Shown here: positions 1-64,000 of the stretch, in pieces
Layout of the letters: every line of letters begins with the position of its first letter
Position numbering within the stretch: the stretch's first letter is position 1
Assembly: GCF_003001995.1 (NCBI RefSeq)
Contig: NZ_PVNB01000014.1
Coordinates: 1 to 64,000 of the forward strand
From: Orenia metallireducens
GTDB lineage: Bacteria > Bacillota > Halanaerobiia > Halobacteroidales > Halobacteroidaceae
Direction: 5' to 3'
Length of the DNA stretch: 64,000 bases
Translations under genes and position numbers: made by a program
Notes under the pieces: model-generated
What the model was told of the DNA's origin: nothing
Seen by the model: the letters and a program-made list of their open reading frames with translations, nothing else
Databases searched by the model: none

Positions 1-9
1 TATAAAATA

Positions 10-90
10 TAAACGATGTCCTGTAACAAAATAATCACTAGTGAATAAACGATGTCTTGGAATTTTTACCGTAAACGATGTTCTGGAACA
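10..90. repeat. three direct copies of a TAAACGATGT iteron
   Basis: The word TAAACGATGTcyTG recurs at about 10-25, 46-62 and 72-90, and the last two copies continue as GGAA. Copy starts are 36 and 26 bases apart, which is too irregular for CRISPR. Two CTAGT words lie between or beside the copies. Such short iterated words are typical of protein-binding iterons or of subterminal repeats of an insertion sequence cut by the window edge; no transposase is visible. Confidence 0.6.
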
Positions 91-120
91 TATCAACTAG
101 TCACTGTGTGCTGCTTATCT

Positions 121-1374
121 TTATCTATAGTTATAATCTTTATTCTCCTTCTCCTCATACATATTATTATCGGCTTCTTTAATTAAATCATCTATGCTGT
201 ATCCATCCTTTAATCGGGCTGATCCTATACTTACTCCTAAAGATTTCAGAGTTGAATCCCCCTCTTTCCAAGCTTTAATTGAATCCCTGATTCTTTTAAT
301 TATCTGTGCTGTCTCTTCTTCACTAGCTCTTAGAATTACTGTAAATTCATCACCACCTAAACGGCAGGCCATATCAGATTTTCTGATATTGGTCTCTATT
401 AATTGAGCAAACTCCTGGAGCACCACATCACCTGTCTGGTGTCCATATTTATCATTTATCATTTTAAAGTTATCTAAATCTAGCATTAAAATAACTAAAG
501 GTGAAGCTTTATCCCTAGAATATATATCTTTTAATTTTTCTATAAAGCTTTTACGATTATAAAGACCAGTAAGAGAATCAGTATGTGCTGATTTCTTCAA
601 TTCAGAACAGATTCTATCATAAGGGAGCTCTATTCCTTTAATAACAATCTCATGGAAGATTAGAGAGTATGAGATTAACTTAAAGATATGACCAATAAAA
701 TTCATAACTCCATAAACATCATTATATAGGGTAAAACTCAGCTCTGATAAGATTGTAAAGATTATGGAGAATAAGAGTAGTTTATATATAGAATAACGAA
801 TATTTTGTTTATTAATATAGAAGTTATAGATACCAGCTATTAAGATGATCGAGATAATATACTCGCTAATGATCTTAAAGCTAGTTAAACCATCTCCTTG
901 GATAAAGCAGTCAGGAAAGCTCTTTAACCAGATAATATTGATTATTAAGAAGGAAGTAAGCAAAGAATATATTAAAGTAACAGTTTGTTTTGAGAATTTT
1001 CTATTAATAAAGTAAGGAGCACTAGCTAAAGAGATAGCTTCAAGATAACGTCCAGCTATCCATAATTGAGTAGGTTGATTAGCTGTTAAATTATCAAATA
1101 TAGCCAATCCTTTATAAGTAATAAGATGAAAAAAATCTAATATCCCTACAAAAAGATAGGCTATACCTAAAAATAGTAAATAATTATTTTTAGAGTGTTT
1201 ATAGGTTCTATTAGCTATTATATATATAATAGCAGAGATTATCACTGCCCATCCTTCCAAAATAGTATGGAATAATAGATAGTTTTTGGTACTGACTATA
1301 AATGACACCACAATAATGACTGATATCTTCAATAAGTTTTTATTTGAATAAAAATTATCATTTACTATATTCAT
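121..1374 (-). CDS. MASE3-type membrane diguanylate cyclase (GGDEF)
   Basis: 417 aa. About seven to eight hydrophobic segments fill residues 15-250 and resemble the MASE3 membrane sensor domain (FHTILE near the start, then VGILDFFHLITYKG). The C-terminal 160 residues are a GGDEF domain with an intact RLGGDEF signature, so it should make cyclic-di-GMP from two GTP at the membrane. An RKSD sequence just upstream of GGDEF fits the RxxD product-inhibition site. It is a single gene on the minus strand, separated from the Mrp operon by about 280 bases. The sensed signal is unknown. Confidence 0.93.
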   Translation of the reverse strand: MNIVNDNFYSNKNLLKISVIIVVSFIVSTKNYLLFHTILEGWAVIISAIIYIIANRTYKHSKNNYLLFLGIAYLFVGILDFFHLITYKGLAIFDNLTANQPTQLWIAGRYLEAISLASAPYFINRKFSKQTVTLIYSLLTSFLIINIIWLKSFPDCFIQGDGLTSFKIISEYIISIILIAGIYNFYINKQNIRYSIYKLLLFSIIFTILSELSFTLYNDVYGVMNFIGHIFKLISYSLIFHEIVIKGIELPYDRICSELKKSAHTDSLTGLYNRKSFIEKLKDIYSRDKASPLVILMLDLDNFKMINDKYGHQTGDVVLQEFAQLIETNIRKSDMACRLGGDEFTVILRASEEETAQIIKRIRDSIKAWKEGDSTLKSLGVSIGSARLKDGYSIDDLIKEADNNMYEEKENKDYNYR

Positions 1375-1654
1375 AAGCTATCCCTCCTTGACATAACGTG
1401 TTAAGTTTAACCTGATAACTACTTATTTCGACATTAATAAATAAACCCCTTTTAATAATAGTAATTAATATTAAAAGGATACCAATATGGAAAGATTAGA
1501 AGTTAATCTTAGTAAGTCTATATCAGAGTATTTCTATATAAAGATAGCTTTAAAGTGAAAGTTTATGGGTATATTGCGATATTTTTAAGTTGGTTGTATA
1601 TTTATGATAAGAGATAATGAAATAAGGGTGCCAACTGGCACCCTTAAATAAATA
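1375..1654. other. intergenic gap with a solo repeat end
   Basis: Lies upstream of the cyclase and downstream of the Mrp operon. At 1561-1590 it carries one end of the dispersed repeat family described elsewhere (TATGGGTATATTGCGATA, with a following T-run) but no matching partner end. The Mrp terminator is at 1624-1645. Confidence 0.5.
1624..1645 (-). terminator. terminator of the Mrp operon
   Basis: A perfect inverted repeat AAGGGTGCCA/TGGCACCCTT lies just after the last Mrp gene. Read on the minus strand it is followed by a T-rich stretch. Confidence 0.8.
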
Positions 1655-3217
1655 TTAAGCTGATAATAACTTGATCCAGAGAATAAGTAAAGTACTTATT
1701 ACCCAAAGAAGATACCTACCTAAATCACCATTATGGATATAACTTAAAGCTTTACTAAGATAGTTTATTCCTCTAGCTAATAAAGGATAGATATCCATAT
1801 TTCTAGCTTGATGATGATGGGGTGCGATAAGATCATGGGCTACCTTAAAGATGATGATAGCTATAATGATAGGTTCTACACCTTTCCAGATATACTTTAG
1901 AGAGAAGTAATGAAGTTTAATATCTAAGGCCAGAAGATCTGTTAAGAGATGAGGCTTTAAACCAATCAATAGCAATATAGAGGTAATTAAGCCCATACTG
2001 AAAAGCATAGCTTTATCTGATCTTTCATTAAGTTCAACCTCTTCATCCAGTTCTCTAAAGAAGGCAAAGTAAATTACCTTTAAAAAGGAAAGAGAGGTCC
2101 CTATCCCTGCTAGATATAGTCCCCAGCTTAAAATCTGGTCATGGACAGCTTTTTTAATGACTAATTTGCTAATATGTCCACTAAAGAAGGGGACTCCAGC
2201 AATCGATAGAGCTGCCACAATGGCATAAAAGGTCAATAAAGGAAGCTTTTTAGCCAAACCACCTAGTTCTATAAGGTCTTCCTTACCAGTCCTATAAATT
2301 ATCACTCCAATTACCATAAATAATAGCCCTTTATAAAGAACATTATTAATTAGATGGACAATCCCTCCACTTGCTCCCAAAGCTGTCCCCACACTAATTG
2401 CAGTAATCATATAACCGATTTGGCTGATGATATGATAGGATAAGAGCTTACGTACTTTGGTCTGTTTTAAGGCGAAGAGTACACCTAATATAGCAGTAAT
2501 GATACCTGCATACCCTAAAAGCTTAGTTCCACTTAAAAGCCTATATAAGGCATAAACCCCTATCTTGGTGGTATAGGCTGATAAGAGCACACTAATATGA
2601 AAGGGGACATTGCTATAATTTTGAGGTAACCAGGTGTGCAAGCCGATAAAGGCCAATTTAATTCCTACCGCTAATAAAAAGAAGGGTAAGCCATACTCTA
2701 TACTTGTCAATTCTAGACTACCTGTTTGAGTATATTGTAATAAGATTCCCCATAAAAGGCTAACTGCTCCCACCATCTGCATGATAAAGTAATAATAGCT
2801 AGTCTGTTTAGTGATGGGCTGTTCATTATTGAAGATTAAAAAGTAAGAACTTATAGTCATCAGCTCCCAACAGATATAAAAGGAAAAGAAATCTCCTACA
2901 AATAGAATAGCTATTGAGCTACCGATATATAGTTGGGATAAGGTATAATACTTTCTATCAGCTAACTTACTAGCATAAATCGTACTACATAGCCCAAAGA
3001 AGGCAAAGGCTAATCCAATTAGCTTGCTAATCTTATCAACCTTTAATAAGATTAAATTAAAGTCTAAAAAGGGGATTGTCAATCCTTGGCTAACAGGTAG
3101 AGTATAAATAGCTATGATTGCTATGATAGACAGAGCTATAGCGATAGACTGTCTTAATTTATCCTTAGTGAAGAATAATACTCCTGCACCAAGAAGATAG
3201 ATGATTCCAGGGTTCAT
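1655..3217 (-). CDS. third MrpD/NuoL-like antiporter subunit
   Basis: 520 aa, at least 13 membrane segments; proton-conducting membrane transporter family (complex I NuoL/M/N-like). The key Glu is retained in the CWELMTISSY segment and the key Lys in AVGIKLAF. The usual HTWLPDAHS..AP signature has become HTWLPQNYSNVP, so this copy is diverged. It is the last gene of the operon, starting 7 bases after the preceding stop with its own AAGGAGG site. In Mrp complexes such subunits couple H+ and Na+ movement. Its exact equivalence to MrpA or MrpD cannot be settled from sequence alone. Confidence 0.9.
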   Translation of the reverse strand: MNPGIIYLLGAGVLFFTKDKLRQSIAIALSIIAIIAIYTLPVSQGLTIPFLDFNLILLKVDKISKLIGLAFAFFGLCSTIYASKLADRKYYTLSQLYIGSSIAILFVGDFFSFYICWELMTISSYFLIFNNEQPITKQTSYYYFIMQMVGAVSLLWGILLQYTQTGSLELTSIEYGLPFFLLAVGIKLAFIGLHTWLPQNYSNVPFHISVLLSAYTTKIGVYALYRLLSGTKLLGYAGIITAILGVLFALKQTKVRKLLSYHIISQIGYMITAISVGTALGASGGIVHLINNVLYKGLLFMVIGVIIYRTGKEDLIELGGLAKKLPLLTFYAIVAALSIAGVPFFSGHISKLVIKKAVHDQILSWGLYLAGIGTSLSFLKVIYFAFFRELDEEVELNERSDKAMLFSMGLITSILLLIGLKPHLLTDLLALDIKLHYFSLKYIWKGVEPIIIAIIIFKVAHDLIAPHHHQARNMDIYPLLARGINYLSKALSYIHNGDLGRYLLWVISTLLILWIKLLSA

Positions 3218-3224
3218 GTTTACT

Positions 3225-4697
3225 TTACCTCCTTAGTAAAAGATTGATATAGTTATTTTGTTTTATTAAAAACTCTGGTAATGTTTCCAGTAATTTAGGG
3301 GCAAAACTAGGCAATAGACTCAGTAATAAGCAGAATAGACCTAGAGTTAAAGCTGGTAACTTTAATATTAGGGGTTCTTTAACTAGACTTTTATCATCAT
3401 TAGCTTTAGAGTATAACTCTTTAATTACCCTGAGATAATAAATCAATGATAATAGACTGCCAATCAAGATTAAAAAGGCAGGTATAGAGTAGTTAGCTTC
3501 TAGAACTTGTTTAATAATCAACCACTTACTCACAAAGCCATTAAAAGGAGGCAGACCAATAATAGCTAAAGCTGCTATAGTAAAGATTAAAGAGGAGTAG
3601 GGTAGAGTTTTTCCTATCCCTTTAAGTTTAGATATCTGGTCATCTTTAAGATTATAAATAAAGATACCAGTAGCTAAGAATAATGCTCCCTTCATTACTA
3701 TATGATTAGTCAGATGATAGCTTCCTGCTATAATTCCGCCTTTATTTGCTAAAGCAAAGGCCATAATAATATAGCCCATATGTGCAATACTAGAATATCC
3801 CAATAAGCGTCTAAGACTATTTTGCTGATAGGCTAATAGATGGGCGGCTATAAAGGTCAATGTTCCCCAATAAATCAAGATATCTTGTAAGCCACTGTCT
3901 ATAATAAATTCCACACCAAATAGGATGTAAACAATTCGGATTAAAGCATATAAAGAGGTCTTAAGCACAATCCCTGATGATAAAGCAGTAAAGGTAACAG
4001 AAGCTTTGCTATAGACATCTGCCAAATAACTGTGTAAAGGAACCAAAGCAAATTTACTGGCAAAACCAATTAAATAAAAGGTTAAGATTGTAACCTTTAA
4101 ATTCCTTGGTACTTCTTTAAATTTAACAGCAGCTTGGGCAAGATTTAATGTCCCGGTACTTTGATAGATTAAGATAATAGCTAATAGGATTAAAATGCCA
4201 CTGATTGAACCTAAGATTAAGTATTTAAAGGCTCCTTCAAAGCTCTCTTTATCTTTATTGATGGCTGCTAGAGCATATGAACTAATAGAGACTATTTCAA
4301 AGAAGACATATAGATTGAATAAATCTCCTGTGATAACTATTCCTATAGCTCCAGTTAATAATAGTAAAGAGAGGGTGTGATATTTTAGCTTATCTCTTTT
4401 AATAAATTTGATGGCATAAATAGTTACTAGATAAGCCAAAGTTACAATTGCTAAGAGAAACAAAGCTGAAAATGAATCTATCACCAAAGTAATACCTAAT
4501 AAGGGACTCCAGTTACCGAGATTATAAACTATAGGTTCCTTGATGGCTTGATTAGCAACTACAAAGGCTAAAATGATATGAACTGTAGAGCTAATGATTA
4601 TAATATAATTGAAATATCTTTTAAAGTATAGTTTGAGCAATCCTAAACTAAAAGCAGTTAATAATGGCAAGATAATTAGCCAAATAACCCTATCCAT
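3225..4697 (-). CDS. second MrpD/NuoL-like antiporter subunit
   Basis: 490 aa multi-spanning protein of the complex I-like antiporter family. The Glu of FFEIVSISSY and the Lys of GFASKFAL are present, but the HxWLPDAHSxAP loop is altered to HSYLADVYSKAS. It overlaps the preceding gene by 22 bases and has a GGAGGAG site before its ATG, indicating translational coupling. N- and central regions resemble its upstream neighbour closely (shared ILILLAIILIYQSTGTLNLA), so the pair probably arose by tandem duplication. Confidence 0.9.
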   Translation of the reverse strand: MDRVIWLIILPLLTAFSLGLLKLYFKRYFNYIIIISSTVHIILAFVVANQAIKEPIVYNLGNWSPLLGITLVIDSFSALFLLAIVTLAYLVTIYAIKFIKRDKLKYHTLSLLLLTGAIGIVITGDLFNLYVFFEIVSISSYALAAINKDKESFEGAFKYLILGSISGILILLAIILIYQSTGTLNLAQAAVKFKEVPRNLKVTILTFYLIGFASKFALVPLHSYLADVYSKASVTFTALSSGIVLKTSLYALIRIVYILFGVEFIIDSGLQDILIYWGTLTFIAAHLLAYQQNSLRRLLGYSSIAHMGYIIMAFALANKGGIIAGSYHLTNHIVMKGALFLATGIFIYNLKDDQISKLKGIGKTLPYSSLIFTIAALAIIGLPPFNGFVSKWLIIKQVLEANYSIPAFLILIGSLLSLIYYLRVIKELYSKANDDKSLVKEPLILKLPALTLGLFCLLLSLLPSFAPKLLETLPEFLIKQNNYINLLLRR

Positions 4698-6172
4698 TCT
4701 TCTCCTCCTAATAAGATATTATAATAATTAATAGTTTTTAACAAAAATAAGGGAGCTTTTTTTATCAACAATAATAAAAAGTTTGGAAAAAGAGCTAACG
4801 GAAGATAAAAAAGTGACAAAAGCAGTGGTGCTAACTGGAGTTGATAAGGGACTTTTATAGAAGTTAACTCCTCTTTTACTTTACTATATAATAAGGTAAT
4901 TATTCTCAAATAATAACTTAAAGAGATTAGACTACCAATCAAGATAGAGCTAGCAGGTATGATAAAGTCTGCCTTTAAAGCAGCATGGAGCAAGAGCCAT
5001 TTACTGATAAAGGAATTAAAGGGCGGTAACCCCACTATATTTAAAGCAGAGATGGTAAAGATAAAGCTACTAAGAGGTAATTGATAGGCAATTCCCTTTA
5101 AATCAGCAATATTCTTCTTCTTACTTTTAAGGATAAAGATACCAGCAGTCATAAATAAAACGCCTTTGACCACAGCATGATTGATGACATGATAGATAGC
5201 CCCTTCTAGACCTGCTGCATTGAACAACCCAACTCCAATCAGTATATAACCAATTTGGGCAATACTTGAATATGCCAATAATCTTTTTAACTTATCCTGC
5301 CTATAAGCTAAAAGATGCCCCGTAAAGAGAGTAATTACTCCGCTATAGACAAAAAGGTTATTAAAGTCTAATGCCAATAATTCTTCTATTCTAAAGAGAA
5401 TAAATAAGACTCGAAGTAAGGCATATAAGAATACTTTAATTACAACTCCAGATAATAAAGCACTGATTGGAGATGGAGCAGTCGAGTGGGCATCAGGTAG
5501 CCAAGTATGTAAAGGTACTACAGCGAATTTAGCACCAAAGCCAATCAGAATTAAAACTGCAATTACTTTCTTAAGTTGTATAGGAATATTTCTGGCTGCT
5601 ATAACTAACTGGGCTAAATTTAAGGTTCCAGTACTTTGATAGATTAAGATAATAGCCAATAAGATTAAAATTCCACTAATTGATCCTATAATCATATATT
5701 TGAAGCTGGCCTCAAAAGAGATATCCTCCTTGTTAAAGGCTACTAGTACGTAGGAGATAATAGAGGTGATTTCAAAAAAGACATAAAGATTGAATAGATC
5801 ACCTGTTAGAACCATGCCTAGCATCCCAGCGATTAATAGAAATAAGAGGGTATAGTATTTAAGCTGGTGGTTTTTAATATAGCTTAGAGAATAAGCGATA
5901 ATAATAAAGCTTATAAAAGCAATTAATACCGCCAATATTCCTCCCAAAGGGTCAATAATTAAACTTATCCCTATACCTTCTTTCCAATTACCAAGATTAT
6001 AGATAAGAGGATGGTTGCTAACCTGTATCAATAAATTTATACTTAAAAGTAGGGTAATAAGTCCAGTGCCTAAGATAAATAACTTCCGAAATTTTGCTAA
6101 ATATTTATCAATAAATAAGAAAGAAAAGCCTGCTAATAAAGGAACTACTACCAAGGAAATAGCTGTTATCAT
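4676..6172 (-). CDS. mrpD: MrpD-like Na+/H+ antiporter subunit, canonical copy
   Basis: 498 aa, about 14 membrane segments. It has the full family signature: FFEITSIISY with the conserved Glu, GFGAKFAV with the conserved Lys, and HTWLPDAHSTAPSPISALL. It is the most canonical of the three large antiporter-like subunits here. Its start overlaps the end of the MrpC gene by four bases. It acts in the cytoplasmic membrane as part of a multi-subunit cation/proton antiporter that exports Na+ and regulates cytoplasmic pH. Confidence 0.93.
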   Translation of the reverse strand: MITAISLVVVPLLAGFSFLFIDKYLAKFRKLFILGTGLITLLLSINLLIQVSNHPLIYNLGNWKEGIGISLIIDPLGGILAVLIAFISFIIIAYSLSYIKNHQLKYYTLLFLLIAGMLGMVLTGDLFNLYVFFEITSIISYVLVAFNKEDISFEASFKYMIIGSISGILILLAIILIYQSTGTLNLAQLVIAARNIPIQLKKVIAVLILIGFGAKFAVVPLHTWLPDAHSTAPSPISALLSGVVIKVFLYALLRVLFILFRIEELLALDFNNLFVYSGVITLFTGHLLAYRQDKLKRLLAYSSIAQIGYILIGVGLFNAAGLEGAIYHVINHAVVKGVLFMTAGIFILKSKKKNIADLKGIAYQLPLSSFIFTISALNIVGLPPFNSFISKWLLLHAALKADFIIPASSILIGSLISLSYYLRIITLLYSKVKEELTSIKVPYQLQLAPLLLSLFYLPLALFPNFLLLLIKKAPLFLLKTINYYNILLGGEEWIGLFG

Positions 6173-6504
6173 CCCCGTAACCTCCTAATCTCAGAAATAT
6201 CAAGGGTATTATAGTTGCGGTGGAGCTTAATTGTTAAAAGTAACATTAATGCTGTAATGCTAGCTCCAATTACAATTGCCGTTAAGGCTAAAGCCTGGGG
6301 GATAGGGTCAACAATAACAGAGTATGGTTTATCTATAATTGGGGCAGTTCCTGCTGGTTTATAGCTTAAAGCTACTAATAATAGAACTAGGGATGAATCC
6401 ATAATATTAATCCCAATAATTATCTTGATTAGATTTGTATTCATTAAGATTGTATATAGCCCTAAACAAAATAGAATGATTACTACTAGATAAATAAATT
6501 GCAC
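6169..6504 (-). CDS. mrpC: MrpC (NuoK-like) subunit
   Basis: 111 aa with three membrane segments, the usual size and layout of MnhC/MrpC, which is homologous to NuoK of complex I. The sequence GINIMDSSLVLLLVAL matches the family core, and a PIPQALALTAIVIGASITAL segment follows a short polar loop. It lies between the MrpB-like and MrpD-like genes, the order expected for Mrp/Mbh operons. Confidence 0.93.
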   Translation of the reverse strand: MQFIYLVVIILFCLGLYTILMNTNLIKIIIGINIMDSSLVLLLVALSYKPAGTAPIIDKPYSVIVDPIPQALALTAIVIGASITALMLLLTIKLHRNYNTLDISEIRRLRG

Positions 6505-6510
6505 TTTAAA

Positions 6511-7218
6511 TTACTCCTCCCTTACTAAGCGATGAAATATAATTGCTAAACCTGATCCTACTTTGATTCCAGTAAATAGATTTAAAATAGGGATGATTCC
6601 TGCGCTGAGCAGTTGACCAGCTACACCTAAATCAAAGCCTGCTTGCCCATTAGCTAAAAAACTATCTCCTCTGACTATTCCTAGAATTCCAACAATAATA
6701 AAACCAATTGCCCCACAGCTCTCGATTAATGATCTTCTTTGTAATGATTTTTCCTCTCTTGAATATCTAATACCAAAGGTCATCTTCAATAGAACAAAGG
6801 TAGTGGCTATTACTACACCACCAGTAAAGCCCCCTCCAGGTGATAGATGACCATAAAAGATTAGATAAAATGCTAGAATGTATAAGAAAGGAATGATAAA
6901 GCTGATACCTTGATAGACAATGGGCGAAAAATTGGTATTAGAGACTAAAACCCTCTCCTTTGTTGCTAAAAGGGAGATAGCAGAGACAGCGATAAAGATT
7001 ACTGTTGCTTCCCCTAAGGTATCAAAGGCACGATAATCAAATAAGATAGCAGTAACTAGATTGATAGCTCCTGTCTCCTTGACACCATGCTCAATATAAT
7101 AGTCACTAATTTGAGTTTTATCAGTTTCAAATTCTGTAGGGTGAAGGAGATCATAGAAAGTAAAGAATAATAATGATGCTAAAATCAAGATTAAAGCCAA
7201 GATATAGATTCTTCTCAT
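6511..7218 (-). CDS. MbhE-MrpB fusion subunit
   Basis: 235 aa. Residues 1-95 look like MbhE (HGVKETGAINLVTAILFDYR, then FDTLGEATVIF). Residues 100-235 are an MnhB/MrpB domain (FYLIFYGHLSPGGGFTGGVV). In Bacillus-type Mrp the MbhE-like part is the C-terminal tail of MrpA; here it is fused in front of MrpB. The gene overlaps its upstream DUF4040 neighbour by four bases and precedes mrpC by six bases. Confidence 0.88.
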   Translation of the reverse strand: MRRIYILALILILASLLFFTFYDLLHPTEFETDKTQISDYYIEHGVKETGAINLVTAILFDYRAFDTLGEATVIFIAVSAISLLATKERVLVSNTNFSPIVYQGISFIIPFLYILAFYLIFYGHLSPGGGFTGGVVIATTFVLLKMTFGIRYSREEKSLQRRSLIESCGAIGFIIVGILGIVRGDSFLANGQAGFDLGVAGQLLSAGIIPILNLFTGIKVGSGLAIIFHRLVREE

Positions 7219-7454
7219 CTTCTTCCTCCTGTCTTGTCGATGGTAATGATAAAAAATCCTGTAGTAATTCCACTGGCAATAACAACTTCAGCTAGAGCTA
7301 CATCAGGAGCTTGTAAAATTACAAATAGAACAACAAGATTAGAGCTAAGAATGGATAAAGCAATCAAGGAGCTGATTAAATTACTGGCAAATACTGCAAA
7401 AAAAGCAGCTAATAGAATAAAAAGTAATAATAAATAGATTATTGACTGGATCAT
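7215..7454 (-). CDS. DUF4040/MbhD-like small Mrp subunit
   Basis: 79 aa with three hydrophobic segments, matching the DUF4040 (MbhD) family through LQAPDVALAEVVIASGITTG. In canonical Mrp this unit is embedded in the C-terminal part of MrpA; here it is a free-standing gene overlapping both neighbours by four bases. Confidence 0.9.
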   Translation of the reverse strand: MIQSIIYLLLLFILLAAFFAVFASNLISSLIALSILSSNLVVLFVILQAPDVALAEVVIASGITTGFFIITIDKTGGRR

Positions 7455-7825
7455 AATAAACCACCATTCTTCTTTTTATGTAAATCATCTCTGATTAAGT
7501 TAGAATTTTCTGGAATAGACAATTTTTTAGAATAATAGCTGGCTCGAGCAAGGGCATGGGTAGTAACTGGATTGGTAATTACTAAGAAGATAATTATCAA
7601 TCCCAATTTTAGAGAATAGAGCGAAAGTCCTTTAAAGAAGATAATCCCCAATAGAATCGAGATTCCGCCCCCTGTTAAGCATTTAGAGCCGATGTGTAGT
7701 CTGGTATAAAAGTCTTTAAATCTAAGCATAGCAATAGCGGTAACTATAAAGAAGAAGGTACCATTTATCACAAAAGCATATCCTAGTAGTTTAAAAATTG
7801 TAATCCCTCCTTGTTTATCTTCCAA
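7451..7825 (-). CDS. mrpG: MrpG subunit
   Basis: 124 aa, three membrane segments. It has the MnhG signature AMLRFKDFYTRLHIGSKCLT followed by GGISILLG, and the late VTTHALARASY segment. Family proteins are required for Mrp complex assembly and activity. It overlaps MrpF upstream by 11 bases and the DUF4040 gene downstream by four. Confidence 0.93.
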   Translation of the reverse strand: MEDKQGGITIFKLLGYAFVINGTFFFIVTAIAMLRFKDFYTRLHIGSKCLTGGGISILLGIIFFKGLSLYSLKLGLIIIFLVITNPVTTHALARASYYSKKLSIPENSNLIRDDLHKKKNGGLL

Positions 7826-8057
7826 AAAATTTAGCCATAATCAATACATCTACAAATAATAATAGAGCATAAACTATAGCCACATCTATAAAGATTTGTC
7901 TTTGAAAGTAGATACTTAAGAGCACTAAGACCAAAAGAAACATAATTCCAATGGAATCAGCAGCGGCTATTCTATCAAATAGGGTTGGTCCTTTAATAAC
8001 TCGATAAAATGTCAGTAAAGCAGAAATTAAGATGACTATTATTATAATCTCTATCAT
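7815..8057 (-). CDS. mrpF: MrpF subunit
   Basis: 80 aa, three membrane segments, with the MnhF core FYRVIKGPTLFDRIAAADSI and a final ALLLFVDVLIMAKF helix. The ATGA overlap with mrpE indicates coupled translation. It is a membrane component of the Mrp antiporter. Confidence 0.93.
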   Translation of the reverse strand: MIEIIIIVILISALLTFYRVIKGPTLFDRIAAADSIGIMFLLVLVLLSIYFQRQIFIDVAIVYALLLFVDVLIMAKFFGR

Positions 8058-8569
8058 TGGAACATCCTCCTGATAATCTCTTCAAATTTACCAAATATAT
8101 CTTCTCTAATCTCACTATCATCGTCAGACTTTAAATTTAAGCAATGAATATATAGCTCTTGAGTTTCAGTGCTTAAATCCATAGTAATTGTACCAGGGGT
8201 TAGAGTGATAGCATTTGCTAGAATCGTTAATTTAATTAAGCGATTTTGCTGCCCCACATCTGTTGGTAACTTAACTATAGCTGACTTAAAAGGACGTTTA
8301 GGATGGAGCACTAGATAAGCTACTTTATAACTGGATATAAAGATTTGTAAACCTAGATAAGAGATATACCATAAGAATATCCAGGGCTTGGTAAGTATCT
8401 TCTTAGAGAATAGCTGGGTAAAGGAGCTATTAATAAATAAGACGACAATAGCTGAGATAGCTAGTCCAAGTATTAAAGAAGAATAAGAGAAATTACCAGT
8501 TATAATAATCCAAACAGCATATAATAGAATAACTGTATATATATTATCTTTATCAAATATTCTCATCAA
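8054..8569 (-). CDS. mrpE: MrpE subunit, first gene of the Mrp operon
   Basis: 171 aa. Two N-terminal membrane segments precede a cytoplasmic domain with the family sequence ANAITLTPGTITMDL, diagnostic of MnhE/MrpE. As the first cistron it sets the order E-F-G-DUF4040-MbhE/B-C-D-D-D, which is the archaeal/Mbh-type arrangement rather than the Bacillus ABCDEFG order. Confidence 0.93.
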   Translation of the reverse strand: MMRIFDKDNIYTVILLYAVWIIITGNFSYSSLILGLAISAIVVLFINSSFTQLFSKKILTKPWIFLWYISYLGLQIFISSYKVAYLVLHPKRPFKSAIVKLPTDVGQQNRLIKLTILANAITLTPGTITMDLSTETQELYIHCLNLKSDDDSEIREDIFGKFEEIIRRMFQ

Positions 8570-8796
8570 ATCCTCCTAACATAATTTATATATTGCAGAT
8601 AAATTATTAAATTTATTTTTAGATTAGTATGAAAAAGTAATAGAATAAAGAGAATGCGATAATCTGAGTCTAAGGATAAGATTAAGTAAAACATATAGCT
8701 TTAATACGGTACTTAAACTTATTCTTAATCTTAAACTAAAAAATTTGTAATATCTCTATCAATAGCTAACTGGTAGAAGATGTTTTATTAGTAACC

Positions 8797-9525
8797 TTAG
8801 AATTCAAATAGCTTTAAAGGAATTTTAAACTCTGGTGTTCCAGTAGAATAAGGTGCAATCTCATAGATCTGAAAATATATAACCAGGTCGTTATCTTGAA
8901 GATAAAAATTTGAATCCTTAGACAATGCTTTGAGGTTTTGGACATCATCAGCAAAATATAATTCTTGGTTTTCTTTAATCTCCTCTCTAATCTCATTATT
9001 AATAGTCTTTTGATAACTATTATTCTTACCTAATAAATCAGCTAAAGAAAATTTCTTTCCAGTACGAAGATTGATATTAAAGGCTTCTTTGACGTAATTT
9101 CCATGGGCACCACCAGTATATTCATAATAAGTAATAGTTAAACTAAGGAGATTATCTTTATTATAATGCACTTGATAGTCAGTAGATGCTTGATAAGGGT
9201 AGATTGGTAGATCATATTCTTGACTATCTTGACTATATCTTTGAGCCATTGTTGCTAAATTATCACTAAAGCTGATTATTTTATCTCTAAAAGTCCTATT
9301 TAATTTATTTTGTAACTCTTTATCTGCCATACCACTTATTTTTGGTATCTTTAAGTTGATTTTAATTAATTTATTATCTTTTTTGATTATCTCTTCCTTT
9401 ATCTTTATCTCTGCTAAGCGTCTAGATAATTTATAAGAGTTAAGCATTGTAGGAGAAATTGCATAAAGAGAATTTGAATATAATAACATTGCAGTCAATA
9501 ACCCAATAAAAAATTTTTTCTTCAA
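8797..9525 (-). CDS. secreted DUF4163/DUF3298 domain protein
   Basis: 242 aa. A short Lys-rich N-terminus and hydrophobic stretch (residues 1-22) form a signal peptide. The C-terminal half has the DUF3298 pattern YEYTGGAHGN, then INLRTGKKFSLADLL. These domains are found in extracytoplasmic proteins and in some anti-sigma factors such as RsiV; no sigma factor gene is adjacent. It is a single minus-strand gene with a strong AGGAGG site. Binding function unknown. Confidence 0.85.
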   Translation of the reverse strand: MKKKFFIGLLTAMLLYSNSLYAISPTMLNSYKLSRRLAEIKIKEEIIKKDNKLIKINLKIPKISGMADKELQNKLNRTFRDKIISFSDNLATMAQRYSQDSQEYDLPIYPYQASTDYQVHYNKDNLLSLTITYYEYTGGAHGNYVKEAFNINLRTGKKFSLADLLGKNNSYQKTINNEIREEIKENQELYFADDVQNLKALSKDSNFYLQDNDLVIYFQIYEIAPYSTGTPEFKIPLKLFEF

Positions 9526-9932
9526 TTTAAACTACCTCCTAGTCTAAACTTATGATTCTTGTTAGTTTATATATATTTAATAATTCTAGATAATATCTAA
9601 TCTTCCTCTTATAATTTTAATGAATTAGACTCAGAGGAGCAGGATTAAAGGTGAACAGACTTATTAAAGCTGATTGTTTTGATAGATTTAATGAGGATTT
9701 TTTATAAACTTAGTATTTATTCTCTAATATAGTCATCCAACTTTAGAATGAATTTAAAATAATGTTAAGTTGGATGATTATATATCTGGATAGTCTTTAA
9801 TAGAAAATATAATTGGAGAGAGTATAAATATTTTTGTCTTTATAAAGTTAATATGATATATTTTTAATGAGGATATATTATAATATCCAAATATAAAGAT
9901 AGTAATACTGGTAATTTTAAAAGGAGGAGATT
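9526..9932. other. intergenic gap between divergent genes, with a hairpin
   Basis: AT-rich. The only structure I see is an inverted repeat TCATCCAACTT (9733-9743) / AAGTTGGATGA (9767-9777) with a 23-base loop and no clear T-run. It may be a degenerate repeat or an operator. Promoters for both flanking genes must lie here but none is unambiguous. Confidence 0.4.
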
Positions 9933-10616
9933 ATGAAGGAAATTTCGATATTTATAGCTTTTTTAGCTGGTTTTATCTCTTTTATCTCTCCCTGTGTTCT
10001 ACCTCTTGTTCCTGCCTATGTAAGTTATATAACAGGTAGTACATCAGAACGGGGGAAGATATTTACTCTAATTAGGGCTATAGGATTTGTAATTGGTTTT
10101 TCAATTATATTTATCCTAATGGGGGCTTCAGCCAGTTATTTTGGGCAAATTTTTGCTTACTATAAACCTCTATTTACAAAGATCAGTGGTATATTAATAA
10201 TTATCTTCGGTTTACATATGAGTGGTTTAATGAAATTTAATTTATTATATAAGCAATTTAGAGTTAGTGAGCCAAAAGAGGTTAGCAATTGGGTTAGCTC
10301 TATAGTTATGGGCATGGCCTTTGCAGCGGGCTGGACCCCTTGTGTAGGTACAGTTTTAGCTTCAATCTTATTATATGCTGGTACTGAGGCAACCTTAAAT
10401 AGTGGAATCATGTTATTGATATGTTATTCTTTAGGGTTAGGGATTCCTTTTATAATAACAGCGATATTTATTAATAGTTTTACAAAACTATCACCACAGA
10501 TTAATAGATATTTGCCTTTAGTCTCTAAACTCAGCGGTATAATAATGATTATCTTTGGGATACTACTCTTCTTTAATAAGTTGCAAACTTTGAGTAGATA
10601 CTTTTATATTTTTTGA
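9933..10616 (+). CDS. ccdA: CcdA-type thiol-disulfide electron transporter
   Basis: 227 aa with six membrane helices, the size of short CcdA proteins. The two redox cysteines lie in the paired motifs FISPCVLPLVPAYVSYITG (residues about 16-34) and GWTPCVGTVLASIL. Family members carry reducing equivalents from cytoplasmic thioredoxin across the membrane. It starts after AAAGGAGGAGATT and is followed 17 bases later by a TlpA/ResA-like gene, its likely electron acceptor. Confidence 0.93.
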   Translation: MKEISIFIAFLAGFISFISPCVLPLVPAYVSYITGSTSERGKIFTLIRAIGFVIGFSIIFILMGASASYFGQIFAYYKPLFTKISGILIIIFGLHMSGLMKFNLLYKQFRVSEPKEVSNWVSSIVMGMAFAAGWTPCVGTVLASILLYAGTEATLNSGIMLLICYSLGLGIPFIITAIFINSFTKLSPQINRYLPLVSKLSGIIMIIFGILLFFNKLQTLSRYFYIF

Positions 10617-10633
10617 TCTGAGGAGGGGTTAAG

Positions 10634-11224
10634 ATGCTTAAAGGTAATTGGAAGTTAATCATAGTAATTCTATTAATTTTACTTGGAATTGGCGGAGGGG
10701 TAATTTATAATCAAGGAATTGATAATCAACCTTCTGAGTTTATTCAAGAAGATTCTAAGGATAAGCAGGAGTCTCAAGCTAAGAGTAAAGAGGATATTTA
10801 TGGACTTGGAATTGGTGATTATGCTCCAGAGTTCAATTTGGAGAATTTAGCTGGAGAGGATATTCATCTTACTGATTATCAGGGAAAGTATCTATTGTTG
10901 AATTTTTGGGCAACATGGTGCCCACCTTGTCGTAAAGAGATGCCTGATTTGAATGAATTTCATCAAGAAAATAGAGGTGAGTTTGTAGTAGTAGGAGTTA
11001 ATATTGGTGAGGATAAAGAAGATGTAAAAAAATTCATGCACTCTGGGGGATATGATTATCCAATTTTATTGGATAGAGACCGTCAAGTTGCATTCCTCTA
11101 TCGTGCTTCTGTAATTCCTACCTCTTACTTTATCAATCCCCAAGGTCAAATTCAATATATTAAAAGGGGACTAGTTACTAAGGAGGAATTAGAAGAGATT
11201 AAGCAAAATTTAATGAGTGAATGA
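10634..11224 (+). CDS. membrane-anchored TlpA/ResA-like thiol-disulfide oxidoreductase
   Basis: 196 aa: N-terminal membrane anchor (residues 7-27), a polar linker, then a thioredoxin fold with the active site WATWCPPC and the cis-proline segment SVIPTSYF. It probably reduces disulfides in exported proteins with electrons from CcdA, its operon partner. No cytochrome c maturation genes are nearby, so a role in cytochrome maturation is not supported. The operon ends in the 11237-11280 palindrome. Confidence 0.92.
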   Translation: MLKGNWKLIIVILLILLGIGGGVIYNQGIDNQPSEFIQEDSKDKQESQAKSKEDIYGLGIGDYAPEFNLENLAGEDIHLTDYQGKYLLLNFWATWCPPCRKEMPDLNEFHQENRGEFVVVGVNIGEDKEDVKKFMHSGGYDYPILLDRDRQVAFLYRASVIPTSYFINPQGQIQYIKRGLVTKEELEEIKQNLMSE

Positions 11225-11236
11225 GTGTAATTTATT

Positions 11237-11280
11237 ATATCAAAAGGCTTCCTTGAAATTTCAAGGAAGCCTTTTGATAT
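11237..11280. terminator. bidirectional terminator, 44-base perfect palindrome
   Basis: A perfect 22+22 inverted repeat (ATATCAAAAGGCTTCCTTGA and its mirror) without a spacer lies between two convergent genes. It provides an A-run before and a T-run after the GC core on both strands. Confidence 0.85.
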
Positions 11281-11285
11281 AAGGG

Positions 11286-11501
11286 TTACTCGACCTCATT
11301 TCTATCTCTAAATAATAGACTAATAGAATATAATCCAGCCAATCCAACTAATGAGTAGATAATTCGGCTCATTAGATTTAAGTCACCAAAACGGGTCATA
11401 GAGATGGCTGCTACTAAATCAAATCCAAATAATCCTATAAGTCCCCAGTTTAGAGCACCGATGATGACTAATAATAAAGCAAGTCTATCCATTTTTTTCA
11501 T
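11286..11501 (-). CDS. DUF378 small membrane protein
   Basis: 71 aa with two membrane helices. It matches the DUF378 family (YuzA-like) through LALLLVIIGALNWGLIGLFG followed by FDLVAAI. Function unknown. Single gene with a GGAGAT-type ribosome site, convergent with the ccdA operon. Confidence 0.9.
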   Translation of the reverse strand: MKKMDRLALLLVIIGALNWGLIGLFGFDLVAAISMTRFGDLNLMSRIIYSLVGLAGLYSISLLFRDRNEVE

Positions 11502-11697
11502 CTCCTTTATCTATAATTAATTCTTTAATTATTATCTCATAAAGCTGGTGGAGATATTCAAAAAGGTGTTAGTAAATAAGTTAATAGATTAAATTATTTT
11601 CAAGAAGCCAATCCAATATCTTATATTATTAGAAAATTGACGGATTATAGGGGGATTTTGATTTAATTATATTAGGAGATAATTACTATTCTATGAG

Positions 11698-11726
11698 AAA
11701 AAGAAGTCCATTTCTGGACTTCTTTT
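11698..11726 (-). terminator. terminator downstream of the 11738 gene
   Basis: Stem AAGAAGTCCA/TGGACTTCTT with a four-base loop, flanked by A- and T-runs. On the minus strand it directly follows the stop of the small membrane-protein gene. Confidence 0.75.
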
Positions 11727-11737
11727 AAACTCTAATT

Positions 11738-11992
11738 TTAGTAGATTTCTTGATTGGGCATCTCATCGGATAGTTCATCTAATTCATCTGGCACATCACT
11801 GATACTTACTATTTCACCTAGCTGGTATCTATTTTGAGCCAAATCTATACCCCCTAAGAGAATGTGAGCTAGACCAAAGCCAGCAACTCCCCAACCTAAT
11901 GTGGGATTAAGAGAACGAAGCTTTATTCCTACTCCTGTTACTACAGTACCAAGGGCAGCAGGAATCATACCTTCTTTAATTTTATTTTGAAT
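11738..11992 (-). CDS. small hypothetical membrane protein, possible AUU start
   Basis: About 84 aa from an ATT codon, or 76 aa from the ATG at 11968. A Gly-rich hydrophobic region (GTVVTGVGIKL, GWGVAGFGLAHILLGGIDL) suggests two membrane helices, followed by an acidic tail. The ATG has no spaced ribosome site. AAGGAGG ends seven to eight bases before an in-frame ATT at 11992, an in-frame TAA lies just upstream, and no ATG, GTG or TTG lies between. I therefore prefer initiation at ATT, as in infC. I do not recognise the family. Confidence 0.6.
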   Translation of the reverse strand: MQNKIKEGMIPAALGTVVTGVGIKLRSLNPTLGWGVAGFGLAHILLGGIDLAQNRYQLGEIVSISDVPDELDELSDEMPNQEIY

Positions 11993-12500
11993 AATTAATC
12001 CCTCCTTAATTAGAGTCCTTTATTAGTATTGTTTAAATTTTCTTTAATCATACATTATATTTTAATTTAAAGTTGCATTTAATAGGGATAGTGTGATGTT
12101 TTAAGATGTAGTTTGAGTCTAAAACTAGCAAAGCAGTAGTTTATGCTTTACTCAGCCTTAATCTTAGATTTAGTTTCTAGAGTTGATTCTAATTAATGAC
12201 CTTTTTATTCTATAAAAAGAAATAACTGTATATAATCTGTGTTTTAAATTACAAATTAAACCATTATTATGAATAAATTTCAGTTTCAGTGAATATATTT
12301 TTAGCAGTTGTTCTGGATATATTTGTAAATTAATTTCTTGAAAATTTATTTAGATTGAAGAATTTTATATAGCTATTGAAAAATATTTTGATTTATTGCT
12401 TGAAAAAAGTGCTAAAAAGTATTAATCTAAGATTATAATATATTTTTTATCAGTAAATATTCTTGATTAATATATAAATCTATATAAAGGAGGTTCTAGT
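11993..12500. other. intergenic gap with a degenerate hairpin
   Basis: Upstream of both divergent neighbours and strongly AT-rich. At 12112-12186 there is a weak long inverted repeat (TTGAGTCTAAAACTA against TAGTTTCTAGAGTT) enclosing AAAGCA/TGCTTT. It resembles other GAGTCT-containing intergenic stretches in this window. Nothing else is supportable. Confidence 0.35.
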
Positions 12501-13157
12501 ATGAAATATAGGCTATCATATATTATATTAATGTTCTTTATTATTTTAAGTTGTAGTGATGACCTTTATGCTTATGAACATCAAGTGTTAGAAAATTATA
12601 TAGCTTATAGGATAAAATATATCCATAATATAGCTTATAATAGTAATATAACCTTAAGCAAAGATAGAGTAAGAGAGTATGCAAATTCTATTGTTGCTTG
12701 GTCAAATTATTATTCTAAGGAATTAGATGTAGTAATTGATCCCTTATTAATTACAGCAATCATAGAGACTGAAACCAATTTTGTCTCTAGGGCTGATTAT
12801 GATCAGGGAGAGAGTATAGGAATTTCTAGTATGAGAGTAGATACTGCTAAGTGGATTGCTAAGAATATGAATGTGGATTATAATAAATGGAGAATGTTGG
12901 ATGCTACCGATTTGGGGATTAGATTTACTGTATATTATTTGGGTTTGGCTTATCAGCAGTATGATGGAGAGATTAATAAAGTGATTATCTCTTATAATCA
13001 AGGTTTTAGTAGTGCTAATAATAAGGATATAGATCAACTTTATAATAACTATTTATTTAAAGTGTTAGGACGTTATAATTATTATAAAAAGAGGATAAAT
13101 TCATATGGTACCTCAGCTACCAAGTATTTTGCTTATAAATTTTCACAATTAGAATAG
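12501..13157 (+). CDS. exported lytic transglycosylase-like protein
   Basis: 218 aa. A signal sequence with a possible lipobox (ILSCSDDL, residues about 12-20) precedes a goose-lysozyme/SLT-like fold. The catalytic-type Glu lies in ALIIETETNF-like context (residues about 88-97). ESIGISSMR replaces the usual S.GLMQ motif and VIISYNQG matches the AYN.G motif. It probably cleaves peptidoglycan outside the membrane. Monocistronic, strong AAAGGAGG site, terminator at 13167-13200. Confidence 0.8.
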   Translation: MKYRLSYIILMFFIILSCSDDLYAYEHQVLENYIAYRIKYIHNIAYNSNITLSKDRVREYANSIVAWSNYYSKELDVVIDPLLITAIIETETNFVSRADYDQGESIGISSMRVDTAKWIAKNMNVDYNKWRMLDATDLGIRFTVYYLGLAYQQYDGEINKVIISYNQGFSSANNKDIDQLYNNYLFKVLGRYNYYKKRINSYGTSATKYFAYKFSQLE

Positions 13158-13166
13158 GGACTAGTT

Positions 13167-13200
13167 AAGGAGTTTATAGAGAATGCTCTATAAACTCCTT
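13167..13200 (+). terminator. terminator of the transglycosylase gene
   Basis: A 15-base-pair stem AAGGAGTTTATAGAG/CTCTATAAACTCCTT with loop AATG, followed by TTATTAATTT. Confidence 0.85.
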
Positions 13201-13242
13201 TTATTAATTTAACATATTATGCTAATTAAATTTAGTGTTATC

Positions 13243-13403
13243 TTATGGGGATATTGCGATACTTTAGCTACTAGCTTCTGGCCTCTCCTACGGGTTTGAA
13301 AATCATAAACCCTCCGTGATAAATCTGCTATTAGCTAAGAACTTATAAAGCTAGAGGCTAGTAGCTATTAAAAAGTGTCTGAATATTTCTCTATTGTATC
13401 AAT
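13243..13403 (+). repeat. MITE-like repeat, copy C (pairs with 61509-61668)
   Basis: Starts with TTATGGGGATATTGCGATAC and ends near AAAAAGTGTC and TTGTATCAA. The interior is an imperfect hairpin of TAGCTACTAGCTTCTGGCC words. About 100 bases (13265-13370) recur almost identically, in reverse complement, at 61530-61643. It lies in the gap between the transglycosylase and yhhQ genes. Confidence 0.85.
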
Positions 13404-13554
13404 TTGATATAGCATAAGAGATTAATTTAATAAAATTATTGAAATTTAATTAATATTTGTTATACTAGTTAAGGTAACAAATATTAAATCTCTAAATTTT
13501 TGATTTAGGGTTTCTATAATACTAGCTGGTTTTTAATTATAACATAGATAGAAG

Positions 13555-13591
13555 AGCAGTTCGAAAAATCCTGCTATAAAAAACTAAGGAG
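13555..13591 (+). promoter_or_regulatory. preQ1-I riboswitch controlling the queuosine-precursor transporter
   Basis: AGCAG (13555-13559), TTCG loop start, then TCCTGCT closing P1, and the A-rich tail ATAAAAAACTAAGGAG. These match the class I preQ1 aptamer: a short hairpin whose loop pairs with the A-rich tail in a pseudoknot. The tail runs directly into the ribosome binding site of the gene at 13602, so ligand binding should hide the site and reduce translation. The gene product belongs to the queuosine-precursor transporter family, which agrees. Confidence 0.92.
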
Positions 13592-13601
13592 TGGTTATAA
13601 T

Positions 13602-14285
13602 ATGTCAAATGAAGTACTTTGGATTATTTTGATGGTGGTTAACTTTACTTTTATTCTACTATCATATAAGCTATTTGGAAAGTTAGGATTGTTGGTCTGG
13701 AGTGGCTTTGCCATTGTTTTGGCTAATATTCAGGTGCTAAAGACTGTTGAATTATTTGGGATAGTCTCAACTTTAGGTAATATAATTTATGGGACCTCTT
13801 TTTTGGCTACAGATATCCTTTCGGAGAAGTATGGTAAGAAAGAAGCCAGTAAAGCAGTTTGGATTGGTTTTTTTGCGCTGATTTCAGCTACTTCAATTAT
13901 GTGGCTTTGTTTAAAGTTTATACCCCATGAATCAGATTTTATCAATGAAAGTCTAGTTAATATCTTCTCTATCATGCCAAGAATTACGATAGCTTCCTTG
14001 ATTGCTTACTTAGCAGGGCAGTTACATGATGTTTGGGCATATCATTATTGGAAAGAGAAGTTTAGTAAAGATAGCCAGCTTTGGATTCGAAATAATTTAT
14101 CGACAATGGTCTCCCAATTGATAGATAGTCTCTTATTTACCTTTATTGCTTTTTATGGAGTTTTTGAGTTTGATATCTTTATAGAGATTTTAATTACAAC
14201 ATACTTTATGAAATGGTTGGTTGCTGCCTGTGATACACCAATTGTTTATTTGGCTAAAAAAATTGATAAACCGATCTTTGAATAA
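13602..14285 (+). CDS. yhhQ: queuosine precursor transporter (YhhQ/VUT family)
   Basis: 227 aa with about six membrane helices, DUF165/VUT family. Characteristic sequence: GNIIYGTSFLATDILSEKYG, then AGQLHDVWAYHYWK. The family imports queuosine precursors (preQ0/preQ1 or queuine) for tRNA modification. The preQ1-I riboswitch at its ribosome binding site supports this substrate class. Monocistronic, ending in a bidirectional terminator shared with gloA. Confidence 0.93.
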   Translation: MSNEVLWIILMVVNFTFILLSYKLFGKLGLLVWSGFAIVLANIQVLKTVELFGIVSTLGNIIYGTSFLATDILSEKYGKKEASKAVWIGFFALISATSIMWLCLKFIPHESDFINESLVNIFSIMPRITIASLIAYLAGQLHDVWAYHYWKEKFSKDSQLWIRNNLSTMVSQLIDSLLFTFIAFYGVFEFDIFIEILITTYFMKWLVAACDTPIVYLAKKIDKPIFE

Positions 14286-14324
14286 TAAAAATGCTCTCCT
14301 TTTTTTAAGGAGAGCATTTTTATT
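14284..14324. terminator. bidirectional terminator between yhhQ and gloA
   Basis: Stem AATAAAAATGCTCTCCTT/AAGGAGAGCATTTTTATT with a short T loop. The right arm reaches the gloA stop codon. Confidence 0.87.
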
Positions 14325-14712
14325 ATTTCTGGATAATTTCAGTACGATATCCATCTGGATCTGTTAAGAAGTAATAACCACCACTGGCTTCTTCACTTAA
14401 GCTTTTGATATCGCCTACTTGATAACCAGCCTCTTTATGTCGTTTATATGAACCTTTTAAGTCATCGACTACTACAGCAAAATGGCTGTACCCATCTCCA
14501 ACTGTATAAGGCTCTTTACGATCATAATTATATGTAAGTTCAAGTTCAAAGTCTCCTGCAGGACTCTTCATATAAACAAGACTAAACTCATATTCTGGAA
14601 AGTCTCTTCTACGGGATATTTCAAAGTTTAAAGCATCCTCGTAAAATTTGATTGATTTCTCTAAATCAAGTACTCTAACACAGGCATGGACATATTCATA
14701 AGTTTGTGACAT
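14323..14712 (-). CDS. gloA: glyoxalase I (lactoylglutathione lyase)
   Basis: 129 aa, two beta-alpha-beta-beta-beta modules of the VOC fold. The expected four metal ligands are visible: His in YVHACVRV, Glu in FELELTY, His in GYSHFAVVV and Glu in RTEIIQK. It isomerises the methylglyoxal hemithioacetal of a low-molecular-weight thiol. A glutamate-cysteine ligase gene lies 560 bases away on the other strand, which could supply that thiol. It has its own consensus promoter at 14745-14773. Confidence 0.93.
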   Translation of the reverse strand: MSQTYEYVHACVRVLDLEKSIKFYEDALNFEISRRRDFPEYEFSLVYMKSPAGDFELELTYNYDRKEPYTVGDGYSHFAVVVDDLKGSYKRHKEAGYQVGDIKSLSEEASGGYYFLTDPDGYRTEIIQK

Positions 14713-14744
14713 AGTATAAACCTCCTATTGAAATATTTGTTTAC

Positions 14745-14773
14745 ATTGTATAAGGTAGATATTTAATTGTCAA
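14745..14773 (-). promoter_or_regulatory. consensus sigma-A promoter of gloA
   Basis: On the minus strand TTGACA (14768-14773), a 17-base spacer and TACAAT (14745-14750) lie 33 bases before the start codon. Confidence 0.8.
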
Positions 14774-14906
14774 CCCTTTATTATTAATTGAAGAGTTGAT
14801 ATAATATAATCAATAAGCATAATTAATACTAATAAAGATAATCTAATCAAATTTGCTTAAATTATGATATAAAGATAAGTTATCAGTTTTTAAATGAAAC
14901 TAAATG

Positions 14907-15020
14907 AGATATTATGACACTTGTTTTTTTGATGGGCAGGTGGTTGAATGCTTAGGTAGTCAGTTTTAAACTAACCACAAAACTATCTATCCACTTGATA
15001 CCGAAAGTGTTGTAATATAT
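14907..15020. repeat. MITE-like repeat, copy E
   Basis: Ends are GATATTATGACACTTG and GAAAGTGTTGTAATATA, an imperfect terminal inverted repeat related to the GCGACACTTTTT family. The interior pairs GGTAGTCAGTTTT with AAACTAACCACAAAACTATC-like words. It lies in the 558-base gap between gloA and gshA. Confidence 0.65.
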
Positions 15021-15206
15021 TTATCTATAAAAGGTACATTCAAACTTAAATCTATAATTAAATATTCTGTTAGAATAAGGAGCAAATTGGTTAAACTTTA
15101 AGTAAGAGGAGGGAAGTTGATAGAACTTAAAAGGTTTATAATAGTTTTATTTGAATATATATTAATCGTGCTTCTTAAAAATAAACAATCTAATATAATT
15201 TGAGTA

Positions 15207-15232
15207 TAGGGCTTTGATTTATCAAAGCCCTA
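15207..15232. promoter_or_regulatory. perfect palindrome in the gshA leader
   Basis: TAGGGCTTTGAT-TT-ATCAAAGCCCTA lies 38 bases before the gshA start codon. No T-run follows, so it is either an operator for a dimeric regulator or a leader hairpin rather than a clear terminator. Confidence 0.5.
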
Positions 15233-15270
15233 GATAAATTAAATACATATATTGTAAACGGGGTGAAAAG

Positions 15271-16572
15271 ATGAAGAGCAAGGAATTAAAGGAGAAGTTG
15301 ATTACATATTTTAGAGCAGGTGAATGTGAAATAGAATCACTGGGAATGGAGATAGAGCATTTTGTAGTAGAGAGAGATACTTTAAAGAGTGTAGGATATC
15401 GTAAGGTTGGAGGTGTTAAAGAGGTTTTAAAAGCTTTGGAGAAGAAAGGCTGGGAAGGTCAAAAAGAAGGGGGCAAGCTGATTGGTCTTAAATCTAGCAA
15501 AGCTGATATTACTTTAGAACCTGGTGGTCAACTGGAGATAGGGATCAGTCCTCAAGAGAAGATTGAGGATTTAAAGAAGATTTATCTTGATTTCTTAGAG
15601 GATATTATTCCTATTTTAGAAAAGAAGGGTTACTGGTTAATTAATTTAGGGTATCAATTACATAGTAAGATTAAAGAGATAGAGTGGAATGCTAAAGAGA
15701 GATATAAGATAATGTCAGATTATTTGGCTAAGACAGGTAAGTATGCTCATAATATGATGAAGGGAACAGCAGCTTTGCAGGTAGCTTTGGATTATAGAGA
15801 TGAAGAGGACTTTATTAAGAAGTTTAGAGTGGCAAATACTCTATCGCCAGTTTTGAGTAGTCTGTTGGATAATTCCCCATTTTTTGAAGGTGGGGTTTAT
15901 GAAGGGCAAGCTCTGCGTACGGTTATTTGGGATAATACTGATGATGAACGCTGTGGTATTGTAAAGGAGGCTTTTGATGAGGATTTTGGCTATAAAAAGT
16001 ATGCTGAATATATTCTAAGTCGTAGACCAATTTTGATTAAAAGCAGGGGAGAGTATATCTCTACTTTAGATAAGAATAATTATCAAATATTTGAAAATAG
16101 GGAGTTTGGAACAGAAGAGTTGGAACATATTTTAACTATGGTCTTTCCTGATGTTCGGGCTAAACAGTTTGTTGAGATTAGGATGGCAGATTCATTGCCA
16201 CCTGAATATAGTTTTGCAGTTGTTGCTTTATGGAAGGGGTTGTTTTATAACCAAAAGCTATTGGATAAGGTTTATAATTTTATTAGAGAATTCACCTTAG
16301 CAGAGGTATTATCTGCTAGAAAAGAGATTATAGATAAAGGAATTGAAGCATATTTAGGCGAATATAAGGTGGTAGAGGTAGGAGAAAAATTACTTGATTG
16401 GGTAAAGTTATCTTTAGCAGAGGATGAAGTAGGATATTTAGCTCCTTTAGTAGATATAATAAAGAGTAGAGAGACTTTAGCAAACAAAGCAAAAAAAGAG
16501 TTAAAGTTAAAGAGTAAACGAGAAGTAATTGAAGATCATATCTTGAATTTGAGTATTAAGGAGGATAATTAG
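15271..16572 (+). CDS. gshA: glutamate-cysteine ligase (GCS2 family)
   Basis: 433 aa. GCS2-type signatures: LGMEIEHFVVE near residue 25, then LEPGGQLEIGISPQ and VRAKQFVEIRMADSLPPEYS. It should ligate Glu to Cys with ATP, giving gamma-glutamylcysteine. GCS2 proteins also start ergothioneine synthesis (EgtA); no Egt genes are adjacent. The next gene, an ATP-grasp ligase, begins directly after its stop, which suggests a two-step thiol pathway. Confidence 0.88.
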   Translation: MKSKELKEKLITYFRAGECEIESLGMEIEHFVVERDTLKSVGYRKVGGVKEVLKALEKKGWEGQKEGGKLIGLKSSKADITLEPGGQLEIGISPQEKIEDLKKIYLDFLEDIIPILEKKGYWLINLGYQLHSKIKEIEWNAKERYKIMSDYLAKTGKYAHNMMKGTAALQVALDYRDEEDFIKKFRVANTLSPVLSSLLDNSPFFEGGVYEGQALRTVIWDNTDDERCGIVKEAFDEDFGYKKYAEYILSRRPILIKSRGEYISTLDKNNYQIFENREFGTEELEHILTMVFPDVRAKQFVEIRMADSLPPEYSFAVVALWKGLFYNQKLLDKVYNFIREFTLAEVLSARKEIIDKGIEAYLGEYKVVEVGEKLLDWVKLSLAEDEVGYLAPLVDIIKSRETLANKAKKELKLKSKREVIEDHILNLSIKEDN

Positions 16573-17889
16573 GTGGAGGCGATTTATAAGAGATATCAAG
16601 AGATATTATCAGCAAATCCAAATAAATATTATGAGGATTATCAGCAACTTTATAAGAAGATGGAAGATTCTCCTGCATATTATCATGGGCAGGTAATTCC
16701 CTTCTTATATCAGCCTTTATTTTTTAGTGATGAAGAACTTAAAATTTTTAAAGAATTAACAAGTCAATTAACGGATATTCTAAATAAAGTAATAGCTAAA
16801 TATCTATCTGATGGACAGTTCCGTTCTTATTTTTCTTTTTCTAAAGAGTTGGAAGAGTTGATTTTAGCTGATCCGGGATATAGTTGCCCCTTTCCTATGA
16901 CACGTTTTGATATCTTTTATTATGGGGGCAGAAATTTTAAGTTTTGTGAATTAAATACCGACGGCTCTTCAGGTGCTGTCAAAACCAATACCTTGGAGAA
17001 ATTTTTCCTATCTACAAAGGCTATAGATAAGTTGAAGAGAGATTACCAAATAGCTTATGCTGAGTTGATTGAGAGTTGGATTGATAACTTATTAGAGAAT
17101 TACCGGCAGTTTAATCCCAATCATGATAAGCCTAATATTGCTATTATGGACTTTGAAGGTTATGGGATGGTTAAAGAGTTTGAGTGCTTTAGAGATGCTA
17201 TCAAAGAACGAGGTTACCAGGTTGAGATTATTGACCCTAGAGAGTTAGATTATCGTGATAATAAGCTATATAGTGGTGATTTTAGGGTCGATTTAATTTA
17301 TCGTCGAGCAGTAACTTTAGATTTAATCGGTCACTATGATGAAATTGAAGATTTTGTGGCAGCCTATCTTGACGGTAATATCTGTGTGGTAGGCGGACTT
17401 CGCTCTCAGATTATTCATAATAAGATTATCTTTGCTCTTTTACAAGATTCTGATAAGGTAGATTTTTTAAGTAAAGAGGAACAAGAATTTATTAAGCAGC
17501 ATATCCCTTACACAAGAATTTTTAATCCCACTGATGATCAGTTGTTTAATTATGTCAAAGAGAATAGAGAATCTCTAGTATTAAAGCCAATGGACTTATA
17601 TGGAGCAGATGGGGTTGCAATTGGAAGGGATTTAAGTCAAGCTGAGTGGGAAGCTAGGCTTGATAAGATTGAAGGAAAGAGTTATTTGGTACAAGAGTTC
17701 TGTTTGGTACCAGAAAAAGAGCTAGCAGTCTTTGGTCAAGGTAAGCTCTCTTTTGAACCTTTTAAGTATACTTTAGGGCTATTCTTATACAATCAAGACT
17801 TTAAAGGTATCTATACAAGAGCAGGCAAGGATAATGTAATTGCTAGTGCAACAGGTTGTGTGACATTACCAAACTTAATTATAGATTAG
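16573..17889 (+). CDS. ATP-grasp ligase, glutathionylspermidine synthase-like
   Basis: 438 aa starting at GTG behind AAGGAGG. The sequence resembles circularly permuted ATP-grasp and glutathionylspermidine synthase-like proteins: RFDIFYYGGRNFKFCELNTD, GSSGAVKTNT, SLVLKPMDLYGADGVAIG. Coupled to gshA (start adjacent to its stop), it may add glycine or an amine to gamma-glutamylcysteine. The substrate is not predictable from sequence. It is clearly not a classical GshB or GshF. Confidence 0.75.
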   Translation: MEAIYKRYQEILSANPNKYYEDYQQLYKKMEDSPAYYHGQVIPFLYQPLFFSDEELKIFKELTSQLTDILNKVIAKYLSDGQFRSYFSFSKELEELILADPGYSCPFPMTRFDIFYYGGRNFKFCELNTDGSSGAVKTNTLEKFFLSTKAIDKLKRDYQIAYAELIESWIDNLLENYRQFNPNHDKPNIAIMDFEGYGMVKEFECFRDAIKERGYQVEIIDPRELDYRDNKLYSGDFRVDLIYRRAVTLDLIGHYDEIEDFVAAYLDGNICVVGGLRSQIIHNKIIFALLQDSDKVDFLSKEEQEFIKQHIPYTRIFNPTDDQLFNYVKENRESLVLKPMDLYGADGVAIGRDLSQAEWEARLDKIEGKSYLVQEFCLVPEKELAVFGQGKLSFEPFKYTLGLFLYNQDFKGIYTRAGKDNVIASATGCVTLPNLIID

Positions 17890-17924
17890 GCCAATTAATT
17901 ATAATTATTTTAGGAGGTGCTCTT

Positions 17925-18704
17925 ATGGCTACAGGATTAATGGCAGGTAAAAAGGGTTTAATTATGGGAGTTGCAAATCAGAAATCGATTGCTTGGAATA
18001 TTGCTGAAAGGCTAAAAGAAGAGGGGGCAGAATTGGCTTTTACTTATCAAAATGAACAAATAGGTGAGAGGGTGATTCCCCTTTTTGAAAGTATAGAAGC
18101 TAAGTTTTATCAGACTTTAGATGTAACAAGTGATGAGGATTTTGATAAGGTATTTAGTGAGCTAGCTGATGCCTTTGATGGTGAGTTGGATTTTATAGTC
18201 CATGCAATAGCTGGAGGTCCTGCTAAAGGCGATTTAAGTGGGATGTACCTAGAGACCAGTCGTGATAGTTTCAGCAGAGCTTTAGAGATCAGTGTCTATT
18301 CCTTTGTTAAAGCTGTTCAATCAGCTTATCCAATGATGAAAGAGAAGGGTGGTTCTGCTGTTACTATGAGTTATTATGGTGCAGAGAAGGTAGTTCCCAA
18401 TTATAATGTAATGGGTGTGGCTAAGTCTGCCTTAGAGTCTTCAGTTCGTTATCTAGCGGCTGATTTAGGAGAGACAAATATTAGGGTTAATGCACTATCT
18501 CCTGGTCCAGTCTTAACTAGGGCTGCCAGTGGAATCGGTGACTTTAGAAATATGTTAAAGGAGTTTGCTGAAAAGACTCCAATGAAGAGGCTTGTAGAGA
18601 AAGAAGAGATAGCAGCTAATACACTCTACTTATTGAGTGATCTATCTTCTGGAGTAACAGGTGAGATTATCCATGTTGATGGGGGCTATAATGTTAAAGC
18701 ATAG
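17925..18704 (+). CDS. fabI: enoyl-[acyl-carrier-protein] reductase FabI
   Basis: 259 aa from the ATG behind TTTAGGAGGTGCTCTT; an upstream in-frame start lacks a site and overlaps the previous gene. SDR-fold FabI: KGLIMGVANQKSIAWNIA at the NAD site, the Tyr-x6-Lys catalytic pair in YNVMGVAKSALE, and HVDGGYN at the C-terminus. It reduces the enoyl-ACP double bond in each cycle of fatty acid synthesis. It follows the ligase gene by 35 bases and may share its transcript, though its function is separate. Confidence 0.95.
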   Translation: MATGLMAGKKGLIMGVANQKSIAWNIAERLKEEGAELAFTYQNEQIGERVIPLFESIEAKFYQTLDVTSDEDFDKVFSELADAFDGELDFIVHAIAGGPAKGDLSGMYLETSRDSFSRALEISVYSFVKAVQSAYPMMKEKGGSAVTMSYYGAEKVVPNYNVMGVAKSALESSVRYLAADLGETNIRVNALSPGPVLTRAASGIGDFRNMLKEFAEKTPMKRLVEKEEIAANTLYLLSDLSSGVTGEIIHVDGGYNVKA

Positions 18705-18735
18705 CTTAATTGCTTAAAATTTAATAAATTTTGCT

Positions 18736-18762
18736 AAGAGATGGGCTTTGAGTCTATCTCTT
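18736..18762 (+). terminator. probable fabI terminator
   Basis: Stem AAGAGAT/ATCTCTT around a 13-base loop, followed by TTCTATTTT. Confidence 0.6.
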
Positions 18763-18848
18763 TTCTATTTTATCAATTATCAATTAAATTTTTAGATTTT
18801 AATAATTGTTGCTTAGTTGAGTATTTTTTAATTTAAAAAGATAATAAA

Positions 18849-18890
18849 AAATAGGATTTAAGTAAATAATTATTTACTTAAATCCTATTT
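18849..18890 (-). terminator. 42-base perfect palindrome, minus-strand terminator
   Basis: A perfect 21+21 inverted repeat beginning AAATAGGATTTAAGTAAATA. Read on the minus strand it is followed by a run of six T. It lies downstream of the minus-strand Cys-rich microprotein and probably ends its transcript. Confidence 0.75.
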
Positions 18891-18988
18891 CAGGATAATA
18901 TTATTGATATTAGATTTGTAGATTTACAATAATCATTAATTTTAGCAGTTAAGGTCAAATTAACAGCTCCTTTCAGTAGAAAATGGTT

Positions 18989-19111
18989 TTAGCTAAGGTT
19001 TTTCTGAATTGTTCTTTTAAAATAACAACATTGATCAGTTAAATAAACATGGGTATTTAGCTTTGTGCAATAGAATCTTCTATAGACAAAATAAAAGCAT
19101 TTTGAACACAT
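18989..19111 (-). CDS. 40-residue Cys-rich microprotein
   Basis: Starts at the ATG preceded by AAAGGAGGATGAATTA and reads MCSKCFYFVYRRFYC and onwards. A CxxC at residues 2-5, a Cys at 15 and a CC pair near 28-29 suggest a small zinc- or metal-binding knuckle. A longer in-frame extension upstream has no ribosome site. A consensus promoter (19223-19251) and a strong hairpin with a T-run (18849-18890) bracket it, so it looks like an independent transcription unit. Function not known. Confidence 0.65.
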   Translation of the reverse strand: MCSKCFYFVYRRFYCTKLNTHVYLTDQCCYFKRTIQKNLS

Positions 19112-19222
19112 TAATTCATCCTCCTTTCGATAGGGTAAAGGTTTAAGCCCGAATTTAATAATTAACATCATTTTCTAGAAAAGATTACATTTATATGTTA
19201 GTTTTTAGTTGAAGTTGTGTTA

Positions 19223-19251
19223 ATTATAATTACTTTCATTACTTTTGTCAA
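19223..19251 (-). promoter_or_regulatory. consensus promoter of the Cys-rich microprotein
   Basis: On the minus strand TTGACA (19246-19251), spacer 17, TATAAT (19223-19228). It predicts a leader of about 105 bases before the microprotein start. Confidence 0.7.
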
Positions 19252-19415
19252 GGTGTACACTATAATTTTGACATATAGTTAACATAAAATAAAAAATTAC
19301 GTCTAAGTATAAGTAAAATATCAAATTAGTAAATTGAAAGATTAGAGGTGAAATAAAGGAAAAGCTCCCGTTAAGCTAGAAATAATCTTTTAAGAATTTA
19401 AAAAGGGGGAAGTAG

Positions 19416-20204
19416 ATGGTGTATTATATCAGAAACATAATTGCTAGTTTGTTATTACCACCAGGGTTATTCTTTGTATTGGTAGCTATTTTAGTTTTAC
19501 TCAACTTTAAAAAAGGAATCTCCTATTCTGCGCAACGAAATAAGAAGCGTTATATCTCTTTAGGATTAATCTTCTTATTATTTTCTGTATATATTTTCAG
19601 TACTTATTTTGGAGAGCTAATGCTAGTTAAGCCTTTAGAGGATAACTATGCCCCCTTAGATATAAAGGGGCTATCAGAAGAGAAGAGTGCAATTGTTATC
19701 TTAGGCGGAGGAATCAAACGGGGGACACTACGAGGTGAAGAGATTGAATTTAAGACCTTAAGTAGGTTATATGAAGGTTTGAAGCTATATCAAAATTCGG
19801 GATATGAGCTAGTTGTAACTGGAGGTACTCCTCCAGGGATGTCAGGGATATCAGAGGCAGAGATAATGAGAGATGTATTGGTGGATTTCGGAGTTGATTC
19901 TGAGCATATAATGGTAGAGGATAAAGCTTTGACCACTTGGCTTAATGCGGTCAATACTACAGGGATTTTAGAGGGGCTAGGTTATAGAAGGATTATATTG
20001 GTTACTGATGCTATTCATATGAGCCGTTCCCTCTCTTCTTTTCAAAAGAATTGGAAGTATGAATTGATAGCTGCTCCTGCTAATTATTTATGGGAGGATA
20101 GGATTAATATTTTAGACTTCTTCCCTAATGGTAACTCATTAGAAAATAACATCAAAGCTATGCATGAATGGTTAGGTCTAATTTGGTATCTATTTAAGAG
20201 ATAG
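19416..20204 (+). CDS. YdcF/SanA-like DUF218 membrane protein
   Basis: 262 aa. Two N-terminal membrane segments (residues 8-28 and 43-65) precede a DUF218 domain with AIVILGGGIKRG, VVTGGTPP and LVTDAIHMSRSL. Relatives (ElyC, SanA, YdcF) act in envelope and wall-precursor homeostasis. It begins after AAAGGGGGAAGTAG and is monocistronic. The precise role here is inferred only from family. Confidence 0.88.
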   Translation: MVYYIRNIIASLLLPPGLFFVLVAILVLLNFKKGISYSAQRNKKRYISLGLIFLLFSVYIFSTYFGELMLVKPLEDNYAPLDIKGLSEEKSAIVILGGGIKRGTLRGEEIEFKTLSRLYEGLKLYQNSGYELVVTGGTPPGMSGISEAEIMRDVLVDFGVDSEHIMVEDKALTTWLNAVNTTGILEGLGYRRIILVTDAIHMSRSLSSFQKNWKYELIAAPANYLWEDRINILDFFPNGNSLENNIKAMHEWLGLIWYLFKR

Positions 20205-20364
20205 TCAAATTTAAGTAAGAGAAGATAGAAATTATATAATCAAACAGCTCTATCTTATAAAATTTGTGATAAAAGATACTTATTTAGGTTATATAACTCT
20301 TCCACTTTTAATAAGATATAATAGCATAATATGAAAAAAATTCTAATTAAAAGGAGGAGGATGA

Positions 20365-20721
20365 ATGCCTGAATTAAAATTACAGAGTAAAAAGAGAGAA
20401 GAGGCTCTAATGGATGTATTAGAGTCTACAGCCTTAGAGAAGGTAGCTTTAGCTGAATTATTAAATGCTGGTGCTGAAGAGATGAGAGGGGTTATGGACT
20501 TAGAGGATGTTAGTGTTGATAAGTTAATTGATTTCCAAAGTAGTTTAAATTCAATTATTCAAAATGGTATAGAGGTTCAAAAGATGTTACAAGATGATAT
20601 GAAATATTCATTAAATATCAATAATGTAGAGAGTGGTACAATTGAGATAGAAGAAGTGATCACTGAAGAGATTGTTGATGGAAAGAAGAGAATTAAGAAG
20701 ATAATTACTAAAAAAGAATAA
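20365..20721 (+). CDS. hypothetical protein, predicted helical
   Basis: 118 aa. The N-terminal half reads ALMDVLESTALEKVALAELL then NAGAEEMRG, helical and reminiscent of the LE.VALA.LLNAEGEK pattern seen in proteins of spore-forming bacteria. The C-terminus is a charged repeat of EE, KK and I residues. No signal peptide or membrane span. Strong AAAAGGAGGAGG site and its own terminator. A spore-related role is a guess. Confidence 0.7.
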   Translation: MPELKLQSKKREEALMDVLESTALEKVALAELLNAGAEEMRGVMDLEDVSVDKLIDFQSSLNSIIQNGIEVQKMLQDDMKYSLNINNVESGTIEIEEVITEEIVDGKKRIKKIITKKE

Positions 20722-20742
20722 GTAGTTTTAACATATCTATTT

Positions 20743-20766
20743 AGTCAGACCGATATTGGTCTGGCT
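20743..20766 (+). terminator. terminator of the 20365 gene
   Basis: AGTCAGACC/GGTCTGGCT stem around GATATT, followed by TTTTTTATTT. Confidence 0.88.
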
Positions 20767-20927
20767 TTTTTATTTAAATTTAAGATTTAAGAATAAAGAC
20801 CTAATTATGGTATGCTCATTTCGATAGATTGCTTGTATTATTTAAGGTTAATATCATCATACTATAGATATGTGAATTCGGAATAAAATCTACAACAGTT
20901 AATTAGAATAAAAAGGGTGGTTAAACT

Positions 20928-22340
20928 ATGGAACTATTCATTGGACATAAACTTCTTAAAAGAAAAGATGGCTATACAGTTATCTTATATCTTGATCAAG
21001 AGCTAAGTGAGTTTGCTAAAGACTTTGATGAAATAGATAGTAAAGAGAGAATAGGTTTAGAGCGGGCTATTAGAGACTATATTAAAGAGAAGTTACCTAA
21101 TATTAAAGTAAAGAGTATTAATTTGATGGTAGGTTCTTTATTGGTAGCCTCATTGCCCTTTGCTAATATTGGGGTTGCGAAGGCAGCAGAGCCCTCTCAA
21201 ACTCAAACCCAGAGTTTAAGAACATATAAAGTAGAGTCTGGTGATACTTTAGTAAAGATATCTAATAAGTTTGGAACTACAGTCTCTAAATTGAAGGCTC
21301 TCAATGGATTAAGCAGTGATCTAATCTATATCGGTCAAACTCTAAAGATACCCCAGCTACAAGACAAGACTCATATTGTACAAGCAGGTGATACCCTATC
21401 TGAGCTTGCTAGAAGATATAATTTGAGTCTGCAAGGGCTGAAGCGGACTAATGGTCTGACTGGTGATAGAATTTATATTGGTCAAGCTCTAACTATACCT
21501 AAGCAAGATGAATTACCTTCTGTCAAAAGATTACCTGATGAAGTTTTTAGAGTTGGTGATAGAGGAGAAGGAGTAAAAGCTATCCAAATAGCTCTTAATG
21601 ACTTGGGCTATTCATTGGTAGAGGATGGTGCTTATGGTCCTACAACTGAAAGGATAGTCAGTGATTTTCAAAAACAGTATGATGCTTTGAATGTCGATGG
21701 TATCTATGGTCCTAAAACAAAAGAATATTTAGCAGAGGCTCTACTTACAGACCATATTGTCTTAGCAGAACCTAGTGATACCTTAGCTTTGGTTAATAAG
21801 AATAATAGTCTCCCCTCAAACTATATTCCAGAGAATTTAGTAGTACCTGATGTCCCTTTTCCTTTTACAGAATTTCATGAAAAGAAGTTAATGAGGGAGG
21901 ATGCTGCTAGGGCTTTAGAGAGGCTCTTTGCTAAAGCTAAAGAGGAGAATATAGCTTTGTATGCTACCTCGGGCTATCGCTCCTATGATCGTCAAAAAGC
22001 AATCTTTACCTCTAAATCGATGAGATATGGTTTAGAAAGAGCAAATCAGTTCAGTGCTAAGCCAGGGGAGAGTGAACATCAAACAGGTTTAGCAATGGAT
22101 GTAACAAGTCCTAAAGTAAACTTTGCTTTAAGTCAATCCTTTGGAGAGACAAGAGAGGGAAGATGGCTTAAAGAAAATGCTCCTAAATTTGGCTTTATTA
22201 TCAGGTATCCAGAAGGAAAGGAAGAGGTTACCGGTTATCAATATGAACCTTGGCATCTTCGTTATCTAGGTAATAATCATATTGCTTATACGATTGCTAG
22301 TAATGGAGCAACTCTAGAGGAGTATTTAGGAATGGCATAA
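20928..22340 (+). CDS. LysM-LysM-PG_binding-VanY D,D-carboxypeptidase
   Basis: 470 aa. Residues 1-60 form a polar intracellular domain ([19 protein letters not shown]), then one membrane segment (about 64-85) ending in AKAAEP. Outside lie two LysM repeats (about 98-142 and 150-193), a PG_binding_1 domain (about 207-268) and a VanY-type D-Ala-D-Ala carboxypeptidase (about 305-465). Zinc-site motifs are visible: [11 protein letters not shown] and [10 protein letters not shown]. It trims peptidoglycan stem peptides. The internal membrane anchor makes it unusual for a wall hydrolase. Confidence 0.93.
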
Positions 22341-22433
22341 GTTTACTTATTGGAATGGAACTTAAAGCAGAATATCTGAAATTAAAATCAAAAATTAAAT
22401 ATAGCCCAGAATAGAAAAAAGAGGTGAAGATTT

Positions 22434-24488
22434 ATGAATCAGATAGTAGAAAAGCAAGCTAACAGACTCATTTATGAAAAGTCCCCCTATCTGCTACAAC
22501 ATGCCCATAATCCTGTAAACTGGTACCCTTGGAGTGAAGAAGCCTTTCAGAAGGCAGAAAAAGAAGATAAGCCTATCTTCTTATCGATTGGTTATTCTAC
22601 CTGTCACTGGTGCCATGTGATGGAGCGGGAGAGTTTTGAGGATGAGGAGGTAGCTCAAGCTTTAAATGATTTCTTTGTATCAATCAAAGTTGATCGTGAA
22701 GAGCGACCTGATATCGATAGTATCTATATGAATGTCTGCCAAGCCTTAACAGGTCGTGGAGGCTGGCCCCTAACGATTATCATGACCCCTGATAAGAAGC
22801 CCTTTTTTGCTGGTACTTACTTCCCTAAAAGCAGTATCAGAGGGAGAATGGGTCTATTGCAGGTTTTAGAGAGGATAGAGGAGGGCTGGGATAATAATCG
22901 TGAGAGAGTAATCAAGTCCAGTAATGAGATAGTTCAGGTGATTCAAGATGAAGAAAATCAAAGGATAGATGAAATTTCTAGCAAAGAGATGGCAGAGGCT
23001 GTAGATAAGACTGCTGAGATGTTCAGTGACTACTTTGACCGTAAATATGGTGGTTTTGGAACAGCACCTAAGTTTCCTACCCCCCATAATTTAATGTTTT
23101 TATTGAGGTATTGGAAGTTAAGGGAGGATGATTCTGCTCTAGAGATAGTTGAAGAGACCCTAGATAAGATGTATCGTGGTGGAGTTTATGATCATATAGG
23201 CTATGGTTTTAGTCGTTATTCCACCTATGATAAATGGTTAGTCCCACATTTTGAAAAGATGCTTTATGATAATGCTCTGTTGGCAATTACTTACTTAGAA
23301 GCCTTTCAAGCTAGGGGAGAAGAGGAGTATGCTGAAATTGCTGAAGAGATCTTAACCTATGTGATTAGAGACATGACTTCTGAACAAGGTGGCTTCTATT
23401 CAGCTGAAGATGCTGACTCTGAAGGGATAGAAGGTAAGTTCTATCTGTGGACACCTCAAGAGGTTAAAGATGTGTTAGGAGAAGAGCTGGGAACAGAGTT
23501 CTGTGAATATTATGATATTGCTACAAAGGGAAACTTTGAAGGAAAGAGTATTCCCAATTTAATTGGTAATAATGAACGAAAAGCTAAGCTAGAAGAGCGT
23601 TTTGGAGAGGCTAAGCAGAAACTTTTTGAGGCTAGAGCTAAGCGGGTACATCCTTATAAGGATGATAAGATTTTGACCTCGTGGAATGCTTTAATGATTG
23701 TAGCTATGGCAAGAGCTGCTAAATCCTTGAATAAGGATATCTATTTAGAGCAGGCAGAGAAGGCTATAGACTTTATTTGGAATAATTTAAGGAATGAAGA
23801 TGGCAGATTATTGGCACGCTATCGTGATGGAGACGCAGCCTATTTGGCCTATGTCGATGATTATGCCTTCTTGGTCTGGGCATTAATTGAGCTTTATGAG
23901 AGTAGCTTCAATGCTAAATATCTTAAGATGGCTTTGGAACTAAATGATGATCTAATCCGTTATTTCTGGGATGATAAGCAGGGAGGTCTCTATCTTTATG
24001 GTAGTGATGGTGAAGAGTTGATTACCCGTCCTAAGGAGGTCTATGATGGGGCAATCCCTTCAGGAAATTCCGTTGCTACCTTCAACTTCTTGCGTTTAGC
24101 AAGGTTATTGAATGATAATGACTTACAGGAGAAGGCAGACTCACAGATTAAAGCTTTTTGGAATCAGATTAAGGAGGATAATATCTACTACTCTTACTTT
24201 ATGTCATCACTATTATTTGTCTTAGCTGAGGGTAGGGAAGTGATTATTGTCGGAAATAGAGAAGCTAATGATACTAAAGAGATTAGAGATGCCCTTAGGG
24301 ATAACTTTACCCCCTTTACAACAACTTTGCTTAAGGATGAGAGAAACAGTGAGCTTTTAAGTGAAATTGCTCCTTTTATAGAAAATTATCAGCAGATAGA
24401 TGATAAAGTAACGGCATACATCTGCCAAAACTATACCTGTCAGAGTCCAACTACAGATTTAGATGAGATAAGGGAGAGGCTAATGTAG
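22434..24488 (+). CDS. YyaL-type DUF255 thioredoxin-fold protein
   Basis: 684 aa. The N-terminal thioredoxin-like domain has the family signature [17 protein letters not shown] and the redox-like motif TCHWCHVM. It is followed by a six-hairpin glycosidase-like region ([32 protein letters not shown]). Homologous to bacterial YyaL and mammalian SPATA20; the reaction catalysed is not established. Cytosolic, single gene, ending in the hairpin at 24589-24606. Confidence 0.93.
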
Positions 24489-24588
24489 TATTTGAGTCTG
24501 AGGTTAAGGTTAAGATTGATTAGAAAATATTAGTATAGCCTATAATCTCTTGATTATGTTATAATTAGTTTAGATAAAATCATTAAAG

Positions 24589-24606
24589 GTGTAGGAATTC
24601 CTACAC
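24589..24606 (+). terminator. terminator after the DUF255 gene
   Basis: GTGTAGGAA/TTCCTACAC stem preceded by AAA and followed by TTTTT. It lies 26 bases before the TTG start of the next gene and could also act as an attenuator for it. Confidence 0.8.
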
Positions 24607-24631
24607 TTTTTAAATTAAGGGGAGATTTAGA

Positions 24632-25621
24632 TTGAATAAGTTAAAATTACAGACAGTACTTATACTGGCTATGATGATCTTTCTAGCCGCAATGGGTTAT
24701 TTTGGGACTAGCTTATTTAAATCAAAGGGTGTTGATTTAAAGCAGGATGACTTGACAAGTGAAGTTTCAGCTTCAGAAAGAGAAGCTGCTCAAGAGGCTA
24801 AAGCAATTCAGCAAGTTCAAGAGGTTGAGCAAGAAGCTTTTACAAGTATAGCTTATGATAGTTATAAAGACTGGGAAAGGTTATTAGAGGATTATAATTA
24901 TAATATCAATCAAAAAGCAGTAGAGATACCTAGGGTAAAGGTGAAGAGATTTCCAGAGGATATTGGTGAGATTAGAGATGTTGCTAAGAAGAAGAAGATC
25001 TTTTTAAGTATCACTTTAATTGGAGCTTACCATGCCAATCAAGAGCTGCTAGAGGATAGAAGAAGGCTTAAATCTATTGCTAAAAAGTATGCTAGCTCTT
25101 CTAGCGTTGATACTGAGAATGAAGAGTGGGTGAGTCAGCTTAAAAAAGAGTATAGTGTTAAAAGTGATGATTTAGAAGAGGTATTAAATTTATTACTTAC
25201 TAAAGTTGATATTATACCTCTATCTCTAGTCTTGGCTCAGGCTGCTTGTGAATCAGGCTGGGGTACTTCTAGGTTTACTAGGGTGGCTAATAATATCTTT
25301 GGGGAGTGGACCTTTAGCAAGGAGGTTGCAGGGGTAGTTCCTAAAGATAGACCTGTAAATGCTACTTATAAGATTAGAAAATTTGATACAATAGAAGCCT
25401 CTATTAAAAGCTATATTAATAATTTAAATAGCCATTATGCTTATGAAGAATTGTGGAAGATTAGGACAAGTTTAAGAAATAAGGGAGAAGAGCTAGATAG
25501 TGTAAAATTAGCTGAGGGGCTATTGAACTATTCTCAGCGTAGAGAGCTATATATCGAAGAACTTCAAGATATTATTAAATATAATAACTTACAAAAGTTA
25601 GATAGTTTATTAAAAGATTAA
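24632..25621 (+). CDS. Bax-like exported glucosaminidase
   Basis: 329 aa from TTG behind TTAAGGGGAGATTTAGA. An N-terminal membrane anchor (residues 7-28) and an acidic helical linker precede a glucosaminidase/Bax domain: LVLAQAACESGWGTSRFTR with the catalytic-type Glu, NNIFGEWTF, and a final YSQRRELYIEELQDII. It is expected to hydrolyse peptidoglycan glycan strands outside the membrane. It lies close to the VanY and transglycosylase genes of this region. Confidence 0.87.
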   Translation: MNKLKLQTVLILAMMIFLAAMGYFGTSLFKSKGVDLKQDDLTSEVSASEREAAQEAKAIQQVQEVEQEAFTSIAYDSYKDWERLLEDYNYNINQKAVEIPRVKVKRFPEDIGEIRDVAKKKKIFLSITLIGAYHANQELLEDRRRLKSIAKKYASSSSVDTENEEWVSQLKKEYSVKSDDLEEVLNLLLTKVDIIPLSLVLAQAACESGWGTSRFTRVANNIFGEWTFSKEVAGVVPKDRPVNATYKIRKFDTIEASIKSYINNLNSHYAYEELWKIRTSLRNKGEELDSVKLAEGLLNYSQRRELYIEELQDIIKYNNLQKLDSLLKD

Positions 25622-25686
25622 ATTTAGCTCTGACTAATTAAATCTATCTTTAACTTGAATCTTAAAGCTATTTATAAGCAATCATA

Positions 25687-25716
25687 AATTAGGATGCATT
25701 TAAATGCATCCTAATT
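25687..25716 (+). terminator. terminator of the glucosaminidase gene
   Basis: 30-base perfect palindrome AATTAGGATGCATTT and mirror, followed by CTTTTAT. Confidence 0.8.
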
Positions 25717-25992
25717 CTTTTATAAGCAGGTATCTAATTTTAAGTATAGAATAAGAGTTATGAAGTAATTGAAAGAGAAGAGATTTGGATTGGTTGATTT
25801 CATAAATTAAAATCAAAAAGCATAATCTAGCATAGAATAGGTGCTGCTTTTATTAGCAGGATAGCTGTTAATAAGTTTGATCAATGTGTTAGCAGAGATT
25901 AATGATAAGTCAGTAACTTTACTCAACTATCTTGAGATTTTTATTACATAAAATTATAAGATAATAGCTGTTAAAAAAGGGGAGAGGTAATA
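25717..25992. other. AT-rich gap before the EAL gene
   Basis: No repeat, RNA or open frame of note. The promoter of the EAL gene should lie here but I cannot single it out. Confidence 0.3.
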
Positions 25993-27186
25993 ATGAAGAA
26001 GTATCAGATGATTTTCTGCTTAGATAATTTAGATCAGATTAGAGATATCTTTGGCGATAATATTATAGTCAATATAAAGAACAATATAGATAAGAAGTTT
26101 AAAGAGATTGTTCTTCAGCTGCTAGAGAGGCATAGTATCTTAAGTGAAAAGGTGGAGGTATTTGATGGTTGCTGGTCTCTAATCTTTGCTATGGAAGGAG
26201 ATAATATTCTAGTTGATATTGATGAGCAGCTAGAGTCTATACAGGTGGCAGGAAGTAAACTTATCAGAGAATTGTTAAGAGAGGAGTTTGGGGATGCTAC
26301 TGGTAATCAGGTTTCTTTTAAATTTTTAATCACACCATTAGATGAAGATGCTAATGAGATAGATTCCTTTGAGATAGATTCCTTTAATTACATCAATTAT
26401 CTGTTAGAGAGAGAGGCTGTAAGTGACTTTAAGTATAATAATATAATAAGTAAAGGGGATTTTGTAGATATTATTAAAGAGAAAAAGATAACAACCTTTC
26501 TACAAGCCATTATCTCTTTAAAGAAAGATGACATTATCGGCTATGAGGTGTTGACTAGAGGACCGCTTGATAGTGGTTTATTTCAGGCAAGTGACCTCTT
26601 CTCAGCAGCTGCTTACTTTGATTTAACAGAAGAGTTGGAGTTGGCTGCTATTATTAAAGGTTTAGAATGGGGTTTCTCTTTACCTGATAAATATATGTTG
26701 TTTTTAAATATCGGCCCTAAGCTATTATTAAAGGATACCTTTTATGATGCTATTTCAGATGTGAGATTTGCTAAGTTATTATCTAGGGTTGTCTTTGAGA
26801 TTACTGAGCATATGCCTTTATCCCAATTAAAACAGATTAAGCATAATATTTTAAAGTTAAATAAGCTAGGTGCTAATATTGCTTTAGATGATACAGGATG
26901 TGGATTTTATGATATGGCTGCTGTTGAAGAGTTAAGGCCTAAAATAGTTAAACTCTGTATAACTGTAGCAAAGCAGATTGGTGCAGATATTAAGGTTGAA
27001 GATGATATATATGATACAGTAGTTAGAATTAAAGAGGCAGGCTCAATTGTTTTAGCAGAGGGAATAGAGAATAAAGAGCAACTTGATTTATTAAAGAGGT
27101 GTAATGTAGATTTAGTGCAAGGTTATTATTATCATAGACCAAAGCCAGCAGCAGAAGTCTTAAAGGAGATTATGGTTAAGGTCTAG
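25993..27186 (+). CDS. EAL-domain cyclic-di-GMP phosphodiesterase
   Basis: 397 aa. Residues 1-150 look like a degenerate GGDEF-related domain without the catalytic motif. Residues 155-395 are an EAL domain with the catalytic set intact: YEVLTRG (EVL variant), LFLNIGP, VFEITEH, ALDDTGCGF, KLCIT, LAEGIEN and QGYYYHRP. It should linearise cyclic-di-GMP to pGpG in the cytoplasm. Monocistronic, GGGGAGAGG site. The N-terminal domain may sense GTP or serve as a dimer interface. Confidence 0.92.
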   Translation: MKKYQMIFCLDNLDQIRDIFGDNIIVNIKNNIDKKFKEIVLQLLERHSILSEKVEVFDGCWSLIFAMEGDNILVDIDEQLESIQVAGSKLIRELLREEFGDATGNQVSFKFLITPLDEDANEIDSFEIDSFNYINYLLEREAVSDFKYNNIISKGDFVDIIKEKKITTFLQAIISLKKDDIIGYEVLTRGPLDSGLFQASDLFSAAAYFDLTEELELAAIIKGLEWGFSLPDKYMLFLNIGPKLLLKDTFYDAISDVRFAKLLSRVVFEITEHMPLSQLKQIKHNILKLNKLGANIALDDTGCGFYDMAAVEELRPKIVKLCITVAKQIGADIKVEDDIYDTVVRIKEAGSIVLAEGIENKEQLDLLKRCNVDLVQGYYYHRPKPAAEVLKEIMVKV

Positions 27187-27435
27187 ATCTACACTGTATA
27201 ATAAAATTTAAATTTTATTAAGAATTTTTCATTTAGATTACTTTATAACTTGTAATAATTTCTCGATATGTTATTATATTTTATATAATTGCTTATTTAA
27301 GCTTTAAGAACACGGTGATTTCATCAAAATCATCATGGAAATATTTAAATAGCTAAAAATCATTACATAAGTAGACATTGGTTTCTGATGGATAGCCAAA
27401 TTATTAACTAAAGTAGTAAAGAAGGGGTTGTGAAG

Positions 27436-27921
27436 ATGAGAGATGATATTTTAGATTTATTAAAGAATAATAGCAAATTATCCCATGAACAGATAGCTAC
27501 TATGCTAGATTTGTCTGTAGAAGAGGTTGAAAATGAGATTGTCCAATTAGAAAAGAAGAATATTATTGTTAAATATTCGACCTTAATCGATTGGGATAAG
27601 ACCAATAAAGAGTTGGTTTCTGCTTTAATAGATGTAAAGGTAACACCAGAGAGGGACTTTGGTTTTGATGCAGTAGCTAAAAGAATTTATAAGTTTCCTG
27701 AGGTAAGCTCTGTGCATTTAATGTCTGGAGGTTATGACTTATCGGTTCAGGTAGAAGGTAGAACAATGAAAGAGGTAGCTTTATTTGTGGCTGAGAAGTT
27801 ATCTACTATTGAGCATGTCCAAAGTACAGCTACCCATTTTATGTTAAAGACCTATAAGAAGGATGGAGTAATCTTTAAAGGAGAGACTAAGCCAGCAGAA
27901 CGTTTAGTGGTCTCACCATGA
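27436..27921 (+). CDS. Lrp/AsnC-family transcriptional regulator
   Basis: 161 aa from the ATG best spaced from GAAGGGG; an in-frame GTG lies six bases upstream. Winged helix at residues 1-50 (LSHEQIATMLDLSVEEVENE), then an AsnC ligand-sensing domain (KFPEVSSVHLMSGGYDLSVQ). The aminotransferase gene that follows overlaps its stop by four bases, so it probably regulates that gene in response to an amino acid. Confidence 0.9.
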   Translation: MRDDILDLLKNNSKLSHEQIATMLDLSVEEVENEIVQLEKKNIIVKYSTLIDWDKTNKELVSALIDVKVTPERDFGFDAVAKRIYKFPEVSSVHLMSGGYDLSVQVEGRTMKEVALFVAEKLSTIEHVQSTATHFMLKTYKKDGVIFKGETKPAERLVVSP

Positions 27922-29081
27922 ATTGGTCTAAGATAATTTCACCACGGGTGCAGGCAATTCCCCCTTCAGGGATCAGGAAGTTCTTTGATTTGGCTTCAGA
28001 GGTAGATAATGTTATTTCCTTAGGAGTAGGAGAGCCTGATTTTGTAACACCTTGGCATATTAGAGAGGCTGCTTTTTATTCTTTAGAACAAGGAGATACC
28101 ATGTATACTTCTAATTATGGTCTCTTAGAGCTAAGAGAGGAGATAGCTAATTTATTAAAGAGGGATTATAAGCTAGAATATAGCCCTAAAAATCAGATTT
28201 TAGTTACAGTTGGAGTCAGTGAAGCCTTAGACTTAGCTTTACGTGCTTTATTAAAAGAAGGAGAAGAGGTACTCTTACCTGAGCCCTGTTATGTATCTTA
28301 CGAACCATCTGCTTTATTAGCTGGAGGTAAAGTCGTTAGAATCAAGACTAGAGCAGAGGATAACTTTAAGTTACGGGCTAAAGATTTAAGAGAAGCCATC
28401 ACTCCTAAAAGTAAGGTATTGGTCTTATGTTATCCTAGTAATCCAACTGGGGCTACTATGGATAAAGCGGACTTGGAGGAGATTGCTGAGGTTGTTAAGG
28501 AGCATAACTTAATCGTTTTATCTGATGAGATATACAGCCGTTTGACTTATGAAGGAGAGCATACCAGCTTTGCCACTTTAGAAGGGATGAAGAAGAGGAC
28601 TATTTTATTTAATGGTTTCTCTAAAGCCTATGCTATGACTGGGTGGAGGGTAGGCTATGTAGCTGCTCCAGAAGAGATCTTGCAAGCAATGATGAAGATT
28701 CACCAATATACTATGCTCTGTGCTCCAATCGTTAGTCAGAAGGCAGCTTTGGAGGCAGTACGTAATGGTGATAAGGAAGTAGAGAAGATGGTCAAGTCAT
28801 ATAATCAACGCAGAAGGGTAATCGTTAAAGGTTTAAATGAGATTGGTTTAGAATGTTTTAAGCCTAAGGGATCTTTTTATGTATTTCCTTCTATTAAAAG
28901 TACTGGGCTAAGTTCTGAAGAGTTTGCTGAAAGGCTATTAAAAGAGGAGGGTGTAGTGGTAATTCCAGGTAATGTCTTTGGCGAGAGTGGAGAAGGGTTT
29001 ATTCGTTGTTCTTATGCTTCCTCTTTAGATAATATATATGAGGCTTTAAAGAGAATAGGAAGATTTGTGGATAAATTATAA
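27918..29081 (+). CDS. class I/II PLP-dependent aminotransferase
   Basis: 387 aa, fold type I. PLP-site features: CYPSNPTGATM, LSDEIYSRLTYEG, and the Schiff-base Lys in FNGFSKAYAMTGWRVGYV. It is translationally coupled (ATGA overlap) to the AsnC-type regulator, an arrangement common for aromatic or aspartate aminotransferases of the PatA group. The amino acid substrate is not decided by sequence. Confidence 0.92.
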   Translation: MNWSKIISPRVQAIPPSGIRKFFDLASEVDNVISLGVGEPDFVTPWHIREAAFYSLEQGDTMYTSNYGLLELREEIANLLKRDYKLEYSPKNQILVTVGVSEALDLALRALLKEGEEVLLPEPCYVSYEPSALLAGGKVVRIKTRAEDNFKLRAKDLREAITPKSKVLVLCYPSNPTGATMDKADLEEIAEVVKEHNLIVLSDEIYSRLTYEGEHTSFATLEGMKKRTILFNGFSKAYAMTGWRVGYVAAPEEILQAMMKIHQYTMLCAPIVSQKAALEAVRNGDKEVEKMVKSYNQRRRVIVKGLNEIGLECFKPKGSFYVFPSIKSTGLSSEEFAERLLKEEGVVVIPGNVFGESGEGFIRCSYASSLDNIYEALKRIGRFVDKL

Positions 29082-29110
29082 AAAAGGCGTAATATTACGC
29101 CTTTTTTATA
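29077..29110. terminator. terminator after the aminotransferase
   Basis: 34-base perfect palindrome centred on AATATT (AAAAAAGGCGTAAT / ATTACGCCTTTTTT). It includes the stop codon. Confidence 0.88.
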
Positions 29111-29170
29111 ATTTAATAATAGTTTAACTCAAATTTAGACTTATCCTTAATTTTAAACTTAGTTGTAATC

Positions 29171-30019
29171 TCAATCAACCTTGCTTACTACTATTCCAAT
29201 TAAACCAGGTCCTGTATGGACTACCATAGATGGACCGATCTGTCCAAAGAAGGTATCCTTAACATTATCTATTTTTTTTATCTTCTCTAATAGCTCTTTA
29301 GCTTCTTCATAGGCGGCACCATGCATTACATCTACAGTACTGATACCTTCTGTAATCTTATCTTTAACTATATTATAGATTGTATTGATAGATTTCTTTC
29401 TTCCCCGTGATTTCTTTAGGGTATAGTATTGACCATCGTCATCAATAGATATAATCGGTTTAAGGTTTAAAAGCTCACCAATAGTTCCTGATACTTTACC
29501 GATTCTACCACCTTCAATTAAATATTTTAAGCTTTTTACTACAAAAAAGACCTCGGTATTATTCATCTTTTTTTCGATTTTCTTTATAATATCAGCAAAG
29601 TTCAATCCTTTTTCAATCAAGTCAGCAGCATAAAGAACCAACCTTCCTAATCCCATAGATAATGCTTTAGAGTCGATTACTTCAACAGTAATACCTTCAA
29701 CCTGTTGAGCAATCATTCTAACCATATTATAAGTACCACTTAAACCACTAGAGATGTGGACTGCGATAACATGGGTAAATCCTTCTTCCTTTAGTTTTAG
29801 AAGGATATTTGTAGCATCATTAGGAGATGGCATAGAAGTACTTGGAATTTCTTCAGCAAATCTATTATAAATCTCTTCTGGCTGAATATCTACCCTGTCG
29901 GTATATTGTTTATCTTTATAGATTATCTTCAAAGGAAGGCTGTGTATCTGCTTCTCTTCTAAAATTTCTTTAGGAATGTCAGAGGTACTATCAGTTAATA
30001 GAGCAATCTTTTGATCCAT
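29171..30019 (-). CDS. DegV-family fatty-acid-binding protein
   Basis: 282 aa. DegV signatures: ALLTDSTSDIPKEI at the N-terminus, PSTSMPSPND, HISSGLSGTYN and a GRIGKVSG segment. Members (FakB type) hold a fatty acid for phosphorylation by the FakA kinase. No fakA gene is visible here. Single minus-strand gene with a modest AGAAGG site. Confidence 0.93.
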   Translation of the reverse strand: MDQKIALLTDSTSDIPKEILEEKQIHSLPLKIIYKDKQYTDRVDIQPEEIYNRFAEEIPSTSMPSPNDATNILLKLKEEGFTHVIAVHISSGLSGTYNMVRMIAQQVEGITVEVIDSKALSMGLGRLVLYAADLIEKGLNFADIIKKIEKKMNNTEVFFVVKSLKYLIEGGRIGKVSGTIGELLNLKPIISIDDDGQYYTLKKSRGRKKSINTIYNIVKDKITEGISTVDVMHGAAYEEAKELLEKIKKIDNVKDTFFGQIGPSMVVHTGPGLIGIVVSKVD

Positions 30020-30161
30020 TTTAACAAATCACCTTCTTTACAAGAATATTTTAATTTCATTATATCATAAATAACTTTAAGCAATCAATTTAAGATAATT
30101 ATTAATTATCTATTATAGTATATGCAGTTTAATAGATAAATTTCTATTATTAAACCCTATG

Positions 30162-30285
30162 TTGATACAATAGATAGAAAAAGCGACATTTAGGAGGTAG
30201 GTGGGTAGGGGTTAGGAAAATCCAACTACCTAACCACCCAACCCCTAACTATCTAATAAAAAAGTGTCGCAATATACCCATTAAG
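30162..30285 (-). repeat. MITE-like repeat, copy A (pairs with 52545-52665)
   Basis: One end is AGTGTCGCAATATACCCATT (the family end in reverse) and the other AAAAAGCGACATTTAGG. Interior words GGTAGGTGGGTAGGGGTTAGG pair imperfectly with CTACCTAACCACCCAACCCC. About 45 bases are nearly identical, in opposite orientation, to 52600-52648. It fills the gap upstream of the 30383 gene. Confidence 0.85.
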
Positions 30286-30382
30286 TTTAGTTTTTTTAAT
30301 TCTCATATTAATTTTGCTAAAAGCTGTTGAATAATTTTTGTTTATTCGATATTATCTATAATAGTACTATTAAAAGGTCTGG

Positions 30383-31294
30383 GTGATTACGATGAAAATT
30401 TGGAAATTAACTGAGAGCAGATATGGGATTAAAGAGAGATTAACTAAGGAATTATTTAGAAATTTAATTTCTATAAGAGGGGTAGAATATAATAAAAGTA
30501 CCTGGAGGATAGAGTTTGATGAAGGGGTATTAGATAGAGTAGAAGAGCTTTTAGTTGAAATTGAAGTGATAGAGGGGGAGGCTTTATTAGAGCGCTTATA
30601 CCGCTTGAGCAAGTTTCAAGCTCGTAAAGGATTGATGAGGCATGCAGTAATGATACATGAAGCTAAAGATTATATCTATATGATCTTAAGTGATGGTGCT
30701 TTTGAGATATTGGAGGAGTATGAAGGGACTTTGTTAGTGTATGATTCTAAGTTAGAAGAATATGCTACTGAGTTGCTATATTTTAAGGAATATGAAAAGT
30801 TGAGATTGTATCAAGAGAAGAAAGCTAACTTCAGTATTGCTGATATTATTGAGGTCTTAGATAGTCAGCAAGGTAGTATTTTAAAGCGGGATCCAGATGC
30901 TGCTCCTTATTTATTTCTTGATCAATTTCAAGATTTGAAGCTAAGTGATGAACAGAAGGAGCAATTATTTAAAAAAGAGTTATCTGTAAGAAATGTAACT
31001 GCCTTCAATTTAGAAAGGCTAGCAGAAGAACGGGAGATTAATAGAGAATTTTGGTACCCCACCTTTGTAGAGCTGGTTGAAAAGGAGATAATTAAACGAA
31101 AAAAAAGAATTGATAAATTTATAGAAAAGTTAGGAATTGAACTTCTTTTTAATAATGAAGAGGCTGTCAAATTAGGAGCAGAGATAGAAGAATTACTTAG
31201 AAGAATAGATGGTGATTTGCAAGAGGCAATTGATAGCAAATGGGTAGAATATTATCTTAGAGAGAAAGAGAGAAGGATTTATGGGATTATGTAG
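30383..31294 (+). CDS. hypothetical protein, 303 aa, helix-rich
   Basis: No family recognised. The sequence is highly charged with long Glu/Lys/Leu-rich stretches, especially residues 180-300 (coiled-coil-like), and an aromatic-rich N-terminus (KIWKLTESRYGIKERL). No signal peptide or membrane span. The start is ambiguous: GTG at 30383 or ATG at 30392 behind AAAGGTCTGGGTG. Isolated gene next to a repeat element. Codon use resembles its neighbours. Confidence 0.75.
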   Translation: MITMKIWKLTESRYGIKERLTKELFRNLISIRGVEYNKSTWRIEFDEGVLDRVEELLVEIEVIEGEALLERLYRLSKFQARKGLMRHAVMIHEAKDYIYMILSDGAFEILEEYEGTLLVYDSKLEEYATELLYFKEYEKLRLYQEKKANFSIADIIEVLDSQQGSILKRDPDAAPYLFLDQFQDLKLSDEQKEQLFKKELSVRNVTAFNLERLAEEREINREFWYPTFVELVEKEIIKRKKRIDKFIEKLGIELLFNNEEAVKLGAEIEELLRRIDGDLQEAIDSKWVEYYLREKERRIYGIM

Positions 31295-31605
31295 TCGTTA
31301 ATTATTAGCGGTTATTTCTATTGGCAAGTAAGTAATTTGCTAGGTTTTAAGGTGAAGCTTTAAGTCATAAAAGGATAACTAGATAGATTAGGCGAATATA
31401 AATAATAGGTTAACCTTATAGAGTTACTTAATTAATGTATATTTTCACTTATGAATATATCTGAAAAATTAAAAATATTATAGTTTAGAATTGTATCTAT
31501 AAAAAGTTCCTCTTGATGATTTCTAATTGCCTTGAAGGTGATAAAAATAATACTATAAGAAATATAAGAGGGAAGAAATCTTTAGATTCTGGGAAGGGGG
31601 ACTAT
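31295..31605. other. gap upstream of the CheY-like gene
   Basis: AT-rich with no repeat or RNA that I can support. An in-frame extension of the receiver frame begins at 31513, but its composition and lack of a ribosome site make translation there unlikely. Confidence 0.3.
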
Positions 31606-31962
31606 ATGGCTCAGATATTGATTGCTGATGATGCTCCAGTTATGAGAAGGAATATAAGAAAAATTTTGGAGAAAGAGGGACATCAAATTGTAGCAGAAGC
31701 TACTAATGGAAAGCAAGCTTACTTAGAATATAAGAACTATGTACCAGATTTAGTAACTATGGATGTGAATATGCCAATAGTAGATGGAGTTGAGGCAGTA
31801 GGTAATATTGTTAATGAATTTCCTCATGCAAAGATAATTATGATCAGCTCTAATGACCAAAAAAGAATGGTCTTTAATGCTTTACAAAAGGGAGCTAAAT
31901 ATTATATTATGAAACCTATTACTGAGGAGAAACTTTTGAATGTAGTGAAGCAGTTTGTATAA
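31606..31962 (+). CDS. stand-alone CheY-like response regulator
   Basis: 118 aa from the ATG behind GGGAAGGGGGACTAT. Receiver domain only: acidic pair in LIADDAPVMRR, phospho-acceptor Asp in LVTMDVNMPIVDG, Ser in MISSND and Lys in YIMKPITEEK. It should receive phosphate from a histidine kinase. The CheA-like kinase at 33938, two genes away, is an obvious candidate partner. Confidence 0.93.
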   Translation: MAQILIADDAPVMRRNIRKILEKEGHQIVAEATNGKQAYLEYKNYVPDLVTMDVNMPIVDGVEAVGNIVNEFPHAKIIMISSNDQKRMVFNALQKGAKYYIMKPITEEKLLNVVKQFV

Positions 31963-31995
31963 TATATTCACTGTATATCACTTTGGAGCTAATAT

Positions 31996-32036
31996 AAAAA
32001 AGAAAGCTAGAGCATTATGCTCTAGCTTTCTTTTTT
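31996..32036. terminator. bidirectional terminator overlapping the HD-GYP 3' end
   Basis: Stem AAAAAAGAAAGCTAGAGCAT/ATGCTCTAGCTTTCTTTTTT around a single T. It ends the cheY-like transcript, and its right arm encodes the last residues and stop of the convergent HD-GYP gene. Confidence 0.88.
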
Positions 32037-33556
32037 AACTGGGTCTGTTCATTCCATGTGTTATAGATTGTATCCAACTCTTTATGTATCTTTTTAAATA
32101 GTTTATGGATTTCAGGATCAAAATGGGAGGGCTCTACTCGCCCATCACCATTAACGATAATATCATAGGTCTTTTCATGGCTAAAGGGTGGTTTATAGGG
32201 ACGTGGACTTCTTAAAGCATCATAAATGTCTGCTAACATCACAATTCTAGCCGATAAAGGAATCTTGTTACCGCTCTTACCATTAGGATATCCAGAACCA
32301 TCAAAACGTTCATGGTGGTTAAGGGCGATGTCTGTAGCCATCTTCAGATGTGGAGAATCGCCAATGATTTCGGCACCATAAGTAGTATGCCTTTTTATCA
32401 TCTTAAATTCTTCATCAGTTAGTTTTCCTCTCTTACACAATATATTTTTGGGTATATAGACCTTTCCGACATCATGCATTTGAGCACAGTAATAGATCTC
32501 TTCAATGAAGTTTTTGCCTAAACCTAACCGTTTAGCGATTAATTTTGAGTATTCATTAACACGCTTGATATGGTAACCTGTATCATCATCACTTGCTTCT
32601 GCAGCTCTTGAAAGAGAGTTGATCGTGTAGATAAAGGCATTCTTAACTTCATTAAGCTGACGATGTATATTTTTAATTAGATTAAAGCTGATAGAGAGGG
32701 TCTTAATAATATCTGCATCAAAATGGGTTACCGTCTTATTATAGTTAATTCCTATCAAGGCGATATCTGTTGTTTGATATCCAGAGAAGTTATTAATCAC
32801 ATCTAATCTATCTAGAACTTCATCAGCAAATACATTCTGATAATCATCAATATCAGATAAATCTCCCTCAGTATAATTATGGAAAAATTCATTTTCCAGT
32901 TGAGTACTGAGTTTAAAAGGAATTTTATTCTTTAAAGTTATTGGAGATGGGGCTTTGCTAATATTATTATCTGCAATTTTATATATTTCTGTAACTGTTT
33001 GAGGATATTCTTTAAAGATAATTAGGATAGTTTCTGGTTTATTGGATAGGAAGTGATTAGTTGCGAAGACATAATTGAGAATTTCTTTAATAGAATCCCC
33101 ATAATCAATAAAGTCATTTTTAATATATTTCTTTAAGAGTTCATCAACTTTACTATTAATTAAGTCGATAGTTTCATATCCCTCTGTTACCTTATTATAA
33201 TTATTTTTAAAGTTACTTGCTTGTTTTGCTAAATCTGGTAATTTATCCTCTATATTAGCTTTATTTATAATAACTTCAGAGTCTTTAATCTTATCAATAA
33301 TCTCTGGGTAAGGTTTAGAATATAGATATATAACTGGTAAGTAATCCTGAGATTGTAGAATTTTAATTACTTTAATGGTACTCTCTTGATAATAATCAAT
33401 ATCAGCAATCAATAATTTGGGGTTTAATTGATAAATTTTTAACATCAGCTCATCAGGGGATATCTGATGTAATTTATATTCGTCTCTATATAGAGACTTT
33501 TGTATTAGTTTAAAGGTCTCTTCTCCCTTAGAAAGCAGTATTAGGTGTGATTTCAT
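32015..33556 (-). CDS. HD-GYP cyclic-di-GMP phosphodiesterase with degenerate receiver
   Basis: 513 aa. Residues 1-100 resemble a receiver domain (LLIADIDYYQ, LPVIYLYSKP) that may not be phosphorylated. The middle is a GAF-like or unknown region. Residues 310-500 are an HD-GYP domain: CAQMHDVGKVYIPKNIL, then HHERFDGSGYPNG and ARIVMLADIYDALRSPRPYK. It should degrade cyclic-di-GMP. Convergent with the cheY-like gene; the last codons form part of the shared terminator hairpin. Confidence 0.9.
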   Translation of the reverse strand: MKSHLILLSKGEETFKLIQKSLYRDEYKLHQISPDELMLKIYQLNPKLLIADIDYYQESTIKVIKILQSQDYLPVIYLYSKPYPEIIDKIKDSEVIINKANIEDKLPDLAKQASNFKNNYNKVTEGYETIDLINSKVDELLKKYIKNDFIDYGDSIKEILNYVFATNHFLSNKPETILIIFKEYPQTVTEIYKIADNNISKAPSPITLKNKIPFKLSTQLENEFFHNYTEGDLSDIDDYQNVFADEVLDRLDVINNFSGYQTTDIALIGINYNKTVTHFDADIIKTLSISFNLIKNIHRQLNEVKNAFIYTINSLSRAAEASDDDTGYHIKRVNEYSKLIAKRLGLGKNFIEEIYYCAQMHDVGKVYIPKNILCKRGKLTDEEFKMIKRHTTYGAEIIGDSPHLKMATDIALNHHERFDGSGYPNGKSGNKIPLSARIVMLADIYDALRSPRPYKPPFSHEKTYDIIVNGDGRVEPSHFDPEIHKLFKKIHKELDTIYNTWNEQTQLKKKARA

Positions 33557-33937
33557 AATTTATATTAGTACCTCCATTTTAAACTGATTAATCTTAATAG
33601 TAATCAAAATATTTACTATAAGATTATACCATAAGTTACTTTGTTTTTAAATACTTAAGGCTATATAAGGTTATCTTTTTTTTGTTTCACAATTTTTAAA
33701 ATAATTTGGTATAATACATATATAAGTGGGATTAATTTGATTAATTACTATTTTATATAGATGATACTATCTATTTGAGATAAAATGGGAAATTATAAAG
33801 GTTTTAAAGCTAATTATATTAATCTAACCTTAAATCTAATAGTTTTAGTTTATATAAATAAATACTGTTTAATTTTAATTAGTTCAGCAAGTGAAGGGGA
33901 TTAATATTAAATTATGGTTAGTTTAAGGGGGATATTA
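33557..33937. other. divergent promoter region
   Basis: 381 bases between the divergently transcribed HD-GYP and kinase genes. Several TATAAT-like words, for example near 33710, but no clear -35/-10 pair or repeat. Confidence 0.3.
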
Positions 33938-36589
33938 ATGAATAAGAGATACCTGATATTAATAGTTTTAATATTTATAGTCTCTATCACTTCTAAAATA
34001 GAGGGTAAAGAGGTTTTAAGTGATTCATCTCAATTCTTTAAAGAGGGCTGGGAGTATAAAGTTGGTGATGATAAATGGGCTGACTTTAAGCATGGATTGA
34101 AGTTAGGTTCAGAAAATAGAGAGTTTATTTGGTTGAAACATAAGTTTCCACAAGGTCAATTCAAAGACCCCTGCCTTGTATTTAACTCTGTTGAATATGA
34201 TTTTGATATATATCTTGGTGGAAAATTAATCTATAAGAGTGATAATCAAATAGCTTATCAGTATAGACAAGGGATTGTTAACCACATTATTGATTTACCT
34301 CAAAATTTCGATAATAAAAGTTTATATATAAAGATATATCCAGGTGTCTTTGGTTTTAAGACAATAGACAGCTTCTTTTTAAAGCTAACAGAGGTTAATT
34401 CTAAGGATAATTATTATCATAACTTAATCTATGAACATTTATTTGATATCTTTTTTGGTAGTACAGCCATAGTTATTGGTTGGATTATTTTAATTATATA
34501 TCTATTTATTAGATTTATTGAGAGAAGGGTAGTAAAGGGAAAGTTTATCTTTATTGGTATCTTTTCTTGGGGATTGGGTTTATTCAGCCTATTTCCAATA
34601 GCTTTAACCTTCTCTAATCAATCAATTTACTTATATTATATGCTTTTATCTGTTCCGATGATTATAATAGGAATAGCGATAGGTCTAATAGAAATATTAA
34701 AAGTAAAGGTAGAAGATGATTGTTTTAGTATTAAAAACCTTAGATTTGTTAAAAGAGTTCATCAGTTTTTGTTAGTGATTGTTTTCTTTTTTGATCTATT
34801 GCAGATCAAATCTATCTATGAATTTGATAATTTGTATTTAGGAATATTGGTATTGACTATCTTGAATATTATAATAATTGTTATCTTAGAAGCAATAGAA
34901 GGAATTAAGGAGTTTAAAGTGATTGCTTTTAGTATTTTACTAGGATTGTTGTTAGAGAGTATAATAATGATAGTTAATCACAAAGAGCTAGCTTTATCCT
35001 TTAAAATGCCCAATTCCATTAGTCTAGCTTTTTTAATCTCATTAATTATTAATGCTGTCATGGAATATCTTGAAGTACATAAACAGTTAGAAGGTTATTC
35101 TCAGAATCTAGAGGAGAAGATTGCTGCAAAGACTGTAGATATTAGAAATCTACTTAATAATGTAGGGCAAGGTTTCTTATCCTTTGGTAAGAGTTTAACT
35201 ATTAATGAAGAATATAGTCGAGAATGCTTAAATATCTTTAATAAAGAGATAGGTGGAATGAATATAGTAGAGCTTCTATTTAAGCAAGAAGGGCAAAGAG
35301 AGTTTCTAAGAGATATATTAAGGACTATCTTTAGTAGTCAAGACCAAGATGATATAAAGATGTATCTGCCTTTATTACCAGAAGAGAGCAAGATTGCTGA
35401 TAAATATATCGACTTAAATTTTAAATTAATAGGTGAGAATACTAAAGAAGCCGGCAGTAGAGAGATGATGCTGGTTTTAACAGATATCAGTGATAAGAAG
35501 GAGCTTGAGAGTAAGGTTGAAGAAGAGAGAAATAACTTAAAGATGGCTGTTAATGTAGTAGTTAATTTTAATGATTTTATTGAATTAAAGAATAGTTATT
35601 TAGACTTCTTTAATAGTGAAGTTGAAGAGATGGTAGCATCAGGTATATCTATACAAGATTTATTGTCTCGAATCTATCTACAGATACATAACTTTAAAGG
35701 CGATTTTAGTCAGCTGGGGATGAATAATACTGTGAATTCTCTTCATTGCTTTGAAGGTAAGCTTTTAGAGCTGAAAGATAAGTTATATGAGGAGAGTGTT
35801 GAGATAACTGAGCTTAGAAGGTTAATTAAAGAAGAGGAGGCAGTTGGGTTTTTAAGTCAGGATTTAGATATTTTACAAGAACTCTTAGGAGATTATATCC
35901 TTGAGCAGAACAAGAAAATCATCATAGAAATCTCTAAGTTAAAGATGATTGAAAAGAGAGTTGTCGAACTATTAGCTCCTAAGGATTCTGAAAAACTCTT
36001 AGTTGAGCTTAAGAGATTAAGATATAAACCTTTTAAGGAGATTTTGAAATTTTATCCTGATTATATGCAAGAACTTGGAGGTAGATTAGGAAAATTAATT
36101 AAGCCAGTTAAGATAGTTGGTGGAAAAGAATTGGTTGATTTAGAGGACTATAATGAATTAGGTAAGTCACTAGTCCATCTCTTTAGAAATTCTATTGATC
36201 ACGGAATTGAAGAGCCTGAGCAAAGGGTTGCTAAGGGAAAATCTAAATATGGTGAGATTATCTGTGAGATTGAAATGGAAGAAGATAAGATAATCATTAA
36301 GGTAAGTGATGATGGAAAAGGGATAAATATTGCTAAGATTAAAGAACATGCTCTTAAAGAAGGTCTCTACTCTGCTAAAGAGTTAAATAACCTCTCTCAG
36401 CAGGAAATTTTGAGTATAATCTTTAGTGAGGGACTATCTACAAAGAAGAATGTCACAGAGCTATCTGGAAGAGGTGTAGGATTAGCGGCTGTCAAGGAAG
36501 CTGTTGAAAGGTTAAGTGGTTCAATTAAAATTTATACTACTTTAGATAAAGGAACTGAATTTCAACTAATAGTTCCTAGGAACTATTAG
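33938..36589 (+). CDS. CheA-like kinase with 7TM receptor, PAS-like, Hpt and ATPase domains
   Basis: 883 aa from the ATG behind AAGGGGGATATTA. Signal peptide, an extracellular jelly-roll-like domain (about 20-165), seven or so membrane segments (about 175-385), a coiled linker and a PAS-like segment. An Hpt-like helix bundle follows, with the phosphotransfer motif HNFKGDFSQLG. The C-terminus is a CheA-type ATPase (LFRNSIDHGIEEPEQR, VSDDGKGI, SGRGVGLAAVKEAVE). It ends right after the ATPase without a CheW-like domain. Probably phosphorylates a CheY-like receiver. Confidence 0.87.
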   Translation: MNKRYLILIVLIFIVSITSKIEGKEVLSDSSQFFKEGWEYKVGDDKWADFKHGLKLGSENREFIWLKHKFPQGQFKDPCLVFNSVEYDFDIYLGGKLIYKSDNQIAYQYRQGIVNHIIDLPQNFDNKSLYIKIYPGVFGFKTIDSFFLKLTEVNSKDNYYHNLIYEHLFDIFFGSTAIVIGWIILIIYLFIRFIERRVVKGKFIFIGIFSWGLGLFSLFPIALTFSNQSIYLYYMLLSVPMIIIGIAIGLIEILKVKVEDDCFSIKNLRFVKRVHQFLLVIVFFFDLLQIKSIYEFDNLYLGILVLTILNIIIIVILEAIEGIKEFKVIAFSILLGLLLESIIMIVNHKELALSFKMPNSISLAFLISLIINAVMEYLEVHKQLEGYSQNLEEKIAAKTVDIRNLLNNVGQGFLSFGKSLTINEEYSRECLNIFNKEIGGMNIVELLFKQEGQREFLRDILRTIFSSQDQDDIKMYLPLLPEESKIADKYIDLNFKLIGENTKEAGSREMMLVLTDISDKKELESKVEEERNNLKMAVNVVVNFNDFIELKNSYLDFFNSEVEEMVASGISIQDLLSRIYLQIHNFKGDFSQLGMNNTVNSLHCFEGKLLELKDKLYEESVEITELRRLIKEEEAVGFLSQDLDILQELLGDYILEQNKKIIIEISKLKMIEKRVVELLAPKDSEKLLVELKRLRYKPFKEILKFYPDYMQELGGRLGKLIKPVKIVGGKELVDLEDYNELGKSLVHLFRNSIDHGIEEPEQRVAKGKSKYGEIICEIEMEEDKIIIKVSDDGKGINIAKIKEHALKEGLYSAKELNNLSQQEILSIIFSEGLSTKKNVTELSGRGVGLAAVKEAVERLSGSIKIYTTLDKGTEFQLIVPRNY

Positions 36590-36597
36590 TTGAAATT
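36558..36597. terminator. 40-base perfect palindrome over the kinase stop codon
   Basis: AATTTCAACTAATAGTTCC and its exact mirror meet at CCTAGG. The left arm encodes the last codons and the stop lies in the right arm. No T-run follows, so termination is only a possibility. Confidence 0.55.
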
Positions 36598-36718
36598 TAG
36601 AAGATGAATTCAGGATTCATCTGTAGAAATTATTGCACAATAGCAGTACTGATGGTATAATATAAGTATGTTTGAATTTGGTGCAAACGTTACCATGAAT
36701 TTGGGTGGAGGGTGAGCA

Positions 36719-37717
36719 GTGTCTGAAATTAGAAGGGATATAATTATAGGTAGAAGTATAATAATAGCTAGTAACAGGGCTAAAAGGCCAAAGAATTTTA
36801 AAAATAAAGATGAGATTAAGGGAAGTAATGATTGCCCTTTTTGTAATGGCTTTAGAGAGGACATATTATTAGAAGTGATTGATCAGAATCCAAGTTCTAT
36901 TGAAGGAAAGAATTCATGGAGAGTAAGAGTTGTAGATAATAAGTTTCCAACCTTAAAATCAACAGGTAAATTAACTGAATACAATCATGGTTTCTTCCAA
37001 AAAATGAATGGTATAGGGCAAGCAGAGGTACTGATTGAGTCGATGAAGCATAATAGTAGTCTAGGAAGCAATTCTTTAGACCATACTATAGGTATTATCA
37101 CAGCTTTAAAACTAAGATATGAGCAATTAGCCAAAGATAATAGGCTTAAATATATTCAAATCTTTAAAAACTTTGGTGCAAAAGCAGGAGCTTCCTTGGA
37201 GCATCCTCACTGGCAGATTATAGGAATACCGATAGTTCCTTTAATGGTCAAAGAGGAGCTAGAAGGGGTTAACAAGTATTATAAGCAACATCATAATTGT
37301 GTTTATTGTGATATGATAAGATATGAACTGGCAGATAATCAGAGGGTTATTAAAGAGAATGAATTCTTTATTGCTATTAATCCCTATGCTTCTCGCTATC
37401 CTTTTGAAACTTGGATAATACCAAGAACCCACCAACATAATTTCAGTGATATCTCTAAGAAGGAAATCAATGCTTTAGCCATTATTTTAAGGGATATGAT
37501 AAAAAGTTTTGAAGTAGGATTTAAAGATTTATCTTATAATATCCTTTTACGGACAGCACCTTTAGCTTTAAAGAATCAACAAGGTTATCACTGGCATCTA
37601 CAGATTCTGCCGAGATTGAATATTCAAGCAGGTTTTGAGTTAGCTACAGCAATCTTTGTAAATCCTGTTCCACCAGAGTTGGCTACTGAAGAATTAAAGG
37701 GAATTGGGATTATTTAA
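36719..37717 (+). CDS. galT: galactose-1-phosphate uridylyltransferase-like protein
   Basis: 332 aa from GTG behind GGTGGAGGGTGAGCA. HIT-superfamily GalT features: DCPFCNG metal-binding pair (about residue 39), LEHPHWQIIG with the nucleophilic His of H-P-H, and GYHWHLQILPR near the end. It should transfer UMP between UDP-glucose and a hexose-1-phosphate. There is no galK or galE nearby; the neighbour is malQ, so it may serve general hexose-phosphate turnover. Confidence 0.87.
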   Translation: MSEIRRDIIIGRSIIIASNRAKRPKNFKNKDEIKGSNDCPFCNGFREDILLEVIDQNPSSIEGKNSWRVRVVDNKFPTLKSTGKLTEYNHGFFQKMNGIGQAEVLIESMKHNSSLGSNSLDHTIGIITALKLRYEQLAKDNRLKYIQIFKNFGAKAGASLEHPHWQIIGIPIVPLMVKEELEGVNKYYKQHHNCVYCDMIRYELADNQRVIKENEFFIAINPYASRYPFETWIIPRTHQHNFSDISKKEINALAIILRDMIKSFEVGFKDLSYNILLRTAPLALKNQQGYHWHLQILPRLNIQAGFELATAIFVNPVPPELATEELKGIGII

Positions 37718-37809
37718 TTATTTTTTATTCTTATAAAGTTTATCTTTTAAATATTAATAGTATCTTTAGCAAGATATAATATAATGCAAGGTCAAGGAGG
37801 GAGTTAAAG

Positions 37810-39306
37810 ATGAAATTTGAAAGAATGAGTGGAGTTTTCTTACATCCTACCTCTTTAGCAGGTAGATATGGTATTGGTTCTTTAGGTGCTGAGGCCTATC
37901 AGTTTATAGATTTTTTGGCTGGAGCTGGGCAGAAATTATGGCAGATTTGTCCTTTGGGTCCTACAGGATATGGTGATTCTCCTTATCAATGCTTTTCTGC
38001 TTTTGCAGGAAATCCTATGTTAATCAGTTTAGAAAGGTTGGTGGAAGAGGGCTTATTAAGTGAAGGTGATTTGGCAGTAGAGATTGAATTTGATAAAGAT
38101 ATAGTAGAGTATGGAAAGGTAATTGACTTTAAGATGCCTCTACTAAAGAAGGCCTTTAATAAATTTAGTTCTATAGGAGAAAAAACTGCTTTTAGGGCTT
38201 TTTGTGAACAGAATGCAGAGTGGTTAGATGATTATGCATTATTTAGGGCTGTCAAATCAACCTTTAATGAAAGACCTTGGAATGAATGGGATGAGGACAT
38301 TAAACTAAGAGAAGAAGCAGCAGTGGCTAAGTATAAAGAAGAATTGGCTGAAGAGATAGAGTTTAGATCTTTTATTCAATATCTATTTTTTAAACAGTGG
38401 ACAGATGTGAGAGAATATGCTAATCAGAAGGGGATTAAGATAGTTGGAGATATCCCTATTTTTGTAGCAATGGACAGTGCTGATGCGTGGGCTAATCCAG
38501 AGGTCTTTTATTTTGATGAGGATATGAAGCCTACTAAGGTGGCAGGGGTACCACCAGATTACTTTAGTGAGACTGGACAGCTATGGGGAAATCCTCTATA
38601 TAACTGGGATAAGTTAAGAGAGAGCAATTATCAATGGTGGGTAAAGAGAATCGAGGCTTTGTTAGAGGTAGCCGATATAGTTAGAATAGATCATTTTAGA
38701 GGCTTTGCAGCTTATTGGGCTGTTCCATATGGTGAGAAGACTGCTATTAATGGTGAATGGGAGAAGGCACCAGGGATGGAGTTGTTTAAGACTATCAAAG
38801 ATGAGCTTGGTGAATTGCCAATTATTGTTGAAGATTTAGGTTTGATTACTGAAGATGTGGAGAAATTAAAGAAGACTTTCGACTTTCCAGGTATGGAGAT
38901 TTTACAATTTGCTTTTGATGGTGAAGAGGATAATAATGTTACTCCAGAGAGATATACTACTGATAACTGTGTAGTTTATACTGGAACCCATGATAATAAT
39001 ACTACTTTAGGCTGGTATACTGAAGATGCTAGTAAAGCAGATCAGAAGAGACTAGAGAAGTATTTAGATAAACATCTTGATTATAGACATGATTCTATCG
39101 TCTGGGACCTGATAGAGCTAGCGTGGTCCTCTAGAGCGGTAATTGCTTTAGTAACCTTACAGGATGTGCTAGAATTGGGTAGTGAAGCCCGCTTTAACAT
39201 TCCTGGGGTACTGGGAGGTAACTGGGACTGGAAGTATCGTTCAGAGATGCTGACTGAAGAAAGAATGCTGGATTTAAAAGAGATGACAGAAAGAAATGAT
39301 AGATAA
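37810..39306 (+). CDS. malQ: 4-alpha-glucanotransferase (amylomaltase)
   Basis: 498 aa, GH77 family, typical length. Active-site regions: ADIVRIDHFRGFAAYW (nucleophile Asp), LPIIVEDLGLIT (acid/base Glu) and TGTHDNNTTLGWY (transition-state Asp); GYGDSPYQCFSAFAGNP near the N-terminus is also characteristic. It transfers maltooligosaccharide units in glycogen or maltodextrin use. It follows galT by 92 bases and may be cotranscribed; terminator at 39378-39410. Confidence 0.95.
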   Translation: MKFERMSGVFLHPTSLAGRYGIGSLGAEAYQFIDFLAGAGQKLWQICPLGPTGYGDSPYQCFSAFAGNPMLISLERLVEEGLLSEGDLAVEIEFDKDIVEYGKVIDFKMPLLKKAFNKFSSIGEKTAFRAFCEQNAEWLDDYALFRAVKSTFNERPWNEWDEDIKLREEAAVAKYKEELAEEIEFRSFIQYLFFKQWTDVREYANQKGIKIVGDIPIFVAMDSADAWANPEVFYFDEDMKPTKVAGVPPDYFSETGQLWGNPLYNWDKLRESNYQWWVKRIEALLEVADIVRIDHFRGFAAYWAVPYGEKTAINGEWEKAPGMELFKTIKDELGELPIIVEDLGLITEDVEKLKKTFDFPGMEILQFAFDGEEDNNVTPERYTTDNCVVYTGTHDNNTTLGWYTEDASKADQKRLEKYLDKHLDYRHDSIVWDLIELAWSSRAVIALVTLQDVLELGSEARFNIPGVLGGNWDWKYRSEMLTEERMLDLKEMTERNDR

Positions 39307-39377
39307 TCCAATTAACTGAACAATAATGAGTGAGAGTTAGTTACTATTAACAGGTACTCAATTATAAGTGAACAGAT

Positions 39378-39410
39378 AATAAAACACTCCTGAAAATGGA
39401 GTGTTTTATT
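39378..39410 (+). terminator. malQ terminator
   Basis: AATAAAACACTCC/GGAGTGTTTTATT stem with loop TGAAAAT, followed by ATTTTAT. Confidence 0.87.
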
Positions 39411-39486
39411 ATTTTATCACAATTTAACTATAATGCATATAATATACAGAAATCGGTTTTACTATCAAATTTAAGGAGGGATAGAG

Positions 39487-39564
39487 ATGAAGAAGAAGTC
39501 TTGTCCTGGATGTAGAAGGAAAAATAAGAGTAAGAGTAAGAGAAAGAAGAAGGAAGGAAAATAG
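39487..39564 (+). CDS. 25-residue basic CxxC microprotein
   Basis: MKKKSCPGCRRKNKSKSKRK with a short basic tail. More than half of the residues are Lys or Arg, and a single CPGC motif lies at residues 6-9. The ATG is preceded by TTAAGGAGGGATAGAG, an excellent site. TATAAT words lie at 39429-39443, and a hairpin with a T-run follows at 39586-39611. The unit is therefore a complete small transcription unit between two terminators. It could bind RNA or a metal; no family recognised. Confidence 0.7.
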   Translation: MKKKSCPGCRRKNKSKSKRKKKEGK

Positions 39565-39585
39565 GCTAAATATGATTAGATTTAA

Positions 39586-39611
39586 ATGCTCCTTTTTTGA
39601 GGAGTATTTTT
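39586..39611 (+). terminator. terminator of the basic microprotein
   Basis: ATGCTCCT/GAGGAGTAT hairpin with a T-rich loop, followed by TTTTTT. Confidence 0.75.
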
Positions 39612-39912
39612 TTATGTATTGTTATATGGTATGATCAACATTATATTTGAATATCTAGTGGATATAGAGTATTATAATGGTATAAATAGTTTTTTTAGTA
39701 TAGATCAGGTACAGGTTGGTCATAAAGCTTATATTATATAAATTTATACTCATTTCAGTTTAAATTTGAATATCTTACAGGTAATTAATAGGCAAAAATA
39801 TCAATGATGTAATTGGGTATTTTATTAATATTAGGTTGTGTCGAGCTTTTAGATCTATGAAAGTTTTAATTACGAAGTCAAGATAATTTATATGTGGTGA
39901 GGTGGATATAGA
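39612..39912. other. AT-rich gap before the HAD gene
   Basis: About 300 bases without a clear frame or hairpin. A lone TTGTGTCGAGCTTTT at about 39837 faintly recalls the GTGTCG end of the dispersed repeat family, too weak to call. Confidence 0.3.
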
Positions 39913-40545
39913 ATGGAAAAATTAAAACTTGTCTGTTTTGATTTAGATGATACCTTAATTAGAGAAATTCATTCCGTTATGTTGCCATGCATTTTAAATG
40001 GGAAAGAAAGAGAGCACTCTTTAATTCAAGAACAGGAAGAAAAAGGTGTAATTGACTATATATCAGCAGATTATCTCAGAGCAGAATTGCTTTTTGGTCT
40101 TGAAGAAGATAAAATCGCCCAATCTTTTTTAGAGATTGCAAAGCCTTTAAAAAATATCAAAAAAGTAGTTGAGATATTACATAAAGAAAATATCAGGTGC
40201 ATTGTTATTACTGTTGGTCCAATGCAGGTAGCAAAAGTTGTATGTGATATTTGGGGATTTGATGATTATTATGGCAGTAACTATGAAGTGGTTGAAGGAG
40301 TATTTACTGGAAAGATTCTTAACTACATTGGGGCTGAAGAAAAGATATTATGTCTACAAGATTTTTGTGAAAATAATAATATAAAACCAGAAGAATGTAT
40401 CGCTGTAGGTGATGGTTCAACAGATATTCCAATCTTTGAATACTGTGGTAAATCTATTGCTATAAATAGTTCTTGGGAGGTTAGAGAGAGGGCAATGTAT
40501 GCAGTTGAAACAGATGATTTAACAGATATTCTTAGCTATATATAA
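39913..40545 (+). CDS. HAD-family phosphatase, SerB-like
   Basis: 210 aa. HAD motif I LVCFDLDDTLI (nucleophile Asp), motif II region CIVITVGP, motif IV AVGDGSTDIPIFEYCG. The helical cap inserted after motif I (about residues 20-90) fits the HAD-IB phosphoserine phosphatase group. The substrate is unknown. Single gene with its own GTGAGGTGG site. Confidence 0.85.
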   Translation: MEKLKLVCFDLDDTLIREIHSVMLPCILNGKEREHSLIQEQEEKGVIDYISADYLRAELLFGLEEDKIAQSFLEIAKPLKNIKKVVEILHKENIRCIVITVGPMQVAKVVCDIWGFDDYYGSNYEVVEGVFTGKILNYIGAEEKILCLQDFCENNNIKPEECIAVGDGSTDIPIFEYCGKSIAINSSWEVRERAMYAVETDDLTDILSYI

Positions 40546-40603
40546 CCCTATAAAGATTTCATATTATATATCTAGAATTTAAATTTTTATAATCACTTAA
40601 AAA

Positions 40604-40740
40604 TAAAAATCAAAAGAATTATTAGACGCAGACTTACACAGACTGAACACAGACTAAAAGAACAAAGAATAGAGAATTTAATTGTTTTGAGTCGGCTCTT
40701 AGTCAGATTTTAGTCAGCGTCCAAATAGGTTTTGATTTTA
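40604..40740. repeat. word-iterated hairpin repeat (GACTnACACAGACT type)
   Basis: Outer arms TAAAAATCAAAA (40604-40615) and TTTTGATTTTA (40730-40740). Inside, GACGCAGACTTACACAGACT repeats a GAC/ACACA word and pairs imperfectly with AGTCAGATTTTAGTCAGCGT on the other side. Loop about 30 bases. It fills the gap before the flavin reductase gene. Confidence 0.75.
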
Positions 40741-40913
40741 ATTCTCTGTTAGGTAAATTAAATTCTTTTTCGTGTTATATATATTTTAAGCTATATGAAA
40801 GATAATTTTGGTGATTTAACTTACTCATAAAGATAGCAAAAGGTCTAAAATACAGAACAGCTTGGTTTAAGAATTAATCTGTTATAATAATAATTTATAT
40901 AGGAGGGTATATA

Positions 40914-41564
40914 ATGAATTTTGAACATAATAACTTAAAGCCAGAATACATAAGGGAAGACTGGGAAGGAAAATGGAAAGTTTTTTCTTGGCTTGAATTT
41001 GTTTGTGCAATTCCCCATGTTTTATTTATGGTTACGACTATTAAAGAGAATGGATTAGCAAATGCAGCATTTCAGAGCTGGTCAAGCTTTACAGGGGAAG
41101 GAGATAATTATTATATTATCATGTCAGGTGTTATGAAGGATACCCATACATATCAGAATATTAAGCGAGATAAGGAATTTTGTATTAATTTTTTAAGTTC
41201 AGATTATCTTGAAGAATGTCGGAAAACGATCAAAGATAATAATATAGCTAGTGATGAAATTTCTGCAGCAGGATTTACCCTTGAAGAATCTATGTCGATT
41301 AGTGCACCAAGAATAAAAGAAGGCTTTTTAAAATTAGAGTGTGAATATCAATGGGAAAAGGAACTTTGCGAAAGTAGTCATAACATAACAGTTTGTGGTA
41401 AGGTTAAACATCTTTCTATTGCTGAGAAATTTGCAAAAGAAATGACCAAAGAAAAGTATGGGAAGGATTCTTTTATGTTCAATCTCCACAATCCTATGAA
41501 TCCCTTTACTGGAAAAAGTTTTGGTAGTGGAGTTGGTCATATTAAATTTTCTCAAGATCTATAA
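40914..41564 (+). CDS. flavin reductase-like FMN-binding protein
   Basis: 216 aa, split-barrel flavin reductase-like family. Recognisable: VTTIKENGLANAAFQSWSSF, then YQNIKRDKEFCINFLSSDY. Members bind FMN and often reduce it with NAD(P)H; some are paired with other oxidoreductases. No partner is adjacent. Strong AGGAGGG site; single gene. Confidence 0.85.
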   Translation: MNFEHNNLKPEYIREDWEGKWKVFSWLEFVCAIPHVLFMVTTIKENGLANAAFQSWSSFTGEGDNYYIIMSGVMKDTHTYQNIKRDKEFCINFLSSDYLEECRKTIKDNNIASDEISAAGFTLEESMSISAPRIKEGFLKLECEYQWEKELCESSHNITVCGKVKHLSIAEKFAKEMTKEKYGKDSFMFNLHNPMNPFTGKSFGSGVGHIKFSQDL

Positions 41565-41697
41565 GATCCATTCAAGGAGTCAGTGACTTATGAAATTATA
41601 GATTGAGTCGGATAACAGGAGATCGTCAATGTAAAATTATAATAAGCTATAAAGATCAATATCTACTATTTTTATAAAAAGTGAGGCTTAAGAAGAG

Positions 41698-42147
41698 ATG
41701 AAAGGAACTAAGATTGATTTTATTGTTAGAAATGCTAAGGAAAAAGACTCAGAATATTTAGCATTACTTTGTGAACAGTTAGGATATTCGATGAATTATA
41801 GAAAATTAAAATCACCTTTGAAAAAAATCTTAAAAGATGATGAACATATAATATATGTTGCTCAACTAGCAAGTGGAGAGATAGCTGGCTGGATTCATGC
41901 TTATCTTTATAAATTATTCTATGCTGATTTAATGGCTGAAATCGGAGGGATTGTTGTTGATAAATTGAATAGAAGAAAAGGGATAGGAAAAGAACTAATG
42001 AGATATGTGGAAAGTTGGGCAAAAGAAAAAGGGTGTTATACTGTAAGTTTACGTTCAAATGTACTTAGAGAAAAGGCTCATCTTTTTTATCAGCAGATAG
42101 GCTATAAGAATGAAAAAGAACAATTTACTTTTCGTAAAAGACTTTAA
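41698..42147 (+). CDS. GNAT-family N-acetyltransferase
   Basis: 149 aa. Acetyl-CoA loop VVDKLNRRKGIGKELMRYVE (R/K-x-x-G-I-G) at about residues 84-103, and a terminal LFYQQIGYKNE. GNAT folds acetylate amines on small molecules or proteins; the substrate is unknown. No neighbour informs it. Confidence 0.9.
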   Translation: MKGTKIDFIVRNAKEKDSEYLALLCEQLGYSMNYRKLKSPLKKILKDDEHIIYVAQLASGEIAGWIHAYLYKLFYADLMAEIGGIVVDKLNRRKGIGKELMRYVESWAKEKGCYTVSLRSNVLREKAHLFYQQIGYKNEKEQFTFRKRL

Positions 42148-42263
42148 GTTGATGGTATGGTTTAAAGATGACTTATGTGAGATTTATTAATACTATTAAA
42201 AATATGTAATTATTCAAAAATCGAATATTTACTGAAATATAATTAAAAATAGGAGTGGAAAAG

Positions 42264-42884
42264 ATGTATAAATATTTGATACAAGGATTACTTTTAGGAT
42301 TAGCATATGTTGCACCTATAGGTATGCAGAACTTATATGTGATAAATACTGCCATGAAAGGTAATAAGTTGAAGACCTATCAGGTAGCACTAACGACCAT
42401 ATTTTTTGATATCACACTTGCTCTTGCCTGTTTTTTTGGGATAGGACTATTAGTCAAAAATATTCCTATATTAAAATCAATTATTTTATTAGTAGGCTCT
42501 GTTCTCGTTATATACATAGGAATTGGCTTGATTCGTGCTTGTTCAGAGGTGAAAAATGATATGGAAATAAGTGATTCAATAGTTAAAATTATAATTACCT
42601 GTTTTATTGTGACGTGGTTGAATCCACAGGCTTTAATAGATGGTTCCTTATTATTAGGAGGTTATCATGCCTCTGTACCTGTTCAGATGGCTAAGTATTT
42701 TATATTGGGTTTCTGTAGTTCATCCTTTATCTGGTTTATGATTTTAGCAACTATAATCTTAATCCTAAGGGATAAATTAAATAATACTATTATTAAGGGG
42801 ATCAACATAATTTGTGGAGTGATTTTAATCTTTTTCGGTGCAAAATTAGGCCATTCCTTTATTCAATTAATGATAAAGGGTTAA
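42264..42884 (+). CDS. LysE-family amino acid exporter
   Basis: 206 aa from the ATG behind AGGAGTGGAAAAG; a GTG nine bases upstream overlaps the ribosome site. Six membrane helices. N-terminal YVAPIGMQNLYVINTAMKG and TWLNPQALIDGSLLLGG match the LysE superfamily. Probably exports basic or other amino acids. It heads a short run with the methyltransferase at 42924 (39-base gap). Confidence 0.9.
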   Translation: MYKYLIQGLLLGLAYVAPIGMQNLYVINTAMKGNKLKTYQVALTTIFFDITLALACFFGIGLLVKNIPILKSIILLVGSVLVIYIGIGLIRACSEVKNDMEISDSIVKIIITCFIVTWLNPQALIDGSLLLGGYHASVPVQMAKYFILGFCSSSFIWFMILATIILILRDKLNNTIIKGINIICGVILIFFGAKLGHSFIQLMIKG

Positions 42885-42923
42885 GTTGGGTTAGAAGTTG
42901 AGTGTATAAAGAAGGAGGAAAAG

Positions 42924-43520
42924 ATGAAAGAAAAACTTATAGATATTTTCAATCGAATTTCTAAAAAAGGGGTGTATCCCTATCAACTAGCATTTATGCT
43001 ACTTATACCATTAAGGAATATATTTCTTTCACCCAAAAAACTTATTCAGTATTTAGAGTTGGAAGAAGATTATAATGTTCTTGAAGTTGGTTCAGGTCCT
43101 GGATATTTTAGCCCTAAAATTGCTAAGGCTATACCAGCTGGGAAATTAGTATTAGCTGATATCCAAAAAGAGATGCTTGAGTTTGCCAGAAAAAGATTGA
43201 CTAAGAAGGGGATATCTAATGTTGAATACCACCTGTGCAATGGTATTGATTTTTCATTTGAAAGCAATAAATTTGATCTTATATATATGGTAACTGTTTT
43301 AGGAGAAATAGAGAATAAAGAGGAATATATCAAAGAGTTTTTTAGATTATTGCGACCTGGAGGTATCCTTTCGATCTCAGAACAAGGTGGTGATCCAGAT
43401 AAGATGTCGATAGAAGAAATTAAGAGATTATTAGCTGGTTCTGGGTTTGAACTTGATAAACTCTATGGCAGAGAGAATAACTTTACTATAAACTTTCGAA
43501 AAACTAATTTATCAAAATAG
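42924..43520 (+). CDS. class I SAM-dependent methyltransferase
   Basis: 198 aa. Motif I VLEVGSGPGYFSPKIA, Asp of motif II in LVLADIQKEML, motif IV DLIYMVTVLGE and motif VI LLRPGGILSISEQGG. The N-terminal 40 residues are hydrophobic and basic, perhaps for membrane association. Substrate unknown. Strong GAAGGAGGAAAAG site. Confidence 0.9.
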   Translation: MKEKLIDIFNRISKKGVYPYQLAFMLLIPLRNIFLSPKKLIQYLELEEDYNVLEVGSGPGYFSPKIAKAIPAGKLVLADIQKEMLEFARKRLTKKGISNVEYHLCNGIDFSFESNKFDLIYMVTVLGEIENKEEYIKEFFRLLRPGGILSISEQGGDPDKMSIEEIKRLLAGSGFELDKLYGRENNFTINFRKTNLSK

Positions 43521-43563
43521 TAGATTAGATTGCTTAAATTTTAGGAATAGAGGATGAGTGCTT

Positions 43564-44124
43564 ATGAACAGTTCAGAGATAGTTTTAAGCTCTAGGAGAC
43601 TTACTTTAAAGGTGATAGATGAAAACTATGCAGATGAAGTTCTTAATTATTTTAAGAGAAATGAGAAATTTCTTAAGAAGTGGGAACCTAAAAGGTCAGA
43701 AGAGCTCTATACTTTGAAGTACCAAAAGAATCAATTACGAGATGATTTAAGTAATATAAGTAAGGGAAATCTGCTGAAGTTATGGATTTTTCCTAAAGGC
43801 GATAATAAGATAATAGGCTCCCTTATTTTTAGTAATATAGTCAGAGGATGCTTTCAATCATGTTATTTAGGTTATCGATTAGATGAAGGGAAAGTAAATA
43901 GTGGTTACATGACAGAGGCATTAGAAGAATTGATAAGATTTTTATTTGAAGAGTTGAAGCTACATAGAATAGAAGCAAATATTATCCCAGAGAATAAGGC
44001 ATCTTTAAGAGTAGTTGAGAAATTAGGGTTTTATAATGAAGGACTAGCTAGAAAATATTTAAAGATAAATGATAAGTGGGAAGACTATATTCATATGGTT
44101 CTTTTAAATGAAGGCGTTGAATAG
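43564..44124 (+). CDS. RimJ/RimL-type GNAT acetyltransferase
   Basis: 186 aa from the second start codon (GTG at 43558 is the alternative). Typical pattern: LGYRLDEGKVNSGYMTEALE (with the CoA loop), LHRIEANIIPENKASLRVVE and KLGFYNEGLARKYLKI. These enzymes acetylate N-terminal alanine of ribosomal proteins or other amines. Single gene. Confidence 0.9.
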   Translation: MNSSEIVLSSRRLTLKVIDENYADEVLNYFKRNEKFLKKWEPKRSEELYTLKYQKNQLRDDLSNISKGNLLKLWIFPKGDNKIIGSLIFSNIVRGCFQSCYLGYRLDEGKVNSGYMTEALEELIRFLFEELKLHRIEANIIPENKASLRVVEKLGFYNEGLARKYLKINDKWEDYIHMVLLNEGVE

Positions 44125-44274
44125 AGAATTTAATTATTTAATCTAATCTATTTAAATATTGGTCTACAATAAATAATATGCTTAGAGTGTAAGGAGTTCT
44201 ATGCTAGATAGTTGATTTGTTTATTATAATGATATAAAATATATTCTAATATATTAAATTGGAGGGGGAAGTTG

Positions 44275-44976
44275 ATGAGAACAATAGGTTTAATTGGTGG
44301 GATGAGTTGGGAATCTTCCCTTGAATATTATCGTATTATCAATAAAATCGTTAAAGAAAGGTTGGGTGAGCCCCATTCCTGCAAAAGCATTATGTATTCG
44401 GTAGATTTTGCAGAGATTGATAAGTTGCAGCACCAAGGAGAATGGGAAGTACTAACTGATAGGATGGTTCAAATTGCAAAAAGATTAGAAAAGGCAGGGG
44501 CTGAATTGATACTGATTTGTACCAATACAATGCATAAGATGGCTGAAGATGTACAGGAGAATATCAAAGTTCCTCTATTACATATAGCAGATGCTACTGC
44601 TGAAGAGATTAAAGCTAAGCCGATGGAGAAGGTTGGTCTTTTAGGGACTAAGTTTACTATGGAGCAGGATTTTTATAAGAAGAGGTTAAAAAAGAGGCAT
44701 GGAATAGATGTGATAATACCTGATGAGAAAGAAAGGGAATTTATTCATAATGTCATCTTTAAAGAGCTAGTATCAGGAGTTATCAAAGAGGAGTCTAGAG
44801 ATAGGTTTAAAGAGATAATAATCAACCTTAAAAATAATGGTGCAGAAGGAGTAGTATTGGGTTGTACTGAGATTCCACTATTGATAAGAGAGAAGGATAG
44901 TTCTATTCCTATATTCAATACGATGTTGCTCCATGCTAAAAAGGCGGTTGAGCTTGCCTTGAAATCAGGTTGTTAA
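44275..44976 (+). CDS. aspartate/glutamate racemase family protein
   Basis: 233 aa from ATG behind GGAGGGGGAAGTTG (an in-frame TTG precedes it). The two catalytic Cys are present in LILICTNTMHKMA and VVLGCTEIPLL, and the N-terminus IGLIGGMSWESSLEYYRIIN is diagnostic. PLP-independent racemisation of aspartate or a related amino acid. No adjacent pathway genes. Confidence 0.93.
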   Translation: MRTIGLIGGMSWESSLEYYRIINKIVKERLGEPHSCKSIMYSVDFAEIDKLQHQGEWEVLTDRMVQIAKRLEKAGAELILICTNTMHKMAEDVQENIKVPLLHIADATAEEIKAKPMEKVGLLGTKFTMEQDFYKKRLKKRHGIDVIIPDEKEREFIHNVIFKELVSGVIKEESRDRFKEIIINLKNNGAEGVVLGCTEIPLLIREKDSSIPIFNTMLLHAKKAVELALKSGC

Positions 44977-45080
44977 ATAGTATATTAAAACTTGTTATAC
45001 AAGTCAGAATAAGATTATTTAATTTAAGCTAAAGTAGAGAGAGCTTGAATGACTTATCTAAGTCATATCTATAGCGATTT

Positions 45081-45230
45081 TTAATGGTGATATTACGACA
45101 CTTTTTGAACCAGTGAATAATTAATAAAGTATAAATAATAGTTAAGTTCAAAACCACTAAACTTTCTAGAAAGATAAGCTTCTATTTATTCACTATTATT
45201 TATTATTTGTAGAAGTGTCGCAATATCTAT
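45081..45230. repeat. MITE-like repeat, copy F
   Basis: Ends AATGGTGATATTACGACACT and AGAAGTGTCGCAATATCTAT form an imperfect terminal inverted repeat of the family. Interior words AGTGAATAATTAATAAAGTA and TATTTATTCACTATTATTTA pair across a TTCTAGAA centre. It occupies the gap between the racemase and Fe-S protein genes. Confidence 0.78.
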
Positions 45231-45287
45231 CTATAATAGCACTTGTTCTAACGGCATAAGATACAAGTATTTATGGAGGGATTTAAC

Positions 45288-46079
45288 TTGCAGGAGAAGA
45301 TAAGAACTTTAATTAGAGAATATATTCAAGAATACTCGACTAGAAAAGAAATAAAGACTAAATGGGGTGAGCCAATAGTCAACTTTGCTGATGCTAATGA
45401 TCAGATGTTTAGAAAACTTAAAGAGGTTGTAAGTTCAACCCATGCTCTACCTCAAGATTTTTTAACGGATGCTCAAACGGTAATTGCTTATTTTATCCCC
45501 TTTAGTCGAGATGTTGTGAATTCAAATAGAGCAGGAAGATATAGTTCAAAACAATGGGCTAGAGCCTATATAGAGACAAATGAACTTATATCTAACCTGA
45601 ATAATTATATCAAAAAAAAGCTTGCAGCTTTAAATTATCAATCTAGCCTTATCCCTGCTACCCATAATTTTGATGAGGATAGTTTGATAAGTGATTGGTC
45701 TCATAGGCATGTAGCTTATATATCAGGCTTAGGTAAGTTTGGTCTGAATAATATGTTGATTACAGATAAAGGGTGCTGTGGAAGAGTTGCTAGTATAGTA
45801 ACTAACTTAAAGATAGAGGCTACAGCAAGAAATAATCAGGAGTATTGTCTTTATAAGAGCAAAGGTCTTTGTCAAAAATGTGTAGATAACTGTGTTAATG
45901 ATGCGTTAAAGATTAATTCCTTTGATAGACATAAGTGTTATGAAATCTTGCTCGAGAATGATAAATTACATAGTGATTTGGGTTTAACAGATGTTTGTGG
46001 TAAGTGTTCTGTGAACTTACCCTGTTCTTTTATCAATCCAGTAGAGAAATGTTATAGTTATCAAGAAAGTATAGTATAG
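45288..46079 (+). CDS. QueG-like 4Fe-4S protein
   Basis: 263 aa from TTG, eight bases behind GGAGG; the ATG 15 bases upstream contains the ribosome site itself and has none of its own. The region SGLGKFGLNNMLITDKGCCG resembles the cobalamin-binding part of epoxyqueuosine reductase. Two Cys clusters (CLYKSKGLCQKCVDNC and VCGKCSVNLPC) fit two 4Fe-4S centres. It is shorter than QueG and lacks HEAT repeats, so it is a QueG-family reductase of uncertain substrate. Confidence 0.8.
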   Translation: MQEKIRTLIREYIQEYSTRKEIKTKWGEPIVNFADANDQMFRKLKEVVSSTHALPQDFLTDAQTVIAYFIPFSRDVVNSNRAGRYSSKQWARAYIETNELISNLNNYIKKKLAALNYQSSLIPATHNFDEDSLISDWSHRHVAYISGLGKFGLNNMLITDKGCCGRVASIVTNLKIEATARNNQEYCLYKSKGLCQKCVDNCVNDALKINSFDRHKCYEILLENDKLHSDLGLTDVCGKCSVNLPCSFINPVEKCYSYQESIV

Positions 46080-46283
46080 ATTGCAGATTTATAAAAATTT
46101 ATTGGATAATAAGTGAACTTTTAATTATTTTATAAAATTTGTAGTTTCAAAGAAGGAATCTTTAACCTATGATCTAAATATACTAAAGAAGACCAATAGT
46201 TCATAATCCATTGATTGATAAATTCAAAAATTATATATACCGATAAAGATTTTATATTAGAAATTTTAAAAGCAAAAGAGCAA

Positions 46284-46420
46284 ACAAGAGTAATTTTTTC
46301 CACAAATCACACTAATTTCCACGAGAAAGTACTCTTGGGGTGAATAAGTTCAAAAGATTTATTCATTAAATTAATTTTTTATTCTTTGATTCGTGTTTGA
46401 TTGGTGCCAATTCGTGGCTA
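46284..46420. repeat. word-iterated hairpin repeat (CACGAATTnnCAC type)
   Basis: CCACAAATCACACTAATTTC (46300-46319) faces ATTCGTGTTTGATTGGTGCC (46390-46409) as imperfect arms, and an inner CAAGAGTA/TACTCTTG pair brackets the left arm. A single related arm (GTTAATTAGTGTTAATTAGT) lies at 59040. The element is in the gap upstream of the lamin-tail gene. Confidence 0.65.
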
Positions 46421-46528
46421 AATAAATTTAAACTCTTTTCGTGTTCTGTATAGTTATATTTAATTAAGTTTATAGTGTGATGTCTAAGTTTATTTTCCAT
46501 GGTATATTTTGTGGAAAGGAGAGGAGTA

Positions 46529-48694
46529 ATGAAAAATGTTGAGCTAACAAAGATTAAGTTCAGATTAATAATATTAATCCTCATAATCTTAAAATCAACT
46601 ACATTAACGACAGGTCAAGATATTAAGCCTGATTTGATAATTAATGAGTTTTTAGCTTCAAATGGAGAGACTATTTTCGATGAGAGTGGAGAATCTAGTG
46701 ATTGGATAGAAATCTTTAATAATAGTAATAGTTATATCGATTTAGGAGGAATGTATATATCTGACAAACTAGATAATCCATTAAAGTATCAAATCCCTCA
46801 TAAACAACCTGCTGAAACGACTATTCCACCAAAGGGCTTTTTACTCTTATGGGCTGATGATAAGCCCGAAAAAGGTCCACTACATTTGAATTTTTCATTA
46901 GCTAAATCTGGAGAGGCTATAATAATTACAGCAAGTGATGAAACCACTATTATAGATAAAGTTCTTTTTTCAAAACAGAGTAGAGATATTTCTTTTGGTA
47001 GAAGTAATATTGATTCTAATGAGTGGTCTTTTTTTATTGATCCTACACCCAAGAAAGCCAATAATACCTTTGGAATTTTTTCAATAAGAATAGCTACTTT
47101 GTATGATTTTTATAAAGAGAATTTACTATTATTGAATGTAATCATCGGTTTAGTTATTCTATTAATTATCTCATTATTATTATTCATATTAAAATTAAGT
47201 GATAGAAATAGAGAATTAAAAAAGGCTAAGCTCAAATATAATGAATTATTTAATAATATTTTAAAGGGATTTAGCTCTGATTTTAATAAAGACAAAGCAA
47301 TCGATAAGGTTTTAAAGGAGAAGGCTTTTGAACAGAATATCTTACTTGAAAATATCAAGATACATGTATGGTATTTGGTAGATGAGAAGACCTATGGTGC
47401 TGTCAATAAAGCCCATGCTGAATTTTTAGGAAGAAGAAAAGATGAGATAAACAATGCCAATCTTTACTCTATTTTTGATCAAGAGACTGCAGAGCGGTGT
47501 ATAGAATATAATGAAAAGGTCTTTACTGAAAAGCAAGAGTTAACTAAGGAAGAATGGATTAAGAATGGTAAAGGTGAATATAGATTGTTATTGATCACCA
47601 AGACACCTAAATTAGATAAAAACGGGAAAGTAGAGTATGTAGTCTGTTCTGCTTATGATATTACTGAGAGAAAAGAGATTGAGCAAGAGATAAAGTATAT
47701 GAACTCCCATGATGAGTTGACAGGAGTCTATAATCGGGCTTATTATGAGCAGATGTTAGTTCAATTAGATAGTCAGAATTATCTTCCCTTAAGTATAGTT
47801 GTAGGTGATGTTAATGGTCTGAAATTAACCAATGATGTCTTTGGGCATAAAGAGGGAGATAGATTGTTAAAGGAGATAGCAGTTGTATTAGAGAACTCAA
47901 CACGTAAAGATGATATCGTGACTAGACTAGGAGGAGATGAATTTTGTATTCTTCTTCCCCAAACAGATGCCAAGACTGTTGATAAGGTTATCGAGCGAAT
48001 TAAAGAGAACTGCACAGCAGCTGCTTTAGATCCCATACCCCTTAATATAGCAGTAGGTAGTGCAACTAAAGTAAGGCCAGAAGATGAAATAGAAGAAGTG
48101 TTTAAAGAAGCTGAAGATAAAATGTATATTGATAAAGGAAGAAATAAAGATAATTTCCAAAATCCATTGCTTACTTCTATGGTAGATAGATTATTTAATG
48201 AGGATTATGAATCGATCTACCATGTATCACGAGTAAGGGAGCTGGCTGTTAAACTAGGAGCTAAGTTGAATTTGGATAAACATTCACTTTACAAATTAGC
48301 CTTATTGTCTGAATTTCATGATATAGGCAAATTAACAGTTCCTTTAGAGATATTAAATAAAGAAGAAGAGGATTTAAGTGCTAGAGAGATAGAATTAATA
48401 CAAAATCATACAGAGGCTGGATACAATATAGCTAAGAACTTCAAATGTTTAAATTCTATCTCTGAATTAATTCTATACCATCATGAAAATTGGGATGGTA
48501 GTGGTTATCCTAATGGAATAAGCAAGGAAGAGATACCTTTAAATTCTAAAATCATTAATGCCATTAACTTTTATGATCGGCTTATTAATAGTGATTCTTT
48601 TACTAAAGAAGATGCTATTATTGAATTAAAGAAAAAGGCTGGGATTAAGCTTGACCCTGAAGTTGTTGAAGTATTAATAGATCTATTGAACTAG
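46529..48694 (+). CDS. lamin-tail/PAS/GGDEF/HD-GYP bifunctional cyclic-di-GMP protein
   Basis: 721 aa from ATG behind AAAGGAGAGGAGTA. Signal peptide (1-29), extracellular lamin-tail domain (about 33-165: LIINEFLASN, SSDWIEIFNNS, PPKGFLLLWADD, LNFSLAKSGE), one membrane helix (about 182-205), PAS (about 250-365), GGDEF with intact RLGGDEF and RxxD site, and HD-GYP (EFHDIGKLTVP, HHENWDGSGYPNG). It could both make and degrade cyclic-di-GMP. The LTD as an input domain is the unusual part. Confidence 0.9.
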   Translation: MKNVELTKIKFRLIILILIILKSTTLTTGQDIKPDLIINEFLASNGETIFDESGESSDWIEIFNNSNSYIDLGGMYISDKLDNPLKYQIPHKQPAETTIPPKGFLLLWADDKPEKGPLHLNFSLAKSGEAIIITASDETTIIDKVLFSKQSRDISFGRSNIDSNEWSFFIDPTPKKANNTFGIFSIRIATLYDFYKENLLLLNVIIGLVILLIISLLLFILKLSDRNRELKKAKLKYNELFNNILKGFSSDFNKDKAIDKVLKEKAFEQNILLENIKIHVWYLVDEKTYGAVNKAHAEFLGRRKDEINNANLYSIFDQETAERCIEYNEKVFTEKQELTKEEWIKNGKGEYRLLLITKTPKLDKNGKVEYVVCSAYDITERKEIEQEIKYMNSHDELTGVYNRAYYEQMLVQLDSQNYLPLSIVVGDVNGLKLTNDVFGHKEGDRLLKEIAVVLENSTRKDDIVTRLGGDEFCILLPQTDAKTVDKVIERIKENCTAAALDPIPLNIAVGSATKVRPEDEIEEVFKEAEDKMYIDKGRNKDNFQNPLLTSMVDRLFNEDYESIYHVSRVRELAVKLGAKLNLDKHSLYKLALLSEFHDIGKLTVPLEILNKEEEDLSAREIELIQNHTEAGYNIAKNFKCLNSISELILYHHENWDGSGYPNGISKEEIPLNSKIINAINFYDRLINSDSFTKEDAIIELKKKAGIKLDPEVVEVLIDLLN

Positions 48695-48720
48695 ATTAGG
48701 TTTAATAATTATATATTTGT

Positions 48721-48756
48721 AAAAATAAATCCAGCCTATAGGTTGGATTTATTTTT
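48721..48756 (+). terminator. terminator of the lamin-tail gene
   Basis: AAAAATAAATCCA/TGGATTTATTTTT with inner CCTATAGG, ending in a T-run. Confidence 0.85.
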
Positions 48757-48974
48757 ATGAACAAAGAATTTAAGGAGTTAGAAATTTTGAGTATGGTTTT
48801 ACATTTATATAGTTGGAAAATATAATATTTATTGGTTTCTTGAAGGTGGATTAGAATTTGTGGTTAATTATGTAATGTGTGTAAAATAAATATCAATAAG
48901 ATTAATTATTCTAGTCTTTATATTAAATAAGGGTTAATTTTATAAAATACTTTTAGTATATGAGGGAGGAGAAC

Positions 48975-49598
48975 ATGAAATTAGAATTTGTACTTATGTT
49001 TTCTACAATAGTATTTATTGCGTCGATTGTACCTGGTCCAACAACATTGTTGGCATTAAATCACGGAATTAAATATGGTCTAAAGAATGTTATGGTTAGT
49101 GCAGTAGGCAATTTAACAGGGACCTTGATTCAAGCTATATTATCATTGACAGGTTTAGGCATACTTGTAGTACAGTCAGAAATGATATTTAATCTAGTTA
49201 AATATTTTGGAGTTCTATATCTGATTTATATTGGAATAAGAGCTCTTTTTCAGAGGACTGATTTTATATTGAAAGAAGATAATAAATCAAAAGAATTTGA
49301 TTTTTCTCCTAAAAGTTTATTTGTGGAAGCTTTTTTTATTACATTGGGAAATCCCAATGCAATTATTTTTTTTACAGCTCTATTTCCTCAATTTATAAAG
49401 ATAGGGGAGAGTAGTTTAATCAAGATATTTATTTCTCTGTTGATCCTATCTATTATCGCTTTTTCATGTATGATGATCTATGGATTATTTGGAGAAAAAA
49501 TTACACTTATACTTAATAACAAAAGAAGTGCTAAGGTATTTAACTTTATTGTAGGTAGTATCTTTATAATTATGGGAGTAAGTTTAGCTTTAAATTAA
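48975..49598 (+). CDS. LysE/RhtB-family exporter
   Basis: 207 aa, six membrane helices, from ATG behind GAGGGAGGAGAAC; an in-frame ATG 15 bases earlier precedes the ribosome site. RhtB pattern: IVPGPTTLLALNHGIKYGLK then LGNPNAIIFFTALFPQFI. Exports neutral amino acids such as threonine or homoserine in known relatives. It is a second LysE-superfamily exporter in the window. Confidence 0.92.
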   Translation: MKLEFVLMFSTIVFIASIVPGPTTLLALNHGIKYGLKNVMVSAVGNLTGTLIQAILSLTGLGILVVQSEMIFNLVKYFGVLYLIYIGIRALFQRTDFILKEDNKSKEFDFSPKSLFVEAFFITLGNPNAIIFFTALFPQFIKIGESSLIKIFISLLILSIIAFSCMMIYGLFGEKITLILNNKRSAKVFNFIVGSIFIIMGVSLALN

Positions 49599-49602
49599 TT
49601 AT

Positions 49603-49731
49603 AAGGATATCAGTAAAGGTTATGAAGAGTTGCTTAGAGAAGAGATTGAGTCTTAGGATTTATCAAAACCTGAAATAAGAGAAATATATCTATTAGCAAG
49701 TAAATATTTGAATCTAAAGGGAGAATATTAA
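49603..49731 (+). pseudogene. possible decayed small coding fragment
   Basis: One frame reads KDISKGYEELLREEIES, then a TAG (49654-49656), then DLSKPEIREIYLLASKYLNL and a stop at 49729. The composition is protein-like on both sides of the stop, but no start codon or ribosome site is seen. It may be the tail of a lost gene between the exporter and the next gene. Confidence 0.35.
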
Positions 49732-49758
49732 AAATTATTTAGAGGAGCAGTGGTATCT

Positions 49759-50199
49759 ATGAAGGTTAGAACAGAGATTGCCAAGGATAAATTTTCAAAG
49801 GGATTTAATTGTTCACAGTCGGTATTAGTAGCTTTTTTTCAGGATTTAGGATTAAAAGAGGAAGATTTGTTAAAAATATCTAGTGGTTTTGGTGGTGGAA
49901 TGGGCAGGATGCAAAAAACTTGTGGTGCTGTTACAGGTGCCTTTATGGTGATAGGGTACCTAAATGGCAGATATCAAGAAGGTGATACTGCATCTAAGGC
50001 AAAGACTTATGATTTAATACAAAAATTTGCAGATGATTTCAAAGAAGTAAACGGTACAATCAACTGTTTAGAATTGCTAGGTGTTAACTTTAATGATGAA
50101 GAAGCGATGAAAGAGGCAGTCAAGCAAGGAGGATTTAAAGATCAGTGCCTCAAATATATTTTGGATGCAGTAGAGATAATTGAGTCTAGATACTTATAG
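49759..50199 (+). CDS. C_GCAxxG_C_C family redox protein
   Basis: 146 aa from ATG behind AGAGGAG. The family cysteine pattern is complete: FNCSQSVL, KTCGAVTGAF, INCLELLG, KDQCLKYILD. Members are often redox or electron-transfer associated proteins of anaerobes; biochemical role is not established. Lies between RhtB and a structured intergenic region. Confidence 0.92.
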   Translation: MKVRTEIAKDKFSKGFNCSQSVLVAFFQDLGLKEEDLLKISSGFGGGMGRMQKTCGAVTGAFMVIGYLNGRYQEGDTASKAKTYDLIQKFADDFKEVNGTINCLELLGVNFNDEEAMKEAVKQGGFKDQCLKYILDAVEIIESRYL

Positions 50200-50429
50200 T
50201 TAAAGAGACTTTTAGAAATAAAATAGCTTTATAACTTTAGAATCAAATTTAAAAGGTTTTAATGTGAAGGAAATTAATGTTTGAGTGGAGCAAGTGTTCT
50301 AAAAAATAATACTTCATAAAATAATCTTTGAAGTAGGAATCTTAGCTATCTTATTCTCAATTAATATTGATTGCGTAGCGAGTTTAATTTTCTTCTTGAT
50401 TGGGCTGGTTTTACTGGTCTTGTGCGAAA

Positions 50430-50612
50430 GGGAATTTCTCTATATTCCCTGTAGAGCCACGGAAGGTTCTATGAACCTGTAGGTTTGGTTACTTTTTCAT
50501 CAAGGAAAAATGTAACCCGCCTTTAGGCGGAATCTAATAATTTGTCTACTTTTTAAAAAGTAAAAGTATTGTAAAATCCCCATTAAATTTTATTTTAAAT
50601 TCACATATCTAT
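50430..50612. repeat. cluster of five small hairpins ending in a repeat-family end
   Basis: Consecutive inverted repeats: GGGAAT/ATTCCC (50430-50449), AGGTTC/GAACCT (50464-50477), GGTTACTTTTTC/GAAAAATGTAACC (50487-50517), CCGCCT/AGGCGG (50517-50530) and TACTTTTT/AAAAAGTA (50547-50562). The right end TATTGTAAAATCCCCATTAA matches the dispersed family end. A structured leader of the next gene is the alternative. Confidence 0.6.
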
Positions 50613-50655
50613 AATAGATAAATAACTAATTTGAAAGTTTGTGGAGGTAAGAAAT

Positions 50656-51855
50656 ATGGTAGAAAAAATTAAAAAATTAAAGAATCCTGTAGTTCAAGAA
50701 GCCCGAGAATTAGCTAGAAGTAAGAATAGGATTTTAAAAAACAAGATACAGTTGCATGGATTAGAGCAGTTGCAATGGGCTAAAGATGCTGGTTTGAAAA
50801 TAAGAAGTATCTTTATTAGTGAAGATGAAAATGCAGAAGATTATAAATGCTTTTCAGCTCCAATCTATCAAAGCTCTGATGGAATTTTAAAGAAGATTAC
50901 TGAAACTAATTATCTAATTCCAGCTGTGGGAGTAGCTGAAGGTATTGCTAATAGAGATTTAAGTGAAGAATTTGTTCTATTATTGGATGATGTTAAGGAC
51001 CATGGAAATATAGGAACTATTATTAGGACTGGTAAGGCTTATGGGATTAATGAGTTTATAACGACTAATGAAGATTTTGATCCTTATATTCCTAAAACTA
51101 TCGATGCTTCTCGTGGAACATCCTTTAAGGCGAATTTTAGAAGGCATAATACACCTAAGCAAGCAGTCTCTTATCTTAAAAAGAAGGGTTATCAGATAAT
51201 CGCAACTAGTCCCTATGGTAAGTCTTTACAATCAACAGTTGCTTTAGATAAGAAACCAATAGCCTTAGTGGTAGGGAATGAAACTTCAGGTGTCTGTGAT
51301 GAGGTTTTAAAGGAGGCTGATCATATCGTTCAGATCCCAATGTATACAGGGGTTGAATCCCTCAATGTAGGTGTTGCTACAGGGATCAGTATTTATGAAT
51401 TGAGATTAAAGGAGGCTTTAACAATGTTAGCAGAAAAGATTATATCTAGTTTGGGAAGAGAGGTAAATGTCACCTCTCAATTGCTTAGAAGGGCATTTGA
51501 TATTAAGCTAAAAGAGATAAGTGAATTTAGTGGAGATCAGGTTATATTCTTAATGGTATTAAAAAGGGAGTCACAGATGAATAAGGAGCAGATTGAAGAG
51601 CAATTTGGATATTCTGGTGATAGGTTAGCAGAGTTTATTAGTCCTTTATATGAGCAAGGTTTAATCAAAAAAGAGTATGAAGAGTTGGAAATAACTAAAG
51701 AAGGAGAAGGGTTACTGGCAAAGCTGTGGCCTATTCATGAAAAGACAGAGAATTTAATCTTAAAGGATTTTACAGAAGAAGAGAAGGAAAATTTAAAGGA
51801 TTATTTAGAAAAGATTCAACAGAACTGTATTCAAATAATGAAATATCAAGTATAG
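50656..51855 (+). CDS. SpoU/TrmH RNA methyltransferase fused to a winged helix
   Basis: 399 aa from ATG behind GTGGAGGTAAGAAAT. Residues 1-260 are a SpoU methyltransferase with its N-terminal substrate-binding domain: VLLLDDVKDHGNIGTIIRTG, ALVVGNETSGVCDE, IPMYTGVESLNVGVATGISI. Residues 265-399 look like a MarR-type winged helix (MNKEQIEEQFGYSGDRLAEF, EQGLIKKEYEELEITKEGE). Ribose 2'-O-methylation of rRNA or tRNA is expected. The C-terminal fusion is unusual. Confidence 0.85.
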   Translation: MVEKIKKLKNPVVQEARELARSKNRILKNKIQLHGLEQLQWAKDAGLKIRSIFISEDENAEDYKCFSAPIYQSSDGILKKITETNYLIPAVGVAEGIANRDLSEEFVLLLDDVKDHGNIGTIIRTGKAYGINEFITTNEDFDPYIPKTIDASRGTSFKANFRRHNTPKQAVSYLKKKGYQIIATSPYGKSLQSTVALDKKPIALVVGNETSGVCDEVLKEADHIVQIPMYTGVESLNVGVATGISIYELRLKEALTMLAEKIISSLGREVNVTSQLLRRAFDIKLKEISEFSGDQVIFLMVLKRESQMNKEQIEEQFGYSGDRLAEFISPLYEQGLIKKEYEELEITKEGEGLLAKLWPIHEKTENLILKDFTEEEKENLKDYLEKIQQNCIQIMKYQV

Positions 51856-51887
51856 ACTGGTATTTATTAAACCTAAGGAGAGATTGG

Positions 51888-52502
51888 ATGTTAAGCTATT
51901 ATAATCAATCAGAGACCTGTGTTGTCCTGCTTCATGAGATTTATGGTATCAATCAACATATGAAGGATATCGCTAAGAAATTATCTGAGTATCAAGTTGA
52001 CATTATCTGTCCAAATCTATTAGAGATAGATGGTTCTTATAGCTATAGTGATGAACAAAAGGTATATCAGAACTTTAAAGAGAATGTTGGTTTTGCAGTG
52101 GGAGTAGAGAAGGTTAAAAAATTGTTATATCAAATTAGAGATGAGTATGAGTTTATTATAGTACTTGGATTTAGTATAGGGGCAACGATAGCTTGGTTAT
52201 GTAGTGATGAGCAAGGTCTCTGTGATATGATAATAGGCTATTATGGCTCAAGGATTAGAGATTATACAGATGTGATACCTAAGTGTCCAACCCTTTTATT
52301 CTTTCCAGAAAATGAAATTTCATTTGATTCAATAGATTTAATTGGGGAGATAGAGGTTAAAAGAAATGTGAGGGTTTATCAATTCCAAGGTAAGCATGGA
52401 TTTAGTGACCCATATTCCGATAAATATTGCTCTAATTCAGCTAAAAGAGCTGAGAGAGAAATGATTAATTTTATAAGAAATTCCATATCACTAAGTGGTT
52501 AA
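51888..52502 (+). CDS. dienelactone hydrolase-like alpha/beta hydrolase
   Basis: 204 aa. VVLLHEIYGINQHMKDIAKK matches dienelactone hydrolase N-termini. The nucleophile elbow is GFSIGAT with Ser where classical enzymes have Cys. The Asp/His region is less clear; HGFSDPY supplies the likely His. Substrate unknown. It follows the methyltransferase gene by 32 bases. Confidence 0.82.
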   Translation: MLSYYNQSETCVVLLHEIYGINQHMKDIAKKLSEYQVDIICPNLLEIDGSYSYSDEQKVYQNFKENVGFAVGVEKVKKLLYQIRDEYEFIIVLGFSIGATIAWLCSDEQGLCDMIIGYYGSRIRDYTDVIPKCPTLLFFPENEISFDSIDLIGEIEVKRNVRVYQFQGKHGFSDPYSDKYCSNSAKRAEREMINFIRNSISLSG

Positions 52503-52544
52503 ACTTATTTGGATAAATTAGATTAACTTAATTAAAGTTGGGGT

Positions 52545-52665
52545 TAATGAGTATATTGCGACATTTTTTACTTTGGTAGTTAGGGGGTGGGGGGTTAGGG
52601 AGTTGGATTTTCCTAACCCCTACCCACCTACCTCCTAAATGTAGCTTTTTCACTTAAGTGTATCA
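52545..52665 (+). repeat. MITE-like repeat, copy B (pairs with 30162-30285)
   Basis: Begins TAATGAGTATATTGCGACAT followed by a T-run. Interior words TAGTTAGGGGGTGGGGGGTT pair with AACCCCTACCCACCTACC. It ends with AAATGTAGCTTTTTC and TGTATCA. Roughly 45 bases from 52600 are nearly identical to copy A in reverse complement. Confidence 0.85.
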
Positions 52666-52709
52666 TATTTTCTATTACTATAATAGGCAATATAATGGAG
52701 GACCAGTTA

Positions 52710-53648
52710 ATGGAGATACCTGAGTATTTTAAAGACAAGATAGTACAGTATTTTGGTAGTAAGGGAGAAGAGTGGCTAAAAGAGTTGCCTGATATTCTAG
52801 ATAGATGTAGAGAAAAATGGAGCTTAACAGATATAGTTGTGGCAGAGGATTTATCTTTTAACTTTGTCTGCTTTGCTCAAGCAGCTAGATATGGCGAAGT
52901 GGTTCTTAAGGTTGCTATCTCTTCTGCTGAGTTATATACAGAGATGAAAGCATTATCGCTGTATAATGGTCATAATATCTGTAAACATTATGATTTTGAT
53001 AGTAAGCTTGCTGCTATGCTATTAGAAAGAGTAGTTCCAGGGAAGAATCTGACCAGTCTAGAGGATAATAAAGAACAGCTGATGGTTGCTGCTGATTTAA
53101 TTTCTAACTTCCCTATAGGTATTGATAATAATGAGCTATTTCCGACTTATCAAGACTGGTTAGGAAGAGCATTTGATAGGGCTAGAAAGGAGAAGATAGT
53201 AGGAGCTAAGCTGCTTTCTTTGATGGATATAGCTGAGGAAATTTTTGATGATATCAATCAACAAAGTGCTTCTCAAGTACTTTTACATGGTGACTTGCAT
53301 CATTGGAATATACTCCAAGATAGAGAGGGAGATTGGAAGGCAATTGATCCCAAAGGGGTGATGGGGGTAGCTTGCATGGAATCAGCAAGGTTTATAGATA
53401 ATCATCTAAATGTTGTTAGTGCTAGGGAAGATATTGATAGTCTAAATCTCTGTAACTATTTAGATGAAATGGTTTCGGTTTTTGCTAGTAAATTTGACAA
53501 ATCCAAGATTATTATTGCAAATTGCCTATTTGTCTTGTGTGTGCTGAGTACATGCTGGAGGTTTGAAGAGGCCAATCCTAAAGAAGACCAATTGAAAGAA
53601 TCTATAGATAAATGCGAATTTATTCTTAAATATATTAAAAATTTATAA
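52710..53648 (+). CDS. APH(6)/Hur-type aminoglycoside phosphotransferase-like kinase
   Basis: 312 aa from the ATG behind ATGGAGGACCAGTTA (an upstream in-frame ATG overlaps the ribosome site). Kinase signatures: LLHGDLHHWNIL (catalytic loop Asp, Asn) and WKAIDPKGVMG (metal-binding Asp), as in the streptomycin 6-kinase/hydroxyurea family. It may phosphorylate an aminoglycoside or an ordinary metabolite; resistance is not proven by sequence. It lies directly after a repeat element. Confidence 0.82.
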   Translation: MEIPEYFKDKIVQYFGSKGEEWLKELPDILDRCREKWSLTDIVVAEDLSFNFVCFAQAARYGEVVLKVAISSAELYTEMKALSLYNGHNICKHYDFDSKLAAMLLERVVPGKNLTSLEDNKEQLMVAADLISNFPIGIDNNELFPTYQDWLGRAFDRARKEKIVGAKLLSLMDIAEEIFDDINQQSASQVLLHGDLHHWNILQDREGDWKAIDPKGVMGVACMESARFIDNHLNVVSAREDIDSLNLCNYLDEMVSVFASKFDKSKIIIANCLFVLCVLSTCWRFEEANPKEDQLKESIDKCEFILKYIKNL

Positions 53649-53732
53649 TTTTACTGGCTAAGATGATATATTTAAAAGATGTTTAGTAGATGATACTTAG
53701 AGTATTTTTATAAAAATAACAAGGAGGTAATT

Positions 53733-54494
53733 ATGGCTCAAGAAAATTTCTATACGGAAGTATATCCTGATATTATTGAGCAATGGAGGTTTTATTTAGA
53801 CTTATTAGAGCTAGAAGAAGGGGATAAGGTTTTAGATATAGGATGTAATCGAGGTGATACAGAACTCTTTATGGTAAATAGCAATCCACAGATAGCTAAA
53901 GTAGTTGGGATTGACATAGATGAACTAAAGTTGAGTGATGCTAGCAAGAAAGTATCAACAGAGCTTGAGCGGGAAAAGATAGAGTTTCAAAAAATGGATG
54001 CTTGTAATTTAGAGTTCGAGGATGAGAGTTTCGATAAGGTGATCTGTGCAGAAACAATCGAATGGATTGAAGAACCTCAAAGAGTTATTCAAGAGGTTAA
54101 GCGAGTATTAAAACCCCAGGGGATAGCAATAATCCAGCATAGTGATTTTGATACACAGGTCTTTAGTACAACTAAGTTAAGTTTAACTAGAGAGATTATC
54201 AACAAATTTACAGACAGTGGTCCTGATGGAACTATAGGAAGAAAATTATTAGGTTGGTGTAAAAGGGTTGCTTTTAAAGAGATAAAACCTGTGATTTATT
54301 CAGTAATTAATGATAGCTTTAAAAAGAATTATTACTCTTATCAAGTTGCTCAGATGATGAAGGAATGGCTTACATCTCAGCAATTGATTGAAGAAGAAAG
54401 ACTAAATGAATGGTTAGAGTATTTACAGAGAATAGATGAAAAAGGAGAGTTCTTTTATTCTATAAATAGAAATCTTGTAATTTGTAGAAAGTAG
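53733..54494 (+). CDS. class I SAM-dependent methyltransferase
   Basis: 253 aa. Motif I KVLDIGCNRGDTELFM, GIDIDELKLSDA for the adenosine-binding Asp, FDKVICAETIEWIEEPQRVI and VLKPQGIAIIQHSDF. Resembles UbiE/Coq5-like small-molecule methyltransferases. Substrate unknown. CAAGGAGGTAATT site. Confidence 0.9.
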   Translation: MAQENFYTEVYPDIIEQWRFYLDLLELEEGDKVLDIGCNRGDTELFMVNSNPQIAKVVGIDIDELKLSDASKKVSTELEREKIEFQKMDACNLEFEDESFDKVICAETIEWIEEPQRVIQEVKRVLKPQGIAIIQHSDFDTQVFSTTKLSLTREIINKFTDSGPDGTIGRKLLGWCKRVAFKEIKPVIYSVINDSFKKNYYSYQVAQMMKEWLTSQQLIEEERLNEWLEYLQRIDEKGEFFYSINRNLVICRK

Positions 54495-54559
54495 TAGATA
54501 GATTTAGTTCTATAGAAGTTAGAATTATAGAGGTTTAAGAAAGGTAGGAGGAGAGCTGA

Positions 54560-55075
54560 TTGGAATTATTAAAAGAGATTCCTGAAAAGAATCAGAATAA
54601 AGATATGACTTATGAATTAAGAAAGGCAGCAAGGGCTGTTCTGTTGAATGATGCAAAGGAGATGGCTTTATTATATGTTAGTAAAGGTAACTATCATAAG
54701 TTGCCAGGTGGAGGTATAGAAGAAGGGGAGGATATTTATTCTGCTTTAAAAAGAGAGGTCAAAGAAGAGGTAGGTGCAGAGATAGAGGTACTAGATGAGA
54801 TTGGCTTGATCATAGAGTATAGGGATGGCTTTGGCAAATATCCTACAGGACAAATCCAACTATCTTACTGTTTTTATGCCAAAGTGGTAGGGAAAGTGGG
54901 GGAGACCTCTTTTAGTGAAAATGAACTGGCTAATGACTTTGAATTAAAATGGGTGCCCTTTAATCAGGGGTTAGAATTACTGAAAAATGATTCTTCAGAA
55001 GATCCTCTAGGTCAATTTATCCATAAAAGAGATTTAGCTTTTATTGAGAAGGCTAAGGAGATAATCGATTCTTAA
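54560..55075 (+). CDS. Nudix hydrolase
   Basis: 171 aa from TTG behind TAGGAGGAGAGCTGA. The Nudix box GGGIEEGEDIYSALKREVKE plus EVG fits the GX5EX7REUXEEXGU pattern. It should hydrolyse a nucleoside diphosphate linked to another group. It follows the methyltransferase gene after 65 bases. Confidence 0.92.
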   Translation: MELLKEIPEKNQNKDMTYELRKAARAVLLNDAKEMALLYVSKGNYHKLPGGGIEEGEDIYSALKREVKEEVGAEIEVLDEIGLIIEYRDGFGKYPTGQIQLSYCFYAKVVGKVGETSFSENELANDFELKWVPFNQGLELLKNDSSEDPLGQFIHKRDLAFIEKAKEIIDS

Positions 55076-55175
55076 TTATTGATGCTTCTAATAGAGAATT
55101 CTATTATACTTTGTTATAATCAAGATTAAAGTGGCTCATTAAAGAGTGTTTTTATATAAATAGGGGGGATAAGAG

Positions 55176-55868
55176 ATGGGATACGAAGTCATTTTATTTG
55201 ATGCAGATAGAACTTTATTCGATTTTGATAGAGCCGAGGAGCATGCTATAGAGAGATTGATGAATTATTTTGAGGTTGAATATCAGAAGGAGAATCACTT
55301 AAAGCAATATCGTGAAATTAATAAGAAGTTATGGGAAGAACTTGAACAAGAACTGATTACACCAGAGGAGTTGAAGCTAGAGAGGTTTAGAAAATTAGCA
55401 GAAGAGCTAGATTTAGAGATAGAGGATAAAGCCTTAAGTGGAAAGTATTTAGAATTTTTAGCTGAAGGTCATTTTTTACTTGATGGTGCCTTGGAGTTGA
55501 TTGAAGAGTTAGATAAGGATTATAAGCTGGCGATCGTTACTAATGGTTTAGCAACAGTTCAAAAAGGGAGGTTAAAGGCATCTGTATTAAGGGGTTATTT
55601 TGACCATCTAATTATTTCAGAAGAGATAGGTATTGCCAAACCAAATCCTAGAATCTTTGAGCATACCTTTAAAGAGATGGGGTATCACGATAAGAGTAAA
55701 GTATTGATGGTCGGTGATAGTCTCAGCTCAGATATACAAGGTGGAATTAATTTTGGGATTGATACTTGCTGGTTTAATCCCAATAAAATAGAGAGTAGAA
55801 ATGGAGTAGAACCTACTTATGAGATTAGTGATTTAAGTCAATTAAAAGAAATATTATCTGGGGAATAA
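55176..55868 (+). CDS. YjjG-type HAD nucleotidase
   Basis: 230 aa. ILFDADRTLFDFDRAEEHAI is the YjjG-like motif I (DxDxT variant DADRT). Also KLAIVTNGLATVQKGRL, then KPNPRIFEHTFKEMG and MVGDSLSSDIQGGINFGI. Such enzymes dephosphorylate non-canonical pyrimidine nucleotides, a house-cleaning role that fits with the nearby Nudix gene. Confidence 0.9.
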   Translation: MGYEVILFDADRTLFDFDRAEEHAIERLMNYFEVEYQKENHLKQYREINKKLWEELEQELITPEELKLERFRKLAEELDLEIEDKALSGKYLEFLAEGHFLLDGALELIEELDKDYKLAIVTNGLATVQKGRLKASVLRGYFDHLIISEEIGIAKPNPRIFEHTFKEMGYHDKSKVLMVGDSLSSDIQGGINFGIDTCWFNPNKIESRNGVEPTYEISDLSQLKEILSGE

Positions 55869-55994
55869 TATCTCCTTAAAGTATTAGTATATTGCTATAG
55901 TTTAAGATATAAATCTAAGTAAAAGATTAAAAGAATTTTTTACTGTTTTTTAGTCTTAGACTCAAGTTGATTGTATTATTTATCCATGGATAAA

Positions 55995-56023
55995 TTGACA
56001 ATTGAAATTTTAAATGCTAAAAT
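55995..56023 (+). promoter_or_regulatory. htpG promoter
   Basis: TTGACA (55995-56000), spacer 17, TAAAAT (56018-56023), 43 bases before the start codon. No CIRCE inverted repeat (TTAGCACTC type) is present. Confidence 0.75.
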
Positions 56024-56066
56024 AATATTTGATTAAAAATATACTATAAAACAGGAGGATTTTATA

Positions 56067-57968
56067 ATGGTTACTAAGCAAGCAGAGACTAAAGAGTTTC
56101 AAGCAGAGACTAAGCAGTTGTTAGATTTAATGATTAATTCTATCTATACCAATCAGGAGATCTTCCTTAGAGAGTTGATAGCTAATGCATCAGATGCTAT
56201 TGATAAGATCAAATTTGAGTCCTTAACTGATGTGGATATTTTAGAGGGGGATAGTGATTTTGAGGTCTTGATTGATGTAGATGAAGAGAATAAGACTTTA
56301 ACTATCTCTGATAATGGAATTGGGATGACCTATGATGAGGTTATCAATAATATTGGGACCATTGCTCAGTCAGGAACTAAGAAGTTTATCGAACAATTAA
56401 AGGATAATAAGGAAGATGTAAGCTTGATTGGTCAGTTTGGAGTTGGGTTCTATTCTGCCTTTATGGTTGCTGAAAAAGTTACCTTAATTACCCGTGCATC
56501 TCATCAAGAAAAGGGGGTTAAGTGGGAGTCTGAAGGTGATGGGACGTATACAGTAGAATATACTGATAAAGAGCAAAGAGGTACTGAGATCACTTTGACT
56601 TTGAGAGAAGAGTTCAGTGATTCTGCTGATTTTGAGAATGATTTTACTAATAGAAATAATATTAAAAATTTAGTAGAAAAATACTCTAACTATGTCAAAT
56701 ATCCAATCAAGATGGATTTCTATCATGAGCAGGAGAATGAGGATGGAGAGAAGAGTGTTGAAGTAGAGACTAAAACTCTAAATACGATGACTCCGCTTTG
56801 GAATAGGAATAAGGATGAGATTAGTGATGAAGAGTATAATGAATTTTATAAGAATCTCTCTAAGGATTGGAATGAGCCTTTAGAGGTTATACATAAACAG
56901 GTTGAAGGATTGGTCAAATTTAATGCTTTATTATATATCCCTACTAAAGCACCTTATGATTTTTATACAGCAGACTTTGATAAAGGGATTAAGCTCTATT
57001 CTAAGAGTGTCTTTATTATGGATGACTGCCAAGAGATATTACCAGAATATTTAAAGTTTGTACGGGGGTTAGTTGATTCACCAGATTTTTCCTTAAACAT
57101 CTCTCGTGAGGTCTTACAGCATAGCAAACAGCTAAAGGTAATCGGTAAGAATTTAGAGAAGACGATCCTAAGAACTCTAAAGTCTATGCTTAAAAAAGAT
57201 AGAGAGAAGTATGAAGGTTTCTGGAAGGAATTTGGTAGAGCTATTAAAGGTGGGATCTATACAGATTATAGTAACAAGGATAAGTTAGAGAATTTATTGA
57301 TCTTTGAATCTTCTCATTCTAAAGAGGGTATGACCACCTTAGCAGAGTATCTTGATAGAATTTCTGAAGATCAAGAAGTAATCTATTATGTTACTGGTGA
57401 GAGTAGAGAGAAGGTAGAAAATCTACCACAAATGGAGCTATTACAGGATAAGGGCTTAGAAGTAATCTATTGCGTAGACCCGATCGATGAATTTGTGATT
57501 GATATCTTAGGAGAATATCAAGATGTTAAATTTAAGTCGGTGCTTCGTGGTGATTTAGAGTTAGATGATGAAGAGCAAGAAGAGGAAAGTGAAGTAAAAG
57601 AAGAGTTATTAGAGGTAATTAAAGAGCACTTAAAGGGTAAGGTTGATGATGTTAGATTGAGTAAACGTTTAAAATCAAGTGCAGTCTGCTTGGTCAGTGA
57701 TGAAGCTGGGATGAGTATGTCAATGGAGAGAATCTTACAGGGGATGAATCAAAATCTAGGCAAAGCCCGTAGAATTTTAGAGATCAATCCAGATCACCAA
57801 GTCTTTTCTACTATAGAACGTTTATATGAGCAGGATGCAGAGAGTGAAACCTTAAAGGAGTATAGTGAATTACTTTATTCATTATCATCTTTAGTGGAAG
57901 GCTTTAACCCAGATAATCCTGTAGAGTTTGCTAATAAGATTAGTGATTTGATGGCAAAAGCTTATTAA
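56067..57968 (+). CDS. htpG: chaperone HtpG (Hsp90)
   Basis: 633 aa, full length. GHKL ATPase motifs: ELIANASDAIDKIKF, ISDNGIGMT and GQFGVGFYSAFMVA. The middle domain has FVRGLVDSPDFSLNISREV and the C-terminal dimerisation region is intact. Cytosolic ATP-dependent chaperone for late folding. Own promoter, strong AGGAGG site and terminator at 57986-58023. Confidence 0.97.
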   Translation: MVTKQAETKEFQAETKQLLDLMINSIYTNQEIFLRELIANASDAIDKIKFESLTDVDILEGDSDFEVLIDVDEENKTLTISDNGIGMTYDEVINNIGTIAQSGTKKFIEQLKDNKEDVSLIGQFGVGFYSAFMVAEKVTLITRASHQEKGVKWESEGDGTYTVEYTDKEQRGTEITLTLREEFSDSADFENDFTNRNNIKNLVEKYSNYVKYPIKMDFYHEQENEDGEKSVEVETKTLNTMTPLWNRNKDEISDEEYNEFYKNLSKDWNEPLEVIHKQVEGLVKFNALLYIPTKAPYDFYTADFDKGIKLYSKSVFIMDDCQEILPEYLKFVRGLVDSPDFSLNISREVLQHSKQLKVIGKNLEKTILRTLKSMLKKDREKYEGFWKEFGRAIKGGIYTDYSNKDKLENLLIFESSHSKEGMTTLAEYLDRISEDQEVIYYVTGESREKVENLPQMELLQDKGLEVIYCVDPIDEFVIDILGEYQDVKFKSVLRGDLELDDEEQEEESEVKEELLEVIKEHLKGKVDDVRLSKRLKSSAVCLVSDEAGMSMSMERILQGMNQNLGKARRILEINPDHQVFSTIERLYEQDAESETLKEYSELLYSLSSLVEGFNPDNPVEFANKISDLMAKAY

Positions 57969-57985
57969 TATCATTAGATTATTTC

Positions 57986-58023
57986 AAAAGAGAGATTAGC
58001 TTAATTAAGCTAATCTCTCTTTT
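57986..58023 (+). terminator. htpG terminator
   Basis: 38-base perfect palindrome with AAAAGAGAGATTAGCTTAA arm, followed by a T-run. Confidence 0.88.
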
Positions 58024-58174
58024 TTATTAAGAGGTTATAGCTAATCTATAAATTTTTAAACTCCCTTTAACCTCATCATAACTTGTTCTTAACAATAGTA
58101 TTATAGATTATAATTAGAGCAGAGTATCTCAATATATCAAAAATGTAGCTAAGTAGAGAGGGGAGCAAATTTTA

Positions 58175-58972
58175 ATGAAATACAAGGTATCTATTTTATC
58201 ACTTATTGCACTGATATTTTTATTAAGCTTTAATAGCACAGCAGAAGAATTTAATAAGTTTAAAGGAGCTATTGAATTATTTCCAAATCATATTGAGAAG
58301 GAAGGGGAGTATATAGGTCCTACTAATGAAGAACCTGTTGAATTTAGATATAAGGTGGATGTTGATAAAGAAGCAAAAGAGATTTCTTATATCGCTCAGT
58401 CTCCATTATCCAAGAGGACATCTAGCTTGGATAGTTATTTAATGCCTATCAGAACTGAGATGAGATTTAATAGCAAATACCAAGAATTATTGAAATTACA
58501 TGGCTATGAACAGCGAGTCTCAAAGTTTGATAGCAAGAAGAAGCAGATGGTTGTATCACTGTATAAAGAAGAGAAAGAGCAGGATAAATTTATAGTTAAT
58601 TATGAGAATGAGACAATTGATGCAGATAATATCTTTCTTTATTTGCAGGCATATTTATTAATGGAAAAGAGAGATGATTTTCAAATAGATATGTTGGCTA
58701 ATGAACGAGGGAAAACTGTGAAGATGGATTTTAATCTGATACAATCCAACAAACTCCAAGGTATCTCATCAGAATATGATCTTCCTAAAGGTTTATTAGA
58801 GATTATTGGGGGGATAGATAAATTCTATATCTTTGAAATGAAACTGTCAGGATTTCTAGGACTGATTTGGAGAACAAAATATTACTGTCTCTTTGAATAT
58901 CAGCAACCATATAACTTTGTAGCTTATTGGGGTGGGTCTGAAGGAAAGGAAGAGTTTATATATTGTCGATAA
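58175..58972 (+). CDS. secreted hypothetical protein
   Basis: 265 aa. Signal peptide at residues 1-23 (hydrophobic, ending STAEE). The rest is beta-strand-like with alternating polar and aromatic residues and no recognised motif; overall pattern weakly recalls DUF3108-type exported proteins. Strong GAGAGGGGAG site. Single gene. Function unknown. Confidence 0.75.
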   Translation: MKYKVSILSLIALIFLLSFNSTAEEFNKFKGAIELFPNHIEKEGEYIGPTNEEPVEFRYKVDVDKEAKEISYIAQSPLSKRTSSLDSYLMPIRTEMRFNSKYQELLKLHGYEQRVSKFDSKKKQMVVSLYKEEKEQDKFIVNYENETIDADNIFLYLQAYLLMEKRDDFQIDMLANERGKTVKMDFNLIQSNKLQGISSEYDLPKGLLEIIGGIDKFYIFEMKLSGFLGLIWRTKYYCLFEYQQPYNFVAYWGGSEGKEEFIYCR

Positions 58973-59141
58973 ATATCATAAAAATACTAAGATAGATGAA
59001 CAACTCTAAAAAGAAATTTAAAACATTCTAGTTAATTAGTGTTAATTAGTGGCTAATTATTTTGTGATTTTATTTCACTTTAAGCTGGGGCATCTATATT
59101 TTAAGACTAAGTAGTAAAAGAGATCAATTAGCTTATTTTGG

Positions 59142-59588
59142 CTACTTATAAGTAGAGACTTTCCCCCAATATTCAGTCCGGCTGAAAGCAGGGTAGCTAG
59201 AGATAAAATTTACATAAATAGGTGACTTATTTAAGTTGGGATGGGCTTTAAAAAAATCGCGATCACCATAGACTATAGCTTCTAAAGCAAGGGGTAACTC
59301 TTGAATGAAGATTCTATTTCTGATAAATGCTTTGACTAAGCCAAACTCACCATCAACTAAGACACTTGCATACAGATAATAGCCATGTTCATCTACTCTC
59401 CATTCTGCCAATACCTCATCTCGATTTGGATTAATCTGATTATAGGCATATTTTTGAGCAATAGTCAAAAATAGTTCAGCAGTGATATCAGAATGGGTTA
59501 GAGTATATCTTCTAGGTGTAATAGGATCAGTGGGAGTAACTCCAGAACCAAACTCGACAGATAGCTTATCAGGGTCTAACCTTTTCAT
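59142..59588 (-). CDS. stay-green (SGR) family protein
   Basis: 148 aa. The whole length matches the stay-green core: LSVEFGSGVTPTDPITPRRY, TLTHSDITAELFLTI, RDEVLAEWR, LPLALEAIVYGDRDFF and RTEYWGK. In plants SGR removes Mg from chlorophyll a; bacterial homologues exist, and at least one has been reported to have Mg-dechelatase activity. No chlorophyll genes are seen here, so the natural substrate is open. Own AAAGGAGGAG site. Confidence 0.88.
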   Translation of the reverse strand: MKRLDPDKLSVEFGSGVTPTDPITPRRYTLTHSDITAELFLTIAQKYAYNQINPNRDEVLAEWRVDEHGYYLYASVLVDGEFGLVKAFIRNRIFIQELPLALEAIVYGDRDFFKAHPNLNKSPIYVNFISSYPAFSRTEYWGKVSTYK

Positions 59589-59706
59589 ACTCTTCTCCTC
59601 CTTTGTTGAAACTAGATTAATATATCATATGGGATTATAGAGGGTTTGGTACGTGGTAATTTTTAATTGAGCTTTATAGCTGTTGAGGGAAGAGTAAATT
59701 TTTTTC

Positions 59707-59735
59707 TTGACATACTTGTATATACAAGTTATAAT
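59707..59735 (+). promoter_or_regulatory. consensus promoter of the trehalose operon
   Basis: TTGACA (59707-59712), exactly 17 bases, then TATAAT (59730-59735). The spacer is occupied by the palindromic TreR-type operator. Confidence 0.9.
59714..59729. promoter_or_regulatory. TreR-type operator 1
   Basis: Perfect 16-base palindrome ACTTGTATATACAAGT containing TTGTATATACAA, the sequence recognised by Bacillus-type TreR. It lies between the -35 and -10 elements. Confidence 0.87.
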
Positions 59736-59751
59736 ATTCTTAGAAAGAAAG

Positions 59752-59763
59752 TTGTATATACAA
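59752..59763. promoter_or_regulatory. TreR-type operator 2
   Basis: Second copy TTGTATATACAA with flanking G and GT, 36 bases centre to centre from operator 1. Confidence 0.85.
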
Positions 59764-60031
59764 GTTTGAAAATGAGGTGTGTATACAGATTATAAGATTA
59801 TAACCTATATAAAGATATTAATTTACAGGCTATTTTTTAGATTTCTGATTATAATTAGTTTTTGTTTAGAGAAAAGAATAAGATTAACAGCCACTATAAC
59901 CCTATAATATTTGATAAGAGTGGATAGTTATCTAAAAAAGTTAATCAGATAATAATCTAGTCTTTCTTTTCTGAAACTAGTTCTCAGTTAATTTTAAAAT
60001 AGTTTGTATAAAGAATATAGGGGGGTTACAA
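59764..60031 (+). other. long 5' leader of treP
   Basis: About 270 bases between operator 2 and the treP start, AT-rich, without a clear aptamer, hairpin terminator or upstream gene with a ribosome site. Confidence 0.35.
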
Positions 60032-61456
60032 ATGGCTAAATTTACAAAGCAAGCAGAAGAATTATTAGAGTATATCGGTGGCAAGGAGAATATTTCAGCG
60101 GTATCACATTGTGTTACAAGGATGCGTTTTGTATTAAATGATAATCAGAAAGCAGATATGGAAAAAATTGAAAAGATTGATTGTGTAAAAGGAACCTTTA
60201 CCCAAGCAGGGCAGTTCCAAGTTATTATCGGTAATGAGGTCTCTGATTTTTATAATGATTTTGTCAAGGTCTCAGGTGTTTCTGGAGTGAGTAAGGATGT
60301 AGCTAAGAAGAATTCAAGGCAGAATCTTAATTGGTTACAGAGAATGATTTCACATTTAGCTGAGATATTTACACCATTAATTCCAGCTTTGGTAGTTGGT
60401 GGTCTGATTTTAGGTTTCCGTAATGTAATTGGAGATATTAAATTATTAGAAGAGGGTACTAAAACTCTAACAGATGTCTCTCAATTTTGGGCTGGAGTCC
60501 ATCACTTCTTATGGTTGATTGGTGAGGCCATCTTCTTCTTCTTACCTGTAGGAATCACTTGGTCTATCTCTAAGAAGATGGGAGCAACAGAGATATTGGG
60601 GATTATACTTGGTGTTACTTTGGTCTCTCCACAGTTATTAAATGCTTATGCAGTAGCTGGTGGGGCAGAGGCTCCAGTCTGGGACTTTGGTTTTACCCAG
60701 ATTAAGATGATTGGTTATCAAGCCCAGGTTATTCCAGCAATTTTAGCAGGATTTACTCTGGCTACCTTGGAGAATTGGTTACGTAAGTTTGTTCCAGAAT
60801 ATATCTCAATGATTGTGATTCCTTTCTTTGCCTTAGTGCCAACTGTCTTATTGGCCCATGTTGTCTTAGGTCCAATTGGTTGGACAATCGGTTCATATAT
60901 TTCAAATGTTGTATATGCGGGACTAACATCAGCTTTTGGATGGTTATTTGCAGCAGTATTTGGTTTTACTTATGCACCGTTAGTAATCACAGGATTGCAT
61001 CATATGACAAATGCTATTGATTTACAGTTGATGAGTGAATTTGGTGGAACTAACCTCTGGCCGATGATTGCTTTATCTAATATTGCTCAAGGTTCTGCAG
61101 TACTAGCAATAATCTATCTAAATAGAGATGATGAAGAGGAGAAGCAGGTTTCTATTCCAGCAGCTATTTCATGTTATTTGGGAGTAACTGAGCCAGCTAT
61201 GTTTGGTATCAACTTAAAGTATATCTTCCCCTTCTTAGCTGCGATGATTGGTTCAGCAATTGCTGGTTTGGTCTCAGTAAGCTCAGGTGTTATGGCTAAC
61301 TCGATTGGAGTTGGAGGACTACCAGGTATCCTATCAATCCAACCTCAGCATATACTGATGTTTGCTGTAGCAATGCTAATTGCAATAGTTGTTCCCTTTA
61401 TCCTAACAATCTTCTTTGCTAAAAATAAGATTGCTGTAGGTAAGAAGAGGATATAA
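60032..61456 (+). CDS. treP: trehalose-specific PTS enzyme IIBC
   Basis: 474 aa. EIIB domain at residues 1-85 with the phosphorylated Cys in AVSHCVTRMRF. EIIC follows from about 105 with ten or so membrane helices and ITGLHHMTNAIDLQLM typical of the glucoside-type PTS transporters. It imports and phosphorylates trehalose to trehalose-6-phosphate. No EIIA domain is attached, so a separate EIIA must serve it. The downstream treC and treR-like genes fix the substrate. Confidence 0.95.
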   Translation: MAKFTKQAEELLEYIGGKENISAVSHCVTRMRFVLNDNQKADMEKIEKIDCVKGTFTQAGQFQVIIGNEVSDFYNDFVKVSGVSGVSKDVAKKNSRQNLNWLQRMISHLAEIFTPLIPALVVGGLILGFRNVIGDIKLLEEGTKTLTDVSQFWAGVHHFLWLIGEAIFFFLPVGITWSISKKMGATEILGIILGVTLVSPQLLNAYAVAGGAEAPVWDFGFTQIKMIGYQAQVIPAILAGFTLATLENWLRKFVPEYISMIVIPFFALVPTVLLAHVVLGPIGWTIGSYISNVVYAGLTSAFGWLFAAVFGFTYAPLVITGLHHMTNAIDLQLMSEFGGTNLWPMIALSNIAQGSAVLAIIYLNRDDEEEKQVSIPAAISCYLGVTEPAMFGINLKYIFPFLAAMIGSAIAGLVSVSSGVMANSIGVGGLPGILSIQPQHILMFAVAMLIAIVVPFILTIFFAKNKIAVGKKRI

Positions 61457-61508
61457 ATATTATATCTAAATTTAGATTAGGATTTTGATATGGGGTTATA
61501 GAATGATA

Positions 61509-61668
61509 ATGCGATACTTTTTTAATAGCCACTAGCTACTGGCTACTAGCCTCTAGCTTCATAAGTTCTTAGCTAATAGCAGATTTATCACGGAGGGTTT
61601 ATGATTTTCAAACCCGTAGGAGAGGCCAGAAGCTAATAGCTAAAGCGTCACACTATACTCATTAAGCA
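61509..61668 (-). repeat. MITE-like repeat, copy D (pairs with 13243-13403)
   Basis: Reverse-complement counterpart of copy C: about 100 bases are almost identical. Ends GCGATACTTTTTTAATAGCC and GCGTCACACTATACTCATTA. It sits between treP and treC. Confidence 0.85.
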
Positions 61669-61703
61669 ACAATTTATAATCTTTAATAATAAAAAACAAA
61701 TAC

Positions 61704-61745
61704 AAAAGCTCTCCTGTTATTAAATTAATGGAGAGCTTCTTTTAT
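61704..61745 (+). terminator. hairpin between treP and treC
   Basis: AAGCTCTCC/GGAGAGCTT stem with a 15-base loop, followed by CTTTTAT, only 20 bases before treC. Terminator or attenuator. Confidence 0.65.
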
Positions 61746-61760
61746 AAGAGGTGATGTATT

Positions 61761-63467
61761 ATGAAAAGTAATGGTAGTGAATGGTGGAGAAAATCGGTTG
61801 TCTATCAAATCTATCCTAAGAGTTTTAATGATACTACAGGAAATGGTGTGGGTGATTTACAGGGTATTATAGATAAGCTAGATTATTTAAAGAAATTAGG
61901 TGTTGACGTAATCTGGTTAACCCCTATCTATCAATCTCCCCAAAATGATAATGGTTATGATATCAGTGATTATTATAGTATCCACAAAGGATATGGTGAT
62001 ATGGAGGGCTTTGAGAGATTATTAGCAGAAGCACATCAGAGGGATATCAAAGTAATTATGGATATTGTCATCAATCATACCTCTACAGAACACCAATGGT
62101 TTAAAGAGTCTGCCAAATCTAAGGATAATCCCTATCGAGACTTTTATATCTGGAAGGAGTCTCAAGAGGGTAGAGAGCCAAATAATTGGAAGTCTAAATT
62201 TGGTGGTTCTGCTTGGGAGTATGATGGGACTACAGGAGAGTACTACCTACATCTCTTTGATGTGACTCAGGCTGATTTGAACTGGGAGAATGATGAGGTT
62301 CGAAAGAAGCTCTATCAAATGATGGACTTCTGGCTAGAAAAGGGTGTAGATGGTTTTAGATTAGATGTTATCAATTTAATCTCTAAGAATCAAGATTTTC
62401 CAGATGATGATGGATCAGTAGCACCTGGTGATGGAAGGAAGTTCTATACAGATGGTCCTAGAGTCCATGAGTATTTACAGGAGATGAATCAAGAGGTCTT
62501 CTCTAAATATGAGATGATGACAGTAGGTGAGATGTCATCAACAGATATTGAGAACTGTGTTAAGTATACTAATCTAGAACGTAAGGAGCTGAATATGACC
62601 TTCAGCTTTCATCATTTGAAAGTAGATTATCCTAATGGAGAGAAGTGGACTGCTGCAGACTTTGACTTTATTGAATTAAAGAGAATCTTATCAGAATGGC
62701 AAGTCGGAATGAATCAAGGTGGAGGGTGGAATGCATTATTTTGGTGTAACCATGATCAGCCACGAGTTGTAAGTAGATTTGGTGATGATGGTCAGTACCA
62801 TAATCAGTCAGCCAAGATGTTAGCTACTACAATTCATTTAATGCAAGGAACACCTTACATCTATCAAGGTGAAGAGTTTGGTATGACCAATCCAAACTTT
62901 ACAAATATTGATGATTATCGTGATGTCGAGTCCTTAAATGCTTACAAAATTCTTAAGGAAGCAGGAAAGAATGAAGAGGAGATTATGGCTGCTATTAAGG
63001 CAAAATCAAGGGATAACTCTAGAACTCCAGTTCAGTGGGATGCTACTGAAAATGCTGGTTTTACTACGGGTACTCCTTGGATTGGAGTAGCAGATAATTA
63101 TCGAGAGATTAATGCTAAAAAGGCTGTTACAGATGAAGGTTCAATCTTCTATTATTATCAAAAGCTGATTAGACTAAGAAAGGAACTTGATATTATCACT
63201 TATGGTGATTATAAATTAATCTTAGAAGACAGTGAGGATATTTTTGCTTACCTAAGAAGCTATAATAATGAGAAGCTATTGGTTATTAATAACTTCTATG
63301 GCAAAGAGACAGAGTTTGAATTGCCTGCTGAATTATTAGATTTTAATGATTATGATAGTAGAATCTTGATCTCAAATTATGAAGATTCTGTAGAGGATAT
63401 TCAGAATATAAGGCTAAGACCTTATGAATCTATCGTCTACCACCTTGCTAAATTACCTTTAAAATGA
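61761..63467 (+). CDS. treC: alpha,alpha-phosphotrehalase (GH13)
   Basis: 568 aa, GH13 family. VVYQIYPKSFNDTTGNGVGD at the N-terminus, nucleophile Asp in DGFRLDVINLISK, acid Glu in TVGEMSST and CNHDQPRVVSRFG. It hydrolyses trehalose-6-phosphate to glucose and glucose-6-phosphate. Close paralogues are oligo-1,6-glucosidases; the treP context favours TreC. GAGGTGATG ribosome site. Confidence 0.94.
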   Translation: MKSNGSEWWRKSVVYQIYPKSFNDTTGNGVGDLQGIIDKLDYLKKLGVDVIWLTPIYQSPQNDNGYDISDYYSIHKGYGDMEGFERLLAEAHQRDIKVIMDIVINHTSTEHQWFKESAKSKDNPYRDFYIWKESQEGREPNNWKSKFGGSAWEYDGTTGEYYLHLFDVTQADLNWENDEVRKKLYQMMDFWLEKGVDGFRLDVINLISKNQDFPDDDGSVAPGDGRKFYTDGPRVHEYLQEMNQEVFSKYEMMTVGEMSSTDIENCVKYTNLERKELNMTFSFHHLKVDYPNGEKWTAADFDFIELKRILSEWQVGMNQGGGWNALFWCNHDQPRVVSRFGDDGQYHNQSAKMLATTIHLMQGTPYIYQGEEFGMTNPNFTNIDDYRDVESLNAYKILKEAGKNEEEIMAAIKAKSRDNSRTPVQWDATENAGFTTGTPWIGVADNYREINAKKAVTDEGSIFYYYQKLIRLRKELDIITYGDYKLILEDSEDIFAYLRSYNNEKLLVINNFYGKETEFELPAELLDFNDYDSRILISNYEDSVEDIQNIRLRPYESIVYHLAKLPLK

Positions 63468-63489
63468 TAGAATATTCTGGGTGATGATA

Positions 63490-64000
63490 ATGAATAATAA
63501 ATATCTAAAGATATATAATGAACTTGCTAAAAAGATAGAAACTGGAGAGATACGCCCTAAAAGTCAATTACCTTCTGAAAATCAGCTAAGCAAAGAGTAT
63601 GATCTATCTAGAGGGACAGTCAGAAAGGCCTTGGACTTATTAGTGCAGAATGGTTATATCCAGAAGGTTCATGGTAAAGGCTCGATTGTACTGGATATCA
63701 ATAAATTTGATTTTCCTGTCTCTGGTGTGGTCAGCTTTAAAGAGTTATCTCAGAAGTTGGGACAGGACTCTAAGACTATTCTCCTTGAACTAGATATATT
63801 ACAAGGTGATGAGTTTTTAATGGAAGAGTTGCACTTGGACAAAGAGGATGAGGTCTGGAAACTGGTGAGGGTTAGAGAGATAGGTGGGCAGAAGATAATC
63901 TTGGATAAAGACTATCTTAAAAGAGATGCAGTTCCTATGTTAACCAAAGAGATATGTGAAGATTCAATTTATGAATATATTGAAGGTGAGCTTGATTTAA
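63490..64000 (+). CDS. treR: GntR-family trehalose repressor (cut by window end)
   Basis: The first 170 codons are visible; the gene runs off the end. N-terminal winged helix (KYLKIYNELAKKIETGEIRP, LPSENQLSKEYDLSRGTVRK) then the start of a UTRA effector domain. It begins 22 bases after treC. The alternative ATG is six bases upstream. It should bind the TTGTATATACAA operators and release them on trehalose-6-phosphate. Confidence 0.9.
   Translation, partial: MNNKYLKIYNELAKKIETGEIRPKSQLPSENQLSKEYDLSRGTVRKALDLLVQNGYIQKVHGKGSIVLDINKFDFPVSGVVSFKELSQKLGQDSKTILLELDILQGDEFLMEELHLDKEDEVWKLVRVREIGGQKIILDKDYLKRDAVPMLTKEICEDSIYEYIEGELDL

Follow-up and report, generated by a model that had tools for sequence, protein, structure and literature searches.

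The 64-kb stretch of DNA analysed here (the window) encodes a genuine and intact bacterial member of the Stay-Green (SGR) family, in which the plant proteins remove magnesium from chlorophyll. Beyond this, we infer that the product is a soluble metal dechelatase which would act on a cyclic tetrapyrrole, the substrate being an external Mg-tetrapyrrole or else a metallated tetrapyrrole from one of the cell's pathways; we place this reading of its catalysis, metal, substrate and cellular role at a probability of about 0.6. Bacteria that lack chlorophyll are known to carry Stay-Green proteins, and the gene is a further member of an already known family rather than the first of its kind in non-photosynthetic Bacillota; it is another example tied to the known question of what job these proteins perform. 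An earlier note on this DNA had called bacterial SGR proteins little studied. Homologs were in fact described in 2009 (PMC2716323), assayed in 2019 (Obata et al. 2019, cited in PMC8531759 and PMC8621299) and, in one case, crystallized (PMC11006732), and the statement holds only in part; the physiological relevance of bacterial homologs is stated to be unknown in PMC8531759. As Obata et al. 2019 is reported in PMC8621299 and PMC8531759, the activity of homologs from chlorophyll-free bacteria is very variable, and gene transfer from bacteria to a photosynthetic eukaryote has been proposed.

The coordinates and 148-residue length given in the earlier note were exact; it gave no strand. The gene is a minus-strand one, and reading the same span on the plus strand gives a frame riddled with stops (Table 1). 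Residues 4-147 of the protein aligned with positions 2-147 of the 147-position Pfam Staygreen profile PF12638, a full-length match at 188.9 bits (cut-off 27 bits; E 5.6e-56). The sequence also matched PDB 7y5y_A, a crystallized bacterial Mg-dechelatase, at E 9.7e-32 with ~45% identity, and no NCBIfam model matched it. An AlphaFold2 model built from 44 related sequences (mean pLDDT 90.4) superposed on 7y5y in a Foldseek search of the PDB (E 1.0e-18, TM 0.93/0.91, rmsd 1.9), and this was the only structure to match below E 0.001. The poor structural match to SGR that the earlier note had named among the grounds for abandoning its reading was not seen, and profile, sequence and fold bear out its family assignment; the match is not due to chance. 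The plant STAY-GREEN fold is the same as that of 7Y5Y (PMC13330579). No hydrophobic segment is visible by eye at the N-terminus, and the protein is probably soluble and cytoplasmic.

Table 1. Coordinates in the window of the Stay-Green gene and associated features.
Feature	Position	Strand	Basis
Stay-Green (SGR) family protein, 148 aa	59142-59588	-	PF12638, 7y5y match, AlphaFold model, residue conservation
Ribosome-binding site AAAGGAGGAG	59595-59604	-	Read from sequence; few bases 5' of ATG; strong
Junction of five missing 7Y5Y loop residues (GWYTRF region), codons 55-56, approximate	59421-59426	-	Alignments

7Y5Y is the structure of AbSGR-h, the Mg-dechelatase of Anaerolineae bacterium SM23_63, which has been crystallized and tested on substrates (PMC11006732). 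AbSGR-h is a homo-oligomer, hexameric in solution (PMC8531759). Its proposed active site consists of H32, D34 and D62, with Mg coordinated by D34 (PMC11006732); the D34N and D62N variants lose Mg-dechelatase activity while keeping their solubility, H32A weakens activity, and R26, Y28, T29 and D114 are structural residues (PMC8531759). All 12 residues mutated in AbSGR-h (R26, Y28, T29, T31, H32, D34, T36, R61, D62, E63, R95 and D114, AbSGR-h numbering) are present in the window protein, including the four structural residues and the active-site H32, D34 and D62, which correspond to H32, D34 and D57. The conserved SGR core reported in the earlier note is real. When the window protein was aligned with 87 Bacillota relatives, the 12 residues were invariant across the 88 sequences except for one T36S and one R61K, and the equivalents of H32, D34 and D62 were identical in 88/88. 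By analogy with AbSGR-h, D34 would coordinate the metal at the centre of a cyclic tetrapyrrole, and H32 and D57 would help to hold D34 deprotonated; the conserved residues and the fold suggest that the metal would then depart and two protons would take its place. Some removal of Mg from chlorophyll-type molecules in vitro would be expected of this protein.

The two proteins differ in one loop. 7y5y has five extra residues between I52 and M60 (ISGWYTRFM) that are missing from the window protein. At W55, R58 and F59 of this loop, listed in the predicted cavity of AbSGR-h (PMC8531759), the alignment shows gaps both in the window protein and in nearly all, if not all, of its 87 Bacillota relatives; the 79 genome-collection members of this alignment were those most similar to a short-loop query and are biased for loop length. 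The predicted AbSGR-h pocket is therefore incomplete here. This lowers the claim of chlorophyll activity rather than that of family membership, since the pocket is a prediction for one enzyme (PMC8531759) and not an established requirement for activity. The structural model is least certain at this loop (pLDDT 71, residues 51-60). Plant Stay-Green proteins probably have a GWY-type loop like that of 7y5y. The short-loop Bacillota proteins might form a functionally distinct branch whose native substrate would come from their own siroheme, heme or B12 metabolism, as a metallated tetrapyrrole other than chlorophyll, and the plant enzyme would thus derive from an ancestral metal-recycling dechelatase; we regard this extension as speculative and distinctly unlikely. 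The missing GWYTRF loop is nevertheless a concrete structural feature to probe.

The earlier note had remarked that no chlorophyll or tetrapyrrole pathway gene was nearby. This held for the 64-kb window, in which a scan of nearly all ORFs longer than ~150 aa found no tetrapyrrole enzyme gene, but not for the genome: a search of the kind the note had suggested located pathway genes on another contig (C8). These encode HemA glutamyl-tRNA reductase, HemL glutamate-1-semialdehyde aminomutase, HemB porphobilinogen synthase, HemC hydroxymethylbilane synthase, a uroporphyrinogen-III synthase fused to a C-methyltransferase (HemD-SUMT), precorrin-2 dehydrogenase (siroheme), the NirJ1/NirJ2 radical SAM proteins and many B12 proteins. 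The B12 cluster on this contig (L021:4132-7278) contains two cobyric acid synthase genes in tandem. No CobN/BchH-type Mg-chelatase was found in the source genome, which supports its description as non-photosynthetic, or in eight other Stay-Green carriers. The organism thus has genes for tetrapyrroles and not for chlorophyll by the known route. Without a Mg-chelatase, the cell could obtain a Mg-tetrapyrrole only from outside; otherwise the native substrate would be another metallated tetrapyrrole, from its siroheme, heme or B12 pathway. Such a substrate, which the earlier note had suggested, gains more plausibility from the presence of these genes than that note could know. Co-occurrence of HemA with Stay-Green was considered and set aside: HemA was found in 6/7 carriers and 24/52 non-carriers (Fisher p 0.10), a comparison confounded by kinship. 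In one carrier, G312 (a 91% complete draft), no HemA was detected, so that carriers may not all rely on a tetrapyrrole pathway of their own.

A narrower form of our reading is that the protein breaks down chlorophyll and chlorophyll derivatives that reach the environment from phototrophs, or renders them harmless. The lack of a Mg-chelatase in the source genome and the eight other carriers is in keeping with this, as it leaves the classical substrate available from outside only. We consider it rather unlikely, given that a protein lacking a hydrophobic N-terminal segment is probably cytoplasmic and that no gene for chlorophyll uptake or downstream degradation lies beside the Stay-Green gene.

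The Stay-Green gene stands alone, and its context does not decide the substrate. Across 85 loci compared (a few of them from one genome twice), the most widespread neighbour family was near the gene in just 7 loci, from two Bacillales genera. No neighbour was conserved beyond close kin, and gene neighbourhood was therefore rejected as a guide to what the protein does. In five Clostridium loci, all from a single clade, the Stay-Green gene adjoins a gene for TspO, a membrane protein that binds porphyrins. This link was dropped: within the class, one of seven carriers (the source genome) has a TspO match, and that copy is frameshifted. The TspO/MBR gene in question (L108; C23:55439-55784) is split over frames with stops, and is either a pseudogene or a sequencing error.

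Further features were seen in the window. Positions 59707-59763 hold a perfect sigma-70 consensus promoter (TTGACA, 17, TATAAT), which precedes genes for a PTS EIIBC protein and a member of the alpha-amylase family. The palindrome TTGTATATACAA occurs once in the spacer of this promoter and once downstream, an arrangement resembling an operator that would control a sugar operon, possibly one for trehalose. Genes for an aminoglycoside phosphotransferase-like kinase, a methyltransferase and a NUDIX protein (52695-55075) are missing in the same-genus species G347, whose corresponding region is collinear apart from this, and a PreQ1 riboswitch (13550-13593) lies directly upstream of a putative vitamin uptake transporter gene of the Vut_1 family.

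The Stay-Green gene is present in single copy in the source genome and is under purifying selection. G347 has an 85% identical orthologue with the same flanks (a PTS EIIBC gene and a gene for a hypothetical secreted protein), and comparison of the two gave dN 0.080 and dS 0.65 (dN/dS ~0.12). A 62% identical copy in another same-genus species, G346, occupies a different genomic place and is not grouped with the window sequence in the gene tree, in which, however, few forks are resolved. No ATG, GTG or TTG lies close to where this G346 gene (L013:8474-8920) should begin; a CTG codon preceded by an AGGAGG site suggests a CTG start.

Stay-Green matches above the family cut-off were present in 4/299 genomes sampled across the phylum and in 7/59 of the class. 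In G344 a match too weak to pass the cut-off (E 8.7e-4) was considered as a degraded copy; because a tblastn search of that genome with the window protein yields no hit, it is treated as chance. GTDB genome contigs contained 481 Stay-Green relatives, and the best 79 of these 481 loci were almost all from Bacillota (Clostridium, Halobacillus, Thalassobacillus, Jeotgalibacillus, Sedimentibacter, Herbinix and others). Families are intermingled in the gene tree, though most of its forks are unresolved. Patchy distribution and a mixed tree are what a recently captured, non-functional passenger gene might show. However, the intact frame, the ribosome-binding site, the low dN/dS and the position shared with the G347 orthologue all speak against this reading, which we hold to be very improbable and which purifying selection already contradicts.

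Five plasmids carry a Stay-Green match, and in four of them the annotation reads 'staygreen family protein'. Two plasmid members, from Priestia megaterium and Clostridioides difficile, pass the Pfam cut-off without the THSD motif and the second aspartate, and the family name alone thus does not imply dechelatase activity. Phage records gave no Stay-Green match, and neither did a viral-contig scan with the single window protein as query. The sole copy in the viral-contig scans is on the predicted viral contig IMGVR_UViG_3300033406_000373 (L112:5001-5453); its THSD/RDE active site is intact, and the gene, oppositely oriented, sits in a cargo-like position with terminase/portal genes on one side and a ParB-methyltransferase gene on the other.

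The divergent plasmid members also bear on whether the native job is related to tetrapyrroles at all. The protein might instead bind or demetallate some other small metal complex, or have a binding or structural role, with any chlorophyll activity being promiscuous. Retention of the domain in Priestia and Clostridioides without its motif fits such a role, as do the wide spread of activity among family members of chlorophyll-free bacteria (as reported in PMC8621299), the patchy distribution and lack of conserved context (seen here and in PMC2716323) and the carrier without detected HemA. Against this, every known catalytic dechelatase residue is kept in the window protein and its 87 relatives, which is hard to explain if the chemistry is unused. 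We regard a job outside tetrapyrrole metabolism as possible, if doubtful. The variable activity of homologs, the absent pocket loop and the lack of a tetrapyrrole-linked neighbour do count against the preferred reading of the protein as a tetrapyrrole dechelatase.

For the question of what the plant chlorophyll-breakdown enzyme evolved from, a well-conserved copy in a bacterium that has a tetrapyrrole pathway but lacks Mg-chelatase offers a reasonable test. Plant STAY-GREEN (SGR/NYE1) has the PF12638 domain in common with the window protein; by description it is 230-300 aa long, mostly with a chloroplast-targeting region, and has a role in chlorophyll breakdown, whereas the window protein has 148 aa. 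Compared with the Priestia and Clostridioides plasmid proteins, the window protein keeps the THSD motif and the second aspartate, and is not of the divergent kind. Stay-Green-like genes described in 2009 in 11/44 Clostridium and 3/41 Bacillus genomes, without conserved context and probably spread horizontally (PMC2716323), resemble the window gene in family, in standing alone and in their patchy occurrence in Bacillota, but the window gene belongs to a bacterium of a different lineage, probably Halanaerobiales-like and probably anaerobic. The closest comparison is with AbSGR-h, which the window protein resembles in fold (TM 0.93), in sequence (~45% identity) and in all twelve mutagenised residues, and from which it differs by the five GWYTRF-loop residues bearing predicted pocket residues W55, R58 and F59.
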